From the IMG/VR virus record IMGVR_UViG_3300048835_000195, positions 1 through 46,858 of that record: a stretch of 46,858 nucleotides of DNA, one strand, 5' to 3'. Made by a program: the position numbers and the translations under genes. A model generated the notes under the pieces. The model was not told where the DNA came from. It worked only from the letters and a program-made list of their open reading frames with translations, and ran no database searches. Of the stretch, positions 1 to 46,858 are shown piece after piece. The stretch is from a virus. How positions within the stretch are numbered: the first letter of the stretch is position 1; each line of letters begins with the position of its first letter.

Positions 1-127
1 ATTTCGAGGAGCTCGCGGGCATCACCAGCGACATGAGCCAGCGCATGAGCCGGGTGTTAACCCAGGGGTTGACGGAAGGCCGAGGCCCGCGCCAGATCGC
101 CAGCGCCCTGCGCCGCGAGATCGAGGG
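1..127. repeat. Left copy of 127-bp terminal direct repeat (assembly overlap)
   Basis: Bases 1-127 are identical to 46732-46858. The repeat runs through the middle of an open head gene without any boundary signal, so it looks like the overlap left when a circular or circularly permuted genome is assembled, not a biological terminal repeat. The non-redundant length is about 46,731 bp. Confidence 0.9.
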
Positions 128-470
128 CATGCCGCTCACCCGGGCCCGAATGATCGCGCGGACCGAGGTTATTCGTGCGCACTACGAGGCGAAGCTGAAT
201 CAGTTCGAGACGTTCGAGGTCGAGGGGATTTCGATTCAGGCCGAGATCCTGACCGCCGGCGACGGGCGGGTCTGCGAGCGCTGCAACGGGCTCCAGCTCC
301 GGACCAGCCGAAACCCGATTCCGATCAGCCAGGCGCGGGGGTTGATCCCGCTGCATCCACAGTGCCGCTGCACAGCCATCCCGGCCAATGTTGGCGAGAA
401 CCGGGCGGCCCGCGAGGAACGGGCGCGGCTGGCGGCGATCAGGTCACGGATCGGGCAGGAAGCGGCCTAG
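1..470 (+). CDS. SPP1 gp7 / Mu F-like head morphogenesis protein, C-terminal part (cut by left edge)
   Basis: This is the 3' part of a minor head protein that sits near the portal and helps DNA packaging or ejection. Reading starts inside a codon at base 3; the first ATG (base 33) is internal. Joined across the circle to 46242-46858 it gives a 319-residue protein. The segment holds the family's C-terminal signature: a helical stretch with ARTEVIRAHYEA, then a Cys pair (CERCNGL) and a closing HPQCRCTA motif, probably metal-binding. It follows portal and precedes the maturation protease in circular order, the expected gene order. Family assignment is confident; the precise role is inferred. Confidence 0.85.
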   Translation, partial: FEELAGITSDMSQRMSRVLTQGLTEGRGPRQIASALRREIEGMPLTRARMIARTEVIRAHYEAKLNQFETFEVEGISIQAEILTAGDGRVCERCNGLQLRTSRNPIPISQARGLIPLHPQCRCTAIPANVGENRAAREERARLAAIRSRIGQEAA

Positions 471-676
471 GGCTCAATCGGCCTGCAATCGCGTCGGGAA
501 TCCATGACGAACGCACGAATATCGGCGATGCGGTAGCGCACCGACCCCTTCATCTTCACATACACCGGCCCTTCACCGTTCGACCGCCACCGCCTGAGCG
601 TGGAGATCGAGACCGCGAGCACGTCGGAGGCCTGTCCTTCGGCGAGGAGCGTTTCGGGAGCGTGTGTTTCGGTCAT
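467..676 (-). CDS. AlpA/excisionase-like helix-turn-helix protein
   Basis: A 69-residue protein with a MerR/AlpA-type winged helix: LAEGQASDVLAVSISTLRRW (residues 10-29) is the DNA-reading helix-turn-helix and the following GPVYVKMKGSVRYRIADI forms the wing. Such proteins act as excisionases or small transcription regulators. It is the only minus-strand gene inside the head block, and its 3' end overlaps the end of the head morphogenesis gene by 4 bases. No excisionase is found next to the integrase, so this gene is the best Xis candidate, but that is inference. An imperfect palindrome lies about 40 bases upstream of its start (716-731). Confidence 0.75.
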   Translation of the reverse strand: MTETHAPETLLAEGQASDVLAVSISTLRRWRSNGEGPVYVKMKGSVRYRIADIRAFVMDSRRDCRPIEP

Positions 677-715
677 CCATCAAAGCCTCGGCCCTCAGTT
701 GATCCCCCGCCCAAG

Positions 716-731
716 TGATTATTTAGTATCA
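716..731. promoter_or_regulatory. Palindromic operator-like site upstream of AlpA-like gene
   Basis: TGAT-N8-ATCA inverted repeat whose centre (ATTTAG) and right flank match the middle operator of the lysogeny switch (ATTTAGTAT is shared with 29411-29419). It lies between the divergent AlpA-like gene and the protease gene in a locally AT-rich patch that could hold a minus-strand -10 element. Function is inferred. Confidence 0.35.
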
Positions 732-760
732 AAAACGCTCAGGAGTTACCAGAAACTCCC

Positions 761-1972
761 ATGGGCAAAAATCCCTATTGCGATCATGAGGCGTGCCCCC
801 GTATAGCTCGCAGCATGAAGCTCGTCATCACGCACCGCAGCTCCGCTCCCCTCTCCCGCCGTGAAACGCTCGACGGCCGCGAATACCTCGTGGTTCCCGT
901 TGTCGCCCTCGTTGAGGGCGTGCTGAACGGCATCTATGCGCCTGCTGATGAAATCGCCCAGTTCCCGGATTCGTGGAACGGCCGCCCCATCACCGTGAAC
1001 CACCCCATGGATGGCGAGCTTCCCATTTCCGCCAACGGCGTCCGCGTGCTCGAGCGCCAGCAGATCGGCCAGCTATTCAACGCGCGGGTCGAAGGGGGCA
1101 GGCTCTCGGGCGAGATCTGGATCGACGCCCAGAAGGCGCGCCGCCTTGGGGGAGAAGCCGCGCAGGTCCTGGCCCGCCTTGAAGCCGGCGAGCATATCGA
1201 GGTTTCGACCGGCTACTTTGCCGAGATCGAACCGACCGCCGGCGAGTTCGGCGGCAAGCCCTACTCGGGCATCTACCGCCACATTCGCCCCGATCACCTG
1301 GCGGTCCTGCCCAATGCCGAGGGCGCGTGCAACCGCGCCATGGGCTGTGGGGCGCCGCGCGTGAACGTCATCGAGCGCATGCAGCAAACTCTGGTCGCGC
1401 TGGCTGCCAAGCTGGGCATCGGCGACGACCCCGACCCCGAGAAGGAGTCCGCCACCATGGACAAGAAAGACACGATCGATGCGCTGATCGCCAATCAGGC
1501 GTCGGGATTCGCCGAGAGCGACCGGAAGATGCTGGAGGGCCTGGACGAGAAGGTCCTCTCGCGCCTCTGCGCTCACGAGCACAAGCCCGGCGAGCCCTGC
1601 CCGCACAGCGAGCAGAAGCCGGCCGAAAAGCCCGCCGTCAACGCCGAGGCCCCGGCCATCCCCGCCGAGGTCGCCGCCCTGCTGGCCAAGCCGGGCGCGC
1701 TGGCCACGCTGGCGCGCGTGCTGGAAGGCGAGGCCACCCGCAAGACGGCGCTCGCCGCCAAGCTGGCCGCCAATGCCGCCTGCAAACTCACCGCCGAGCA
1801 GCTGGGCGCCATGGATGAGCCGACGCTCACGGCGCTCGAGCAGTCCCTCCTGCCGACCGGCGACTATAGCGGCCGCGGCTTCCCGGCCACCGATGAGGGC
1901 GGCGATGCCGACTATGCGCCTCCCGCCATTTTCGCGGCCCCCGTGGCCGCCAAGGAAAAGGAGGTCGCGTAA
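761..1972 (+). CDS. Capsid maturation protease with C-terminal scaffold (DUF2213-like)
   Basis: A 403-residue protein that probably cleaves the scaffold and capsid delta domains during head maturation. Residues about 40-190 resemble the DUF2213 prohead protease: NHPMDGELP, then IEVSTGYFAEIE with an invariant-type Ser-Thr-Gly, and HIRPDHLAVLPNAEGACN. Residues 233-403 are acidic, Ala-rich and helical, typical of scaffold. The start is uncertain: the AGGAG at 741-745 is 15 bases from ATG 761, while ATG 815 (MKLVITHRSSAP) resembles a natural N-terminus but has no clear ribosome site. A scaffold is nested at the 3' end. It precedes the decoration and capsid genes. Confidence 0.82.
   Translation: MGKNPYCDHEACPRIARSMKLVITHRSSAPLSRRETLDGREYLVVPVVALVEGVLNGIYAPADEIAQFPDSWNGRPITVNHPMDGELPISANGVRVLERQQIGQLFNARVEGGRLSGEIWIDAQKARRLGGEAAQVLARLEAGEHIEVSTGYFAEIEPTAGEFGGKPYSGIYRHIRPDHLAVLPNAEGACNRAMGCGAPRVNVIERMQQTLVALAAKLGIGDDPDPEKESATMDKKDTIDALIANQASGFAESDRKMLEGLDEKVLSRLCAHEHKPGEPCPHSEQKPAEKPAVNAEAPAIPAEVAALLAKPGALATLARVLEGEATRKTALAAKLAANAACKLTAEQLGAMDEPTLTALEQSLLPTGDYSGRGFPATDEGGDADYAPPAIFAAPVAAKEKEVA
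1457..1972 (+). CDS. Nested capsid scaffold (in-frame internal start)
   Basis: ATG 1457 lies in frame inside the protease gene and is preceded by AAGGAG (1442-1447) at a 9-base spacing, so a separate 171-residue product starting MDKKDTIDALIANQ is likely. It would be the free scaffold, as lambda Nu3 is made from inside gene C. The sequence is acidic and helical with an Ala/Pro-rich middle and no catalytic motif. That the site is used is inferred from the ribosome site and the lambda precedent. Confidence 0.55.
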   Translation: MDKKDTIDALIANQASGFAESDRKMLEGLDEKVLSRLCAHEHKPGEPCPHSEQKPAEKPAVNAEAPAIPAEVAALLAKPGALATLARVLEGEATRKTALAAKLAANAACKLTAEQLGAMDEPTLTALEQSLLPTGDYSGRGFPATDEGGDADYAPPAIFAAPVAAKEKEVA

Positions 1973-1975
1973 GCC

Positions 1976-2410
1976 ATGAGCTCGTCCACGACTCCCAAAA
2001 CCGTCCTGCTCAAGGGCAACCCGATCCGCAAGGAAGCGGCTGCCGGCGGGACCATCACTCCCGGCCACCTGGTCGCGCGCGCCAACACCGGCAAGTTCGT
2101 GGTCCAGGCTTCGGCCGACATCGACGTCGCCAAGGCGTTCGCGCTCGAAGCCGACCTGATCGGCAAGGGCATCGACGACAACTATGCGGCCGACGACCAG
2201 GTCCAGGTCGCCTACTGCCGGCCGGGCGATGAGATTTACGCCCTGCTGCCGGCCAACGCCGCCGCGGTCGTCATCGGCGACTTCTTGCAGTCCAACGGCA
2301 ACGGCGCGCTCAAGAAGCTCGCCTCGGGCGTGGCCATCGCCGTCGCCCTCGAAGCCGTCGATAACTCAGGCGGCGCCACGCCGGCCCGTATCAAAGTGGA
2401 GGTGATCTGA
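1976..2410 (+). CDS. Putative head decoration protein
   Basis: A 144-residue protein placed directly before the major capsid gene, the usual place for lambda gpD-like stabilising proteins. It begins with a flexible stretch (VLLKGNPIRKEAAAGGTITP) and then has alternating beta-rich and Ala-rich segments with FLQSNGNGALKKL near the middle, as in small beta-barrel decoration proteins. AAAGGAGGT lies 10 bases before ATG 1976. Homology to gpD is not visible at residue level, so the role rests on position, size and composition. Confidence 0.6.
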   Translation: MSSSTTPKTVLLKGNPIRKEAAAGGTITPGHLVARANTGKFVVQASADIDVAKAFALEADLIGKGIDDNYAADDQVQVAYCRPGDEIYALLPANAAAVVIGDFLQSNGNGALKKLASGVAIAVALEAVDNSGGATPARIKVEVI

Positions 2411-2412
2411 CC

Positions 2413-3387
2413 ATGCGTGCTTTCCCCAGCACCCTGCAAGGCTTGATTGAGGGCGGGCTGAGCATCAATGCTCTGCGCCCCGCGATCAATGCCGACTCTC
2501 CCGAGCTGCGCGTCAACGGCGTGCTGCGCAAGGACGAGTGGAAGGCGTTCGATGAGCGCGTCATTCAGATCGCCCGCGACATGGTGACCGGCGTGGATGA
2601 CCTCCGCGCGGCCGGCCTTGTCCGCAACCTGGGCGGGTTGGGCGTCATGACCGATGAGTGGGAAACCAGCTCGGACATGACCGGGGCCAACATCGACATG
2701 GCGGGCGTCACCCCCGGCGAGGAGGATTCGGCGACGTTCAACCTCCACGGCGTGCCGATCCCGATCATCCACAAGGATTTCCGGGTGAATATCCGGAGGC
2801 TGCTCGCTTCGCGCAAGCTCGGCACCCCGATCGACACGTTCCAGGCCGGCATTGCCACCCGTCGCGTGATCGATGCCGTCGAGAACATGTTGTTCAACGG
2901 CGCGTCGATCAAGAGCGACGGCTACACGATCTACGGCTACCTGACCCACCCCAACCGTAACATCATCACGACCAGTCAGGACTGGGGCACGCCGGCCAAC
3001 ATTCACGCCTCGGTGCGCGGGATGATTGCCGCGGCTGAATCCGACAATATGTTCGGCCCCTACATGCTCTACGTGAACAAGACGCAGTATGCCGAGACTC
3101 GCGCGCCCGAGGGCGTGGACCGCTTCATGACGGTCCGCGAGCGCGTCCTGCAGATGCCCGAGATTCGCGGTATCAAGCGCACGCAGGCCATCCCGGCCGG
3201 CACGGCGGTCCTGGTCCAGCTCACGGAGGACGTGGTCGATCTGGCCCTCGGTCAGGACATCGTCACCGTCCAGTGGGAGACGGACGGCGGCATGGTGTCG
3301 CACTTCAAGGTCATGACCGCCTTGGCGCCGCGCATCAAGGCCGACGACGACGGGCGCTCTGGCGTGGTCGTTCACACTGGAATCTGA
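2413..3387 (+). CDS. Major capsid protein (HK97 fold, encapsulin-like type)
   Basis: A 324-residue main shell protein. The N-terminal helix with DEWKAFDERVIQIARD, the P-domain-like segment VDDLRAAGLVRNLGG and the central E-loop region DEWETSSDMTGANIDMAG resemble the encapsulin-like branch of HK97-fold capsids. The helix TFQAGIATRRVIDAVENMLF resembles the long spine helix, and TAVLVQLTEDVVDLALGQ the A-domain strand. GGAGGTGATC, near-perfect complementarity to the 16S tail, precedes the ATG, fitting very high expression. It sits between decoration and connector genes. The exact family is inferred from pattern. Confidence 0.85.
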   Translation: MRAFPSTLQGLIEGGLSINALRPAINADSPELRVNGVLRKDEWKAFDERVIQIARDMVTGVDDLRAAGLVRNLGGLGVMTDEWETSSDMTGANIDMAGVTPGEEDSATFNLHGVPIPIIHKDFRVNIRRLLASRKLGTPIDTFQAGIATRRVIDAVENMLFNGASIKSDGYTIYGYLTHPNRNIITTSQDWGTPANIHASVRGMIAAAESDNMFGPYMLYVNKTQYAETRAPEGVDRFMTVRERVLQMPEIRGIKRTQAIPAGTAVLVQLTEDVVDLALGQDIVTVQWETDGGMVSHFKVMTALAPRIKADDDGRSGVVVHTGI

Positions 3388-3399
3388 TCGGAGTAACCC

Positions 3400-3588
3400 A
3401 TGAGCACCAAAGGAACGCACCGCGTCAAGTTCGGGACGATCTACGTTGACGGCAAGCCGCTGGAGACGGGCGACCTGATCAGTCCGACCGCTGCCCAGCT
3501 TGCCGCGTTCGGCGACAAACTCGAACCGCTGGCCGCCAAGGCCGATGACGGCAAACCTGCCGACGCCAAGACCAAGGAGACCAAGTAA
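3400..3588 (+). CDS. Small hypothetical protein after capsid gene
   Basis: A 62-residue protein with a basic N-terminal strand (THRVKFGTIYVDGKPLETGD) and a Lys/Asp/Ala-rich tail. CGGAG precedes the ATG at good spacing. Short proteins of this type, with a GDLI-type turn, are common between capsid and connector genes and may be virion-associated, but no function is established here. Confidence 0.65.
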   Translation: MSTKGTHRVKFGTIYVDGKPLETGDLISPTAAQLAAFGDKLEPLAAKADDGKPADAKTKETK

Positions 3589-3589
3589 C

Positions 3590-4129
3590 ATGCACACCAA
3601 CCGATCCCTGAATATCGCCCTGATTGCCCTGGTCGCTGTGCTGCTGGCACCCATCGCCCCGGCCCAGCTCCTGGTGACTTCCGGCGCGATCGACCTGGAG
3701 CCGACGACCGGCGCGGCGACGATGACCGTGACCAGCGAGATCGGCGGGGTCGGCTCGTATGCCACCGCCAAAGGCGTTGCCGTCTACCGCATTGACTGGA
3801 CCTCTTCGGCAGGTGGCGCGGTCACGGCCACCATTCCTGAGATCGTCGGGACGATCACGCGCGTTACGTTCAACCCGGACGCCGGCGCCGCCGCGCCTTC
3901 GGACAACTACGATGTGACGCTGTCCGACGCCGATGGCTTCGATGTGCTGGGCGCCAACGGTGCCAACCTGGATGAGGCCAACACGACCAGCGTAGCGGGG
4001 TTTGTCACCAATGCGGGCAGCCCGACCGGCTACGAACTGATCACCGTTTGCGGTGCGCTGGACCTGGCCATCACCAACGCCGGTGACAGCAAAGGCGGGC
4101 AGATCGCAATCTACGTCAAGCGCGAGTAG
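3590..4129 (+). CDS. Beta-rich putative structural protein with Sec-type signal peptide
   Basis: A 179-residue protein. ATG 3590 is chosen because AAGGAG lies 10 bases upstream and the previous stop ends at 3588; the open frame extends further upstream without support. Residues 1-25 (basic MHTNR, a hydrophobic core, then APAQ) look like a cleavable signal peptide. The rest is beta-rich with YDVTLSDADGFDVLGANGAN, a segment that recurs in small structural proteins of many phages. It occupies the position of head accessory proteins. A signal peptide on a cytoplasmically assembled part would be odd; the segment may instead be a hydrophobic anchor. Confidence 0.65.
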   Translation: MHTNRSLNIALIALVAVLLAPIAPAQLLVTSGAIDLEPTTGAATMTVTSEIGGVGSYATAKGVAVYRIDWTSSAGGAVTATIPEIVGTITRVTFNPDAGAAAPSDNYDVTLSDADGFDVLGANGANLDEANTTSVAGFVTNAGSPTGYELITVCGALDLAITNAGDSKGGQIAIYVKRE

Positions 4130-4168
4130 GCGCACTCCCAGCGACAGCCCGCAAGGCACGAGATAACC

Positions 4169-4191
4169 ACAGGGGGCGCCGTGCCCCCTGT
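4169..4191 (+). terminator. Terminator-like hairpin after the head operon
   Basis: A 9-bp perfect stem ACAGGGGGC / GCCCCCTGT with a 5-base loop, followed by TCTCATT. The T-run is short, so it may be a weak or read-through terminator that lowers expression of the connector genes relative to capsid. Confidence 0.55.
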
Positions 4192-4215
4192 TCTCATTGC
4201 ACAAAGGCCGCCATC

Positions 4216-4584
4216 ATGCCCCGCGTTAGCGCAACCCAGGTCAAGGTCATCATCGAGACGACGCTCGCCGATTCAGTTGTCGAGGCCTGCATCGATACCG
4301 CGACCGTGATCGTTGACGACATCGCGGCGGCAGACGCGACGGTCAGCTCCGAGCGGCTGACCCTGCTCGAGAAGTGGCTTGCCGCTCACTTCGTCGCCAT
4401 CCGGGAGCCGCGCACTCAGAGCGAGGGTGTCGCCGGCGGCGGGAACGAGAGCTTCCAGACGTTCAAGACGGACCTGGGCCTCGCCTCGACGCAGTACGGT
4501 CAGCAGGCGATCGCGCTGGACCCGACCGGCATCCTCGCCAAGGCCGGCGAGAAGAAACCACGCTGGCTGTTCAAGGTGGACTGA
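4216..4584 (+). CDS. Head-tail connector (gp6/gp15-like adaptor)
   Basis: A 122-residue mostly helical protein with the layout of head-tail adaptors: an N-terminal helix (VIIETTLADSVVEACIDTATVIV), a central LEKWLAAHFVAI helix, and a Gly-rich turn leading to the QYGQQAIALDPTG segment near the C-terminus. These proteins form a ring below the portal. Position after capsid and before the stopper supports this. Its stop overlaps the next start by one base. Confidence 0.7.
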   Translation: MPRVSATQVKVIIETTLADSVVEACIDTATVIVDDIAAADATVSSERLTLLEKWLAAHFVAIREPRTQSEGVAGGGNESFQTFKTDLGLASTQYGQQAIALDPTGILAKAGEKKPRWLFKVD

Positions 4585-4928
4585 TGGGCATCCACGAGAA
4601 ACTCGCCGCGCAGACGATCACCTACTGGGCTCCGGCAGGAACGAGGGACGCCTACGGCAACCAGACGTTTGCCTCGCCAGCCCTGATCGGCGGCTTCTGG
4701 ATGGACAAGCAGGAGCTCTTTGTCGACGCCGAGGGGCGCGAGGTGCGGAGCACGGCAGTCGTCTTCGTCGATCAGGACTGTGAGCTGGGTGGCTACCTGG
4801 CTGAGGGCGATCAGACGGCGACGGCGAACCCCGTGAGCGTCGACGGCGCGCGTGAGATCCGCGGCTGGGAAAAGATCCCGCACCTGCGGCAGATCGAAGC
4901 CAAGACCACCCGGAAGGCGCTGCTCTGA
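4584..4928 (+). CDS. Head completion / stopper protein
   Basis: A 114-residue beta-rich protein starting at ATG 4584, which overlaps the upstream stop (TGATG); the longer open frame would run far into the adaptor gene. The pattern WAPAGTRDAYGNQTFASPALIGGFWMDKQE then VFVDQDCELGGYLAEGD is that of small beta-barrel head closure proteins (SPP1 gp16-like), which seal the connector after packaging. Assignment is from pattern and position. Confidence 0.7.
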   Translation: MGIHEKLAAQTITYWAPAGTRDAYGNQTFASPALIGGFWMDKQELFVDAEGREVRSTAVVFVDQDCELGGYLAEGDQTATANPVSVDGAREIRGWEKIPHLRQIEAKTTRKALL

Positions 4929-5296
4929 TGGCGAAGTATTACCCGCCCCTCCAGACCGGCCGCGCGGCCATTATGGCAAACCTGCGTCGGGAGATTCAGG
5001 GAATTGAGAACCGCACGGCAGCGGGGTTGCTGAAGGCGGGCCTGGTCGTCGAGGGCGAGAGCAACATCCTGGCGCCGGTCGATACGGGGGCGCTGGTCAA
5101 CAGCAGTTTCACTCGCCAGATCGACGAGAACGAAGTCGTCGTCGGCTACGGCGCTGCTTACGCGCCCTTCGTCCACGAGAAGCCGGGGCAGCAGTTCCAG
5201 AAGCCCGGAGCCGAGCACAAGTTTCTTGAGAAGGCCGTGGACCGCAACGCTGACCAGATCGTGCAGATCATCGCCCAGGAGGCGAAGGTTCGATGA
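4928..5296 (+). CDS. Neck protein, HK97 gp10-like
   Basis: A 122-residue protein with the gp10 signature: helix AGLLKAGLVVEGESNILAPVDTGALVNS, then beta strands VVVGYGAAYAPFVHEK and a final helix HKFLEKAVDRNADQIVQII. HK97 gp10-like proteins join tail to head. The tail terminator that normally follows directly is here 4 kb away, separated by four inserted genes. It overlaps the next start (ATGA). Confidence 0.85.
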   Translation: MAKYYPPLQTGRAAIMANLRREIQGIENRTAAGLLKAGLVVEGESNILAPVDTGALVNSSFTRQIDENEVVVGYGAAYAPFVHEKPGQQFQKPGAEHKFLEKAVDRNADQIVQIIAQEAKVR

Positions 5297-6714
5297 AACG
5301 TTTGATCATTGCACTGATGGCGCTGTGCGCCGTGGCCCACGCCGACGACCCGCTGGTCTACGTTAGCTCGTGGAATACCGGCGTCAACCGCAACGCGACG
5401 GGCCAGAACCTCGCGGCGCAGCTTGACCGCATCGAGGAAGGCGAGCCGATTTTGCCGGTCTTCCAGTTGCCGAGTCCCGGCTTCGGGGCATCGGCAGATC
5501 CGGCGTCCCTGGCGCGGCTGGCGGAGTTGGGGCTGGCGTTCTCGGTGCGGGTGAACAACGCGGCCAACTATGTGGCTGACATTGAGTCGATCGATAGCTG
5601 GCGGGTGGCGGGGGAGGAGATCGGGCGCGAACTGGCGACGATCGCGGCGCTGGTGCCGGAGCCGCCGCTGGTGATCCTGGCCGACAACAACGAGGGGACG
5701 AAGGCCGAGGCGGGGACGCCGGAGCGGATGGGGGCGCTGCATGACGCCATCGAGGCGCAGTTGCCGGTGGCGTGGCAGCAGGTCATCCGGCATGTGGGCT
5801 ACGGGGTCGGGCCGGTCTCGCATGAACTGGGGCGGAGCGGCTGGCGCGAAAGCGATGTGCGGCCGGACCGGCTGGGCGCGTGGGACGGTGGGAGCCAGCC
5901 TGCGCTGTATATCCATAGCTGGCGGACGAAAGAGAACGACACGACGGTGCTCGGGCCGCAGTTGTTCGCGGTGAACGTGGCCTATGGGCTGCGGCTGCTG
6001 GAAGAGACGCGGGCGGACTGGTGGCCGGAACTGAGCATCTGGCATGGGGAGTCGAAGGGGATTGCCGAGACGGGGCTGACGCCGGAGCGGTATGCGGGTT
6101 ATGCGATGCTCGGGGCGTTCGTGGCGCGGCCGCGCGTGCTGCGGGAGTTTCTGAGTTCGGCGCTGCCGTTCGCGGCCTATGAGGACTACACGCGGGCGCT
6201 GTATGGCGTCGCCAAGCGCATCAACGGCGACGCGACGGTGCGGCGGTTCTGGGAGCGGGGCGAGCCGGTGATCAGCAGCCTGCCCTCGCCGCTGTGGCGC
6301 GACAGGCAGGACCTGCCGCTGGAGCATTACCGGCAGCGGGTGCTGCATACGCCGGCCAACCCGAAGCCCGCGCGGAAGGCGGACGGGACGTGGGACAAGT
6401 CGATCTGGAGTCTGGGGCCGGAATACCTGACGGAGCTGAACGTGTTCGCGGCGGCGATGGTGATCGATGACCGGGAGTATCTGGTGTTCGCGCAAGCGCC
6501 GAAGGGGCCGCTGACGGACGTGGCGGTGGACGTGCCGGGGCTGGGGACGGTGACGCTGTCGGTTGTTCCGCCCGAGGGGGATTTCTTCTATTTCGATGCG
6601 ACGCCGGATGCGCCGCAGGAGCCGGAGATTCCGGTGCCGGTGCCGGGGCGAAAGCCAATGGAAATTATCGCCGATCTGTATCGGCTACTCGACGAACTGG
6701 AGGCTGCACTCTGA
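5293..6714 (+). CDS. Secreted glycosidase-like (TIM-barrel-type) protein
   Basis: A 473-residue protein with a clear signal peptide (MKRLIIALMALCAVAHA, cleavage likely before DD). The mature part starts YVSSWNTGVN and has evenly spaced strand-helix units with acidic strand ends, such as PLVILADNNEGTKAEAG (about residues 126-142) and LSIWHGESKG (about 245-254), which suggests a glycoside-hydrolase-like barrel with Asp/Glu catalytic candidates. A C-terminal Pro-rich linker leads to a short helix (IIADLYRLLDELEAAL) that could dock to the virion. The family is not recognised, and enzymatic activity is inferred. It overlaps its neighbours by 1-4 bases, so it belongs to the same transcript. Confidence 0.6.
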   Translation: MKRLIIALMALCAVAHADDPLVYVSSWNTGVNRNATGQNLAAQLDRIEEGEPILPVFQLPSPGFGASADPASLARLAELGLAFSVRVNNAANYVADIESIDSWRVAGEEIGRELATIAALVPEPPLVILADNNEGTKAEAGTPERMGALHDAIEAQLPVAWQQVIRHVGYGVGPVSHELGRSGWRESDVRPDRLGAWDGGSQPALYIHSWRTKENDTTVLGPQLFAVNVAYGLRLLEETRADWWPELSIWHGESKGIAETGLTPERYAGYAMLGAFVARPRVLREFLSSALPFAAYEDYTRALYGVAKRINGDATVRRFWERGEPVISSLPSPLWRDRQDLPLEHYRQRVLHTPANPKPARKADGTWDKSIWSLGPEYLTELNVFAAAMVIDDREYLVFAQAPKGPLTDVAVDVPGLGTVTLSVVPPEGDFFYFDATPDAPQEPEIPVPVPGRKPMEIIADLYRLLDELEAAL

Positions 6715-7010
6715 TGGCAACTAATTTCACGCAGCGGGACGCGGCGCTTGATGAGATCGCAACGCGGATCACCGGGGAGATCAACCGGATGAATCAGGCG
6801 GTGGCTGCGTTCACCACGGCGAAGGGCAATCTGGCGGCGCTGGCGAGCCAATACGGCGCGATCATCACCGAGATCAACGAATCGGCCACGGCCAGCCCGA
6901 ACGACGCGGCGGTGCAAGCGCAGAAGGCGCGCAAGGACAAATACGTGGCCGACTTTCAGGCGGCGCAGACGCGGGCTACGAGTCTTGAGACGGCCGTGGA
7001 TGGGATCTGA
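6714..7010 (+). CDS. Hypothetical helical protein
   Basis: A 98-residue protein predicted almost wholly helical, with heptad-like spacing (IATRITGEINRMNQAVAAFTTAKGNLAALASQYG...), no Cys and no membrane segment. It is translationally coupled to the glycosidase-like gene before it and the LamG gene after it. It may be a small trimeric stalk or linker; this is speculative. Confidence 0.6.
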   Translation: MATNFTQRDAALDEIATRITGEINRMNQAVAAFTTAKGNLAALASQYGAIITEINESATASPNDAAVQAQKARKDKYVADFQAAQTRATSLETAVDGI

Positions 7011-8179
7011 TGCTGCATGCGCTGCTGATTGCCGTCGCCGTGCTGGCGAGCCCGATCGATGAGATCCGCCGACTGCTGGCAGAAATAGAAGGTGATTTGA
7101 TGGCCTGGGATACGACACCGACAAGGGTTTGCGAGATCACGATCCCTGCTGCACAGGTAGGCGCGGGCGGGGTGACTGATTTCACGGTGCTGCTGAATGA
7201 AGACAGTCTGCCTGCGGAGATTTTCACGGAGGCGAAGGCTGATGGCGCGGACATTCGCGCGGCGCTGGCGAGCGACGGCACGGGGCTCATGACGGTGGAC
7301 GTGATCTTGTTCGACGCGGGGTCTGAGACGGCACTGCTGGCGGTGGGGCCGGTGAGCCTGAGTGCTGCTGTGAGCAACAGCATTTGGCTTTCCTACGGCG
7401 ACGCGGGGGCGAGTGCGCAGACGGGGGCGAATGCGTATGCGGCGCACTGGGCTGGTTACTGGCCGATGTCGGAGGGATCGGGGGGCTCGGTCGCCGATCG
7501 GGTCGCGGGGAACACGGGCACGATCAACGGGGCAAGCTGGACCACGGGCGCGGGCATCCACGATGACGGGCTGGGCTTCGTGACGGATGACTACGTGGAC
7601 GTGGGCGATATCGCGGCTTTGGACCTAAGCGCGTCGCTATCGGTCATCTGCTGGGCGGCGATCAACGCGAACCAGACCGGGACCATCGTCGCCAAGGGGT
7701 TGGGCGGCGAGAGCGATCATGCGTGGGATCTAAAATACCATTCGGCTCCCGAATCGTGGCGTGCATCGTTACGACGCTCCGGCGGACAAATCAACGTGGA
7801 CGCGAACGCAACGGTGGCGGCGGACGGCACGCGCTATCACGTGGCGCTGACGTGGGACGGGACGACGGCGAAGATCTTCCACAACACGACGCAGAGCGCG
7901 TCGCAGTCGGTCAGTTCGCCGTTGAATACGAACAATCGCAGCGTGCGCTTCGGCGGGACGGACCCGGCGGCCGCGTCCAACGCGGACAAATTGAACGGCG
8001 CGATTGCCAGCCTGGCGTTGTTTGACGAAGCGGTGAGCGCGGCGTGGGTGACGACGAACTACAACAACACCTCCGCGCCGGGGAGTTTCGCGACGGCGGG
8101 GACGCCGGGCGATGTGGTGGGCGGGGGCGGGATTTCGATCCCTGTCGCCATGCACTACCGAAGGATGATGAGCCGATGA
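7010..8179 (+). CDS. LamG (concanavalin-like) adhesion protein with DUF2341-like N-part
   Basis: A 389-residue protein. The first residues (MLHALLIAVAVLAS) are hydrophobic, but an internal ATG at 7100 (MAWDTTPTRV) has GAAGG 7 bases upstream and may be the true or a second start. Residues about 35-140 are beta-rich and DUF2341-like. Residues about 143-360 are a LamG jelly-roll: AGYWPMSEGSGGSVADRVAG, VDVGDIAALDLSASLSV, YHVALTWDGT and LNGAIASLALFDEAVS are its typical strands. Such domains bind sugars or proteins. It lies in the insert between neck and tail genes and is probably part of the virion or of adsorption. Confidence 0.7.
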   Translation: MLHALLIAVAVLASPIDEIRRLLAEIEGDLMAWDTTPTRVCEITIPAAQVGAGGVTDFTVLLNEDSLPAEIFTEAKADGADIRAALASDGTGLMTVDVILFDAGSETALLAVGPVSLSAAVSNSIWLSYGDAGASAQTGANAYAAHWAGYWPMSEGSGGSVADRVAGNTGTINGASWTTGAGIHDDGLGFVTDDYVDVGDIAALDLSASLSVICWAAINANQTGTIVAKGLGGESDHAWDLKYHSAPESWRASLRRSGGQINVDANATVAADGTRYHVALTWDGTTAKIFHNTTQSASQSVSSPLNTNNRSVRFGGTDPAAASNADKLNGAIASLALFDEAVSAAWVTTNYNNTSAPGSFATAGTPGDVVGGGGISIPVAMHYRRMMSR

Positions 8180-9255
8180 GCCTGATTTTGCGCCAATCCA
8201 CGGCAGTTGATGTGTTGATCGGCCCGTTTGTCGATGCCGAAGACGGCGTGACAGCGGAAACCGAATTGACGATTGCGCAGGCCGATGTGCTGCTCTCAAA
8301 AAATGGGCAGGCGTTGGCGCAGAAGAACGATGATACATCGGCAACCCATGACGCGGCGGGCTATTACAACTGCGAACTGGACGCAACCGATACCGCGACG
8401 GTTGGCACGCTGCGGTTGGTGGTGAGTGAGAGCGGGGCCTTGCCGGTTTTCCATGATTTTCAGGTGGTGGAGGAAGCCATCTACGACGCGCTGTATGCGG
8501 ATGGCGCAACGGGGCTGCTGCCGGCGAACACGACACAGATCGAAGGCGCGGACGCGACGACGACGATCGACGAGCGGGTGAATCAGCAGCTCGCCCTGTT
8601 CGATTTCGGGCTGCTCGTGCGCAATGAACTGGCGACCGAGCTGGCACGGATCGACGCGAACATCTCCTCGCGCTCGACGCTCGCGGCCGGCGCGGCGATG
8701 ACTCTCACAAGCGGGGAGCGCACGGCGCTGGCCGCGGCCATCGAGGCCGCGATCATCAATGAGCTGGACGGCACGGCCGTCATGCAGGCCATCGCGGACC
8801 TGATCGCGGGTGACATGACGACCGGTGACCTGAGTGTGCAGGCGATCGCGGCGGCCACGCGCGATGCGGTGCTCAACCGGGTGCTCGCCAGCAATCATGA
8901 GACGGCGGGCAGCGTGGGCAAGCTGCTGCAATTTTTGGATGCGGCGATTTCCAGCCGGAGCACCTATGCCGGCGGCGACACCTCGGGCGTCTCGACGCTG
9001 CTCAATCGGCTGACCGACGAAAAGTCCGGCTATCTCGACAAGCTCAACGTGGATGGCACGCTCCTGCATACGAGCGCCACGATTGACGGAGTGGACCTGA
9101 CAATGCTGCTGACCTATCTGCTGGCGCTGGTCGCGGGCAAGGTCGTGCGCTCAGGTCCGGATAACGCGCCAGTGCTGACGCTGCGCAATCAGGCCGATGA
9201 TGCGGATCTGGTGAGCGTCACACTGGCGAGCAATGGAGGGCGCACCGTCTCATGA
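8176..9255 (+). CDS. Putative fibre / baseplate-type protein
   Basis: A 359-residue protein starting at ATG 8176, which overlaps the LamG stop (ATGA). Residues 1-100 look like a beta-sandwich attachment domain (LILRQSTAVDVLIGPFVDAEDG... FHDFQVVEE). The rest has repeated helical segments with two ISSRST motifs (residues about 161 and 257), typical of trimeric fibre shafts in siphophages, and a C-terminal beta segment (LRNQADDADLVSVTLASNGGRTVS). It is probably a host-contact or side-fibre component; no close family is recognised. Confidence 0.6.
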   Translation: MSLILRQSTAVDVLIGPFVDAEDGVTAETELTIAQADVLLSKNGQALAQKNDDTSATHDAAGYYNCELDATDTATVGTLRLVVSESGALPVFHDFQVVEEAIYDALYADGATGLLPANTTQIEGADATTTIDERVNQQLALFDFGLLVRNELATELARIDANISSRSTLAAGAAMTLTSGERTALAAAIEAAIINELDGTAVMQAIADLIAGDMTTGDLSVQAIAAATRDAVLNRVLASNHETAGSVGKLLQFLDAAISSRSTYAGGDTSGVSTLLNRLTDEKSGYLDKLNVDGTLLHTSATIDGVDLTMLLTYLLALVAGKVVRSGPDNAPVLTLRNQADDADLVSVTLASNGGRTVS

Positions 9256-9746
9256 GCATCGCCGGCGCCAACCCTGTTGCGTTCTCCTCCTGGGGACTGC
9301 TGGCCACAGCCACGGTCTCAGGCGGCTGGGACGGCTCGACGACGGCCACCAGCCCGGCCGCGATGGTGGCGGAGATCCTGGACGCCGAGGGAATCGGCAC
9401 ACTCGGGACGGATCTTTTTGATTCACACGAGCCGGAGAAGCCCGACGCCTGCATTACCTGCTACGACTCGGGAGGCCTTCCTCCTGATCCCAAGTGGGGC
9501 TACGACCGGCCGCGCGTGCACGTGCGCGTCAGGTCCGCGCCGGGCGACAAAGCCGGCGGCTACACAATCGCAAAGGGCGTGAAGGACATTCTGCTCGGGA
9601 TCACGCCGGGGGAAACCGTTCGCGGCATCACCATGCCGGGGGAGATCAGCCACGAGGGCCAGGACCAGAGCCGCCGACACATTTGGAATCTGAATTTCCT
9701 GTTGATGGTTCAGCCGACCGACGCCGGCAACCGCACCGCACTCTAA
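9252..9746 (+). CDS. Tail terminator / minor capsid-type protein
   Basis: A 164-residue protein with the pattern of phage tail terminators (lambda gpU position): AAMVAEILDAEGIGTLGTDLFDSHEPEKPDACITCYDSGG, then the strand DRPRVHVRVRSAPGDKAGGY and a C-terminal HIWNLNFLLMV strand. It caps the tail tube and joins it to the neck. It overlaps the upstream gene by 4 bases and precedes the tube gene, the standard order. Confidence 0.8.
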   Translation: MSIAGANPVAFSSWGLLATATVSGGWDGSTTATSPAAMVAEILDAEGIGTLGTDLFDSHEPEKPDACITCYDSGGLPPDPKWGYDRPRVHVRVRSAPGDKAGGYTIAKGVKDILLGITPGETVRGITMPGEISHEGQDQSRRHIWNLNFLLMVQPTDAGNRTAL

Positions 9747-9758
9747 GGAGCTACGACC

Positions 9759-10784
9759 ATGTCCGTTCACGTGACCTACGCCAAGGATGTCACCATCGAC
9801 GGGACGCCGATCCCCGCGCGCACCGCGAGCCTCTCGCGCACCGGCAACGTCATCGACGACAGCAATTTTGTCACGTCGGCCGATGGCAATACCTCGCGCA
9901 TGACCGGCCTAAAGGACTGGTCGTGCGAGGTCGAAGGGCACGCGAGCAAGGTGCAGGGGTATAAGGCCGTGCTCAAGAAGTCGGGCACGGCTACGACCCT
10001 GACCACCGAGGCGACGACCAACGTCTCGGGCAAAATCTATCAGATCACCGACGCAGCCAAGCGGGTGCTCGATCCGGATACGGCGGTTGTCGTCGCCGAC
10101 GCCGATGGGGCGCTCGATCCGGGCGAGATCGAGAGCATCGATTACCTGTTCGGCAAGGTGACACTGGACGCGGCCTTCACGCCGAACGGCTCGGTGACGA
10201 TCAGCGGCAAATACCTGCCCATGGCCGTCATCGCTCAGAACCGCGGCAGCTTCGGGCTGGAGATGAGCGGGCAGGACCTGGACGCGACCACGCGGGAGGC
10301 CGCCCAGTCCAACGGCGGCTGGATGGTTCATCAGGTCGGCCTGATCGACATCAGCTCGACCATCGAGCGATTCGATGACATCGCCGGCACCTACGAAGAC
10401 ATCCTGCTCGCGGGTGACCCGGTGCTGCTGGAGTTCAACCTCGCAAACGGCGCCCTGGTCTGCCGCGGCTGGTTCGTGCTGACGGGCGCGAACGCGGACG
10501 GCGAGGTCAGCGGCCAGGAGAACGAGGCGCTGGAATGGGCACTCTACGGTAAGACCGATATCAACTTCGGCTATGAGGCAACGGCCAGCCTGAATGCCGG
10601 CATCAAGGCGCTACTCGACAACTTCTTTGCGCGGACCACGGTGGCGCTGCAATACCTGCCCGACGGCACCAACGGCAGCGGGGGCAACGCCTATGTGTCG
10701 AGCGTCAGTATCAGCGGAGACAACGACAGCGAGCAGTTCAGCGCCACGCTCCTCAGCGCCGGCGCTCTCGCGGCCGTGCCGTAA
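9759..10784 (+). CDS. Major tail tube protein
   Basis: A 341-residue protein preceded by AAGGAG at 7 bases. Two beta-rich halves of similar build are seen: an N-terminal one (VTIDGTPIPARTASLSRTGNVIDDSNFVTSADGNTSRMTGLKDWSCEVEG) and one from about residue 185, each reading like a tail-tube fold with MTGLKDW-type turn. It forms the hollow tube. Position before G/GT chaperones and the tape measure supports it. It is longer than single-domain tube proteins, suggesting a duplication or added outer domain. Confidence 0.82.
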   Translation: MSVHVTYAKDVTIDGTPIPARTASLSRTGNVIDDSNFVTSADGNTSRMTGLKDWSCEVEGHASKVQGYKAVLKKSGTATTLTTEATTNVSGKIYQITDAAKRVLDPDTAVVVADADGALDPGEIESIDYLFGKVTLDAAFTPNGSVTISGKYLPMAVIAQNRGSFGLEMSGQDLDATTREAAQSNGGWMVHQVGLIDISSTIERFDDIAGTYEDILLAGDPVLLEFNLANGALVCRGWFVLTGANADGEVSGQENEALEWALYGKTDINFGYEATASLNAGIKALLDNFFARTTVALQYLPDGTNGSGGNAYVSSVSISGDNDSEQFSATLLSAGALAAVP

Positions 10785-10887
10785 CAGCCAGCAGCGGCCA
10801 ATGTTGGCCATTAACGGACAGCAATGGACTTTACGCCGCTGGGGGAATGCCTCGGCGGCCAACCCATACCAAAGAGCAAGGTGATTT

Positions 10888-11283
10888 ATGAGCAACCGAG
10901 ACAAGATCCGTTCGGCATTTCTGAACCAGCCCAAGCGCAAGCAGGGCGAGCTGGTGACGTCCAGCGACGGCGAAGCTCAGGTGGAAGTGCGGCCGCTGTC
11001 GATCTCCGCCCGCCGTGAGCTGGCGCGCAAGTCGGTCGTTGACGACGTGGTCGACATGACGCGCATGAAGCTCTACGCCATCGGCGCGATGTGCTATGAG
11101 CCGGGGACCGACACGCTGGTATTCGAGGACACCGACATCGACGTCATGCTCGGCCAGCTCTGCGGTAGCGACGTGGATAAGCTGGGCGACCTCTGCGTGA
11201 AGCTCATGAACGGGACCGCCGAGGCCAAGGCGGAAGCGGAAAAAAACTCCGAGGGGACCCCGAGCGACAATTCCTCTTCGTGA
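10888..11283 (+). CDS. Tail assembly chaperone G
   Basis: A 131-residue chaperone that coats the tape measure while the tail forms. It has the usual N-terminal beta segment (VEVRPLSISARRELARKS) and helical core (MTRMKLYAIGAMCYEPGTDTLVF), ending in a Lys/Glu/Asn-rich tail. Near the 3' end lies the slippery heptamer A AAA AAC (11241-11247), which feeds a longer GT product. AAGGTGAT precedes the ATG. Confidence 0.85.
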   Translation: MSNRDKIRSAFLNQPKRKQGELVTSSDGEAQVEVRPLSISARRELARKSVVDDVVDMTRMKLYAIGAMCYEPGTDTLVFEDTDIDVMLGQLCGSDVDKLGDLCVKLMNGTAEAKAEAEKNSEGTPSDNSSS

Positions 11284-11447
11284 TCGCGGAGATGCTCGGG
11301 TGTCCCGTCTGCGAGTTGGAGGAGCGGATGCCGGCGACGGAGCTCGATGACTGGGTGACGTTCCTCACGATCCGGCGGGAGCAGGAAGAAAAGGCAATGC
11401 ACGAGGCCAGGGCAAAGAACAGGCACGGCAGGAAGGGGCGGCGCTGA
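10888..11447 (+). CDS. Tail assembly chaperone GT, made by -1 frameshift
   Basis: A -1 slip on A AAA AAC (11241-11247, zero-frame codons AAA AAC) moves reading into a frame open from 11247 to the TGA at 11445-11447. The product is about 186 residues. The T part has the expected helical content: LFVIAEMLGCPVCELEERM then TELDDWVTFLTIRREQEEKA and a basic C-terminus. It ends exactly at the tape-measure ATG (TGATG). Lambda G/GT sets the precedent; frameshift efficiency is unknown. Confidence 0.8.
11241..11247 (+). promoter_or_regulatory. Slippery site for programmed -1 frameshift
   Basis: The heptamer A AAA AAC fits the X XXY YYZ rule in the correct phase of gene G and lies within a run of seven A. 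A GC-rich stretch follows and could form the stimulatory structure, but no clear pseudoknot was resolved by eye. Confidence 0.75.
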
Positions 11448-13813
11448 TGGCGACGGATCTCGGCAGTCTCTTTGTGCGCATCGGCTCGGAAACCTCGGGC
11501 CTCAAGCAGGGTGAGCGCGAGGTTGACCGTTCGACGCGCAAGATGGAGCAGAACATCCGGCGGACCGAAGGGGCGGCCAAGAAGCTGTGGCTGGCAATCG
11601 GCGGGACGGCCGCGATCTATGCCGGCGTTCGCATGGGCAAGGCCGTGGTCGAGGCCTCGATCGCCATGGAGCGGATCGACAACAGCCTGCGGGCGGCGAC
11701 GGGCAGCGCTCAGCTGGCGCAGCGGGAGTTTGCGTTTGTGCGGGGCGAGGCGGAACGGCTGGGGCTGAATCTGCTGTCATCGGCGGATGCCTACTCGCAG
11801 CTCACGGCTGCCACGCGCGGCACTGAGCTTGCGGGGCAGGCCACGCGCGACATTTTCATTGGGGTTAGCGAGGCGGCGACGGTGCTCGGGCTCTCGGCCT
11901 ATGAGACCGAGGGGGCGCTCAGGGCTATCGAGCAGATGGTCTCCAAGGGCAATGTGCAGGCCGAGGAATTGAGAGGTCAGCTTGGCGAGCGTCTGCCAGG
12001 GGCGTTTCAGATTGCCGCGCGGGCGATGGGCGTCACGACGCAAGAGCTAAACAAAATGCTCGACGAGGGGCAGGTGCTCGCGTCTGACCTGCTGCCCAAG
12101 CTGGCTGCGGAACTGCGGAAAACGTTCTCTAAGGATATTGAGAACGCGGTCAACGGCACGCAGCAGGCGATCAACCGGTTCAAAACAGCGGTGTTCGATC
12201 TCAAGGTCGCGATTGGGGATTCCGGATTTGTTGACGCATTCGCCGCGAGTCTGCGGGGGCTGACAAGCGTGCTCCGGGAGCTTCCGGTCATTGCGCGGGC
12301 GGGGGCGCTGACCGTCAACGACATTTTCCTGGCTTACGCCGAAGGCGCCAGAATGATCAGCAAGCTGCCGGGCCCTGCGGGAATGATGAAGATTTTTGGC
12401 TCTGACCCAGCCGAGATCGACAGAATCATCGCCCATTACAGGCGGTTGGGAGTTGAGCTGCGCAAGGAACTCGACAACCTGCATCTGCCGCCGGACTTCA
12501 ACGACCCCATCAACCCGGTCGGCCGTTCCGGCGCGGGTGCGGCCGCCGATGGTGCCGCCGGCGAAGCGGCAAAGAAGAAAGCCGACGCCTACGCGCAAGC
12601 CGCGGCTGCGCTCCGGCTGGAGAACGAGGCGCTCCAGCTCACCCTTGCAGGCCGGGAGAGGGAGATTCCGCTGCTGGAACTGACTGCGAAGCTCAAGGCT
12701 GACGACGTGACCATGAGCAAGGATCAGCGAGACGCCTATCAGGCGCTGGTTGACCAGAACATCAGCTTGACCTCGGCGATTGAGGCGAAGAATGAGGCGG
12801 AGGCCGAAGCCAAGCGACTGGCGGAGCAACGCGCGGCGCAGATCCAGCGCGAAGAGCAGTCGATTGCCGACCTGATCAGCAGGCAGGGCGAGCAGCTCAC
12901 GGTGCTCTATCAGAAGCTGCAGGGTGACGAAGAGCAGGCGCGTTGGCTGGAGACGCTGAACGGGCTGAACCTGGAACTGACCAGCCTGACCGATGAGCAG
13001 ACCCAAGCCATCAAGGCCAACCTCGCGGCCATCGAGGAGTACAACACGGCTTTGGCGGAGAAGCAGCGCATCGAGCAGGTCGCGGCCGACGTGATCGAGC
13101 GCCAGATCACCGCCGAAGAGCGCCGGGCGGCGGCTATCCGCGATGTCGAGGCGGCGCTGACTAGGCAGCTGCTCACCGAACAGCAGGCGGCGGCAGAGAT
13201 CCAGCGACTGGAACTGGAGGGCAACAAGCTCTACCAACTCGCCACCGGCATGAAAGACGAGTTCGCCGCGACGTTCACCGACATCATCATCGGGGCGGAA
13301 AGCGCAGGGGACGCATTCATCAACCTGGCCAAACAGATCGAGAAGGCCATCGTGCAAGCGCTGATGCTGCGGGCGATCAATGCGGGGATCGATTCAATTT
13401 TCGCCGGGGCTGGCAGCGCGGGATCGGTTGCTACTGTAGACGGCAACGCTGGCGGCGCCATCAGCTACGGCATGGCCAAGGGCGGAATCATCGACCGCCC
13501 GACATGGGTATCCCCGACGCAATACGCGGGCGAGGCGGGGCCCGAGGCCGTCCTTCCGCTCACCCGCACGCGCGGGGGAAACCTGGGCGTCATGGCGATG
13601 GGGGGCGAGCAGGGGCCGCCGGTGATCGTCCAGGTGATCGACCAGCGCAAGGGTGGGGGCGAGATCGAGCGGCAGGAGTCAACGGGCCCGAATGGCGAGC
13701 GCCAGATCCAGCTCTTCATCCGCGACGAGGTGCGGCGCCAGATGGATCAGGGCAACTTCGACGGGGCGCTCCGCCGCAATTACGGCGTCACGCGCACGGG
13801 GAGCGGACGATGA
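11447..13813 (+). CDS. Tape measure protein
   Basis: A 788-residue helical protein that sets tail length; at the usual 0.15 nm per residue the tail would be near 120 nm. The N-terminal TMP domain is recognisable: LFVRIGSETSGLKQGEREVDRSTRKM, AYSQLTAATRGTELAGQA, and VSKGNVQAEELRGQLGERLPGAFQIAARAMG (about residues 165-195). Residues about 375-580 are charged coiled coil. The C-terminus is lambda-type, with GGAISYGMAKGGIIDRPTWVSP and YAGEAGPEAVLPL. It overlaps the chaperone stop and the next start. Confidence 0.9.
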   Translation: MATDLGSLFVRIGSETSGLKQGEREVDRSTRKMEQNIRRTEGAAKKLWLAIGGTAAIYAGVRMGKAVVEASIAMERIDNSLRAATGSAQLAQREFAFVRGEAERLGLNLLSSADAYSQLTAATRGTELAGQATRDIFIGVSEAATVLGLSAYETEGALRAIEQMVSKGNVQAEELRGQLGERLPGAFQIAARAMGVTTQELNKMLDEGQVLASDLLPKLAAELRKTFSKDIENAVNGTQQAINRFKTAVFDLKVAIGDSGFVDAFAASLRGLTSVLRELPVIARAGALTVNDIFLAYAEGARMISKLPGPAGMMKIFGSDPAEIDRIIAHYRRLGVELRKELDNLHLPPDFNDPINPVGRSGAGAAADGAAGEAAKKKADAYAQAAAALRLENEALQLTLAGREREIPLLELTAKLKADDVTMSKDQRDAYQALVDQNISLTSAIEAKNEAEAEAKRLAEQRAAQIQREEQSIADLISRQGEQLTVLYQKLQGDEEQARWLETLNGLNLELTSLTDEQTQAIKANLAAIEEYNTALAEKQRIEQVAADVIERQITAEERRAAAIRDVEAALTRQLLTEQQAAAEIQRLELEGNKLYQLATGMKDEFAATFTDIIIGAESAGDAFINLAKQIEKAIVQALMLRAINAGIDSIFAGAGSAGSVATVDGNAGGAISYGMAKGGIIDRPTWVSPTQYAGEAGPEAVLPLTRTRGGNLGVMAMGGEQGPPVIVQVIDQRKGGGEIERQESTGPNGERQIQLFIRDEVRRQMDQGNFDGALRRNYGVTRTGSGR

Positions 13814-14811
13814 GCAACGCGCAATGGCCGGCCAGCCTTCCGCAATCCTACCTGCTGATCGGGCAGACCGAGCAGGCTCCGAACCTGATGTTGCGCACGC
13901 AGATGGACGCGGGCCCGGCCAAAACCCGGAAGCGGTTCACGGCGGGCGTGCGGATGCTCCGCGTGCGCTGGCTGATGACGCGCGCGCAAAAGGATACGTT
14001 CGACGCGTTCTACCGCGAGACGCTGGGCGGCGGGGCGCTGCGGTTTGACTATCGCCGGCAAGATCAGGACGCCAGCAGCGGGCTGACCGGCTTCGGCTCA
14101 TGCCTGGAATTCAATGGCCGCGGCACCTACGTCCGGGTGGCCGACCACGCGAGCCTGAGCGCGGTCTCAAACCACCTGACGATTGAGTTCTGGCTGAAGG
14201 TCAACGACCCGAACGACGAATGCGGTGTGCTGCACAAGACAGCCGCCGGCGGCAATTTTGAATACGCCGTCGAGAAGCCCTCGGGCAACAGCCTGCTGAT
14301 CTTCCGGGGCTACGCGCTTGACGGCAGCAACGCCTACTACCACACCGGCACGATCCCCGATGCGGACTGGCACCACTGGGCGCTCTCGCTCGACGGCAGC
14401 CAGAGCCACCTGTTCCGCGACGGTACGCTGCTGACCAGCGAGGCGAAGCTCGCCGGCAACATGGCCGACGGCTCGGGGGCGCTGGAAATCGGGCGCACGC
14501 CGACCTATGGCACGTTCGGCCGCATTGATGACGTGCGGATCTGGCAGGAGCAACGGACCTCGGAGATCCCCGGCGCCTACAACGCCGAGCTGGTCGGGGA
14601 TGAGACCGACCTCGCGGGCTACTGGCAATTCAACGAGGGGACGGGGATCACCGCGGCAGACAGCCAGACCAGCGGCAACAACGACGGCATAATCATCGGC
14701 GCAAACTGGGTTCCGAACGTCGAGGCCATGCGGATTGTGAGCCCGCCTCAGTATACGGTCGCGAGCCATGAATACTGGCACGTCGACACGGAGCTGGAGG
14801 TCCTGCCCTGA
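13810..14811 (+). CDS. Minor tail protein with an inserted LamG domain
   Basis: A 333-residue protein starting at ATG 13810, overlapping the tape-measure stop. Residues 1-90 (WPASLPQSYLLIG... MDAGPAKTRKRFTAGVRMLRVRW... FDAFYRETLGGGALRFDY) and the last 30 (MRIVSPPQYTVASHEYWHVDTELEVLP region) together look like one small tail-tip protein of about 110 residues found in many siphophages. Between them, residues about 97-300 form a LamG jelly roll with FGSCLEFNGRGTYVRV, DWHHWALSLDG and RIDDVRIWQEQRT. The LamG thus appears grafted into a surface loop and would be displayed at the tail tip. This is direct pattern reading. Confidence 0.75.
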   Translation: MSNAQWPASLPQSYLLIGQTEQAPNLMLRTQMDAGPAKTRKRFTAGVRMLRVRWLMTRAQKDTFDAFYRETLGGGALRFDYRRQDQDASSGLTGFGSCLEFNGRGTYVRVADHASLSAVSNHLTIEFWLKVNDPNDECGVLHKTAAGGNFEYAVEKPSGNSLLIFRGYALDGSNAYYHTGTIPDADWHHWALSLDGSQSHLFRDGTLLTSEAKLAGNMADGSGALEIGRTPTYGTFGRIDDVRIWQEQRTSEIPGAYNAELVGDETDLAGYWQFNEGTGITAADSQTSGNNDGIIIGANWVPNVEAMRIVSPPQYTVASHEYWHVDTELEVLP

Positions 14812-15284
14812 TGGCGCGCTCAGTTTCGGCAGCCTTCAAGCGCGCGGTGTTTGCGCAGGAGACGGACGAGGTTTTCGTCTTCCTGCTGACAATCGAGCAT
14901 GCGGAGCTGGAAGAGCCGATGCGGGTCTGCTCGAACAGCGTGCAGGTGGTATCGCGCGGTGAGGCGTATCTGCCCCTGCCTTTTGGAGCCATGTTCCCCG
15001 GAGAGCATGATGACGAATTGGCCCGCGTGCGCCTTACGATTGACAACGTCGACCGGCGCATCGTCGAGGCGGTCAGGACGATCACGAGCGCCCCAACCGT
15101 GACACTGGAGGCAGTGCTCGCCAGCGCCCCGGATAACGTCGAAGCTGGCCCCTACGATTTTCGTCTGCGCGACGTGCGCTATGACCAGCTTGTTGTGGAG
15201 GGTGAGCTTTCCTTCGAGGATCTGCTGAACGAAGCGTACCCCGAGGGCATCTTCGCGCCCTCAGATTTCCCGGGGATTTTCTGA
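14811..15284 (+). CDS. DUF1833-family tail protein
   Basis: A 157-residue protein with the DUF1833 layout: SVSAAFKRAVFAQETDEVFVFLLTIEH at the start, LPFGAMFPGEHDDELARVRLTIDNVDRRIVEAVR in the middle, and LSFEDLLNEAYPEG near the end. These proteins occupy the lambda gpL position in the tail-tip assembly. It is coupled by one-base overlaps to the genes on both sides. Confidence 0.85.
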   Translation: MARSVSAAFKRAVFAQETDEVFVFLLTIEHAELEEPMRVCSNSVQVVSRGEAYLPLPFGAMFPGEHDDELARVRLTIDNVDRRIVEAVRTITSAPTVTLEAVLASAPDNVEAGPYDFRLRDVRYDQLVVEGELSFEDLLNEAYPEGIFAPSDFPGIF

Positions 15285-15685
15285 TGGACGCCAACCGATA
15301 TATCTCGATCCCGTTTGCCGAGCGTGGGCGCTCCTGGGAGGGCGTGGACTGCTGGGGGCTGGTCTGCCTGATCTACCATGAACAGCTGGGCATCGCGCTT
15401 CCGAGCTACCTGGATGACGATTACAAGACGACCGACGGGCCAACTATCTCATGCCTCATCGGCCAGAGAAAGGCCGAGGGCTGGGAGCCGGTCGCGCCTG
15501 GCACGGAACGCGAGGGGGACGTGATCCTGATGCGGATGGTGGGCCTGCCGTCGCATGTCGGAGTTGTGACACGGCCGGGGAGCATGATCCACGCCCTGCG
15601 CGGCGTGGGCGTCTGTCACGAACGCTACTGGAGCCCGCTATGGGCGAAGCGAATCATGGGGATCTATCGCTATGGGCGTGCCTGA
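15284..15685 (+). CDS. NlpC/P60 tail-tip peptidase (lambda K-like)
   Basis: A 133-residue cysteine peptidase of the NlpC/P60 fold, expected to cut peptidoglycan peptides during entry or to act in tail-tip assembly. Catalytic residues are visible: Cys23 in VDCWGL, His91 in PSHVGVV and His103 in MIHAL. The Jab domain of lambda K is absent. Its end overlaps the tail-tip gene by 14 bases. Confidence 0.9.
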   Translation: MDANRYISIPFAERGRSWEGVDCWGLVCLIYHEQLGIALPSYLDDDYKTTDGPTISCLIGQRKAEGWEPVAPGTEREGDVILMRMVGLPSHVGVVTRPGSMIHALRGVGVCHERYWSPLWAKRIMGIYRYGRA

Positions 15686-18600
15686 GACCCAGCGCCAGCT
15701 TGCCGTTAATCCGGGGCGCGAAATTGACGCCAGAGGGCGTGTAAATGTGGTCACGTGCGCCCGTCCGTTCCTCACGGCGCGCGTGATCCACCAGATTCCC
15801 GAGGGCGGAACTATCCGAGAAATCCTGCAAGCCATCGGGGTGCGGCTTCAGCGCGGCATCAAGCTGACGGTTCAGGTCGGCGGCTACCCTATCCCTGAGG
15901 CGCTATGGGACAGGATCAGGCCAAAGGCGGCGGCTCAGCTCGTGGTCAAGGCCACGCCAGCAGGCGGCGGGGATGGCGGTGGCAGCGGACGCGCCGCACT
16001 CACCATTTTGGTCGCCATCGTTGCGATTGCGGCTTTCGTTTTCGTCGCACCGCTGGCGGCAGCGGGCTTAGGCGCCCTGGGGCTTGGCGCGACGGCAGCC
16101 GGTTACGGCGGGCTGATCGCTGGTGGTCTGGCGGCGGGCGTCGTTTCGTTCGCCGGCGGCCTCGCCGTCAACGCAATCGCCCCTCCGCCGCAGCCTGAAC
16201 TGGGGCGACTATCCGGATCGGGCGGCGGGCAAGACAGGGCGAGCCAGACGCTCTTCCTGCGCGGCGCGCGCAACCAGGCGAGCCCGTTTGGCGTCATCCC
16301 GCGCGTCATGGGCCGCCACCGGATGATCCCGCCCTACGCGGTGGCGCCCTACACCGAGGACCACGCCGATATCTGGATGGCGGCCGCGTTCTGCGTGGGT
16401 TACGGGCCGGTTCTGATCGACGACATTCGCATTGGCGAGGTTAGCGTCGATGATTTTGAAGAGATCGCGGTTGATACGGCTTTTGGCTTTGCGAACGACC
16501 CAACGCTCCAGGTTGAGATCGATGATGAACGTTCGGCCATTCCCCAGGTTCGAGGCGACGACTACAACGTGCTGCTCGAAGAGGGCGAGCCGGTCGTGCG
16601 GACCACGGCACCCAATACGGATCAGATTGCCGTCGATATTCACTTTCCGCGCGGGCTCGTGCTGATCAATGACGAGGGGGAATACGAAAAAAGAAAGGTC
16701 GAACTGCGCTTTGAATATGCCCCTGTAGGCACAGGTAACTGGACGGCGCGAAGCGGTGATGATGAGGACAATGACGGCGAGGAGACCGTTGAAGGCAATG
16801 ACACGAGCGCGCTCTACAAATCATGGGTCTGGAAGGTGGCTCGCGGCCAGTACGATGTGCGAATCACCCGGCTGAATGAAAACGATGAGGGCAAAGACGA
16901 GCACCTGTTTGATGAGGCGTGGCTGTCCAAGCTGACCAGCTACCGGTTTGACCCGCCAGTGAACAAGCCGGGCATGGCCATGTTCTCAATTGGCGTCCGG
17001 GCGAGCGATCAGATCAATGGCGTGCTAGACACCGTCAACGCCGTCATCTGGTCGCTCCTGCCCGACCTGGGCGCGCACCAGGTGCGCTTTGACGGCGGGA
17101 AGGAGCACCTGCGGGCAAAGTATGGCGAGGTCTCCGGTGACCGGCTGAGCCCAAACATCACGGGTGCGGGCGCGCGGACGTATGAATGGTGGATGCTTGC
17201 GGAAACGGACGGCGCCGAGACGCAGGGCGTGTTCGAGGATGGCTTTGGCAACGGCGCTGGTCGCGACTTTTGCTTCCGGCTCCAGAGCAAGGCGACTGAG
17301 ACATGGCGCTTGGATTTCGGCGGCGGGACGGTGTTCGATCAGGCGGTTTCCGGCAGTGTGGACGGTGATTGGCACCACTGGGCCATCACCTATGACGGCA
17401 CGGACGCGCGGCTCTATTTCGACGGAGTCGAGCAGGGCACGGCGCGGACCGTAGCGCTCAACACTGCGGCCGATCGGCTGCGTGTGGCCGAAGTCAACGG
17501 AGTTCGGTTTCGGGGGCGGATTCGGGATTTTCGCAAGTGGAGCGTTGCGCGGTCCCAGAGCGAGATCGACGACAACAAGGCCAACGTCTACACGGGGATG
17601 CCAAGCGAGACGATCCCTGCAGATATTATCAGCCTTTACCCAATGCATGAGGGCCGGGGCGGCTGGTGTATCGACCTCGGGCCGCGGCGTAATCACCTGC
17701 AGCACATGAACACGCCATCCTGGCATGACGTATCGGGCACGGTGACGGAATATTGGGCCATCCGCCCGACGAGCAACCCCGCGAGCATCTTTCGTGAAAT
17801 CCTGCAAGGGAGCGCGAACCGCAACCCGGTGGCGGATTCGCGGATCGACCTCACGACGCTGGAGGCCTGGCATGTCTGGAACCGCGAGAAGGGCAATGCC
17901 TTCAACATGGTGCTCGACTTCCCGAGCACGGTTTTTGAACGGCTGCGCTCGGTGGCGGGAGCGGGCCTTGCGAGCTTCACGATGCGCGACGGCAAATACA
18001 GCGTCGTCATGGATCGCCAGCAAGAGCAGGTAATTCAGCACTTCACTCCTCTTAACTCGTGGGGATTCCAGGGGCGCAAAGTGTTCCGCGATGTTCCCAC
18101 CGCACTCAAGATCCGGTTCGTGAATGCGGACAACGACTGGCAGCAGGATGAGCGAACTGTCTATGACGATGGGCACGACGAGAACACTGACAACGTGTTT
18201 GAGAACCTGGAGCTGCCCGGCATCACCGACCCGGATCAGGTTTGGCGGCATGGACGGCACCACATCGCCGTCTCCAAGCTCCGCCCGGAAACGTACGAAC
18301 TGCGCGTTGACGTGGAGCACATGGTCTGCACGCGCGGCGACCTGGTGAAAGTTACGCATGACATTATGCTGGTCGGCCTCGGCTGGGGGCGCATTAAAGC
18401 CGTGTCACTGGACGGCGACGGCAAGGCGCTGGCGCTCCAGACCGATGAGCGTTTCACGATGGAGGCAGGGAAAACCTATCAGGTCACAGTGCGCGGCGAT
18501 ACCGGCGCATCCTACACCCATACCGTGATCACCGAAGAGGGTGAATGGAACACGCTTCGGCTCTCAACACCGACAGCGGACGGCATACAGGCGGGCGATC

Positions 18601-19979
18601 TGCTGATGTTCGGCGAGAGCGGCAAGGTCACTAGCAACATGCTGGTTAAGAGCGTCGAGCCGCACGAGGACATGACGGCGCTCCTGACGCTGGTCGACGA
18701 ATCGCCGGGCATCTACACAGCGGCGGACGGCGAGATTCCACCCTGGAATCCGAACATCACGCTCCCGCCCGACGACGAGCGCATGCCGCCGCCACCGACG
18801 ATCACTCATATCGTGGCCGACGAATCGGCGCTGCTCCGGGACGGCGACGGCGCTTTCATCGTCCGGGCCATGCTCACGATCAGCTACAGCTCGGGCCGCT
18901 GGCAGCCGCCTGATCGCGTCGAGACGCAATTTCGGATCGCGGGCAGCAGCGGCTGGGCCTCGACGGGCATGCAGCCGCTCCAGGGCCGCGTGATCTATGT
19001 GACCGGGGTCGAGGAACGGCGCTACTACGAATTCCGCGTGCGCACGGTCTCGCGGCTGGGGCAGATCAGCGAATGGAGTGCGTATCACTCGGCCTACATC
19101 ATCGGCAAGACGAGCCTTCCGCCGACCGTTCAGGGACTGCGAGTGACAGAACTGTCTGGCGGCACGCGCAAGATCAGCTGGAGCACGGCCAATCAGCCGC
19201 TCGACTACCGCGGCGTCAAGATCCGCTATTACCTCGGCTCGACCAGCGACTGGTCGGCAATGACCGACCTGGCCGACACGATCTATGCCGAGAGCCCTGT
19301 CGAGACGGTGCGGCCGACCGCAGGCGGCGCTTACACGTTCGCAGCCAAAGCGGTGGACTATAGCGGCAACGAGAGCGCGAACGCGGCGTTCTACGAGGTC
19401 GAACTGGACGCGATCCCGACGCCCGGCGTGAAGGTATTCCAGGACGCGCGCGAAATGGGCTGGCCGGGGACGCTTGGCGCTCAGAACTACATCGAGGACG
19501 GCGTGATCCGCGGCGGATCATCGGCAACGTGGGACACATGGGAGACCGCGCCGGAGACGTGGGACACCCTGGAGACGTGGCAGGACGGGGCGGCGGCCAC
19601 GCTCACGTATACGCACACGGCGATCGACCTGGGCGCCAGCAAGGCCTACCGCGTGACAACGTGGGGCAAGCTGGCGGGCGACTTCAACACGCAAGTCCAG
19701 ATGAGCTACAGCGACGACGGAGTGAACTATTCAGCCTTTGAGAACGTGGGCGTATTCACCGGGCGCTACGTCATCGTCAAAGTCACCGCGCCGCCCCTGC
19801 CGACGCCCGACAACGAGGTCGTGCTCTCTGAGCTGCATATCACCGTCGAGCCGATGACCACGGACGTGCCGACGATGGCCGACGAGCCGGACAGCGCGAC
19901 CGAGGGGCAGCTCTACGCGAACAGCACCGACCACAAGCTCTACTACTACACGGGCTCGGCCTGGGTAGCGCTCAACTGA
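15672..19979 (+). CDS. Tail tip / host-specificity protein (I-J type) with LamG and FnIII-like domains
   Basis: A 1435-residue central tip protein. Residues about 1-100 are gpI-like (FLTARVIHQIPEGGTIREILQAIG). About 109-175 is a hydrophobic Gly/Ala segment typical of the tail-tip pore. About 195-470 is the J-type core (QASPFGVIPRVMGRHRMIPPYA). Residues about 480-680 are a LamG domain (YEWWMLAETDGAETQGVF, DWHHWAITYDG, RIRDFRKWSVARS) inserted before the second J block (IFREILQGSANRNPVADSRID). From about 1045 there are FnIII-like repeats, then a beta-sandwich and a fibre-docking end (DEPDSATEGQLYANSTDHKLY). It contacts the host receptor; the domain order is seen, receptor type is unknown. Confidence 0.85.
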   Translation: MGVPETQRQLAVNPGREIDARGRVNVVTCARPFLTARVIHQIPEGGTIREILQAIGVRLQRGIKLTVQVGGYPIPEALWDRIRPKAAAQLVVKATPAGGGDGGGSGRAALTILVAIVAIAAFVFVAPLAAAGLGALGLGATAAGYGGLIAGGLAAGVVSFAGGLAVNAIAPPPQPELGRLSGSGGGQDRASQTLFLRGARNQASPFGVIPRVMGRHRMIPPYAVAPYTEDHADIWMAAAFCVGYGPVLIDDIRIGEVSVDDFEEIAVDTAFGFANDPTLQVEIDDERSAIPQVRGDDYNVLLEEGEPVVRTTAPNTDQIAVDIHFPRGLVLINDEGEYEKRKVELRFEYAPVGTGNWTARSGDDEDNDGEETVEGNDTSALYKSWVWKVARGQYDVRITRLNENDEGKDEHLFDEAWLSKLTSYRFDPPVNKPGMAMFSIGVRASDQINGVLDTVNAVIWSLLPDLGAHQVRFDGGKEHLRAKYGEVSGDRLSPNITGAGARTYEWWMLAETDGAETQGVFEDGFGNGAGRDFCFRLQSKATETWRLDFGGGTVFDQAVSGSVDGDWHHWAITYDGTDARLYFDGVEQGTARTVALNTAADRLRVAEVNGVRFRGRIRDFRKWSVARSQSEIDDNKANVYTGMPSETIPADIISLYPMHEGRGGWCIDLGPRRNHLQHMNTPSWHDVSGTVTEYWAIRPTSNPASIFREILQGSANRNPVADSRIDLTTLEAWHVWNREKGNAFNMVLDFPSTVFERLRSVAGAGLASFTMRDGKYSVVMDRQQEQVIQHFTPLNSWGFQGRKVFRDVPTALKIRFVNADNDWQQDERTVYDDGHDENTDNVFENLELPGITDPDQVWRHGRHHIAVSKLRPETYELRVDVEHMVCTRGDLVKVTHDIMLVGLGWGRIKAVSLDGDGKALALQTDERFTMEAGKTYQVTVRGDTGASYTHTVITEEGEWNTLRLSTPTADGIQAGDLLMFGESGKVTSNMLVKSVEPHEDMTALLTLVDESPGIYTAADGEIPPWNPNITLPPDDERMPPPPTITHIVADESALLRDGDGAFIVRAMLTISYSSGRWQPPDRVETQFRIAGSSGWASTGMQPLQGRVIYVTGVEERRYYEFRVRTVSRLGQISEWSAYHSAYIIGKTSLPPTVQGLRVTELSGGTRKISWSTANQPLDYRGVKIRYYLGSTSDWSAMTDLADTIYAESPVETVRPTAGGAYTFAAKAVDYSGNESANAAFYEVELDAIPTPGVKVFQDAREMGWPGTLGAQNYIEDGVIRGGSSATWDTWETAPETWDTLETWQDGAAATLTYTHTAIDLGASKAYRVTTWGKLAGDFNTQVQMSYSDDGVNYSAFENVGVFTGRYVIVKVTAPPLPTPDNEVVLSELHITVEPMTTDVPTMADEPDSATEGQLYANSTDHKLYYYTGSAWVALN

Positions 19980-19992
19980 TGGGAGAGACGAA

Positions 19993-21573
19993 ATGACGTG
20001 GCCAGCATCAGCATCTTTCGCGACAACGCACCTGGACAGCGGAGGGGATTCGCCCGCGAGCGCCCGCGCCGATATTCTCGCGCTGATGAATGACGTGGAA
20101 GACATCATCGCCGCCGCCGGAATCGCCGAAGGGGTTGCCACGCTGGGCGCGGACGGCTATGTCCCGCAGGAGCAGCTGCCCGTCGTGCCGATCAGCAAGG
20201 GCGGCACGGGCGCGTCCGATGCGGCGACCGCACGCTATAACCTGGGCCTGACGCCGTTCGACCCGGGCGCGTCAACTGAATCGCTGGGCCCGGTAGACAT
20301 CAGCCACGTCTCGACCCTGCAACTGTTGACGCTGGAGAGCGAGGCCGACAACGCCGACGAGATCATCATGCGCGTCAATCGCTACCGTCCGGCGGGCGTG
20401 GATGCGGACGATATTTTTGCGATCAACGTCTACGCCAATGATGACGGGGGCGATCCGAGTTGGCTGTCCAGCATCAAAACGGTGATGGAGGACTCGGGCG
20501 CGGGCTCGGTCGATGCGTCGATGCTGTTCTCGGTTCGGACGGGCGACGTGCTGACCGGGCGGCTGGAACTCGACGGCGATACCGTGCGCGTGCTGGGTAA
20601 GCTGGCGGGCGGTTCGAGCGGGGCGGCGGGGGCTCCGGCAACGAATGAGCTGCTGTGGGGAGGGCCGATCCAGATCGCGGCGGGCAGCGTGGATGCGCTC
20701 GATATCGTGAGCAGCAAAACCGGCACGGGCTCGTTCGCGGTCCGAATCCCCAACGGCGCGTGGTATGCGTCGAAAAACTCAGGCGGCAGCAACATCCGGC
20801 TTTTCAGCCTTGGCGCGACGAATGACGTGTTCATGGGCGCAGTGGACAACGCGGGGGGGAAGGTCTACATCCGCGAGGGCGGCACAAATCGGATCAGCAT
20901 TTCGGTCGGCGGCAACATCGGGATGGGCACCAACACGACCGATGCGGCGGCCAAGCTGGAAATTCTGGCGACCACCGAGCAGTTGAGGCTGAGCTACGAC
21001 GCCTCGAACTACGCCAAACACACCATTGCGGCGGACGGTGCTCTGACCCTCGCGACGGTCGGGACGGACGCCGACCTGATCCTCGGCACGCCCAACATGG
21101 CCAGCGCGATCTTTGTTGATGACTCGGCCGGTATGGTGCAGGTCAACGGCGTTCTGCAGGTCGTCCGCTCAGCAGTTGGCCAGCCCACCGTGGACGGCAA
21201 GGCGGGCAACGCGCGGCGCTATGTGCTGCCGATTTACTACCAGACGACCAACGCCACGCCGGTGGACATCACGATCGCGAGCGGGCTGGTCAACGGCGAC
21301 AGCTTCCGAATCCAGATTGATCTGGGGTATGCCGACACGAGCGCACCGCCGGTCAATTACGGCGGCATCATCATCAGCTATCTTGCTGGCCGGCGTATGG
21401 ATTCCTCTGGCGTGATCCAAGACAACGAGGTGCTTGTCAGCAAGGAGGGCGACGCCGCGATCGATGCTGAGGTGGTGGCGAGCGGCACGAGCCTGCTGCT
21501 CAGACTGACCGGAAAAGCAGCCACAACCATCGAATGGTTTGGCGATGTGGAAATGATCACGAAACAGGCATAG
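19993..21573 (+). CDS. Tail fibre protein
   Basis: A 526-residue fibre preceded by GGGAGAG. The N-terminal region has GYVPQEQLPVVPISKGGTGASDAATARYNLGL, a common fibre motif (SKGGTGA plus ARxNLGL), followed by beta-helix-like repeats (AGGKVYIREGGTNRISISVGGNIGMGTNTTDAAAKLEI) in the style of head-domain trimers. The C-terminal 130 residues form a different beta domain. It likely attaches to the tail tip and binds a host surface polymer. Confidence 0.8.
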   Translation: MTWPASASFATTHLDSGGDSPASARADILALMNDVEDIIAAAGIAEGVATLGADGYVPQEQLPVVPISKGGTGASDAATARYNLGLTPFDPGASTESLGPVDISHVSTLQLLTLESEADNADEIIMRVNRYRPAGVDADDIFAINVYANDDGGDPSWLSSIKTVMEDSGAGSVDASMLFSVRTGDVLTGRLELDGDTVRVLGKLAGGSSGAAGAPATNELLWGGPIQIAAGSVDALDIVSSKTGTGSFAVRIPNGAWYASKNSGGSNIRLFSLGATNDVFMGAVDNAGGKVYIREGGTNRISISVGGNIGMGTNTTDAAAKLEILATTEQLRLSYDASNYAKHTIAADGALTLATVGTDADLILGTPNMASAIFVDDSAGMVQVNGVLQVVRSAVGQPTVDGKAGNARRYVLPIYYQTTNATPVDITIASGLVNGDSFRIQIDLGYADTSAPPVNYGGIIISYLAGRRMDSSGVIQDNEVLVSKEGDAAIDAEVVASGTSLLLRLTGKAATTIEWFGDVEMITKQA

Positions 21574-21582
21574 GAGGGCATC

Positions 21583-21879
21583 ATGCCACTGACAACCGAA
21601 CAGATTGAGGATCTCAAGGCCCAGCAGCTCGCACTCGTGGACCTTATCCGAGAGAGCAACGACCGGCTGCGCCTGATCGGCGATGCGCTGGACCACCATG
21701 AACGCTACAGCGATGCGTATCTGGCCGAGTTGGTCGGCGTGCGGCTGGCCGAGAGCAAGGCACGGATCGAAGAGCGCATCGAAGGCGGCGAGGTGCGGCG
21801 CGTGCGGCCGGTGGAGCCGGAACCGGAGCCGGTCATCGAACCGGAAAATCCCATTGAATCAGGAGGCCGTGAACGATGA
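21583..21879 (+). CDS. Hypothetical coiled-coil protein
   Basis: A 98-residue protein with a long helix (EQIEDLKAQQLALVDLIRESNDRLRLIGDALDHHERYSDAYLAEL) and a Pro/Glu repeat tail (EPEPEPVIEPENP). AGGAGG precedes the ATG. It follows the fibre gene and could be a fibre chaperone or a small virion protein; there is no family match by eye. Confidence 0.6.
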   Translation: MPLTTEQIEDLKAQQLALVDLIRESNDRLRLIGDALDHHERYSDAYLAELVGVRLAESKARIEERIEGGEVRRVRPVEPEPEPVIEPENPIESGGRER

Positions 21880-22088
21880 GTGCGGAAGCGAAAATCGAGG
21901 AAGTCGGGCCGAAGAGGCCAAGCGTTGACCTGTCGGCGCGTGATCAGAAGCTCGTGAGGATCGGCGAGCTGCGTAGCTGGCTCCAGCAGGCGCGTGAACG
22001 GCTGGCGCAGATCCAGGCCGAGCATGACCGGCTCGTGAGCGAGCTGGCGAGCGAGAGGCAGGCGGCGGAGGCCACGCCTGCGGAGTAA
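21876..22088 (+). CDS. Hypothetical coiled-coil protein
   Basis: A 70-residue charged protein with one predicted coiled coil from residue 25 to 60 (KLVRIGELRSWLQQARERLAQIQAEHDRLVSELASERQ). It overlaps the upstream gene by 4 bases, has no membrane segment, and its function is unknown. Confidence 0.6.
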   Translation: MSAEAKIEEVGPKRPSVDLSARDQKLVRIGELRSWLQQARERLAQIQAEHDRLVSELASERQAAEATPAE

Positions 22089-22093
22089 CTGCC

Positions 22094-22432
22094 ATGGGAG
22101 AGGTCGTTGTCATGACAGAGCGGTGGGCAATATTCATCGTCGGCGCGTGCCTGACCATGGGCACAGCGGCGGTTGGCCAGATCGTGACGATGGTCTGGTT
22201 TGCAGCCAAGGTGAAGGTCACAGTTGATTTTCTCCGTGAGTCGATCGAGCGCCACGAGGAAGAAAACGAGAAGGATTTTGCCCACCAGAGCACGGCGCAC
22301 CGCGAGGCCATCGAGGGCGTTCACGCCCGGATCGGGCGGACGGAGAAGCGGGTGGACGCCCTTGCCGATAAAGTCGCTGAGCATGATCGCGATATTGCAG
22401 TTTGCGCGGGACAGAAAGGAATACGGCTATGA
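22094..22432 (+). CDS. Membrane-anchored coiled-coil protein, possible lysis accessory (i-spanin-like)
   Basis: A 112-residue protein with one membrane helix (AIFIVGACLTMGTAAVGQIVTMVWF, about residues 12-36) and a charged coiled coil to the end (DFLRESIERHEEENEKDF... RIGRTEKRVDALADKVAEHD). It is followed with a 4-base overlap by a lipoprotein. This arrangement resembles Rz/Rz1 two-part spanins, which disrupt the outer membrane, although the lipoprotein is longer than usual for Rz1. A haemolysin XhlA-like role is an alternative. Confidence 0.5.
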   Translation: MGEVVVMTERWAIFIVGACLTMGTAAVGQIVTMVWFAAKVKVTVDFLRESIERHEEENEKDFAHQSTAHREAIEGVHARIGRTEKRVDALADKVAEHDRDIAVCAGQKGIRL

Positions 22433-22767
22433 AGACGATCATCGCATTGGCGGCGCTGCTGCTGGCCGGCTGCGTCTCGACGCACGAGGTCAAATACGAG
22501 GAGGTCAACCAGGACGGCAGCTATATCAGCACGTGGGTCCGCGAGAGCGTTCCACCGGGCGGCAAGAAGCTGAGCGAAGGCCAGACTCAGGCGGGCGTAG
22601 ACGCTGATGGAAGCTGGGATCTGATCATCAACGGCACGGCCGAGACCGACGCCCAGGGCACGGCTGAGTTCTACCGCGCCATCGTTGAGTCGGCCATACA
22701 GGCGGGCATTGCGGCCGGCCTGGCGGCAGCGGCCGCGGGGGCTGTGCCGGCGATTCCGGGGCCGTGA
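22429..22767 (+). CDS. Small lipoprotein in lysis region
   Basis: A 112-residue lipoprotein with signal peptide MKTIIALAALLLAGC, lipobox LAGC and lipidated Cys15. The start at 22429 is chosen since AAAGGA precedes it and it overlaps the previous stop. The mature part is Gln/Gly/Asp-rich, then Ala/Gly-rich (AIQAGIAAGLAAAAAGAVP), which may insert in membrane. It could pair with the preceding membrane protein in outer-membrane disruption; this is inference. Confidence 0.6.
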   Translation: MKTIIALAALLLAGCVSTHEVKYEEVNQDGSYISTWVRESVPPGGKKLSEGQTQAGVDADGSWDLIINGTAETDAQGTAEFYRAIVESAIQAGIAAGLAAAAAGAVPAIPGP

Positions 22768-22796
22768 ACAATTCTTCGAATTGAAAGAGGTGCTTT

Positions 22797-23054
22797 ATGG
22801 GCAGCTGGGACGGAAATCCAAGCTCGATTCTGACGGCCACGAACCGATGCATCGTCGAATCGGGGCTTGTTAATGTTCGCCTTGCCATAGGCGAGCTGCG
22901 CGAAATCGAATCCGTGCTTGATGGCGTGAACCCCGAAGATCATTCGTCGAAACAGGCCGCGACCGTCAGGGGCATCGTTGAATATCGCGTGAAAAAGGCC
23001 GCTGCTCGCATCAAGCAGCTTCAGGACATGCTAAAGCGGGAGGACGGATCATGA
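22797..23054 (+). CDS. Hypothetical helical protein in lysis region
   Basis: An 85-residue protein with no membrane segment. The C-terminal half is basic and helical (GIVEYRVKKAAARIKQLQDMLKRE), the N-terminal half contains CIVESGLVNVRLAIGELREIESVLDG. AAAGAGG precedes the ATG. It overlaps the holin gene by 4 bases. Function is unknown; it could be a holin modulator. Confidence 0.55.
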   Translation: MGSWDGNPSSILTATNRCIVESGLVNVRLAIGELREIESVLDGVNPEDHSSKQAATVRGIVEYRVKKAAARIKQLQDMLKREDGS

Positions 23055-23533
23055 CGTGGCAAGAGTTTCTACTCCGACTGCTCGAATCCGAAGCGGTCAT
23101 CGCCTTCGTCCTCGCGGCGATCGGCGCGGCGGGCACGTGGGTCATCCGGCGGCTGAAGCTCAGTGAACAGCAGCGCCAGCAGGCCGAGGACGCACTTCGG
23201 GGTGGCGTGGAGTGGGTCTGGGAGAACCGGGCACGGATCGCCAAGCGCGAGGGGCTCAAGCTCTCGCCTGAGCAGCGCGAAGAGTTCCGGCGCATGGCCA
23301 CCAACTACGCGCGGGAGCTCGCCCGCGACAAGGGCGTCGATCTGGACAAGGTGCTGATGAGCGAGGAGGTCATCAACGGGATCATCCACGAGATCATCAG
23401 CGCGCGGCGGCAGGGGGAGAGCGGCAAGCTGGGTGCTCCATTGCCGGCGGCGGTCATCACCGACGAAGACTCGCTGGCGCAGCGGGTGTTGGAAAAAATT
23501 GCGGGAATAAAATCCAACCGTGGCGAAGGCTGA
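23051..23533 (+). CDS. Putative holin, LLH-like type
   Basis: A 160-residue protein with one N-terminal membrane helix (EAVIAFVLAAIGAAGTWVI, residues about 14-32) and a long, charged, mostly helical cytoplasmic part with LSPEQREEFRRMATNYARELA, as in LLH-family holins. It lies directly before the endolysin, the usual holin position. Its last codons carry the first copy of a 32-bp repeat whose second copy reaches the endolysin ATG. Confidence 0.6.
   Translation: MTWQEFLLRLLESEAVIAFVLAAIGAAGTWVIRRLKLSEQQRQQAEDALRGGVEWVWENRARIAKREGLKLSPEQREEFRRMATNYARELARDKGVDLDKVLMSEEVINGIIHEIISARRQGESGKLGAPLPAAVITDEDSLAQRVLEKIAGIKSNRGEG
23488..23519. repeat. 32-bp repeat, copy 1 (end of holin gene)
   Basis: Identical to 23537-23568, with a 49-base period. 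Each copy begins GTTGGA and ends TCCAACC, so each can fold into a 6-bp hairpin with a 19-20-base AT-rich loop. This copy is translated in the holin frame as LEKIAGIKSN. Confidence 0.9.
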
Positions 23534-23536
23534 TCG

Positions 23537-23568
23537 GTTGGAAAAAATTGCGGGAATAAAATCCAACC
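23537..23568. repeat. 32-bp repeat, copy 2 (leader of endolysin gene)
   Basis: The second copy is untranslated and ends directly against the endolysin ATG at 23569. No standard Shine-Dalgarno sequence is present; the only purine-rich element is GCGGGAATAAA. The hairpin would cover the initiation region, so it may control endolysin translation. The regulatory role is inferred. Confidence 0.85.
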
Positions 23569-24312
23569 ATGCCTCTCCTCTCCCCCGGCCTCATCAACTA
23601 CTACAACGGCCTCTGGCGCTCCCTCAGGCCCGAGGCGGGCGAGCGCCAAGCCCAGCAGGTCGTTGACGGGCATCGGCGCTACATCGCCGTCCAGCGCGTC
23701 TCAGGCGTGCCGTGGTATCTGGTGGGCATTATCCACTACCTAGAGAGCAACTTCTCGTGGTCGAGTTGTCTGCACAATGGCGACCCGCTGCCCGGTCCGA
23801 CAACGCGCTGGCCGCCGTGGCGGGGGCCGTTTGCATCGTGGGAGGAGGCCGCGATCGACGCGCTGCACATGAAGCGGAACGCCTGGAACTTCGTGACGAC
23901 CTGGGACATGCTTCACGAGATCCTGCTGGCGCTCGAGGTCTACAACGGCACGGGCTACCTCTTTCGGCATCCCGAGGTCAACTCGCCTTACCTCTGGGGG
24001 CAGACCAATCACCACAGCCGGGGGAAGTATGTTGCGGATGGCCGGTATGATCCGCAGGCAATCACGCGCCAGGTCGGCGCCGCCGCGATCCTCTGGCATC
24101 TGCTGAAGGTCTATCCGGACTCTATGCCCAAGCTGGATCTGTTCGAGCCGAGCCATCCTGGGCCGGTCACAGGGCCGCAGGCGGGCCGCTGGGAGGTCTC
24201 ACGGCTTCAGGCGTGGCTCAACATGCAACCGGGGCCGCTGATCACCGTGGACGGCCGCTGGGGGCCGCAGACGGCCAACAGATTTCAGGCGGTCTTTCGG
24301 ATCGCCGCATAG
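23569..24312 (+). CDS. Endolysin: lysozyme-like domain plus peptidoglycan-binding domain
   Basis: A 247-residue muralytic enzyme. Residues about 1-180 match a lysozyme/transglycosylase-type phage family: VPWYLVGIIHYLESNFSW carries the likely catalytic Glu59, followed by CLHNGDPL, FASWEEAAIDAL and the EVYNGTGY region. Residues about 205-247 are a short peptidoglycan-binding motif (VSRLQAWLNMQPGPLITVDGRWGPQTANRFQ). There is no signal peptide, so export depends on the holin. It ends the lysis block before a strong terminator. Confidence 0.88.
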   Translation: MPLLSPGLINYYNGLWRSLRPEAGERQAQQVVDGHRRYIAVQRVSGVPWYLVGIIHYLESNFSWSSCLHNGDPLPGPTTRWPPWRGPFASWEEAAIDALHMKRNAWNFVTTWDMLHEILLALEVYNGTGYLFRHPEVNSPYLWGQTNHHSRGKYVADGRYDPQAITRQVGAAAILWHLLKVYPDSMPKLDLFEPSHPGPVTGPQAGRWEVSRLQAWLNMQPGPLITVDGRWGPQTANRFQAVFRIAA

Positions 24313-24392
24313 GTGTCGGGGGAAACGTGGCCCCCGGCAGACCGTCTGCGCAGGATGGCCGGTAACGCGATTGTGAGTGGCCGAAAGGCATC

Positions 24393-24419
24393 GCCCTCGG
24401 GAAACCGGGGGCTTTTTTT
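24393..24419 (+). terminator. Rho-independent terminator after endolysin
   Basis: An 8-bp stem GCCCTCGG / CCGGGGGC with a GAAA tetraloop, followed by seven T (24413-24419). This is a textbook intrinsic terminator for the plus-strand late transcript, preventing transcription into attP and the convergent integrase gene. Confidence 0.92.
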
Positions 24420-24421
24420 CT

Positions 24422-24514
24422 GTTGGGCGCAATCTTTCCGCCCAACTTGCCCTGGCTGAAACGCCTAAGTCGAGCAGGATCAGTTGGGCGATTTGGGCGC
24501 AAAGTTTCCGCCCA
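24422..24514. repeat. Two related TTGGGCG...CGCCCA hairpins near attP
   Basis: Inverted repeats GTTGGGCG (24422-24429) / CGCCCAAC (24439-24446) and TGGGCG (24494-24499) / CGCCCA (24509-24514) share loop bases CAA and TTTC; a third GTTGGGCG half-site is at 24483. Such repeats beside an attachment site are candidates for integrase arm-type binding or for bidirectional termination. Function is unproven. Confidence 0.6.
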
Positions 24515-24526
24515 GCTCTCCGTTCG

Positions 24527-24756
24527 GTGTAGCCCCCGCGCCCCATTTCCCGGCATTTCACGGCATTTAAGACGGTTTCGGAGCTACACTTTTCGGGCGA
24601 TCAAGCATCCGTCAAGCAACGCGAAAATCCCTGATTTCATTGGCTTTTGGTGCGGACGCCGGGACTCGAACCCGGACCCTTTCGGACTGAAACCTAAATC
24701 AAGATCAGATCAGCCATTCTCAACGATCCGCGGATTTTTGTAGCTCCGGGTGTAGC
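24527..24756. repeat. GTGTAGC-type repeats flanking attP (candidate integrase arm sites)
   Basis: GTGTAGC occurs at 24527-24533 and 24750-24756, TGTAGCTCC at 24739-24747, and the inverse GGAGCTACAC at 24580-24589. The last two flank the tRNA-like core as an inverted pair. This distribution on both sides of the core is what arm-type sites of a tyrosine integrase look like. Assignment is by position only. Confidence 0.45.
24648..24703 (-). other. attP: attP core: 3' part of a tRNA-Leu(UAG) gene
   Basis: Read on the minus strand, the segment contains an anticodon loop TTTAGGT (anticodon UAG at 24694-24696), its 3' stem, a short variable arm TCC-GAAA-GGG, a perfect T-arm (CCGGG/TTCGAGT/CCCGG, 24659-24675), the 3' acceptor strand CGTCCGC, discriminator A and encoded CCA (24648-24650). 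There is no D-arm, so it is not a functional tRNA. It lies just downstream of the integrase stop, the classic layout in which integration restores a host tRNA-Leu gene. Exact core limits cannot be fixed without host sequence. Confidence 0.85.
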
Positions 24757-25934
24757 AGGGCCTCGATGGCCTCGGCGATGGGTTCCAGGTCCTGGAGCAG
24801 GGCATCGGCCATGTAGTGGCGCGCGCTGATGCGGCCTACGCGGCTGGAGGTGTGGCCGATCCAGGCCTCGACCAGATCGGAGTCGAGCCGCGGGCGGCGA
24901 CGGTGGGCCCAGGTCGTAAACGTCTTTCGCAACAGCTTGGCCTGGGGGATGCCGGCGGCTTCCGCGATGGCCCGGTTGAGCTGGCGCCGTTCCATGGCCG
25001 CTCCCCGGCGCCGGCCGATCAGGCCGCCGATCAGGGGGGCCGCGGGATCGTCGCCGACCAGGGGGCGGAGCCACTCCAGGATCGTCGGGGGCAGCGGCAG
25101 CAAGCGGCGGCTGGTCGGGTTTTTCGCGCGGCGTCCGCCGACTTGGAGGGTTGCGGCGTCAAGGTCCACGTCGCCGACCGCGAGGCGCCCGATTTCAGAG
25201 GGGCGCAGGCCCATGAGCCCCGAGAGGGCCACAGCGGCCCGCATCCGAGCATCACCGGCCTCTGAGAGTCGGGAAAGGGCCTTCCTGACCGCTTCCATGG
25301 GCGGGATCGGTGTTTCACGTGGAACGTCGTCGCGTTCGTCCAGCACAAGCCCGCCGATCACGTCGGACCCGCCCCGGCTGGCCGCCATGCGGGTTGCCCG
25401 GCGAAGCGCTATGAGGTGATGCCGGCGCGTGTCGTATTTCGCCCCCCGGGTGCGCAGCTCGGCAATCCAGCCGGAGACGTGCTCCAAGCGGATATCGTCC
25501 ACGTATTCCAGGCCGGACCATTCGGCAAACCGGCGGATCTCCCGGTAATGCCGATCGTATTCCTCGGGCGAGCGCTGGGCTTCGCGGCGCGTGCTCGGGT
25601 GCAGGTCCCAGGCGTCCACGATGCGCAGCCGCGCGAACAGCTCCACTTCGGGCCTTGCCCGCTGGCCGGTCAGCAGTTCCTCGGCTTGCCGGGGCGTAAT
25701 GGCCCTCAGCCGGGCGGCATGGCGGATGCTCTCGGGGTCGGGGTCGATCTCCAGCAGTCGGCAGTAACGCTCGCACTCACCGGCATAGGCCAGCGCCGCG
25801 GCGCGCTCGTCTTCGGCTCCGGCGAGAGCCCGGGCCGGGATGCGAATCTGCTTTCTCGCGTTGCGGCTGGGCATGCGGCCCAAGGGGCGGAAGCGGGCAA
25901 TCCAGCCCTTGGTGTCACGGTAGGCGGAGGACAT
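24720..25934 (-). CDS. int: Tyrosine-family integrase
   Basis: A 404-residue site-specific recombinase that integrates the phage at a tRNA-Leu gene. Catalytic residues are visible: Arg244 (MGLRPSEIGRL), likely Lys271, Arg336 in KLLRKTF (the usual His of box II is Lys333), His361 in WIGHTS and nucleophile Tyr374 in ARHYM. Residues about 90-185 form the SAM-like core-binding domain, and the N-terminus is basic, as in arm-binding domains. Its ATG overlaps the BRO/DinD stop (ATGA), and its stop is 17 bases from attP. Confidence 0.93.
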   Translation of the reverse strand: MSSAYRDTKGWIARFRPLGRMPSRNARKQIRIPARALAGAEDERAAALAYAGECERYCRLLEIDPDPESIRHAARLRAITPRQAEELLTGQRARPEVELFARLRIVDAWDLHPSTRREAQRSPEEYDRHYREIRRFAEWSGLEYVDDIRLEHVSGWIAELRTRGAKYDTRRHHLIALRRATRMAASRGGSDVIGGLVLDERDDVPRETPIPPMEAVRKALSRLSEAGDARMRAAVALSGLMGLRPSEIGRLAVGDVDLDAATLQVGGRRAKNPTSRRLLPLPPTILEWLRPLVGDDPAAPLIGGLIGRRRGAAMERRQLNRAIAEAAGIPQAKLLRKTFTTWAHRRRPRLDSDLVEAWIGHTSSRVGRISARHYMADALLQDLEPIAEAIEALLHPELQKSADR

Positions 25935-26920
25935 CAGTCTACCGGAGGATCATCATCGTCAAATTCGTTGTCGATCGGCGGCGGGATCAAGGGCGCCTTC
26001 TTGGCTGGAGGAAGGAAATTGGATTCAGTAACCACTTTTTTGCCAGAAGCCTTTTCGATCTGGCGCCTCGCATCCCCAGCTACCCGACCCCCAGCGATGG
26101 CTGCCTTTTGGTTCTCGGGAAAGCCTTGCGCATCGTTGCTCACAGCGATTTCTCGCGTTGCCTCTTCGCCCAAGGTTGTGAGCACGAGTTCAAGCGGAGA
26201 CATGTGATCTCTGAGCTGATGGCTGCTCTTGAGTCCCTTGAAATCCTTGTGCATTCGCGTGGTTATCGAGAATGTGCCCCTCGAAATGTCATCGGTCAAG
26301 ATTCCGTACTCGGCTCCTTTTACGCCCCTGGCTTTCCATTCCGACGTCAGGGCATGGCGGCTGACGATCCCTTCAAGCCGCCTGCGAATCCAAGCCCGAT
26401 CCCTGCCTTGGATCTCGTAGTTTGCGATCGCGCGCTTGATAGCTATCTCGGGATTTTGGGCCTCTAGCACACGCTCATAAGCAACCCTGGCCAGCCATCG
26501 CTTGAATGGCTCCGCGTGCTTGGATCGAATGGACTGAACAACCCTGAAAACGGTCTCAGCGGTTGCGCAGTCCGTCTCGCGGAGACGCATGTCATCTGCA
26601 AGCAGTCTCAACTGTCGAATTTCTGTCGACAGTTGCGTATCCCCAGACTCCTCAATGATCCGCCTTTTGAGGGCATTCCAATAGCTGCGAGGATTGGCGG
26701 ATTCCGCCAAGGCTCCGGTGATGTCTACCAGGGAAAACCACCATTCATCATTGTGGATCACGCTCCTGATCGTTCGGCCCCGGTAGGCGAAGTCCCCGTT
26801 CTGGCCCTCGGCAAATATGGGCTGCCCCTCACTGCGAACGGTTACCGGTAGCGTCCTCGCGGCCTGTTCAATCAACTGATCCATCGTCATGTTCTCGGGC
26901 GTCGGCTTTTTCTCTGGCAT
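25934..26920 (-). CDS. BRO-N / DinD-like antirepressor-type protein
   Basis: A 328-residue protein starting at ATG 26920, with AGGAGG 6 bases upstream. Residues about 45-150 are BRO-N-like (IRSVIHNDEWWFSLVDITGAL, then YWNALKRRI). Residues about 165-305 match DNA-damage-inducible protein D: LTSEWKARGVKGAEYGILTDDI, MHKDFKGLKSSHQLRDHMSPLELVL, and KAAIAGGRVAGDARRQIEKASGKKVV. The C-terminus is acidic. Phage proteins of this kind act as antirepressors or damage-response regulators. It is coupled to int and co-directional with the repressor, so it would be expressed in the lysogen. Confidence 0.8.
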   Translation of the reverse strand: MPEKKPTPENMTMDQLIEQAARTLPVTVRSEGQPIFAEGQNGDFAYRGRTIRSVIHNDEWWFSLVDITGALAESANPRSYWNALKRRIIEESGDTQLSTEIRQLRLLADDMRLRETDCATAETVFRVVQSIRSKHAEPFKRWLARVAYERVLEAQNPEIAIKRAIANYEIQGRDRAWIRRRLEGIVSRHALTSEWKARGVKGAEYGILTDDISRGTFSITTRMHKDFKGLKSSHQLRDHMSPLELVLTTLGEEATREIAVSNDAQGFPENQKAAIAGGRVAGDARRQIEKASGKKVVTESNFLPPAKKAPLIPPPIDNEFDDDDPPVD

Positions 26921-26954
26921 CACGATCCTCCTGTTAATTTCGAACGCATTTCCT

Positions 26955-27437
26955 TCACCCACACTCCCCCTCGGTCCGCTCCAGCTCCGCGAGCACCATG
27001 AACGCCCGGAAATAGTCATCCTCGGCGACGTGCAAGAGCGCGTGCCGGGTGATCTCAGGCAGCTTCGACTCCTCAATCCTGAGCCGCAGCTCGGCAGCCT
27101 GTTCGTCGTTCACGGGCGGATCCAGGGCGATGCAGTAATAGGCAGCGAGCTTCCTCAGGTCGCCAATCTCCGCGTGAGTCTCCCCTCCCCTGGCCAGCTG
27201 CAGGAAGGTGTAGGGGCTCACGCCGATCGACATGGCGGTCAATGATGGATCTCGTTCACGCTTCATGACGTACCGCAGCGCGGGCGGGACTTCCGTGAAC
27301 ACCGACATTACAAACTCCCCTCGGTTCGCCTTTTCGACGGCGGCGTTCATCTCGCCAAGCAGCTCATAGTGCCCGAGCGGACGCCTGGGGCAATCGCAGC
27401 CAGAATGACAACGTGATCCCTCTGAATCGTCCTCCAT
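26955..27437 (-). CDS. Putative HTH-like regulatory protein
   Basis: A 160-residue protein. ATG 27437 is preceded by AGGAG at 10 bases; the open frame extends upstream without a ribosome site. The N-terminal part has a Cys/His cluster (CHSGCDC) that may bind metal. Residues about 65-115 (DPSLTAMSIGVSPYTFLQLARGG... LRKLAAYYCIAL) have the spacing of an XRE-type helix-turn-helix, followed by a helical region. It lies in the lysogeny block, so a regulatory role is plausible but unproven. Confidence 0.55.
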   Translation of the reverse strand: MEDDSEGSRCHSGCDCPRRPLGHYELLGEMNAAVEKANRGEFVMSVFTEVPPALRYVMKRERDPSLTAMSIGVSPYTFLQLARGGETHAEIGDLRKLAAYYCIALDPPVNDEQAAELRLRIEESKLPEITRHALLHVAEDDYFRAFMVLAELERTEGECG

Positions 27438-27481
27438 GATGCCAATTCTCCTTCCCCAAGGATCAGGCAGTTGTGCGGGTC

Positions 27482-27847
27482 CTACTCGTTCGCGGGCTCC
27501 TCGACCTTCTTCCACACGTCGCCTTCGACCTTGTAGCCGAACTGGCCGTAGATGTAGGGGATAAACCAGAAAAGGTAGCTGATCTTGGCGTTAGTCAGGT
27601 AGTCGCCCTCGTGCTCGTCCAGTGCCGCGTCAATGGCTTCCTCCATGTTCGGCATTCCCGTGGGGATAATGATAATGATGTGTTTGTAAGCCTTCCCGAC
27701 CGCGCCCCGGACAACCATTTCATGCTCTGCGTCGAGGTCCACGTTGCGCGATGAGACGACGGACAGATCGCCGTGGCGCTGGACGCAGCCGGGCAGGATG
27801 GAAGCCGCCAACAGCAGGACGGCGAGGGGCAGGGGGTTGCGGGGCAT
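27482..27847 (-). CDS. Lipoprotein, lysogenic conversion candidate
   Basis: A 121-residue lipoprotein: hydrophobic signal LPLAVLLLAASILPGC with lipobox and Cys21. The mature part has a strongly hydrophobic strand (KHIIIIIPTGMPNMEEAIDAALDE) and LTNAKISYLFWFIPYIYGQFGYKVEGDVWKK, a pattern seen in small bacterial outer-membrane lipoproteins of the TRL type. It is placed between regulators in the prophage-expressed block, so it may modify the envelope or block superinfection. That role is inferred. Confidence 0.7.
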   Translation of the reverse strand: MPRNPLPLAVLLLAASILPGCVQRHGDLSVVSSRNVDLDAEHEMVVRGAVGKAYKHIIIIIPTGMPNMEEAIDAALDEHEGDYLTNAKISYLFWFIPYIYGQFGYKVEGDVWKKVEEPANE

Positions 27848-27858
27848 GGCGGGCTCCT

Positions 27859-28656
27859 TTACTTTTCACTCATCTTCGAGCGCCTGAGCGCGTCCAGGTC
27901 AGCATTAGCGCGCATCCATTCCAGGACATGAAAGACAGCCTCGATCTCGTGAGGGCCGGGCGACCACATATCCGTGATCTCAAGATGCTCAGGCCAATTG
28001 ATATAGCGCGTGGTGACAGTCTTTGCCGACCTTAGCTGGTCGATAATTTGAGCAGCCTGCTCTCCCGCAAAGGGATCTCCGTTGCTGCTCGTAAACGGCT
28101 CGTTGGCATCGATTCGGATCGCTGAGCTTGATCTTGGATAGCGGTCAGCGCCAGCGGAAACAAGTATCGATGCTGCGAAGTGAATCCACAGATCCCCCCG
28201 GTAGGCGATAATGCTTACCTCGTCGTCGATGGGATCGAAATATAAGCTTGTGGTCCAGTAATTGCCCAGGCCTCCAGCGCCAACAGTGCTCTGACCGCTT
28301 GACCTTACCAGCCAATAGGGAACCCCGTTCCAAATCCCTTGCTCGATGGGCCGAACACGACGGATAAACTGGCCATCACGGTAAGCCGCGTGGTCATCCG
28401 CAACAAGTTCGACCGTTCCGTCAGAAGCAACCCGTGAGTCCGCCGTGAAAATGTCAACCTCAAGAACCTCCACCGGCGGATCAAGCAGATGGGAAGGGGT
28501 GCTTCGGGGTTGTGCGGCTGTGCTCACGGGAGCCAAAGGAGCGACAGAGGATTGAGTGATATTGGGCTGATCAATGCCAGCGCAACCCGACGAAACCGAC
28601 ACGGCCAGTAGGATCAGAACTGCGGCCGCCGCCGCGTTGCTTCCATGTTTGCGCAT
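27859..28656 (-). CDS. Lipoprotein, lysogenic conversion candidate
   Basis: A 265-residue lipoprotein: signal AAAVLILLAVSVSSGC, Cys25 lipidated, then a Ser/Pro linker (to about residue 60) and a beta-rich folded domain (VLEVDIFTADSRVASDG, YWLVRSSGQS, YWTTSLYFDP, VSIIAYRGDLWIHFAASI), ending in a charged helix. No known family. It sits 11 bases upstream of the second lipoprotein gene and overlaps the small upstream gene. It is likely expressed in lysogens and exposed at the envelope. Confidence 0.65.
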   Translation of the reverse strand: MRKHGSNAAAAAVLILLAVSVSSGCAGIDQPNITQSSVAPLAPVSTAAQPRSTPSHLLDPPVEVLEVDIFTADSRVASDGTVELVADDHAAYRDGQFIRRVRPIEQGIWNGVPYWLVRSSGQSTVGAGGLGNYWTTSLYFDPIDDEVSIIAYRGDLWIHFAASILVSAGADRYPRSSSAIRIDANEPFTSSNGDPFAGEQAAQIIDQLRSAKTVTTRYINWPEHLEITDMWSPGPHEIEAVFHVLEWMRANADLDALRRSKMSEK

Positions 28657-28808
28657 AGCTCTATCGCCTCCAGAAACTGATTATCCACGATGGCTTGAAT
28701 TGCCCTCTTCTGGCCATTGGTTAAGCTGGATGCATGCACTCGGAAAAGTATGTTTTCAATAAGGTTTTCCCGCTTCGGCGTTGCGTGGCTGCGCTCCACG
28801 TAATACAT
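28614..28808 (-). CDS. Small hypothetical protein in lysogeny operon
   Basis: A 64-residue protein, preceded by GGAGAGAG. Predicted helical (PKRENLIENILFRVH... NGQKRAIQAIVDNQFLEAIELCANME). It starts 15 bases after the repressor stop and overlaps the lipoprotein start by 43 bases in another frame. Function is unknown. Confidence 0.55.
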   Translation of the reverse strand: MYYVERSHATPKRENLIENILFRVHASSLTNGQKRAIQAIVDNQFLEAIELCANMEATRRRPQF

Positions 28809-28822
28809 AAGGCTCTCTCCGG

Positions 28823-29350
28823 TTAGGTTTGGGTCTTCTGCGACTTCAGAGAGCTGGTGATCTGCTGGAGAAGGTTTTCGGCGGCCCGACCCAGGGCCTT
28901 GATCTCCCGATCCGATTCAGCGGTCAGATCGGTCGCCAGCCGGACCTGATCGAGAGCGAGCAGGAAGAGGGCCTCGGGCTTGCTGGCCATCCTGCGCTCC
29001 AGGATGAGGCGTGCTTCCTCGGGCTCAATCTCGAACTCGTCCGGCAGTGGGTATTCGTCATCGCTGGTCAAGACAGGCGCGCGGCGGTGACTTGCCGGCG
29101 GCTGTTTGACTTTGGCCTTGATCCTCCTTTCCGCTTTTCCTTCGCCTTCTGTGGCAGGAAGCCCCGTCGTTCTGTCGAGCATCAAAACGTCGCAAATGGA
29201 ATCTATCAGGCTCGCCCTGGGGTCTCGAATGAAGCCGCGCGCGATCTTGTGAAGAGTGTCAGGCGTGCAGCCAACACGATCGGCCAATGCTGTCTTGTTA
29301 CGGTGTTTCGCCAGGGCCTGCCGGACGTTTTCGATCTTGCTCGCGGTCAT
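28823..29350 (-). CDS. Phage repressor (CI-like)
   Basis: A 175-residue protein starting at ATG 29350; the longer frame would run through the operators and is rejected. Residues about 4-60 form a helix-turn-helix (VRQALAKHRNKTALADRVGCTPDTLHKIARGFIRDP), of the Cro/YdaS-like type. After a basic linker, the C-terminal half is acidic and helical (EIEPEEARLILERRM... DQVRLATDLTAESDREIKALGR), probably for oligomerisation; no LexA-type peptidase motif is seen. It faces the Cro-like gene across three operators. Confidence 0.78.
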   Translation of the reverse strand: MTASKIENVRQALAKHRNKTALADRVGCTPDTLHKIARGFIRDPRASLIDSICDVLMLDRTTGLPATEGEGKAERRIKAKVKQPPASHRRAPVLTSDDEYPLPDEFEIEPEEARLILERRMASKPEALFLLALDQVRLATDLTAESDREIKALGRAAENLLQQITSSLKSQKTQT

Positions 29351-29366
29351 GCTATCCGTCCGTAGG

Positions 29367-29382
29367 CAATAAGGGATTATTG
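29367..29382. promoter_or_regulatory. Switch operator O1 (CAATA-N6-TATTG)
   Basis: A 16-base inverted repeat (extended GCAATAA / TTATTGC at 29366-29383). It lies 17 bases upstream of the repressor ATG, in the 5' leader or promoter start of the minus transcript, where bound repressor could autoregulate. It shares the exact half-site with O2. Confidence 0.75.
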
Positions 29383-29396
29383 CGACGGAAGATTCT

Positions 29397-29435
29397 GGCA
29401 TGCGACAATAATTTAGTATTGACATGGGGCAATAC
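29397..29435 (-). promoter_or_regulatory. Possible leftward (repressor) promoter
   Basis: On the minus strand TTGCCC, a 16-base spacer and TATTGT match 4 of 6 bases at each box. It overlaps O2 and the rightward promoter, fitting a mutually exclusive switch. Weak match, so tentative. Confidence 0.35.
29406..29421. promoter_or_regulatory. Switch operator O2 (CAATA-N6-TATTG)
   Basis: A perfect CAATA/TATTG inverted repeat with the same 6-base spacing as O1. Its right end overlaps the first bases of the -35 box of the rightward promoter (29419-29424), so occupancy should block that promoter. Confidence 0.75.
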
Positions 29436-29446
29436 TTTATTATAGT
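29419..29446 (+). promoter_or_regulatory. Rightward early promoter (sigma-70 type)
   Basis: TTGACA (29419-29424), a 16-base spacer and TATAGT (29441-29446). This is the best sigma-70-type promoter seen in the window and drives the Cro-like gene and the early plus-strand genes. It overlaps O2 and O3. Confidence 0.85.
29430..29445. promoter_or_regulatory. Switch operator O3 (CAATA-N6-TATAG)
   Basis: One mismatch to O1/O2 in the right half-site. It overlaps the -10 box (29441-29446) of the rightward promoter. Distance from O2 is 24 bases, from O1 to O2 39 bases, reminiscent of multi-operator phage switches. Confidence 0.65.
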
Positions 29447-29474
29447 CTTCCCTCATCACGAGGAGAGAAGGCCC

Positions 29475-29699
29475 ATGAATCCACAGATTGCAGAGCTGAG
29501 AGCCCGGCGAATCGCCTTGGGCATAACCCAGCGGGAACTGGCTGAACGGGCTCAACTGAGCAAGGTCTTGGTGGAGAAGCTGGAAACCGGCAAACACCTA
29601 AACCCAACGCTCAATACCCTCGAAAGCCTTAAGTCGGCCCTCAACCGTCTGGAGCAGGAACGCGCGGCGGAATCGGCAGATCAGCGGCAGAGCGCGTAG
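29475..29699 (+). CDS. Cro-like HTH regulator
   Basis: A 74-residue protein starting at ATG 29475 with GAGGAGAGAAGG upstream. Residues 5-60 are a clear XRE-type helix-turn-helix (LRARRIALGITQRELAERAQLSKVLVEKLETGK). It is the first gene of the rightward early operon and divergent from the repressor, the Cro position. It should bind the same operators; binding is inferred. Confidence 0.8.
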   Translation: MNPQIAELRARRIALGITQRELAERAQLSKVLVEKLETGKHLNPTLNTLESLKSALNRLEQERAAESADQRQSA

Positions 29700-29709
29700 G
29701 AGCGGGAAC

Positions 29710-30258
29710 GTGGATCAGACAAGCACAGTCCAGCCCAAGCCGTCACGTCGAAAGAGCACCTATCGTTTCGACGGGCGCTACGGGCAATCCCCGGCGACAC
29801 TCGCCCAGGCGATCGCGCTCCAGCTCCACGCCGCGCGGGATCAATTCGGCGGCGTCAACGAGATGATCGGCGAGCTGATGGGGGCGGACGCGACCACGGT
29901 GTATGCGTGGGGACGGCGCGGCGAGCTGGGGCGTTATGCGTGGACGGCGGCGGGGATCGAAGCCGTCTGCCGCACGACCGGCGGGGCGCACGTGCTGGCG
30001 TTCCTCGCGAGGATCGGGGCCGAGGCGCCCACGGTGACCGGCTGCCACCATGCGGCGCTCAGGCAGCTGGCGGACCGCAACCGCTCCCTTGCCGGTCTGG
30101 TGGCGCAGGCGGCCGACGACCTGAGCCCCGACGACGACACGCCGGGACGGTTCGACCCGGGCGAGCTGGCGCGGCTGCATGCGGCGCTGGCGGAGGAATC
30201 GGCGGGGCTGACGAGCCTGGTGCTGCTGGTCGAGAAACTTTTGCAGGAGGCGGCGTGA
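29710..30258 (+). CDS. CII-like regulatory protein
   Basis: A 182-residue protein starting with GTG 29710, with AGGAG upstream. The region about residues 28-100 (TLAQAIALQLHAARDQFGGVNEMIGELMGADATTVYAWGRRGELGRYAWTAAGIEAVCRTTGGAHVLAFLA) looks like a CII-type DNA-binding domain that forms multimers, and the C-terminal half is helical, rich in Ala/Leu. Located second in the early operon, as CII is. Assignment is by pattern and position. Confidence 0.55.
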   Translation: MDQTSTVQPKPSRRKSTYRFDGRYGQSPATLAQAIALQLHAARDQFGGVNEMIGELMGADATTVYAWGRRGELGRYAWTAAGIEAVCRTTGGAHVLAFLARIGAEAPTVTGCHHAALRQLADRNRSLAGLVAQAADDLSPDDDTPGRFDPGELARLHAALAEESAGLTSLVLLVEKLLQEAA

Positions 30259-30476
30259 TGCTACCTGAATCGCTGAAAGTGCGGATCACGACAGACCGGC
30301 ACGGCAAGGCGCTGGCGGTGGTGGAAAACCAAGGGGTCGAGCTCTACCCGGCTCAGATGCGAGAGCTGGCGAAGGCGCTGATCAATGCGGCGTTTGCCTG
30401 CGAGCGGCTGAAGCCAACGGGCAAGGCCGGGACGGTGAAGATCACGCTGGAATATGCGCTGGAGCAGCAGGGATGA
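30258..30476 (+). CDS. Small hypothetical early protein
   Basis: A 72-residue protein starting at ATG 30258, coupled to the upstream stop (TGATG). Beta strands (LKVRITTDRHGKALAVVENQGVELYP) are followed by a helix (AQMRELAKALINAAFACERLK). No known family; a conserved-looking phage early gene. Confidence 0.6.
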   Translation: MLPESLKVRITTDRHGKALAVVENQGVELYPAQMRELAKALINAAFACERLKPTGKAGTVKITLEYALEQQG

Positions 30477-30766
30477 AGCCGAGCGTTGAGCAAATCCTTC
30501 AGCAGGCCGTCATGCAGGGGCAACGGACCGAGGTTGCTCTTGACCGGCTGGCCGATCTGTTGATCGCCAATCAGCCGCTCTTTTACCCGGTCGATAAGGC
30601 GCTGGCTGACCGCTACGCGCTGACGCTCGACCAGGTGAAGGAGATCTGCAAGGAGCACGGGCTGACCAAGCCGCAGCGAGGCAAACAGACCGTCATCCAC
30701 CGCAAGGACAGGGAGCGGCTGGACGGGATTATCGAGCGACTCAGGCAGGAGGAATCGGCGGCATGA
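30473..30766 (+). CDS. Hypothetical early protein, possible DNA-binding
   Basis: A 97-residue basic, helical protein. The segment ADRYALTLDQVKEICKEHGLTKPQRGKQTVIHRKDRERLDGIIERL resembles a small helix-turn-helix plus basic tail (residues about 42-90). It overlaps both neighbours by 4 bases. Function is unknown. Confidence 0.55.
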   Translation: MKPSVEQILQQAVMQGQRTEVALDRLADLLIANQPLFYPVDKALADRYALTLDQVKEICKEHGLTKPQRGKQTVIHRKDRERLDGIIERLRQEESAA

Positions 30767-31059
30767 TCACGTTTCGCCTGCAATCGGACGGCACAGTCGA
30801 GGCGCTCAATGGCAGCCGCCGCAAGGTCTACCAGTGGCAGCGCACGCCGCTGGAATACCAGGGATTTTATCTGCTGGAGATCGTCGCCGGCCATCGCGAG
30901 GCGAAGCAGCGCCTGCGGGCGTTCCTGCCGGTGCTGCGGGAGCACTGGCGCAAGCCCACGGCGACGATCACGGATGAGGAAATCCGCACCTGGCTTGCGT
31001 TTGAGCGGACGAAAGTTTCGGCCTCAACCGAGGCCCAAAACGAAAAGATCCCCGCCTGA
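30763..31059 (+). CDS. Hypothetical early protein
   Basis: A 98-residue protein with a mixed alpha/beta start (MITFRLQSDGTVEALNGSRRKVYQWQ) and a helical centre (LLEIVAGHREAKQRLRAFLPVLREHWRK). CAGGAGGAA lies upstream. Its last codons form the 5' arm of a 10-bp hairpin that precedes the recombination genes. Confidence 0.55.
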   Translation: MITFRLQSDGTVEALNGSRRKVYQWQRTPLEYQGFYLLEIVAGHREAKQRLRAFLPVLREHWRKPTATITDEEIRTWLAFERTKVSASTEAQNEKIPA

Positions 31060-31085
31060 TCTCTGGTCAAGAAGCGGCGGGGATC
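31047..31085 (+). other. 10-bp hairpin before the recombination operon
   Basis: GATCCCCGCC (31047-31056) pairs perfectly with GGCGGGGATC (31076-31085) across a 19-base loop. No T-run follows. It spans the stop of the upstream gene and could slow ribosomes, act as an RNA-processing site or an attenuator. Confidence 0.5.
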
Positions 31086-31112
31086 TCAATCCACAACGGA
31101 GGAACAAGGCCA

Positions 31113-31637
31113 ATGATGCACACAGCAACGACCGAAATCAAGTGCCGAATCCATTTCGGCGAACTGCGGACGGACGAGGAGATCGCCGCGCTGTGGGAGC
31201 GACTGCGCCCGCACCTGGAGGTCATGCAGGGCAACGGGCAGAAGATCCAGCCATCCTACCTGCGCTTCATTCAGCAGGCGGTCAATTTCCGGGTGCGCCC
31301 CGGCCACGCGCCGAAGGTGAGCCTGATCGTGGGCGATGAGCCGGAGCTGATCGACCGGGAGATCCGTTTCGCCCTCTGGTGTGAGATCGAGGACGTGCCG
31401 GCCAACGTCATGGACGACCTGGCGGACGAGGCAGCCAGCTACGCGCTCACGGTCGAGCGGCACATTGACGCGTGGCTGGAGTCGATGCTGCTCTCCGGGT
31501 TCGGCCGGGTGAACGTCGAGGCCCAGACGCCCGAGCCGAGCGAGGAATCGGCTCTCGCGTTTGCCGAGCAGGAAGAGCGGCGGCGAACGCGGGCACCGCG
31601 GGCGGCCTTGCAGCCCTGGGCGGGGGTGCAGCCATGA
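31113..31637 (+). CDS. Hypothetical protein before Bet-like gene
   Basis: A 174-residue protein with GGAGG upstream of a double ATG. It combines strands and helices (IKCRIHFGELRTDEEIAALWERLRPHLEVM, VSLIVGDEPELIDREIRFALWCEI) and a charged C-terminal tail (PEPSEESALAFAEQEERRRTRAPR). It overlaps the Bet-like gene by 4 bases, so it may work with the recombination system. No family recognised. Confidence 0.55.
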   Translation: MMHTATTEIKCRIHFGELRTDEEIAALWERLRPHLEVMQGNGQKIQPSYLRFIQQAVNFRVRPGHAPKVSLIVGDEPELIDREIRFALWCEIEDVPANVMDDLADEAASYALTVERHIDAWLESMLLSGFGRVNVEAQTPEPSEESALAFAEQEERRRTRAPRAALQPWAGVQP

Positions 31638-32623
31638 GCAATGAACTCGCGACCCGCACACAGGCCCAGATCGTCCATGCACAGGAATGGATGGGCGACA
31701 AGGCCAGTCTCGCCATCGTGCGCCGGGATCTGGCGCCGGGGCTCGACGACCAGGAGTTCCAGGTCTACCTCGGCGTCTGCCGGGCAACCGGGCTGAATCC
31801 GATCTTGCGCCAGATCTACGCAATCAAACGTAAAGACGCGAAGGCGCCATCAGGGCACCGCGTGACGTATCAGATGGGCATTGACGGCCTGCGGCTTCAG
31901 GCGGACCGCTCGCGAGCCTACGCCGGCAGTGATGATCCCGAGTTCAGCTACCGGGAAAACGTCAAGTTTCCTATCACAGCCACCTGCACCGTCTGGAAGG
32001 TGGTCGGCGGCGTTCGCTGTCCGTTCACCGCCACGGCGCGCTGGTCGGAATATTGCCCGAGCCGATCCGAGGACGCCTTCATGTGGAACTCCAAGCCGTG
32101 CGTCATGCTCGGCAAGTGCGCCGAGGCGCTGGCGCTGCGCAAGGCTTTTCCGGCCGAAACGAGCGGGTTTTATATCCCGGAGGAATTGCAGGCGAGCGAG
32201 ACGCTGGACGTCGAGGCGGAAGCGGTCAGCATCGCCATGCCCAAGCGCAAGAGCGAGCAGGCCCCGCCGGCGCAATCCGAACCGAGCCCGCAGGCCGACA
32301 TTGCCGCCGAAGTGGCGGAGCAGGACCGCCGTGAGAAGGAACTGGCCGACGCCCAGTATCAGCAGACAGACCTGGACTGGTCGGGCAACTGGACGAAAGG
32401 CGTGATCGAAAACACGAGCGTCAAGACCGGCGGCAGCGGCGACAAAAGCTGGAAGCTGACCGGCGGCAAGTGCAGTGACGGCCACTGGTACAACACGTTC
32501 TCCGAGACGGTCGGAAGCCGGCTTGTCGAAGCCTGCCAGCGCGGCGCGGCGGTGTTCGTCAAGTGGGAGCCCAACAAGAAATACGCGGACAAGCGTGATG
32601 CGCTGGAGGTTCGGTTTCCATGA
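31634..32623 (+). CDS. bet: Bet/RecT-type single-strand annealing protein
   Basis: A 329-residue annealing protein starting at ATG 31634. Residues about 15-190 match the Bet family: VRRDLAPGLDDQEFQVYLGVCRATGLNPILRQIYAIKRKDAK, VTYQMGIDGLRLQADRSRAYAG, and FMWNSKPCVMLGKCAEALALRKAFP. After an Ala/Glu/Gln-rich linker (about 195-250) there is an extra C-terminal domain (TKGVIENTSVKTGGSGDKSWKLTGGKCSDGHWYNTFSE... VFVKWEPNKK) that reads like an OB-fold. It pairs with the exonuclease in the next gene to repair or circularise DNA. Confidence 0.9.
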   Translation: MSNELATRTQAQIVHAQEWMGDKASLAIVRRDLAPGLDDQEFQVYLGVCRATGLNPILRQIYAIKRKDAKAPSGHRVTYQMGIDGLRLQADRSRAYAGSDDPEFSYRENVKFPITATCTVWKVVGGVRCPFTATARWSEYCPSRSEDAFMWNSKPCVMLGKCAEALALRKAFPAETSGFYIPEELQASETLDVEAEAVSIAMPKRKSEQAPPAQSEPSPQADIAAEVAEQDRREKELADAQYQQTDLDWSGNWTKGVIENTSVKTGGSGDKSWKLTGGKCSDGHWYNTFSETVGSRLVEACQRGAAVFVKWEPNKKYADKRDALEVRFP

Positions 32624-33252
32624 CGACCATCCTCACCCCAGGCCTTGAGTTCGACGAGGACCTGCACGCCTACACGTTAGATGGCGAGCCGATCCCGTCC
32701 GTAACACAGGTGATCACGCGGGCCGGGCTGATCGACACCACGTTCTTTACCGAGGAAGCCCGAGACAGGGGCAGGGCGGTCCACGCGGCCGCCCACTACC
32801 TCGCCGAGGATGATCTAGACCTCGCCACTGTTGACCCGCGCATCACCGGCTATGTCGAAGCGGCGCTGCGAGCGCTGTCCGACATGCGGCTCGATCCCTA
32901 CCTGGTTGAGTGCAGCCTATCGCACCCCGATTTGCGCTATGCCGGCACGTTCGATGTGCTCGCGTGCCGGGATTCCGAGCTCTGGCTCGCCGACTATAAA
33001 ACCGGAGCCTACCACAGCGCTCATATCGCCCAACTCGCCGCTTACTACGAGCTGATCCGGGCGAACCTGCCGCACCTGGGCATGACGCGAGCGGACCTGG
33101 AACGCATGACCCCGATTGCGATCTATCTGCGCCGTGACGGGCGCTACACCACCCACCCGGTTGACGCAGGCAGACGCCGCCTCGGCTGGTCGCAATTTTC
33201 ACGGGCGCTCCTGGAGCAGCCCGAAACCACACCGGAGGAACAAGCGATATGA
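32620..33252 (+). CDS. PD-(D/E)XK exonuclease (lambda Exo/Cas4-like partner of Bet)
   Basis: A 210-residue nuclease with visible motifs: GRAVH at 51-55, Glu97, Asp112 (GTFDVLA), Asp125-Tyr-Lys127 (LADYKTG) and the QLAAY motif from Gln138. These form the metal-binding core of PD-(D/E)XK exonucleases. SVTQVITRAGL near the N-terminus is common in phage enzymes of this class. GGAGGT precedes the ATG. It acts with Bet, making 3' single strands. Confidence 0.85.
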   Translation: MTTILTPGLEFDEDLHAYTLDGEPIPSVTQVITRAGLIDTTFFTEEARDRGRAVHAAAHYLAEDDLDLATVDPRITGYVEAALRALSDMRLDPYLVECSLSHPDLRYAGTFDVLACRDSELWLADYKTGAYHSAHIAQLAAYYELIRANLPHLGMTRADLERMTPIAIYLRRDGRYTTHPVDAGRRRLGWSQFSRALLEQPETTPEEQAI

Positions 33253-34046
33253 GTGAATCAACCCAACTGGCTCCCGTCTGGCAGGACGGGGCGCTGACCC
33301 CTGAAGCCATCGAGGGGGCGGCCGGACTGGTCCCGGCCTTCACCCGCGACTGGCAGGGCGTGCTGCAACGCACCGGGCTCATGCAGCAGGTCAGTGATCT
33401 GCCGGCGCGCAAGGCGACGACCGACGCGATCCTGGAAGTCGCCGAAACCGTGAAGACAGCCGAGGCCCACTTTGAGCCTTACACCAAGGCGGCCAATGCC
33501 CTGCATAAGACGATCACCGGGACCCGCAAGGAGATCGTCGACGAGCTCAGCAAGGAGCGCCGGCGGCTGGAATTCATGATCGGAGGCTTCGACCAGGAGC
33601 AGGCCAAGAAGCGCCGCGAGGAGGAGGCCCGCCTGCGCCGTGAGCAGGAAGAGAAGGCCGCGGCGGAGCGCAAGGCCCGCGAGGATGCGGCCATTGCCGA
33701 AGCTGAGAAGCTGCAAGCCGAGGGGAAGGCTTCCGAGGCCGAGGGACTGCTCGATGCGGCGCTGGAGGATCTGGAGCGCCCGATCATGGTGCCCGAGGTC
33801 ATCATCCCCGATCGTACGCCCTCGGCGAAGGAATCGGGCGTCGGGACCACGAAAACCTATAGCGCCGTCGTCGAGAACATCCGCGACCTGATCAAGGCGG
33901 CGGCGGAGAACCCCGAGGCCTACGAGCGTTTTCTCTGCGCGGACACCAAGACCCTGAACGCCATGGCGCGGGCGCAGAAAGAGGCTTTCAAAGTTCCCGG
34001 CGTGCGGCTGGACGTCAAGACGACGTTCCGGGCGGTCGGGAAGTAA
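33249..34046 (+). CDS. Coiled-coil protein of recombination operon
   Basis: A 265-residue protein; residues about 75-175 are a highly charged coiled coil (KEIVDELSKERRRLEFMIGG... RREEEARLRREQEEKAAAERKAREDAAIAEAEKLQ). The C-terminal 70 residues (YSAVVENIRDLIKAAAENPEAYERFLCADTKTLNAMARAQ... VPGVRLDVKTTFRAV) match a domain often found in phage proteins encoded beside annealing proteins. It may assist replication or recombination; unproven. Confidence 0.65.
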   Translation: MSESTQLAPVWQDGALTPEAIEGAAGLVPAFTRDWQGVLQRTGLMQQVSDLPARKATTDAILEVAETVKTAEAHFEPYTKAANALHKTITGTRKEIVDELSKERRRLEFMIGGFDQEQAKKRREEEARLRREQEEKAAAERKAREDAAIAEAEKLQAEGKASEAEGLLDAALEDLERPIMVPEVIIPDRTPSAKESGVGTTKTYSAVVENIRDLIKAAAENPEAYERFLCADTKTLNAMARAQKEAFKVPGVRLDVKTTFRAVGK

Positions 34047-34175
34047 GTTTCAGCCCGCCCGGCCCCTGTCACCCGGTTTGACTCGTGCCGCGGGAAGCAG
34101 GAAAAACGGCGGCTCATGACCCAACCGAAAGAGCCGGGCGGCTGAAAAAAGCCAATGAAAATGAGGGGAAAGCTA

Positions 34176-34505
34176 ATGCCGCGCAAATACACATGGCTAC
34201 CCGACGCCCGCACCATGCAGGTCTACGCTCCCGAGGAGGGTCGGGTCTACACGCTGGGCTCACCAAGACCCGAGGGGCTCGGCTGCGGACATGCGGGGCC
34301 GGAAGCGGAGAATCTCGCGCTCTCAATCCTGGTCGACGCCCTCGGGCAGAACGCCGCCGCGGATCTCTACTGTTATTTCAAATGGGACGTGATCTGCCGC
34401 AAGTCCAGCGAGGTGCGCTGGAGCATCACCGAGGACGAGATCCTCACCTGGAAAGACGAGATGGTTGGCGAGCTGCGCCGACGCCTGCTCGCAGCGGGCG
34501 CATGA
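34176..34505 (+). CDS. DUF6166-like small phage protein
   Basis: A 109-residue protein. ATG 34176 is chosen over 34155 because GAGGGGAAAG lies just upstream of it and not of the earlier codon. Pattern: GPEAENLALSILVDALG, LYCYFKWDVICRKSSEVRWSITEDEILTW, then a basic C-terminus. Phage proteins with this pattern are common and of unknown role. Confidence 0.65.
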   Translation: MPRKYTWLPDARTMQVYAPEEGRVYTLGSPRPEGLGCGHAGPEAENLALSILVDALGQNAAADLYCYFKWDVICRKSSEVRWSITEDEILTWKDEMVGELRRRLLAAGA

Positions 34506-34588
34506 AACTGGGGCGCCGCGTCCGCGCCTCGAAAGTAGAGGCGGCAACGTCCACAAATCGGCCGGCGCCCCACCATCCCGCGATCTGA
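34502..34588 (+). CDS. Very small possible protein (28 aa)
   Basis: Starts MKLGRRVRASKVEAAT and overlaps the previous stop by ATGA, like most gene junctions here. It is basic, without a known match, and ends at the base of a predicted RNA structure. Translation is possible but unproven. Confidence 0.25.
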   Translation: MKLGRRVRASKVEAATSTNRPAPHHPAI

Positions 34589-34650
34589 AGCCCTCGGGTT
34601 GCCTCGCAACCTCCTTCCCCCTCCCATCCGCGCGGCGACTCGGGGGCTTC
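34587..34650 (+). ncRNA. Candidate structured RNA element
   Basis: A 10-bp outer stem (GAAGCCCTCG, 34587-34596, with CGGGGGCTTC, 34641-34650, one G-T pair) encloses an immediately adjacent 6-bp hairpin GGTTGC-CTC-GCAACC (34597-34611) and a pyrimidine-rich single-stranded part. It occupies most of a 107-base gene-free leader. It could be a regulatory leader or processed RNA. Based on pairing only. Confidence 0.35.
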
Positions 34651-34695
34651 AGGTGGCCGGATGGCCAACCACATAACCACGGAAAGGAATTGCCG

Positions 34696-35043
34696 ATGAA
34701 GGAATTGCTGCAACTCGCAAACATTGAGTTGGGAGCGCTGCTGGATGCTGCAAACGAATACCTGGCGGAGGTCAGCCAGGATGTGCTCGACCGGCCTCAC
34801 ATCGGGGACGCACGCGAGGTGAGCATCAAGATCCAGCTTAAGCCCGACGTGCAGTATCACGAGGGATGCGCCACCAACATGCCGACTATTGACTGGGCGG
34901 TCGGCAAAAAGATGCCCGGCTGCAAGGGCATGACGACCAGGGCTTATGCCGAAGACGGCAAGCTGATCATCAACACGGGCCTACCCCTTGGCGGAAACCC
35001 TCGCCAACGGACGATATTCGATAACGAGAAGGAGGCCGGCTGA
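34696..35043 (+). CDS. Hypothetical protein
   Basis: A 115-residue protein starting at ATG 34696, with AAAGGAA upstream. An N-terminal helix (LLQLANIELGALLDAANEYLAEVSQD) is followed by a strand-rich part (EVSIKIQLKPDVQYHEGCATNMPTIDWAVG). It overlaps the next gene by one base. The two genes probably work together; function is unknown. Confidence 0.6.
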   Translation: MKELLQLANIELGALLDAANEYLAEVSQDVLDRPHIGDAREVSIKIQLKPDVQYHEGCATNMPTIDWAVGKKMPGCKGMTTRAYAEDGKLIINTGLPLGGNPRQRTIFDNEKEAG

Positions 35044-35810
35044 TGCTGGACCTGCAAACCCTCAACCGCCTGATCGAACTGGGATCGTCGGCGACCCACT
35101 TGCGGGACGACAGGCTCTATAACTACGTCGCGGTCAACGGCAAAGTCGAGCGGATCGCGAAACTGAACCCCAAGCGGGAGCACGTCTTCCGCAGCTTGGA
35201 GGGGTTTCTCGACTACCTCAACTCGGACAAGTCTGGCAGCGGGCCGGGGATCATTTTCGTCGGCGAGAAAAGCATCGTCGCCGAACTGGACTACATGAGC
35301 GAACTGAGGCAGACGGCCGCCCTGCCGCTGGCGCACTCCGAGGAATACCTCGCGGCTCAGTCGCTTTTCTCAGGGCTTCCGCAAAAGGCCCTCTGGAGGC
35401 TCTTGCTGACCAAGCTGGATGGCTGCATCTCCAACGAGCTGCTGCTCCAGATCAGTTCCTTGAACGTGAAGATCCAGGCTGATGCTGATCTCGACATCCA
35501 GCGCACCGGGCTTGAGAACAGCCGCCAGAATCAGACCGTCCGCGTGACGTTCAATGATCCCAAGGGCAAGGGAACCCGAACAGCCGAGATCGAAACCGCC
35601 TGGTCGTGGGTCGGTCGTATCTGGGAGGCGTGGGACCACACCTTCGAGATCGAGACCACAATGGAGATCGAATCGAACCAGGGCGTGCAGTTCGTTTTCC
35701 ATCCGAAGCGACTGGAGACCACAACGCGCAATGCGCTGCTGGCTTTGGTCAGTCATGTGCAGGAGAAGGTCCAAGCGGATCGATTCACGGTCTACGAGGG
35801 CACCTTCTGA
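35043..35810 (+). CDS. DUF2303/YfdQ-like protein
   Basis: A 255-residue protein with the YfdQ-type pattern: EGFLDYLNSDKSG... IIFVGEKSIVAELDYMSE, then LPLAHSEEYLAAQSLF, and a C-terminal region with strands (VQFVFHPKRLETTTRNALLALVSHVQEKV). Members occur in lambdoid early regions with unknown function. Family match is by pattern and moderate. Confidence 0.6.
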   Translation: MLDLQTLNRLIELGSSATHLRDDRLYNYVAVNGKVERIAKLNPKREHVFRSLEGFLDYLNSDKSGSGPGIIFVGEKSIVAELDYMSELRQTAALPLAHSEEYLAAQSLFSGLPQKALWRLLLTKLDGCISNELLLQISSLNVKIQADADLDIQRTGLENSRQNQTVRVTFNDPKGKGTRTAEIETAWSWVGRIWEAWDHTFEIETTMEIESNQGVQFVFHPKRLETTTRNALLALVSHVQEKVQADRFTVYEGTF

Positions 35811-35814
35811 CCTG

Positions 35815-36042
35815 ATGCCCAGGCCCGCCAACCGTTCCGAGCAGTGGCCCGATCACAACGCCATCCGCGTGGGCGACGACCTGACCGTCACCTATCACGG
35901 GCAGGTGGTTGGGCGGCTCCGGGTGAACGGGCGGACCTGGGCGGACGGGCAGCCCATCTACGAGGTCGGGGGCTGGCCCTGCTACACCTTGGCCGGCGCG
36001 GCCTACTCGCTGGTTACCAGGCACCTAAGAGGGAAACCATGA
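35815..36042 (+). CDS. Hypothetical protein
   Basis: A 75-residue protein starting at ATG 35815, close after the upstream stop. Beta-rich (LTVTYHGQVVGRLRVNGRTWADGQPIYEVGGWPCYTLAGAAYSLV), resembling a small SH3-like barrel. Function is unknown. It overlaps the next small gene by 4 bases. Confidence 0.5.
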   Translation: MPRPANRSEQWPDHNAIRVGDDLTVTYHGQVVGRLRVNGRTWADGQPIYEVGGWPCYTLAGAAYSLVTRHLRGKP

Positions 36043-36131
36043 GCATCGCCGCATCAGTGACCGCCGCCCTGCTGCTGGCGCTGATTATTCTGCTGGCCGT
36101 CGATTGGATCGACCGGATGCTTGACTCGTGA
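36039..36131 (+). CDS. Small membrane protein (30 aa)
   Basis: A 30-residue peptide dominated by one membrane helix (AALLLALIILLAVDWI), with ATGA and GTGA overlaps to both neighbours and GAGGGAAA upstream. The chain of overlaps and the hydrophobic core support it as real. The role is unknown. Confidence 0.55.
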   Translation: MSIAASVTAALLLALIILLAVDWIDRMLDS

Positions 36132-36751
36132 GCCGATTCAACTCGCCAGCTTGCCCCGTCCATACCCACCGCACCCACCGCGACCGCGACGTGGCCGACC
36201 AGGTTCGGCCGTCCGATCCGATCCGCTGCGACGGCTGCAACTCGGTCTGGCAGCCGGGCCGTCTGTTCTGGACCCGGGAAAGCCAGCCGCTCTATCGCTG
36301 GTGTGACCGATGCCGGCGGCGCAACGAGGACGAGGCTCAGGACTGGCAGATGCTGACCGAGGAGGACATCCGCGCGATCGCGGAGAGTGACGACGGCGAG
36401 GCGGAGCCGGCCACCGCCCCGGCCGGCAACTTTTCGCGCCAGTTCCATGCGGCGGCGAACCGCCTTTTGGAGGGCGAGCCCGAGATCCGGCCGCGCATCC
36501 CGAAACCCAAACCCCAACCCAAACGAGAGGAGCAGACCATGCCCACCGGCAAATACGAACGCACCCCCGAGATGAATGCCAAGCGGCTGGAGACGCGCCG
36601 TCGCAATGCGGCGCTGAGGGCCGCAGGAGCCGCCCCAGCCCCCACGCGCGGCGCAACCGAGCCCACCCTGGACGACGTTCTGGCCGCGGTGGCCGTGCTC
36701 AAGCGGCTCTCGGTAAGCGCCCGCGAATCCCTGCTGAGCCTGATTGACTGA
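36128..36751 (+). CDS. Zinc-ribbon protein with nested C-terminal product
   Basis: A 207-residue protein with a GTG start overlapping the previous stop. It has two CxxC pairs (CDGC about residue 34 and CDRC about 59), a typical zinc ribbon, then a helical part and a Pro/Lys linker (RIPKPKPQPKREEQ). The last 70 residues (from Met138) can also be made alone from an internal start. Such proteins may bind nucleic acid. Confidence 0.55.
   Translation: MSRFNSPACPVHTHRTHRDRDVADQVRPSDPIRCDGCNSVWQPGRLFWTRESQPLYRWCDRCRRRNEDEAQDWQMLTEEDIRAIAESDDGEAEPATAPAGNFSRQFHAAANRLLEGEPEIRPRIPKPKPQPKREEQTMPTGKYERTPEMNAKRLETRRRNAALRAAGAAPAPTRGATEPTLDDVLAAVAVLKRLSVSARESLLSLID
36539..36751 (+). CDS. Nested protein from internal in-frame start
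   Basis: ATG 36539 is in frame inside the zinc-ribbon gene and has GAGAGGAG 6 bases upstream, a better ribosome site than the gene's own GTG. The product (70 aa, MPTGKYERTPEMNAKRLETRRRN) is a basic helix followed by an acidic helix. Use of this start is inferred. Confidence 0.45.
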   Translation: MPTGKYERTPEMNAKRLETRRRNAALRAAGAAPAPTRGATEPTLDDVLAAVAVLKRLSVSARESLLSLID

Positions 36752-37014
36752 TGCCTGACGCAGCCTGGCACAACGCGAAGAACGCGCGGGCCGAGGTGCG
36801 GGCGCGGGCGGCGTTCGAGGCATCTGGCGGATTCGATCCGGAGCGGCGGGCGGCCGAGATCGCTGCCCTGCCCGAGATCGACTTCGAGGGCCGGGCGCTG
36901 GTGCAACTGACCTGCCAGCGTTGCCGGAGACCGCGCAACCTGCCGCGCTCGGTCTGCTGGAGCCTGATCTCGCTCGCTCATTACCGCTGCGTATGGTGCG
37001 CGATCCGCGGCTGA
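36751..37014 (+). CDS. Zinc-ribbon protein
   Basis: An 87-residue protein with CQRC (about residue 55) and CVWC (about 80), a probable zinc ribbon, preceded by a helical N-terminal part (NAKNARAEVRARAAFEASGG). It is coupled by one base to the previous gene. Function is unknown. Confidence 0.55.
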   Translation: MPDAAWHNAKNARAEVRARAAFEASGGFDPERRAAEIAALPEIDFEGRALVQLTCQRCRRPRNLPRSVCWSLISLAHYRCVWCAIRG

Positions 37015-37046
37015 ACCCACTTTGAACCCAGGGAGGAACTGGACTT

Positions 37047-38702
37047 ATGGCAGTAGCCACAACCGAGAGACTTGAGCAAATCGAACTCAAGCGATTCATC
37101 CCGACCCCGGAAAACCCTCGCGTGATCAGCGAGAGCGATCCCAAAACCCTGAGCCTGGTCGAATCAGTAAAGGCCAACGGCGTGCGCGTGCCGGTGCTCT
37201 GCCGCCCGCACCCGGAGAAGAGCGGCTCCTATGATCTGCGCGCTGGTCATCGCCGTCTGGTCGCGGCGCGGCTGGCCGGCCTGAAAACAATTCCCGCCGT
37301 CATCCGCGAGATGAACGACGACGAGGCCCTGACCGAAACCCTCATCGAGAACATGGACCGCGAGGATCTGACGCCGATCGAGGAGGCGCGCGGGATCGCC
37401 ACCATGCGCGGCCACGGCTGGACCATTCAGCAGATCGCCGAGCAGCTCGGCAAGAGCCCGCAGACGATCGCGCGGCGGGCGAACCTGCTGAGCCTCACCG
37501 AACGCTGGCAGCAGGAGATGACGGAGAACGAAGACGCCCAGGGCTGGCCGATCGCGAGCTATGAGCTGATCGCCCGGCTGCCGGCCGAGGTTCAGGACCG
37601 GCTGCTGGAGAACTCCGCATACAAGCTGGCCGACTGGGGGCGCAAGCCGAGAGAGCTGGAGCGGGTGCTGGACGAGTATCGGCACCTGCTGAAGTCGGCA
37701 ACCTGGGCGCTTGATGATGCGGAGCTGGTCGCCGGCGCTGGCGCATGCACCCTATGCCCGAAGCGGTCGAGTTGCCAGCCGGACCTGTTCGCCGAACAGC
37801 AGGAGGATACCTGCCTCGACTCGGAATGCTGGGCGGGCAAGGCCGCGGCCGTCATCCAGCGCAAGGTGGACGATCTGCGGGCGAAGCATCCGGAGGCCGT
37901 GGTCGTCCGGCGCCGCGGGCTCTATGAGCCGGAGCTGAACGCGTTCAATCCGGTTCGCGATTGGGAGACCTCCCCGGCCAAGAAGGGCGAGCAGGGTGCC
38001 GTGCCGGCGCTCATGATCGGCGGGGGCAAGCAGCCGAGCGTGACCTGGGTCAAGCTGGGCAGTGGCGGGGCTGGAAATGCAGGCCGGCAGCCGGGGCAGA
38101 AAAAGACACTTGCCGAACGGCTGGCGGCCCTCACGAAGCGGCGTCAGAAGCGGGCGGTGCAGTTGTTCCGGGAGCGGCTCGAAGAATACCAGAAGGATTT
38201 CGGCGGGGAGGGCGCGGTCATCGACGACATCGCCTTCGCGTGGCTCGCCCTGGTCTACGGAGTCGCCCGTTACAGCTATACCGACAAGCAGCCCAAGTGG
38301 CTCGACAAGTGGCAGCGTCCGGATCTGGACCAGCTCTCGATGGAGACCGCCCGCCGGGTGTGTAAGTCGATCCTAGACCAGATGCCTGAATGGGATGTTG
38401 CGGGGAACTGGAGGCGGACCTGCCATATCTGCCCGGCGCTAAACATGGACGCCAGTGCCTACATGGAGGCGGCGACGAACGAGATCCCGACGCCGAAGAG
38501 CATCCTCCAGGAGCAGGCGCAAGCCGAGCTGGAGAAGAAGCCGGCGAAGAAGGCGGCAAAGAAGGCCGGGCGAACGCCAACGCCGGCAGAGGTCGAGCGC
38601 GGTTACGACATCGGCGGAAACAGGATCGCATACGCGAGTGACGGCAAGGCGATGGAGATCACGCCCAGGGCCAAGAAGGCCGGGAAGGGGCGGAACTCCT
38701 GA
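37047..38702 (+). CDS. ParB-like protein
   Basis: A 551-residue protein. Residues 10-120 are a ParB/Sulfiredoxin-type NTPase domain (ENPRVISE, AGHRRL at 66-71, ENMDREDLTP at 101-110). A helix-turn-helix follows (WTIQQIAEQLGKSPQTIARR, about 125-144). The middle has a Cys cluster (CTLCPKRSSC and CLDSECW, about 235-270) seen in phage ParB-like proteins, then further Cys (TCHICPA). The C-terminus is Lys/Ala-rich. In phages, such proteins act in gene control or DNA maintenance. Not a plasmid ParB: there is no ParA. Confidence 0.8.
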   Translation: MAVATTERLEQIELKRFIPTPENPRVISESDPKTLSLVESVKANGVRVPVLCRPHPEKSGSYDLRAGHRRLVAARLAGLKTIPAVIREMNDDEALTETLIENMDREDLTPIEEARGIATMRGHGWTIQQIAEQLGKSPQTIARRANLLSLTERWQQEMTENEDAQGWPIASYELIARLPAEVQDRLLENSAYKLADWGRKPRELERVLDEYRHLLKSATWALDDAELVAGAGACTLCPKRSSCQPDLFAEQQEDTCLDSECWAGKAAAVIQRKVDDLRAKHPEAVVVRRRGLYEPELNAFNPVRDWETSPAKKGEQGAVPALMIGGGKQPSVTWVKLGSGGAGNAGRQPGQKKTLAERLAALTKRRQKRAVQLFRERLEEYQKDFGGEGAVIDDIAFAWLALVYGVARYSYTDKQPKWLDKWQRPDLDQLSMETARRVCKSILDQMPEWDVAGNWRRTCHICPALNMDASAYMEAATNEIPTPKSILQEQAQAELEKKPAKKAAKKAGRTPTPAEVERGYDIGGNRIAYASDGKAMEITPRAKKAGKGRNS

Positions 38703-39028
38703 TGCCCGGAGCCGAAACCAGCCTCAACAAAGCCCTCCTGCAGTTTCTGCGGTACCACCCGAAGGTGGCCGACGTGTGGAGGAACAACACAGCGGCCTTC
38801 CCGATCACTCCGCCGGGCGGGAAGCGCCGATTTCTGAAGTTCTCCCGCCCCGGCATCAGCGACATCCTCGGCTACCTGAAAGACGGCCGCATCCTCGCGG
38901 TCGAGGGCAAGGTCGGCGACAACAAGCCCACCGAGGCGCAGCAGGAGTTCATTGACCGCGTCCGCGCGGCCGGCGGCGTGGGCATCATCGCTTATTCGAT
39001 CGACGACGTTGAAAGGGGGCTCAGATGA
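38702..39028 (+). CDS. VRR-NUC domain nuclease
   Basis: A 108-residue protein of the VRR-NUC branch of PD-(D/E)XK nucleases: LNKALLQFLRYHPKVADVWRNN, GISDILGYLKDGRILAVEGKVG (Asp, Glu-x-Lys core) and TEAQQEFIDRVRAAGGVGIIAYSIDD. It may act as a structure-specific endonuclease in replication or packaging. One-base coupled to the ParB-like gene. Confidence 0.85.
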   Translation: MPGAETSLNKALLQFLRYHPKVADVWRNNTAAFPITPPGGKRRFLKFSRPGISDILGYLKDGRILAVEGKVGDNKPTEAQQEFIDRVRAAGGVGIIAYSIDDVERGLR

Positions 39029-39243
39029 ACTGCCATAACTGCAAGCAGCCGCTGGGGGATCGCTATGTCACCCGGCGAGTTGAGCAGCGCCACCGGATTC
39101 AGCCCGGCCGGCGCACGGCAAGGCCCGCGATGATCAGGCGCTACTGCCTGGCGTGCGGAAACCAGCCACGACTCCGGGAGCACCTGGAGCGCGAGGAGAA
39201 GAGAACCAGCGAATGGATGAAGCCAGGAGGGGTGAGGGACTGA
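39025..39243 (+). CDS. Small zinc-ribbon protein
   Basis: A 72-residue basic protein with CHNC at residues 3-6 and CLAC near residue 47, forming a probable four-Cys zinc ribbon. It overlaps the VRR-NUC gene by 4 bases. It may bind DNA or RNA; unknown. Confidence 0.55.
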   Translation: MNCHNCKQPLGDRYVTRRVEQRHRIQPGRRTARPAMIRRYCLACGNQPRLREHLEREEKRTSEWMKPGGVRD

Positions 39244-39298
39244 GGACGGTTGCTGATACCCGCCGAGGGGCGGAAACCTGCTGAGGGGATACGGAGAT

Positions 39299-40465
39299 AT
39301 GGCTCGATACCGAAAGGTGAGCGTGCAGATCTGGGGTGATCGAAAGTTCAGGAGGCTGTCAACAGAGGGGGCTCTCGTCTGCTTCCACATTCTGACGCAC
39401 CCCAACATGACATCCATTGGGGCAATGCGCGGGACCGTCGCCGGCCTCGCGTCAGAAATCCCTGAGACGATCAGCCCGGAAGGGTATGCCAAAGGCTTCG
39501 AGGAAGGCTTGCGGGAAGGCTTATGGGAAGCCTCCACAGAGGCCCCCCTGATCGCTGTCCCGAATTTCCTGAAGCACAACAAGCCGGAGAGCCCGAACGT
39601 CGTCAGATCCTGGGCTGCAATCGTGGACACGCTTCCGGAATGCTCTCTCCGAGACATTCATTTCCAACGAGTTAAAGCCTTTGCGGAAGGCTTGGGCAAA
39701 GGCTTTCGGGAAGCCTTACCGGAAGCCTTCCGGGAACCCTTGCCGAAGGGTATGCCTAATCCCGAGCCCGAACCCGAACAGGAACCCGAACAGGAGCACA
39801 AACAAGAGCGCCACGCCGCACCGCCAAACGCCCCCGCCGCGCCGCCAGCGGAAAACCGTGTGTGTGCGTCTGGGCTGAAAGCACGATTCGAGCAATTCTG
39901 GGCCGAATACCCGAGCAAGAAGGCCAAGCCGAAGGCGTGGGAGGTATGGGAGGAGCTCGCCCCGGATGACGCCCTGCTGGCCGTGATGCTCGAAGCGATC
40001 GCCCTGCAGAAGACCTGCAACCAGTGGCGCCGGGGCGTGATTCCAAACCCCGACACATGGCTCCGAGAACGCCGCTGGGAGGACCAGCCGGCCGAGTCGC
40101 CAGGCCCCGGCCGGGAGGGGAAGCCCGCGCCACCCGCCGATCCGCCCCGCGGCTTTAAGCGCCCAGCCGTGCACCTTCCGAGTCAGCCGCCGCCCAAGAT
40201 CCCGGAGGCTGCCCGGGAACGGGCCGGCGAGTGGGAAGTCGTTCGCGAGCGGCTGGCCGCGACGGTCGACACCGAGAGCTTCGACACGTGGATCGAACCG
40301 GCGCGGTGCCTCGGGCGGACCGACCGAGAGATCTGGCTGGAAGCGCCGAGCGTGTTCATCCGCAACTGGCTGGCAAACAACTTTGACGAGGCCATCGTTC
40401 AAGCCTCGGGAGCGCGACGGGTGCATTTCCTGGTCGCTGAGATTGCGGAGGAGGTCGAAGCGTAA
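39299..40465 (+). CDS. Replication initiator with C-terminal DnaA domain-I-like module
   Basis: A 388-residue protein. The start (YRKVSVQIWGDRKFRRLSTEGALVCFHILTHPNMTSIGAM, residues about 4-43) is a winged-helix replication initiator pattern. Residues about 64-80 and 125-155 are four-residue repeats (KGF, EGL, REAL types) encoded by iterons. Residues about 195-265 (FEQFWAEYPSKKAKPKAWEVWEEL... PDTWLRERRWED) match a common phage replication domain. Residues about 312-388 align with DnaA domain I (WEVVRERLAATVDTESFDTWIEP, LEAPSVFIRNWLANNFDEAI), which in DnaA contacts DnaB helicase. No ATPase domain follows. It probably starts replication and recruits host helicase; the recruitment is inference. 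Confidence 0.75.
   Translation: MARYRKVSVQIWGDRKFRRLSTEGALVCFHILTHPNMTSIGAMRGTVAGLASEIPETISPEGYAKGFEEGLREGLWEASTEAPLIAVPNFLKHNKPESPNVVRSWAAIVDTLPECSLRDIHFQRVKAFAEGLGKGFREALPEAFREPLPKGMPNPEPEPEQEPEQEHKQERHAAPPNAPAAPPAENRVCASGLKARFEQFWAEYPSKKAKPKAWEVWEELAPDDALLAVMLEAIALQKTCNQWRRGVIPNPDTWLRERRWEDQPAESPGPGREGKPAPPADPPRGFKRPAVHLPSQPPPKIPEAARERAGEWEVVRERLAATVDTESFDTWIEPARCLGRTDREIWLEAPSVFIRNWLANNFDEAIVQASGARRVHFLVAEIAEEVEA
39492..39535. repeat. Iteron cluster 1 (12-bp phase) in initiator gene
   Basis: AAGGCTT occurs at 39492, 39504 and 39516, exactly 12 bases apart, followed by a degenerate copy (AAGCCTCC at 39528). The phase equals four codons, so it also gives a four-residue protein repeat. Candidate initiator-binding sites of the origin. 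Confidence 0.7.
39675..39758. repeat. ori: Iteron cluster 2 (12-bp phase) in initiator gene, candidate origin
   Basis: AAGSCTT-type heptamers occur at 39675, 39687, 39699, 39711 and 39723, with degenerate members at 39735 (AACCCTT) and 39747 (AAGGGTA), all at exact 12-base steps. The heptamer is nearly palindromic, so both strand orientations alternate. In lambda the origin iterons also lie in the initiator gene O. Origin function is inferred. Confidence 0.7.
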
Positions 40466-41562
40466 TGGGATCTCACATCCAATGGACGGACGAATCCTGG
40501 AATCCCGTAGTTGGCTGCGACCCGGTAAGCCCTGGCTGCCTGAATTGCTACGCCGCAAGGATGGCCAAACGCCTGCAAGCCATGGGCGTTCGCGGCTATG
40601 ACGGCGTGATTAACGATCGGGGCCACTGGACCGGCACAATCAACCTGGTCAATGAGGCGCTGGAGAAGCCGCTGCATTGGCGCGAGCCGCGCATGGTGTT
40701 CGTCAATTCTATGAGCGATTTATTCCATGAGGATGTGCCAGTTGATTTCATCGCCCGCGTTTGGGCGATCATGAATCGCGCACCTGCCCATACATTTCAG
40801 ATCCTTACCAAGCGTCCCGAGCGCATGTGCGAATGGCTGAATCGCGCCGCAGACTGGGGGGGATGGATCACGCACAACGGCAATCCGCCCTCGGCCTATG
40901 ACGGTGACGGCATCATAATCGGAAGCTCCGACCGCTGGCCGCTCCCCAACGTCTGGCTTGGCACCTCAACCGAGAACCAGGAGCAGGCCGACAAGCGCAT
41001 CCCGCACCTGCTGCGATGCCCTGCGGCGGTGCGGTTCGTGAGTGCGGAGCCGCTGCTGGGGGCGATTGATTTTCGCCAATGGCTGCCTATCTGCGATTGG
41101 TGCGGGGAGGGCGAAATCATGGGTAACTACCGCTGCTCTGAATGTGGGGAGTTCCACTGTGACGGCCCCCAGCGCACCTTTTCTGAGCGCATCCATCAGA
41201 TTATCGCCGGCGGCGAGAGCGGACCGAACGCGCGGCCGTGCAACGTCGAATGGATCAGGGACATCGTGCGCCAGTGCCGGGCGGCGGGGGTGGCGTGTTT
41301 CGTCAAGCAGCTTGGCAGCCGACCCTATGAGCCGTGCCGGCGTTGCGAGGGCAAGGGCTACCATCACGGTTTCGGAGAGCATGGGCATGATCCCGACTGG
41401 TGCACCGAATGCGGTGGATCACAGGCGCAATTCCTTGATCTCAGGCACCCCAAAGGCGGCGCCCCATCGGAATGGGCGGAGGATCTGCGGGTGAGACAGT
41501 TTCCGAATGAAAAGGCCGGCCAGGAAGACACACCGACCGGCCCGGCCGCGCGTCAGGGGTAG
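40465..41562 (+). CDS. DUF5131 (Gp37/Gp68-type) protein, radical-SAM-like
   Basis: A 365-residue protein. The first 120 residues carry the DUF5131 signature: IQWTDESWNPVVGCDPVSPGCLNCYA with Cys18, Cys25, Cys28 (a cluster-binding arrangement), and VFVNSMSDLFHEDVP, LTKRPERM. A conserved segment RFVSAEPLLGAIDF and GGESGPNARPC follow. Two extra Cys-rich insertions, CDWCGEGEIMGNYRCSECG and CRRCEGKGYHHGFGEHGHD... CTECGG, look like added zinc fingers. Its enzymatic target is unknown; modification of nucleic acid or a nucleotide is a guess. It overlaps the initiator stop by one base. Confidence 0.8.
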   Translation: MGSHIQWTDESWNPVVGCDPVSPGCLNCYAARMAKRLQAMGVRGYDGVINDRGHWTGTINLVNEALEKPLHWREPRMVFVNSMSDLFHEDVPVDFIARVWAIMNRAPAHTFQILTKRPERMCEWLNRAADWGGWITHNGNPPSAYDGDGIIIGSSDRWPLPNVWLGTSTENQEQADKRIPHLLRCPAAVRFVSAEPLLGAIDFRQWLPICDWCGEGEIMGNYRCSECGEFHCDGPQRTFSERIHQIIAGGESGPNARPCNVEWIRDIVRQCRAAGVACFVKQLGSRPYEPCRRCEGKGYHHGFGEHGHDPDWCTECGGSQAQFLDLRHPKGGAPSEWAEDLRVRQFPNEKAGQEDTPTGPAARQG

Positions 41563-41591
41563 GATGCCGTAACCACGGCATACGCGGCCGG
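41542..41591 (+). other. Nested hairpin at the end of the DUF5131 gene
   Basis: A 9-bp outer stem (CCGGCCGCG, 41542-41550, with CGCGGCCGG, 41583-41591) encloses a 7-bp inner hairpin (ATGCCGT-AACC-ACGGCAT, 41564-41581). It overlaps the stop codon. There is no U-tract. It may protect the 3' end of the early transcript or act as an RNA element. Confidence 0.5.
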
Positions 41592-41625
41592 AAACACGAT
41601 AGCAGACAGGAGGACCGAATCAACC

Positions 41626-42030
41626 ATGTGGGATAGCCTAAGTGAGCCAATCACAAAGCAGGAAAGCACCCGATCCGAGCGGGCCGCTGAGCGTGTGCTG
41701 AGCGAACTGGATAGCATTCTTGGGGAGCGCCTGCTCGACTGGGATAATCGGGCCAACAGTCCGGAGCTGAAGCGCTGCATTCGGGCGAAGGTCGCCGATC
41801 TGATTGAGCGCGTGACCAAGGTCTCGCGATTTCAGCGGATCTGCGAAGAGCAGGCCGCCCAGATCAAGAACCTTGAGCGCCAATTGCGCGCCCACGAGGG
41901 CTACTGGACGTGCGCGGGGTGTGGCATCGAGTTTGGCCCGGAAGTGGAATATGTCTCGCACGTGGATGAATACCTGTGCGTGGACTGCGACATTGCCGAC
42001 GAGGCGGAAAGAGAGAACCCGGAGCTATGA
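41626..42030 (+). CDS. Hypothetical protein with C-terminal zinc ribbon
   Basis: A 134-residue protein: the helical N-terminal part (RAAERVLSELDSILGERLL... VADLIERVTKV) and coiled coil (RFQRICEEQAAQIKNLERQLRAHE) are followed by CAGC and CVDC (residues about 96 and 118), a zinc ribbon. AGGAGGA precedes the ATG. It may be a late regulator or DNA-binding adaptor; unknown. Confidence 0.6.
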   Translation: MWDSLSEPITKQESTRSERAAERVLSELDSILGERLLDWDNRANSPELKRCIRAKVADLIERVTKVSRFQRICEEQAAQIKNLERQLRAHEGYWTCAGCGIEFGPEVEYVSHVDEYLCVDCDIADEAERENPEL

Positions 42031-42461
42031 GCAATCAACCGATCACAGGAAAGATCACCTTTGGCCCGCAGCGAACCGTGGCGGACCAGATCAGGGAAGA
42101 GCGGATCAGGCGGTTGATAGAGCGGGGCACGAATCGGCGGAATCGCCGCATCGAGCAACTATCGAAGGTTCTACGGGACATCGTGAAAGCCATCGACGAT
42201 GGTGCCGTCGCGATCCAAGGGCCATTGATTCGGAGCCCGGACGACTCAGTCGAATATTTTTGGGCCGATGAGTGGCTACACCTCGCCAAGCTGGCGCTTG
42301 CCCAAGCCGAGGAGCCCAGCACGGCCGCCAATCGGTCCTGGCTCAAGACCGCCGCCGAAAAGCTGTCCGTCTACGTCCACAACCGCGTGGTGACCGACGG
42401 CGGGGACTTCGATGAGGATGACGCGGCGGAGATCATCCGGAAAGCGATGGCGGGGCAATGA
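42027..42461 (+). CDS. Hypothetical protein before terminase block
   Basis: A 144-residue protein from ATG 42027 (overlap with previous stop). Basic N-terminal helix (ADQIREERIRRLIERGTNRRNRRIEQL), then helices with YFWADEWLHLAKLALAQAEE and an acidic end (GGDFDEDDAAEIIRKAM). No family is recognised. It ends in an ATGA overlap with a small membrane protein gene. Confidence 0.55.
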   Translation: MSNQPITGKITFGPQRTVADQIREERIRRLIERGTNRRNRRIEQLSKVLRDIVKAIDDGAVAIQGPLIRSPDDSVEYFWADEWLHLAKLALAQAEEPSTAANRSWLKTAAEKLSVYVHNRVVTDGGDFDEDDAAEIIRKAMAGQ

Positions 42462-42634
42462 GCGGCTACAGACAGCGGCTTGCCCGGCATCCGGGAATCA
42501 TTCCGGCCTGGGCGACCATCGGCATTCTCCTGGCGGCTTCGACATCCGAGCGCGAAGGCATGGCGCCATGGATTCTGGCGGCGGCATTTCTGATCGTCAT
42601 CTGGGCTACCGTGCTCTGGACGGCAAGGGCTTGA
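42458..42634 (+). CDS. Small two-helix membrane protein (58 aa)
   Basis: A 58-residue protein starting at ATG 42458, overlapping the previous stop. It has two hydrophobic segments (IIPAWATIGILLAAS and APWILAAAFLIVIWATVLW) separated by a charged turn (TSEREG), so it should cross the membrane twice. It could be a small holin or antiholin-type protein or an exclusion protein; unproven. Confidence 0.5.
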   Translation: MSGYRQRLARHPGIIPAWATIGILLAASTSEREGMAPWILAAAFLIVIWATVLWTARA

Positions 42635-42660
42635 ATCGCCCTAACTTCATGAGTCATAGT
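42631..42660 (+). promoter_or_regulatory. Possible late promoter before terminase genes
   Basis: TTGAAT, an 18-base spacer and CATAGT match 4 of 6 bases at each box. It lies in the only gap before terS. Tentative. Confidence 0.3.
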
Positions 42661-42688
42661 AACCCGGACGCAATAGGAGGCTGGACAA

Positions 42689-43144
42689 GTGGCAAAAAAG
42701 CGCGGCCGACAGCTTGATATCGAAGAGCGAAGGCGCGAAGTCGCCCGGATGGTCCGCGAGCGGATCGGATACCGCGAGATCGCGGTCAAGCTGAAGGTCA
42801 GCAAGTCAACGGTCGGATCGGACGTGCAGGCGATCTTGGCCGAGTGGCGGGCCGAGCAGGTGGACAACATCGAGCGCCAGCGCCTGATTGATCTGGCCAC
42901 GATTGATGAGGGCATCCGCCCCCTGCTTCCCAAAGTGCGGCGCGGGCAACTCCATGCAACCGAGGTGCTGCTCAAACTGCTGGCCCGGCGGGCGAAGATG
43001 ATGGGCCTGGACTCGCCTGAGCGCCACGAGTGGACCGGCAAGGACGGCGGCCCCATCCAAACCAAATCCGAGATCGACATCAGCCGCCTTGAGCCCGAAG
43101 ACGCCCAGCGCCTGCTGGAGCTGATCGAGAAAGCGAGCCAGTGA
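42689..43144 (+). CDS. terS: Terminase small subunit
   Basis: A 151-residue DNA-recognition subunit, starting with GTG 42689 after AGGAGG at 8 bases. Residues about 8-50 form a helix-turn-helix (RRREVARMVRERIGYREIAVKLKVSKSTVGSDVQAIL). The middle is helical and oligomerising, and the C-terminus (TKSEIDISRLEPEDAQRLLELIEKA) would contact TerL. Its position directly before terL supports it. Confidence 0.8.
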   Translation: MAKKRGRQLDIEERRREVARMVRERIGYREIAVKLKVSKSTVGSDVQAILAEWRAEQVDNIERQRLIDLATIDEGIRPLLPKVRRGQLHATEVLLKLLARRAKMMGLDSPERHEWTGKDGGPIQTKSEIDISRLEPEDAQRLLELIEKASQ

Positions 43145-43145
43145 G

Positions 43146-44597
43146 ATTGCTCTCCTGCTGCCCAAGGCCGACATTGAAGCCCTCCGCGAGCGGGTCAAGG
43201 CCGACTGCGAGGCGAGCCTGCGGCACTACGTCCGCGCGGCGTGGCACGTGGTCGAGCCGGGCAACCCGTTTATTAGCAACTGGCATATCGACGCAATATG
43301 CGAGCACCTGGAGGCGGTTGGGCGCTCCGAGATCCGCCGCCTGCTGATCAACATCCCGCCGCGCTGCATGAAATCCCTCACTGTCTCGGTCATGTGGCCC
43401 ACCTGGGCGTGGGCGACCAAGCCCGACATGCGATTTGTCTTCGCCGCGTACGCGCAGCGGCTTTCGACCCGCGACAGCCTCAAGTGCCGCCGCATCATCG
43501 CCAGCCCGTGGTATCAGCGCAACTGGGCAGACCGCTTCCAAATTACGAGCGACCAGAACGAGAAGATGCGCTTCGAGAATGACCGAACCGGGTTTCGGAT
43601 CTCAACCACGGTCGGCACCGGCACCGGGGACGGCGGCGATATCGTGGCGGTGGATGATCCGCATGACGTGACGCAATCGCTCTCCCCCGTCCAGCGCGAA
43701 CAGGCGCTCATTTGGTGGGATGAGACCATGCCAACGCGGCTGAACAACCCCAAGCGCGGGGGTATGGTGATCGTCATGCAGCGGCTCCATGAGCAAGACT
43801 TGGCGGGCCACGTGCTGGCGCAGGGCGGTTACGAGCACCTGATGCTGCCGATGGAGTACGAGCCGGATCGCAAATGTTTCACCTGCATCGGCTTCCAGGA
43901 CCCGCGCCAGAAGCAAGGTGAACTGCTCTGGCCGGAGCGGGTCGGCGAGACAGAAGTCAGGGAGCTGCATACCCGGCTCGGGAGCTATGGCGCCGCCGGC
44001 CAACTCCAGCAGCGCCCCGCCCCGCGCGGCGGCGGCATGTTCCAGCGCCAATGGTTCAAGATCGTCGATCAGCCGCCATGGAAGCCCGAGCGCAAGGTGC
44101 GGTACTGGGACATGGCCGCCAGCGAGGCGCGGCAAGGCGCCGATCCGGACTGGACGGTCGGCACGCTCATGAGCGTCAAGGAGGGCGATCTCTTTATCGA
44201 GGACGTGCGGCGGGCGCGGCTCGCCCCCAAGGGGGTCAAGGATCTCATCGGCCAGACGGCCCAGCTCGACGGCAAGGGCGTGCCGATCTGGATTGAGCAG
44301 GAGCCGGGCAGCAGCGGCAAGACGGTCGTCGACGACCTCTGCCGCACCGTTCTGCAGGGGTTCGCGGCGCGTCCCGATCGCCCGACTGGAAAGAAAGAGA
44401 ACCGCGCCGATCCGCTGGCAGCCGCGGCCGAAGCGGGGCGGATCAAGCTGGTCTCGGGGCCCTGGGTGGAAGACTGGCTGCGAGAGCTGGAGGTCTTCCC
44501 GGCGGGGGCTCACGATGACCAGGTGGACTCTGCCTCGGGCGCCTACGCGCAGCTGACGGCCGTCAAGAAGGGCGGCACCTGGGGCCGAAAGAAATAG
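43146..44597 (+). CDS. terL: Terminase large subunit (start codon non-standard)
   Basis: A packaging motor of about 483 residues if read from 43146. Motifs (this numbering): Walker A-like PPRCMKS at 71-77, Walker B VDD at 169-171, and nuclease acids Asp322 (YWDMA), Glu384 (WIEQEPG), Asp457/458 (AHDDQVDS). The conserved N-terminal WHVVEP and WHIDAICEHLEAV start upstream of the first standard start (GTG 43248). In frame, only ATT (43146), CTG or a +1 slip from terS at CAG TGA G could supply them. The frame is open back to 43125. Function is certain, start is not. Confidence 0.88.
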   Translation: MALLLPKADIEALRERVKADCEASLRHYVRAAWHVVEPGNPFISNWHIDAICEHLEAVGRSEIRRLLINIPPRCMKSLTVSVMWPTWAWATKPDMRFVFAAYAQRLSTRDSLKCRRIIASPWYQRNWADRFQITSDQNEKMRFENDRTGFRISTTVGTGTGDGGDIVAVDDPHDVTQSLSPVQREQALIWWDETMPTRLNNPKRGGMVIVMQRLHEQDLAGHVLAQGGYEHLMLPMEYEPDRKCFTCIGFQDPRQKQGELLWPERVGETEVRELHTRLGSYGAAGQLQQRPAPRGGGMFQRQWFKIVDQPPWKPERKVRYWDMAASEARQGADPDWTVGTLMSVKEGDLFIEDVRRARLAPKGVKDLIGQTAQLDGKGVPIWIEQEPGSSGKTVVDDLCRTVLQGFAARPDRPTGKKENRADPLAAAAEAGRIKLVSGPWVEDWLRELEVFPAGAHDDQVDSASGAYAQLTAVKKGGTWGRKK

Positions 44598-44665
44598 CGA
44601 AACCTCCCCGGTTGGCGCTATAACACGCTTGCGCGGTGGGGACCGGGGGCATGAAAGGACAGGCC

Positions 44666-46060
44666 ATGCCTGAGATCGTCACGCCGCGCAACGGCCGCCC
44701 CGGCCGCCTCTCCCGCGCTCTGACCGCCATCAACAGCGTGCTCACCGACCGCCTCGCCCTGGCCGGCCTCGCCAGCTCCCACGGGGGCGCGCGCCAGCTC
44801 GATACCGTGCTGGGCTACCCCTCGCAGCTCAGGCCTCAGGACTACCGCGAGGCCTACGATCGCGAGGATATCGCGACGACGCTGGTCCAGGCGTATCCGG
44901 TCGCCACCTGGCGCACCCCGCCGCAGGTCTATGACGACGCGGACCCCGGCAGCGAGACCGCCTTCGAGCTGGCCTTCACTGCGCTGGCCCGGGAGGTGGG
45001 GCTCTGGCAATACATCACGCGGGCCGATATTCTGGCCGGCCTCGGGCGCTACAGCGTGCTGCTGCTCGGCTTCGATGGTCCTGACAACATGGCGCAGCCG
45101 GTCACCCGGGCCCGGCGCCTGCTCTACCTGCAAGCCTACGGCGAGGAACGGGCGACGATCAGCAAATGGGTCACGACCAGCACGGACCCGCGCTTCGGGC
45201 TGCCCGAGCAATACGCCATCCAGATCGGCGAGGAGGGCGGCCGGAGCACACAGGCGGTCCACTGGACCCGCGTGCTGCATATCTGCGACGGCGCGCTCGA
45301 TAACGATGTTTACGGCCGGCCGCGGCTCGCGAACGTCTTCAACCGGCTGATCGATCTCAAGAAGCTGGTCGGCGGCGGGGCCGAGATGTTCTGGCTGAAC
45401 GCGCGCGGCGGCATCAACGCGGCGATGGACGCCGAGATGGACAACCTGACGGCCGATGAAGAGGCCGCGCTGTCCGATGAGATGGACGAGTATGAGCATG
45501 CCCTTCGGCGCTTCCTGCGCACCCGGGGCATTACCCTCTCGGCGATCAACCATGCTGTGCACGACCCATCCGGCCCGGTCGGGATCATCCTGGACCTGCT
45601 CGCGGGGGCCAGCCGGATACCCAAGCGCATCCTGATCGGCTCGGAGCGCGGGGAGCTGGCCAGCCAGCAGGACGAGCGGAACTGGAACGACCGGGTTGCC
45701 GAGCGCCAGCAGAGCTATGCCGAGCCGATGCTCCTGCGCCCGCTGGTCCGCCGCCTGACCGAGGCCGGCGTCCTGCCCGCGCCGATCGGCGGCGACTTCC
45801 GGGTCTCGTGGCCGGACCCCAACGCGCTCAGCGAGCAGGAACGGGCGGACGTGGCAGCGAAGATGACGACGGCCCTCACCGGCTACGCGAACGCGGCCGG
45901 GCGGAGCGCTGAGGAGATCGTGCCGCGCGAGGAGTGGCGCGAGACGTTCATGGGCATGGAGCCGGTGCCGGAGGGCGGGTTTGAAGAGGTCGAGATGGCG
46001 CTTGACGAAACAGATGAGGCCGAGGGTGAAACGAATGGGAGGAACGGTGAAACAAAATGA
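44666..46060 (+). CDS. Portal protein (DUF1073 / portal-3 type)
   Basis: A 464-residue protein. ATG 44666 is chosen because AAAGGA lies 7 bases upstream; the open frame begins at 44636. Family motifs: LGYPSQLRPQDYREAYDREDIATTLVQAYPVATWR, LFGFDGPD-type strand, HICDGALDNDVYGRPRLANVFNRLIDL, GASRIPKRILIGSERGELASQQDERNW. It forms the dodecameric ring through which DNA enters. The acidic C-terminus is common in the family. It follows terL as usual. Confidence 0.88.
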   Translation: MPEIVTPRNGRPGRLSRALTAINSVLTDRLALAGLASSHGGARQLDTVLGYPSQLRPQDYREAYDREDIATTLVQAYPVATWRTPPQVYDDADPGSETAFELAFTALAREVGLWQYITRADILAGLGRYSVLLLGFDGPDNMAQPVTRARRLLYLQAYGEERATISKWVTTSTDPRFGLPEQYAIQIGEEGGRSTQAVHWTRVLHICDGALDNDVYGRPRLANVFNRLIDLKKLVGGGAEMFWLNARGGINAAMDAEMDNLTADEEAALSDEMDEYEHALRRFLRTRGITLSAINHAVHDPSGPVGIILDLLAGASRIPKRILIGSERGELASQQDERNWNDRVAERQQSYAEPMLLRPLVRRLTEAGVLPAPIGGDFRVSWPDPNALSEQERADVAAKMTTALTGYANAAGRSAEEIVPREEWRETFMGMEPVPEGGFEEVEMALDETDEAEGETNGRNGETK

Positions 46061-46242
46061 GCCTTAACGGCATCGGCCCGGTCTGCGAGAACCTTGCCAA
46101 GCTCAGTCCGGACGAGGCGCGCGAAGTGAACCGAATCCTCTGTGAATACCACCGGGATCGGGCATGGCGGGCGGCTTTTGCGGGCTGGATGATCCCCTTG
46201 GCCCTGATCGTATTCCTGTTTCTGATGCTGGTTGCCTTCTGA
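46057..46242 (+). CDS. Small membrane protein (61 aa)
   Basis: A 61-residue protein: N-terminal helix (CENLAKLSPDEAREVNRILCEYHRD) and a C-terminal membrane helix (GWMIPLALIVFLFLMLVAF). It overlaps the portal stop by 4 bases and the next start by one. It is an odd place for a membrane protein, between portal and the minor head gene. Function is unknown. Confidence 0.6.
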   Translation: MSLNGIGPVCENLAKLSPDEAREVNRILCEYHRDRAWRAAFAGWMIPLALIVFLFLMLVAF

Positions 46243-46858
46243 TGCCGACTGACCCCACACGCACCCTGAGCATCCGCCGCCGCTACGAGTCGGAGATTGT
46301 CCGCCGCATCCGCAACCTGGCGCGGTTGGTCGCCTGGGCTGTGGGCGAGGTGGATGCCCTGGCGCTGGGTTCGGGCGTGTTCGCGCATGCCGCCTTCGCG
46401 CCGGATTTTGACGACATCCCGCCGCCGCGGTTCAACTTCCCGACCAGCGCCGAGAAGGTTGCGGCCTTTCTCGCCTGGCTGCGCGAGATGCAGGACCAGG
46501 GCATCCTGGAAGTGATCGAACGGAGCGAGGGCCGGATTGTGGCCCGCCAACCGTGGCAGGACGTTTACATCCGCAGTGCCTACCAGAAGGGCCTGGCCGA
46601 CGCACGGCGCGATCTGCGGATCCCGCCGGCCGTCGAGTCCGGCCCGTTCGGGCTGCCGGCTGACGCCATGTTCGGCTCACCCTTCAACGCGCCGATCCAT
46701 GCCGACGCCGCGGGCATGCTGTTCACGCGCAATTTCGAGGAGCTCGCGGGCATCACCAGCGACATGAGCCAGCGCATGAGCCGGGTGTTAACCCAGGGGT
46801 TGACGGAAGGCCGAGGCCCGCGCCAGATCGCCAGCGCCCTGCGCCGCGAGATCGAGGG
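46242..46858 (+). CDS. SPP1 gp7 / Mu F-like head morphogenesis protein, N-terminal part (cut by right edge)
   Basis: The 5' part of the gene completed at 1-470. It starts at ATG 46242 after an overlapping TGA. Residues about 9-60 are helical (SIRRRYESEIVRRIRNLARLVAWAVGEVDAL), then ERSEGRIVARQPWQDVYIRSAYQKGLADARRDL, a family-typical segment. The last 127 bases repeat the start of the window. Complete protein: 319 residues. Confidence 0.85.
   Translation, partial: MPTDPTRTLSIRRRYESEIVRRIRNLARLVAWAVGEVDALALGSGVFAHAAFAPDFDDIPPPRFNFPTSAEKVAAFLAWLREMQDQGILEVIERSEGRIVARQPWQDVYIRSAYQKGLADARRDLRIPPAVESGPFGLPADAMFGSPFNAPIHADAAGMLFTRNFEELAGITSDMSQRMSRVLTQGLTEGRGPRQIASALRREIE
46732..46858. repeat. Right copy of 127-bp terminal direct repeat
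   Basis: Identical to bases 1-127, in frame with the same gene; it marks where the circle was opened. Confidence 0.9.

Follow-up and report, generated by a model that had tools for sequence, protein, structure and literature searches.

Gene Organization of the Tail-Tip Region

The window, which is the whole of an IMG/VR virus record of 46.9 kb, carries its structural genes in a lambda-like order. The run starts with terminase and portal genes at the right end and proceeds through genes for a protease, a head decoration protein, the capsid and Neck1 to an accessory group (5293–9255), which is followed by genes for a connector, a candidate tail tube protein, a chaperone, the tape measure protein and the tip proteins (Table 1). 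Positions 8910–13379 are identical (100% over 4470 bases) to positions 1–4470 of L253, a viral contig (3300048836), so the phage of the window has been seen in another assembly.

Table 1. Features of the accessory group and tail-tip region discussed in the text.
Feature	Position	Strand	Remarks
P0001	7010..8179	+	389 aa; weak DUF2341-like region, then LamG_3; accessory gene among neck genes
LamG module of P0001	7448..8074	+	Core Pfam match 7583–8050; GYWPMSEGSG segment before core
P0005	8176..9255	+	Neighbour of P0001 in accessory group; N-terminal domain recurs in unrelated phages
Tape measure protein	11447..13813	+	Operon anchor
P0002, gpM-like distal tail protein	13810..14811	+	phrog_384, ~112 aa core, with LamG inside
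LamG insert of P0002	14074..14736	+	Core Pfam match 14116–14562; between ...LRFDYRRQDQD and EAMRIVSPPQY...
DUF1833, gpL-like minor tail protein	14811..15284	+	Operon context
NlpC/P60 peptidase, gpK-like	15284..15685	+	Operon context
P0003, J-type hub/central fibre	15672..19979	+	phrog_31, TipJ family, with LamG inside
LamG insert of J	17055..17741	+	Core Pfam match 17157–17567; loop after FNIII-A domain

LamG Domains of the Window

Three proteins of the window match LamG_3 (PF13385) well above the curated Pfam cut-off of 27.6 bits: P0001 (residues 192–347, E = 1.4e-16, 61 bits), P0002 (residues 103–251, E = 3.1e-19, 70 bits) and P0003 (residues 496–632, E = 2.7e-16, 60 bits). Searching the entire record in all six frames returned the same three places and no fourth LamG_3. 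The first-pass annotation, which had placed LamG domains in three separate proteins and described two of them as interrupting otherwise recognisable tail proteins, is thus confirmed by Pfam and the six-frame search; the interrupted proteins are P0002 and the J hub, whose relatives are contiguous. The DWHHWA motif reported for both tail proteins is indeed present in each (at 14365 and 17367) and is absent from P0001. As a sign of kinship between these two domains it was ruled out: WHH occurs in 46 of the 115 other LamG domains collected, so DWHHWA is a hallmark of the LamG family rather than of a special relationship.

The gpM-like Distal Tail Protein P0002

The largest open reading frame around P0002 begins at 13504, and homology begins at the ATG at 13810, in agreement with the start assigned earlier. 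The first 80 residues match phrog_384, and the gene lies after the tape measure gene and before those for DUF1833, NlpC/P60 and J, which is the lambda order H-M-L-K-J. Gene order, size and PHROG assignment identify P0002 as a gpM-like distal tail protein; gpM of lambda is a distal tail protein of 109 residues that forms a hexamer (PMC10721106), and the succession tape measure, M, L, K, J together with a core of 112 aa is that of the gpM type. When a profile of the M core was compared with solved distal tail proteins, its one hit was the Sf11 distal tail protein, with a non-significant E of 0.61.

Homologs of P0002 in eight phages consist of 117–142 aa without the insert, and the LamG of ~220 residues separates two segments that directly adjoin one another in each of the eight. 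The M proteins of 124 loci collected from J and phage records have no internal insert of more than 11 aa, and those of 80 more loci, found through M itself, extend over 112–140 aa counted from where the match begins. None of these 204 other loci has a LamG-bearing M, which makes the insert, within that set, a feature of this phage alone; a scan with P0002 for close relatives found none. Five loci (L013, L014, L015, L069, L070) encode a gpM-like protein with a C-terminal extension of ~100 residues that lacks a family match.

The insert of P0002 was modelled alone, with 26 other LamG sequences (pTM 0.70). The model resembles the LamG of PAPP-A (Z = 18.4, rmsd 2.4 Å over 177 residues), followed by pentraxins (Z of about 17) and CBM40 (Z = 15.9). 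The jelly-roll anticipated in the first-pass annotation is therefore recovered by structure prediction for this insert, which in the model is a pentraxin/LamG jelly-roll.

The J-type Hub P0003

P0003 is a J/TipJ-type hub that has kept the gpJ fold: it matches phrog_31 (E = 2e-106), exceeds the cut-off of a TipJ-related NCBIfam and contains FNIII-A. The hub model, whose core has pLDDT values mostly over 90, is structurally similar to the hub of Sf11 (Z = 23.3) and to lambda gpJ (Z = 15.0). It places the insert between strands 269–282 and 507–513, after FNIII-A, with the LamG part itself at low confidence.

The LamG insert is missing from eight homologs of J in phages. A LamG is present in the same hub loop in 4 of 109 non-redundant J proteins, namely those of the window, L016, L072 and L076 (it is seen at this site in L072/L075 and L076/L136/L147), and explaining this distribution on a tree of the J core takes two changes or more. 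At sites other than the LamG loop, PA14 occurs in J proteins of the L069 group, and CBM_4_9 plus a C-terminal LamG in that of L129. Insertions universal in these families had been named in advance as an outcome that would speak against captured domains; among the relatives of M and J, LamG inserts proved far from universal. An alignment of nine divergent J proteins yielded no searchable stretch.

Several further features were observed in J proteins. In L072 and L076, the LamG is itself split by ~100 residues that open with YFxxxYF repeats (e.g., YFHAHYFAVGYFTPGYF); repeats of a similar kind occur again in the C-terminal region of the L072 protein. In the five loci with extended gpM-like proteins, a PA14-like domain lies within FNIII-A of the J protein; for L069 it is backed by a Pfam match. 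At about position 312–319 of the J HMM, an insert of ~105–155 residues at one site, of unknown fold, is found in many loci, mostly alphaproteobacterial (L017, L021–L027, L030, L039 and others). The J proteins of L039 and L066 have two inserts (about 160 and 145–180 aa) whose mutual resemblance, with FVPADV..DRI...HGLADGQ-like repeats, suggests that a module was duplicated. Near the C-terminus of J in the window (about 19525–19590) there is a short tryptophan repeat (WDTWETAPETWDTLETW), and a similar stretch is found in L016.

P0001 and the Accessory Group

The start of P0001 overlaps the stop of the preceding open reading frame. Compared with L252 and L254–L260, the adjacent P0005 has an N-terminal domain 49–75% identical to proteins of unrelated phages and a middle part that recurs in others, and its sequence looks like that of a mosaic fibre or appendage protein. 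The 473-aa open reading frame at 5293–6714 has a signal-peptide-like start (MKRLIIALMALCAVAHADD), and its product matches no family; phage records and viral contigs contain no relative of it.

P0001 would serve as a third binding protein, itself gained separately and perhaps carried as an appendage of the neck or head. It is possible, although the less probable reading, that it lies outside the adsorption machinery and is instead an accessory or secreted protein whose gene sits between those of the neck and tail. Its N-terminus is hydrophobic, the gene at 5293–6714 opens with the signal-peptide-like sequence, and searches found no full-length relatives of P0001 in phage records and no close ones in phages or viral contigs, all of which would suit such a protein. 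However, P0001 is encoded within the structural gene run, between the Neck1 (4928) and connector (9252) genes, and in the unrelated viral contig L258 an open reading frame with LamG adjoins a P0005-like gene; both points tell against that reading.

Origin of the Three LamG Domains

The LamGs of J and of the L016 J protein are reciprocal best matches (64.7 bits) and are paired in trees (support 95/63 and 88). The M LamG scores highest against a domain encoded by a bacterial genome (62.4 bits, versus 42.7 bits to the J LamG), and the P0001 LamG against a Flavobacterium phage (42.4 bits). Because the best matches lie outside the window (J to L016, M to a bacterial protein), separate captures are favoured, though not proved, over duplication within the phage on the basis of sequence comparison, and the three LamGs most likely arrived in this way. 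Constraining the LamG domains of the window to group lowers the log-likelihood by about 10 to 26 units.

Duplication within the phage, in which the J LamG gave rise to the M LamG, or a single source to all three, before fast divergence, is an unlikely alternative that has some points on its side. The M and J inserts share the order of core followed by a GYW..NEG segment, whereas P0001 has the segment first, and AU tests did not reject a common origin of all three (p = 0.087), of M with J (p = 0.198) or of J with L016 and M (p = 0.263). The order of core followed by GYW is, however, common in LamG proteins, the best matches of these domains lie elsewhere, and the alignment between the M and J inserts covers only 71 aa (37% identity). 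DNA similarity between the M and J inserts is confined to short stretches, and the DNA comparison gave no signal of DNA-level duplication. Compositional evidence of recent gain was likewise sought and rejected: GC3 is 0.87 in the M core and 0.88 in its insert, and 0.79 in J and 0.77 in its insert, and GC also matches, so the inserts have no recent foreign signature relative to their host genes.

The earlier proposal of repeated capture or spread is supported in its first part. Its second part, spread within the phage, finds no support, as the three LamGs are not mutual best matches and share no meaningful DNA similarity. The phylogeny suggested for separating duplication from independent gain yielded the pairing of J with L016 and left duplication unrejected by the AU tests.

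Comparison with Known Decorated Tail Proteins

Evolved Dit and Tal proteins of siphophages of Gram-positive hosts carry inserted carbohydrate-type modules, some of which have been shown to bind hosts; host binding by CBMs is known for Dit, MTP and neck proteins (PMC6669499, PMC7291167). The present phage resembles them in having modules of a carbohydrate-binding type within both the distal tail ring and the hub, which would give several per virion. However, the CBM of an evolved Dit is located in loops of the galectin domain of a larger Dit, often of the BppA type, whereas here the LamG fold is inserted directly in a gpM-sized core and a gpJ-type hub. The P0002 core of ~112 aa has the size of undecorated relatives and thus offers no room for a galectin domain, and P0002 does not have a CBM in a galectin-domain loop. 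By analogy, it may work like an evolved Dit without being one by definition.

Decorated distal tail proteins are also known from siphophages of Gram-negative hosts: T5 pb9 (PMC10038345) and JBD30 gp49 (PMC11445458) bear OB domains, and LSH1 gp24 bears a galactose-binding-like domain (PMC13243795). All three combine a tail-tube fold with an added domain of a sugar-binding type, as P0002 would be predicted to do. The OB domain of the JBD30 protein comes after 77 core residues and is followed by 36, compared with 88 and 24 for the LamG of P0002. The added domains are OB or galactose-binding-like in those proteins, whereas here the domain is a LamG and the M relatives in the 204 loci are undecorated.

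The hub of lambda gpJ has as insertions FNIII-A and the HDIV beta-sandwich (PMC10721106). The J hub takes extra beta domains in its loops, and FNIII-A is also present in P0003, but there a LamG has been added behind FNIII-A, an insert that is not described in lambda. LamG_3 is found in other phage proteins, several of them annotated as structural, from Brevibacillus phage Sundance, cyanophages and Erythrobacter phage vB_EliS-L02; these are separate proteins that, the domain apart, are not homologous to M or J, and the domain itself is 24–29% identical.

Proposed Role at the Host Surface

A siphophage with a lambda-type tip probably gained LamG jelly-rolls in loops of its gpM-like ring and J hub, where they would bind glycans at the host surface. 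With the lambda stoichiometry (gpM hexamer, gpJ trimer), about nine outward-facing LamGs would be present at the tip, and the M-LamG ring and J-LamG trimer would together provide many weak contacts with surface glycans. Through reversible attachment of these LamGs to LPS, capsule or exopolysaccharide, the tip would stay at the surface until the final receptor is found by the distal fibre or the C-terminal part of J. Beyond the fold, we infer every step of this scheme.

Some LamG domains bind proteins, and it is conceivable, if improbable, that those of the window serve for docking or structure, by holding side fibres or stiffening the tip, and do not bind glycans. A docking role is known for distal tail proteins: the Sf11 DTP holds tailspikes (PMC12724387). 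However, no tailspike family was found among the neighbours tested, and the presence of PA14, CBM_4_9 or different LamGs in other J relatives resembles an exchange of ligand-binding modules. Glycan binding with a gain in avidity, the role put forward in the first-pass annotation, is suggested by the fold and by analogy with phages in which modules of such a kind have been tested (PMC6669499, PMC7291167).

Implications

Lectin-type modules for gripping the host are known; the presence of LamGs in two core tip proteins, with a third in an accessory protein, is new and unusual. A broader reading, advanced tentatively and with less than even expectation, is that the J hub of lambda/GTA-type tails, which belong mostly to phages of Gram-negative bacteria, offers a general lectin socket that unrelated LamGs have filled repeatedly at one loop, and PA14 or CBM modules at others, and that this phage extends the tactic to the distal tail ring, giving two different lectin rings at the tip. 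The findings pinpoint the exact M and J loops that tolerate domains of ~220 residues and would extend the evolved Dit/Tal idea from dairy phages to the lambda-type tails of uncultivated, mostly Gram-negative phages. With LamGs in the same J loop in several lineages, the exchange of glycan-binding modules at fixed sockets becomes testable.

Follow-up and report, generated by a model that had tools for sequence, protein, structure and literature searches.

In E. coli DnaA, Glu21 and Phe46 of domain I make the contact with the helicase DnaB, and Trp6 serves for dimerisation (PMC5448010); Phe46 contacts Leu160 of DnaB, and the AAA+ domain of DnaA (His136) takes part in placing the helicase as well (PMC12122000). 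Phage lambda carries its origin, including the iterons, inside the initiator gene O (PMC6022878), and a separate P protein brings DnaB. Loading of the host helicase by an initiator has a precedent in TrfA-44 of RK2, which in Pseudomonas needs no dedicated loader (PMC4980987). Initiators ending in DnaA_N, the profile of DnaA domain I, are also on record, so this architecture is not unique to the phage described below. They include the replication initiation protein (phrog_26369) of the Brevibacillus phages Jenst and SecTim467 and also the DnaA-like proteins of Rickettsia plasmids (DALP; PMC4316617) and a protein of the Paenibacillus plasmid pSb31l. No experimental study of helicase recruitment by the DnaA_N module of a phage or plasmid initiator was found in the literature searched. 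New in the present locus is the occurrence of in-gene iteron arrays together with a DnaA domain I fused to a putatively lambda-O-type initiator.

The phage genome and its initiator gene

The window (the whole stretch of DNA analysed, 46,858 nucleotides) ends in a 127-bp direct terminal repeat (1-127 and 46732-46858 of the record), a mark of circular assembly, so that the genome (46.7 kb unique, 64% GC) is probably complete. Its TerL is closest to those of phages of several Pseudomonadota. The early genes encode RecT- and exonuclease-like proteins, a ParB-like protein and a VRR-NUC-like nuclease, together with a Bro-N/antirepressor-like protein, an integrase and a protein with a weak repressor match; on its integrase and repressor-like genes the phage looks temperate. 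The ParB-like protein (551 aa, 37047-38702, + strand), encoded a few genes upstream of the initiator, has PRTRC ParB as its best NCBIfam match, below cut-off. A tRNA-Leu (24648-24731) shares 12 bp at its 5′ end with the 3′ end of the integrase gene (24720-25934, − strand), which likely represents an attachment-site region or a carried tRNA.

The replication initiator gene (39299..40465, + strand) is an open reading frame of 388 aa with PHROG initiator/loader matches and a Pfam DnaA_N match. The full-length AlphaFold2 model consisted of three folded parts with disordered linkers between them, with pLDDT values of about 95 for residues 1-143, about 45-75 for residues about 190-260 and about 94 for residues 303-380. 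The N-terminal domain (residues 1-143, 39299..39727, + strand) matched phrog_25711 (1.1e-23), and residues 1-205 matched the DnaD-like loader phrog_1701 (1.3e-13); from these matches and the model it is a probable DNA-binding (DnaD-N-like) module. An earlier note on this DNA had called this front end winged-helix; its reading as an initiator was right, and the family is corrected to phrog_25711/DnaD-like phrog_1701, the N-terminal half being, by its profile matches, an initiator/loader family of its own. The initiator had no Pfam match to the DnaD C-terminal domain, and the N-terminal part of the full-length model gave no confident Foldseek match, the DnaA_N domain being found again. The FxxFWxxYP module recognised in the same note was borne out: it spans about residues 196-262 (39884..40084, + strand), begins at residue 197 and matches the replication-initiation families phrog_270 and phrog_9474.

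Two iteron arrays lie within the initiator gene, neither assigned a strand. Array 1 (39492..39534) consists of AAGGCTT at 39492, 39504 and 39516 and AAGCCTC at 39528, and array 2 (39675..39741) of AAGCCTT/AAGGCTT at 39675, 39687, 39699, 39711 and 39723 and AACCCTT at 39735. The 4 + 6 AAG[G/C]CTT sites, 8 exact and 2 with one mismatch, are spaced exactly 12 bp from their neighbours within each array. Eight of the genome's 15 exact AAGSCTT copies fall inside this 1.2-kb gene (P = 8e-10), a number reached by none of 200 synonymous shuffles of the gene (mean 3.0, maximum 6). The gene has five TTA/TTG leucine codons, and every one lies in an array site; across the other main genes, TTA/TTG account for 38 of 649 leucine codons. 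The phased in-gene arrays suggest that the initiator gene probably contains the phage origin, as lambda O does; the lambda iterons differ in being 18-bp hyphenated repeats. No AT-rich element like that of lambda ori was seen. A 6-bp strand-biased repeat, CCCGAR/CAGGAR (39755..39811, + strand), which encodes PNPEPEPEQEPEQEHKQER, occupies the place of lambda's AT-rich unwinding element and is a possible unwinding or single-strand element; similar EQEQ (EQEQEQ or EPEPEP) repeats follow the iteron arrays in most relatives (e.g. L030 and L065). The position of the arrays in the gene and their 12-bp phase are kept in many relatives, and in some the near-palindromic motif differs (AAGGGTT/AACCCTT in L003, AACCGTT in L059 and L063, ATGSCAT in L026, L053 and L054); some others, e.g. 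L020, L027 and L058, have no clear array.

The C-terminal domain

The earlier note had proposed a DnaA domain I-like module at about residues 312-388, and both the profile search and the structure prediction that it suggested as checks agree with this. Pfam DnaA_N (PF11638) scored 47.1 bits (E = 1.9e-12) over residues 312-368, above the curated cut-off of 24.6 bits, and a six-frame search found a single DnaA_N copy in the record (50.7 bits). AlphaFold2 modelling of residues 301-388 with four phage homologues (L059, L094, L095 and L096) gave a domain of order α-α-β-β-α-α-β (pLDDT 86.2, pTM 0.74), and its Foldseek matches in the PDB at ranks 1-6 were all DnaA domain I structures (including 4tps, 2wp0, 2e0g and 2jmp), with 4tps at the top (E = 3e-5, TM 0.76-0.81), rather than any different fold. 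Ranks 7-8 were Vibrio cholerae DciA from the DnaB-DciA complex (8a3v, 7ykm); this DUF721 helicase loader thus has a related fold but ranked below all DnaA domain I structures, and the profile match of the initiator is to DnaA_N. Judged by profile and predicted structure, the C-terminal domain is a DnaA domain I, and in the models its folded extent is about residues 303-380 (40205..40438, + strand), to which the proposed range is corrected.

DnaA domains III and IV are missing. The NCBIfam DnaA model was matched over positions 1-58 of 437 only (22.9 bits against a cut-off of 343.9), domain IV had no match in the initiator in Pfam or NCBIfam, and the initiator gene contains no Walker A motif, so that the AAA+ domain III expected of the DnaA family was not found. 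In an alignment with 25 DnaAs, the phage domain retains seven residues of E. coli DnaA: W312 (W6), F328 (F22), W331 (W25), P334 (P28), P350 (P43), F353 (F46) and W357 (W50). The F353 codon (40355..40357, + strand) thus corresponds to Phe46, a DnaB contact in E. coli (PMC5448010, PMC12122000). The position of Glu21 is occupied by S327, and Glu is missing there in most of the chromosomal DnaAs compared as well. Identity to the sampled DnaAs is about 30% or less, yet the core and surface aromatics are kept. The phage domain therefore shares with bacterial domain I (PF11638; 4tps, 2e0g, 2wp0) the fold, the core aromatics and the Phe46/Trp50 face, and differs in its C-terminal place on a non-AAA+ protein without domain III or IV and in the change of E21 to Ser.

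DnaA_N recurs on unrelated initiator front ends. The Jenst/SecTim467 protein has an HTH_36 front end and a Bacillota host, and Jenst has its own DnaB_C protein; the DALP and pSb31l proteins are plasmid-borne with different or variable N-termini, and helicase recruitment is not among the points reported in the available part of their account. Two further initiator-like proteins, L094 and L095, carry a C-terminal DnaA_N behind different front ends, and a viral structure library lists a 'DnaA N-terminal domain containing protein [uncultured Caudovirales phage]' besides the SecTim467 protein. No DnaA_N is mentioned in the account of TrfA-44 consulted (PMC4980987), and the likeness drawn to it is one of described behaviour. 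L096, a viral contig with its own DnaB, encodes at 5989-6225 a separate DnaA domain I protein of 78 aa (66 bits to PF11638), flanked by a portal-like and a capsid-like gene. A single-domain search of viral contigs returned no close DnaA_N relatives, and a search with a three-sequence alignment returned three loci. No fusion of FxxFWxxYP with DnaA_N was found in 274 genomes of one class, and a second DnaA_N copy was present in 4 of 286 DnaA_N-positive Pseudomonadota genomes. Several apparent DnaA_N matches in a phage collection proved on inspection to be whole dnaA genes in contigs labelled phage and were not counted.

Helicase and loader genes in the phage and its relatives

The observation in the earlier note that the phage has no helicase, loader, primase or polymerase gene holds as far as tested in this apparently complete genome. 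The canonical Walker A motif [AG]xxxxGK[ST] is absent from all frames of at least 80 codons, and a looser P-loop pattern gave no convincing P-loop, so that a hidden P-loop helicase or loader was rejected on the six frames. Profile searches of the genome gave no match to DnaB_C or IstB. A hidden lambda-P-like loader was likewise rejected, there being no match in the genome to profiles built from the P-like loaders of relatives. The PHROG/Pfam matches of the early genes examined, a set taking in part of the small ORFs, included no helicase, AAA+ loader, primase or polymerase. No P-type loader gene adjoins the initiator; the next gene, directly 3′, encodes a DUF5131 protein (phrog_2045, 40465-41562, + strand), its start overlapping the initiator stop codon.

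The N-terminal half of the initiator is common to 13 bacterial-genome loci and 42 viral loci. Among 54 loci classified, excluding the window and L059, DnaB matches occurred at 14, AAA+ loaders at 6, P-like genes at 13 (two of those scanned matched Pfam DUF6475) and a primase-helicase at 1; none was recognised at 19, and 1 was truncated. The starts of these helicase or loader genes mostly overlap or abut the initiator stop codon. DnaA_N was found among the loci with this N-terminal half only in the window and L059 (28.4 bits in the latter), and profile searches gave no DnaB or IstB match in either, which is suggestive of the DnaA_N fusion going with the absence of a helicase or loader gene. With only two fusions this association falls short of significance (chance probability about 0.14), and the L059 record is only 10.3 kb, which makes helicase absence there weak evidence. 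Nor is helicase absence alone a pointer to DnaA_N, given the 19 relatives that have neither a recognised helicase or loader nor the domain. A search with the L059 middle module found 19 further loci, all without DnaA_N.

Possible roles of the fused domain

The DnaA-like tail and the lack of a recognisable phage helicase suggest that the virus probably borrows the host helicase. The reading we favour, and hold to be reasonably probable, is that the protein binds its in-gene origin and that the DnaA-like tail recruits host DnaB. The N-terminal domain of this lambda-O-type initiator would bind the two 12-bp-spaced iteron arrays, which would serve as the phage origin, and several array-bound initiators would present several copies of domain I, like oriC-bound DnaA. 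These copies would bind host DnaB, mainly through F353, with or without host DnaC or DciA; once DnaB had been delivered to the opened origin, replication would pass to the host replisome. Domain I would thereby fill the slot held in related phages by a neighbouring gene for DnaB, an AAA+ loader or a P-like protein. Recruitment is the best reading because the phage domain retains the residue matching Phe46, DnaA domain I and DciA have the fold in common, and in many relatives this slot carries a helicase or loader gene. The suggestion in the earlier note that the phage skips a loader goes too far, as DnaC or DciA of the host may yet be involved, and its other proposal, competition with host DnaA, gained no specific support.

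Several points count against recruitment. The phage initiator lacks the AAA+ domain III that is needed for loading in E. coli; Ser stands at the Glu21 equivalent, though Glu is absent from most DnaAs compared; and Jenst combines a C-terminal DnaA_N with its own DnaB_C protein. Domain I partners vary between bacteria (DiaA, HobA, SirA and DnaD), which also weighs against it.

An unlikely alternative is pairing of the tail with the domain I of the host's DnaA, which would bring that DnaA to the phage origin and DnaB with it; domain I does dimerise in E. coli (PMC5448010), and the Trp6 equivalent of the dimer surface is kept (W312). The genome, however, contains no DnaA box (TTWTNCACA), on which ground host DnaA recruitment through such boxes was rejected, and its six one-mismatch TTATCCACA sites all lie away from the initiator gene. 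It is quite unlikely that the domain serves chiefly to link one initiator to another, in dimerisation or origin pairing, or touches the DnaD-like N-terminal domain of a neighbouring protomer. Self-association is known for E. coli domain I (PMC5448010), DnaD-like loaders are similar to the N-terminal half, and DnaA of B. subtilis is reported to bind DnaD, with SirA blocking this binding (PMC10201431); but relatives have the same N-terminal half without such a domain, and the F46/W50 interaction face is kept too. A domain that titrates host DnaB or DnaA regulators and shuts down oriC firing, with phage replication a separate function, appears very unlikely: binding of domain I by the prophage protein YfdR depends on Phe46, and overexpression of the yfdR gene cluster inhibits chromosomal initiation (PMC5448010, PMC4776307), but the phage domain is part of an initiator whose gene holds iterons, and the temperate appearance of the phage makes host shut-off less likely as its main role. 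A functionless relic or stabilising tail is hardly credible, for although shorter relatives manage without the domain, its core and surface aromatics persist at such low identity and the fusion recurs with unrelated front ends.

If recruitment of host DnaB by the tail is correct, a small part of DnaA, without ATPase or DnaA boxes, would bring the replicative helicase to an origin, giving a compact system that separates the DnaA-DnaB contact from origin melting. At the level of the family, we tentatively suggest modularity at one slot, which may hold the phage's own DnaB, an AAA+ loader, a P-like protein or a fused DnaA domain I; the in-gene origin would stay and the iterons change, and a domain I of bacterial origin would make one protein act as both O and P without an AAA+ domain. 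Since the motif changes with position and phase kept, origin/initiator co-evolution would be testable across about 20 phages.

Follow-up and report, generated by a model that had tools for sequence, protein, structure and literature searches.

Two clusters of 12-bp-phased short sites inside a phage initiator gene are probable iterons and mark a probable replication origin

Two rows of short sites spaced 12 bp apart within the replication initiator gene of a phage are most likely the landing sites of the initiator itself and the replication origin, and many related phages repeat this arrangement with site sequences that can replace one another. We consider it very probable that both clusters are iterons in the phage's own initiator gene, bound by its N-terminal winged-helix domain, and that the region is a probable origin of replication. 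The parts of this reading differ in strength: comparison with relatives gives good support to the iteron status of the arrays, analogy with known systems suggests origin activity, and binding by the initiator, origin opening and helicase recruitment are steps that we infer. The sites lie in an IMG/VR record of 46,858 bp (analysed whole, and called the window below), which codes for a tyrosine-type integrase, a RecT-like annealing protein, exonucleases, a ParB-like protein, an endonuclease-like protein, the initiator, a DUF5131 protein, a terminase and a portal, and which therefore resembles a temperate tailed phage.

The initiator ORF (39299-40465, + strand, 388 aa) encodes, in this order, an N-terminal winged-helix domain, a repeat-rich linker, a central initiator-like domain and a C-terminal DnaA domain-I-like segment. 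Eight exact copies of AAGSCTT are found in it, distributed over two putative iteron clusters (no strand assigned). Cluster 1 (39480-39534, residues 61-78) has three exact copies (39492, 39504 and 39516) between two degenerate ones (39480, AAGGGTA, and 39528, AAGCCTC), while cluster 2 (39675-39752) has five exact copies (39675, 39687, 39699, 39711 and 39723) followed by two degenerate ones (39735, AACCCTT, and 39746, AAGGGTA). All array steps are of 12 bp except the last one (39735 to 39746), which is of 11 bp, and the array as a whole spans 39480-39752. An earlier sequence-only reading of this DNA had described two 12-bp-stepped clusters, with three and five exact heptamers, inside the initiator's own coding sequence; both the positions and the location within the gene were confirmed, although the degenerate copy at 39480 had been overlooked, as had the shorter last step. 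The heptamer is a pseudo-palindrome: AAGGCTT (with a Gly codon) and AAGCCTT (with an Ala codon) are reverse complements, and are therefore one and the same double-stranded site.

The density of these sites goes far beyond what composition or coding would give. The whole window has 15 copies of AAGSCTT (eight of them in the initiator gene) where 3.2 are expected, none of 100 shuffles reaching 15, and the six 12-bp-spaced pairs present in the 46.9-kb record are all within the initiator gene. Whether synonymous sites keep the heptamer better than the protein demands, a question raised by the earlier reading, has a clear answer: in 20,000 synonymous shuffles of the gene the mean was 1.05 copies and the maximum six, never eight, and with codons drawn from the other genes of the phage (5,000 trials) the mean was 0.62, with no trial reaching eight. 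The array codons are those that the phage avoids elsewhere, namely GAA, even though the other genes favour GAG (130 versus 328), and the leucine codons TTA and TTG, which account for only 31 of 527 leucines in the rest of the phage.

The gene product belongs with the O/DnaD-like phage initiators and has a winged helix. Its N-terminal part matches the PHROG profiles phrog_25711 (E 1.1e-23, residues 1-147) and phrog_1701 (a DnaD-like helicase loader; E 1.3e-13, residues 1-205), which are also matched by 84 and 82 of the 87 aligned relatives, respectively, and these profile matches place it, by sequence, in the PHROG initiator family. The middle part, with the central initiator-like domain at residues 160-288, matches phrog_9474 and phrog_270 (residues 153-288), both of replication initiation, with E of ~1e-15. 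The O-like phrog_345 matches 14/87 relatives and does not match the window protein at 1e-5. In the Pfam scan of the window protein, DnaA_N alone was above the cut-off, with no match to a curated phage replication O family, and the RepA_N domain was absent from the Pfam scans of both the window protein and its relatives. An AF2 model is confident for residues 1-140 (pLDDT mostly 93-98) and has the winged-helix order (helix 22-32, strand 42-44, helix 47-53, helix 60-73 and, as the wing, strand 84-86). Comparison with solved structures yielded generic winged helices: the best Foldseek match in the PDB had an E of 0.44, Z in the VIA comparison was at most 6.3, and a profile search of PDB sequences returned chance matches only. 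The RepA_N chains 5kbj, 4pql and 4pt7 were among the weak fold matches, at Z 5.0-5.4, level with other winged helices.

In the mechanism that we propose, the sites would be pseudo-palindromes of 7-9 bp (R-AAGSCTT-Y), one per ~12 bp, to which the N-terminal winged-helix domain would bind, with several protomers side by side on both clusters. The resulting nucleoprotein complex would distort or open the adjacent DNA and bring in a helicase, and it is this opening and recruitment by protomers loaded on the clusters that would make the region a probable origin. In this phage the helicase might be host DnaB, perhaps reached through the C-terminal DnaA domain-I-like segment (40232-40402, + strand, residues 312-368; Pfam PF11638, E 1.9e-12), which is present in only 2/87 family members. 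In DnaA itself the N-terminal domain (domain I) contacts DnaB, and by analogy the segment may be a candidate for direct recruitment of the host helicase. Neither a helicase nor a loader gene (DnaB, DnaC or lambda P) was detected in the window, using DnaB and DnaC queries together with PHROG and Pfam scans of selected ORFs; among the relatives, a DnaB-type gene lies downstream in 31/103 and a DnaC-type gene in 7/103. The gene downstream of the initiator in the window encodes a DUF5131 protein (phage Gp37/Gp68-type; 40465-41562) whose start coincides with the initiator stop codon; such a gene was detected downstream in 3/103 relatives with enough sequence (the window being among those scanned).

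Two features of the window may count against an iteron origin: the GC skew, which is uninformative here, is positive throughout the region, with no minimum at the array, and no marked AT peak, as would be expected of an unwinding element, is seen by the clusters. The latter is also what favours the strongest of the alternatives, in which the initiator does bind the arrays, but these function mainly as an operator or as an incompatibility or titration element (through handcuffing or autoregulation), with strand opening taking place elsewhere. Plasmid iterons also set copy number, which is a further point in its favour. However, an origin is a better fit for two sizeable clusters that are separated by 130-240 bp and located far inside the gene, hundreds of bases away from the promoter, and the precedents with intragenic sites are origins, so that we regard this alternative as improbable. 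Immediately downstream of cluster 2, a T-poor, 6-bp-periodic tract (39757-39812, + strand, PEPEPEQEPEQEHKQE) adjoins it. Most relatives have a tract of this kind right after cluster 2, with differing dipeptide repeats (QE, PE, PD, NS, KQ or T runs), and the family mean of T is 0.07-0.08 from 20 to 60 nt beyond the end of cluster 2, versus 0.15-0.27 elsewhere; AT just before cluster 2 is 0.50-0.53 in the family. The window tract is possibly an unwinding-side element or else a disordered linker, and in the family it could be either a linker made by slippage or a DNA element. We make no DNA-level claim for it, because the amino acids of disordered linkers (E, Q, P, K and N) make such tracts poor in T, and T codons are used in one relative (L020, with NSNSNS).

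A second alternative attributes the array to the protein, as a four-residue helical or linker repeat of which the DNA periodicity would be a by-product. It draws on the facts that 12 bp are four codons, that the window copies share one frame, and that the resulting [EK][AG][FL]x is plausible as an amphipathic helix, with AF2 helices at the site. Besides the synonymous nulls, which fail to give eight copies, the relatives speak against it. The same heptamers occupy all three reading frames in these genes and encode unrelated peptides (EAFREAF, KPSVKPS, NRYPNRS), so that identical DNA gives KPSV, NRYP and others; for cluster 2, the pattern-found genes are distributed over frames 0, 1 and 2 as 141, 86 and 1, with K-P-S-x or K-A-F-x in frame 0 (the majority of motif-found genes) and E-A-F-x in frame 1. 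The AACSGTT arrays are spread over the three frames as 36/23/22, and a single gene (L066) has AACCGTT copies in all three, with similar cases, in two or three frames, in L083, L086, L011 and L067. Steps of 11 and 23 bp break the codon phase, and in L044 one copy (CAA AGC CTT) is out of frame with its neighbours, with an 11-bp step. As DNA sites, AAGGCTT, AAGCCTT and AACCCTT are nearly equivalent, which is why Gly, Ala and Pro swap within one array. Other heptamers (AAGGGTT, AACSGTT, AAACGTT, ATGSCAT) take the same 12-bp lattice in some relatives, and such a class switch covers both clusters of a gene (all AAGGGTT in L047, all ATGSCAT in L060 and L062). Since the frame is free and classes switch on one lattice, protein conservation cannot explain the arrays; the protein-repeat reading, to which we give very little probability, was rejected on the synonymous nulls and the frame changes.

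These comparisons show, at the level of sequence, that selection acts on the DNA rather than on the peptide. Within the clusters, 406 of 505 [EKQ][AG][FL] tripeptides are coded by AAGSCTT versus 63.7 expected, while outside them the figure is 10 of 151 versus 8.4 expected, a test that is partly circular because the heptamer itself defined the clusters. The array has what an iteron origin calls for in this respect, namely repeated, phased short sites at the initiator gene that are kept by selection on the DNA. Homologues that keep the protein repeat and lose the heptamer, which the earlier reading had named as evidence against itself, are the opposite of what was seen, the phased heptamer being kept while frame and peptide changed. 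Its further proposal, that the DNA signal and the protein linker are shaped together as a four-codon repeat, stands in so far as codons are shared with the sites, but cluster 1 lies in a predicted structured helix and not in a linker, and the four-codon repeat is not fixed, given that the frame varies among relatives and that their steps can be of 11 or 23 bp. With one DNA signal running through three frames and several peptides, the family allows the constraints on the DNA to be told apart from those on the protein, as in a natural experiment.

By protein-guided searching we located relatives at 42 sites in viral contigs and 13 in bacterial genomes, and they include MAGs or isolates assigned to Pirellulales, Rhodocyclaceae, Desulfovibrio, Nitrospira and Parasutterella. 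Of 57 genes that were identified from protein similarity and not from the motif, 34 have a significant phased heptamer array, versus 3/300 control ORFs from the same loci. The other 23 have no significant array under this strict test, which is a point against an iteron origin, and several of them (L054, L058, L072) carry other short motifs in 12-bp phase that the strict test misses. In the family, 12 bp is by far the commonest site spacing (followed by 24, 11 and 23), and two clusters are the rule, usually with 2-3 copies and then 3-5, separated by 130-240 bp.

The association also holds in the opposite direction. We scanned IMG/VR with DNA only (three heptamers at 12-bp steps, no protein reference) and scored the arrays by whether they fell in an ORF with the initiator N-terminal domain. 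This was so for 85/118 AAGSCTT arrays (among the matches listed), 44/80 AACSGTT arrays, 45/69 AAGGGTT arrays and 4/14 ATGSCAT arrays, and for none of the 28 arrays of AGASTCT, a composition-matched scrambled palindrome scanned as a control. On these scans, the link between phased sites and this initiator family is near-exclusive. Looking for 12-bp-phased pseudo-palindromic heptamers within an initiator gene may consequently serve as a sequence-only rule for locating a probable origin and its cognate site, in a class of temperate-phage initiators that is very common and uncharacterised. Among the matches listed, 33/120 arrays lay outside initiators, and most of these reflected peptide repeats of unrelated proteins or fell in uncharacterised stretches. 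Such false positives include L099 (3317-4864), L101, L116 and L164, whose proteins have no relation to the initiator and consist in part of long tandem repeats of four residues (for example SVWASVGD, KPSAKPSA, ACPKACPK), in which AAGSCTT is a chance of coding; a broad DNA pattern for FLKHNKP likewise gave mostly unrelated matches. Many of the AAGGGTT matches are, by our impression from the sequences, initiators resembling those of actinobacterial phages. The remaining alternative, that the ParB-like protein encoded ~0.6 kb upstream of the initiator in this phage (37047-38702; Pfam ParB_N 3e-17) uses the arrays as a centromere-like partition site, is hardly credible and was rejected as a general explanation, given that the arrays go with the initiator gene and that a ParB was detectable upstream in only 3/83 array-bearing loci with at least 1.8 kb of upstream sequence (using two ParB queries, which divergent ParBs could escape).

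The location of cluster 1 suggests how the iterons and their reader might be connected. With its degenerate copies, it coincides in the AF2 model with the predicted helix 60-73 (codons 39476-39517, + strand) and the turn after it, and cluster 2 covers the last helix of the winged-helix domain and the first part of the linker. The same holds for cluster 1 of a divergent homologue, L160, where it (residues 72-82) is within the equivalent helix (71-83); cluster 2 of L160, in another frame, runs from the end of a helix into a disordered linker. From the winged-helix topology of the model, we infer that helix 60-73 (alpha3) is the helix that would read the sites. It is then possible, although less likely than not, that the two form a linked unit, in which the iterons encode the helix that reads them, a class change rewrites the helix and vice versa, and self-locking, mutually compatible replicon classes (AAGSCTT, AAGGGTT, AACSGTT, AACGTT, ATGSCAT) switch together. 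Outside the repeats, residue 98 (39590-39592 in the window) is Ser in 83/88 AAGSCTT genes, Asn in 14/14 genes of the AAGGGTT, AACCGTT, AAACGTT, AAACCTT, AAGGATT and AAGACTT classes, and Asn in 37/42 additions of the AACSGTT class. This pattern is suggestive of S98 as a candidate site-specificity residue; in a phylogenetic test the covariation of S98 with class had only four well-supported independent pairs (median p 0.25). The tree of classes and frames has at least 15 class changes and at least 11 frame changes, counts that lean high because only 8/115 branches are well supported. The idea that the recognition helix and the site specificity evolve together, as a linked unit, becomes directly testable, and the naturally swapped initiator/site pairs are material for studying site choice by winged-helix initiators and the means by which phage replicons remain compatible.

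Several known systems have comparable arrangements. The lambda O initiator binds inverted-repeat iterons in the middle of its own gene, and in Stx phages extra iterons lengthen the protein (PMC7466680). The window's sites are likewise inside the initiator's own gene, and the comparative evidence supports the earlier reading of them as lambda-O-like iterons at the DNA level. Nevertheless, lambda has a single group of four (or six) iterons with an AT-rich region adjacent, each iteron being an imperfect inverted repeat of 19 bp, whereas the window's sites, well short of ~19 bp, have 7-9 bp at a 12-bp pitch in two clusters, one of them inside codons of the DNA-binding domain, which lacks a Pfam match to a curated family. 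In SPP1, the oriL repeats are within gene 38, which encodes the replisome organiser gp38 (PMC6316719), so that here too a phage initiator gene contains repeats, but SPP1 has an AT-rich unwinding element, a second origin and a phage-encoded loader and helicase, and neither a loader nor a helicase gene was detected in the window. The pSK41 rep gene has its Rep boxes in a central position, and the linker that they encode is dispensable (PMC5703833); such RepA_N initiators share the N-terminal winged helix and the sites within the gene, and differ from the window protein, which lacks a RepA_N Pfam match, in sites and C-terminal parts, the fold match being no better than for many other winged helices. 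In Gram-negative PICI replicons, two iteron sets flank a presumed melting region (PMC6092414), but these iterons are in the ori after the rep gene, outside the coding sequence. For lambda O, SPP1 gene 38 and pSK41 rep, origins within the initiator gene are established, and the window probably works in the same way. We did not file it under any of the three types: compared with lambda iterons, its sites are much shorter and follow each other more closely, and the Pfam scans gave neither an O nor a RepA_N match. What appears to set it apart from these precedents, judging from the sequences and the model, is the combination of 7-9 bp sites at a 12-bp pitch, two clusters, switching classes and a cluster 1 in the predicted recognition-helix codons.

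In the open-access literature we found no report of AAGCCTT arrays or of intragenic iterons in this initiator family, and where AAGCCTT does occur, in oligonucleotides of PMC8965321, it does so by coincidence. Two annotated O-like initiators, of Citrobacter phage Chris1 (L008, 1447-1980) and of phage vB_Apl-pPE4 (L009), have TAAGG/CCTTA-type repeats partly in 12-bp phase; in the Chris1 and pPE4 relatives these repeats fall below the strict array test. They are possibly another site class, of enterobacterial hosts. Some lie within the first codons of the O-like initiator genes, and a near relative (L210) is carried by the E. coli plasmid p727A3-47K.
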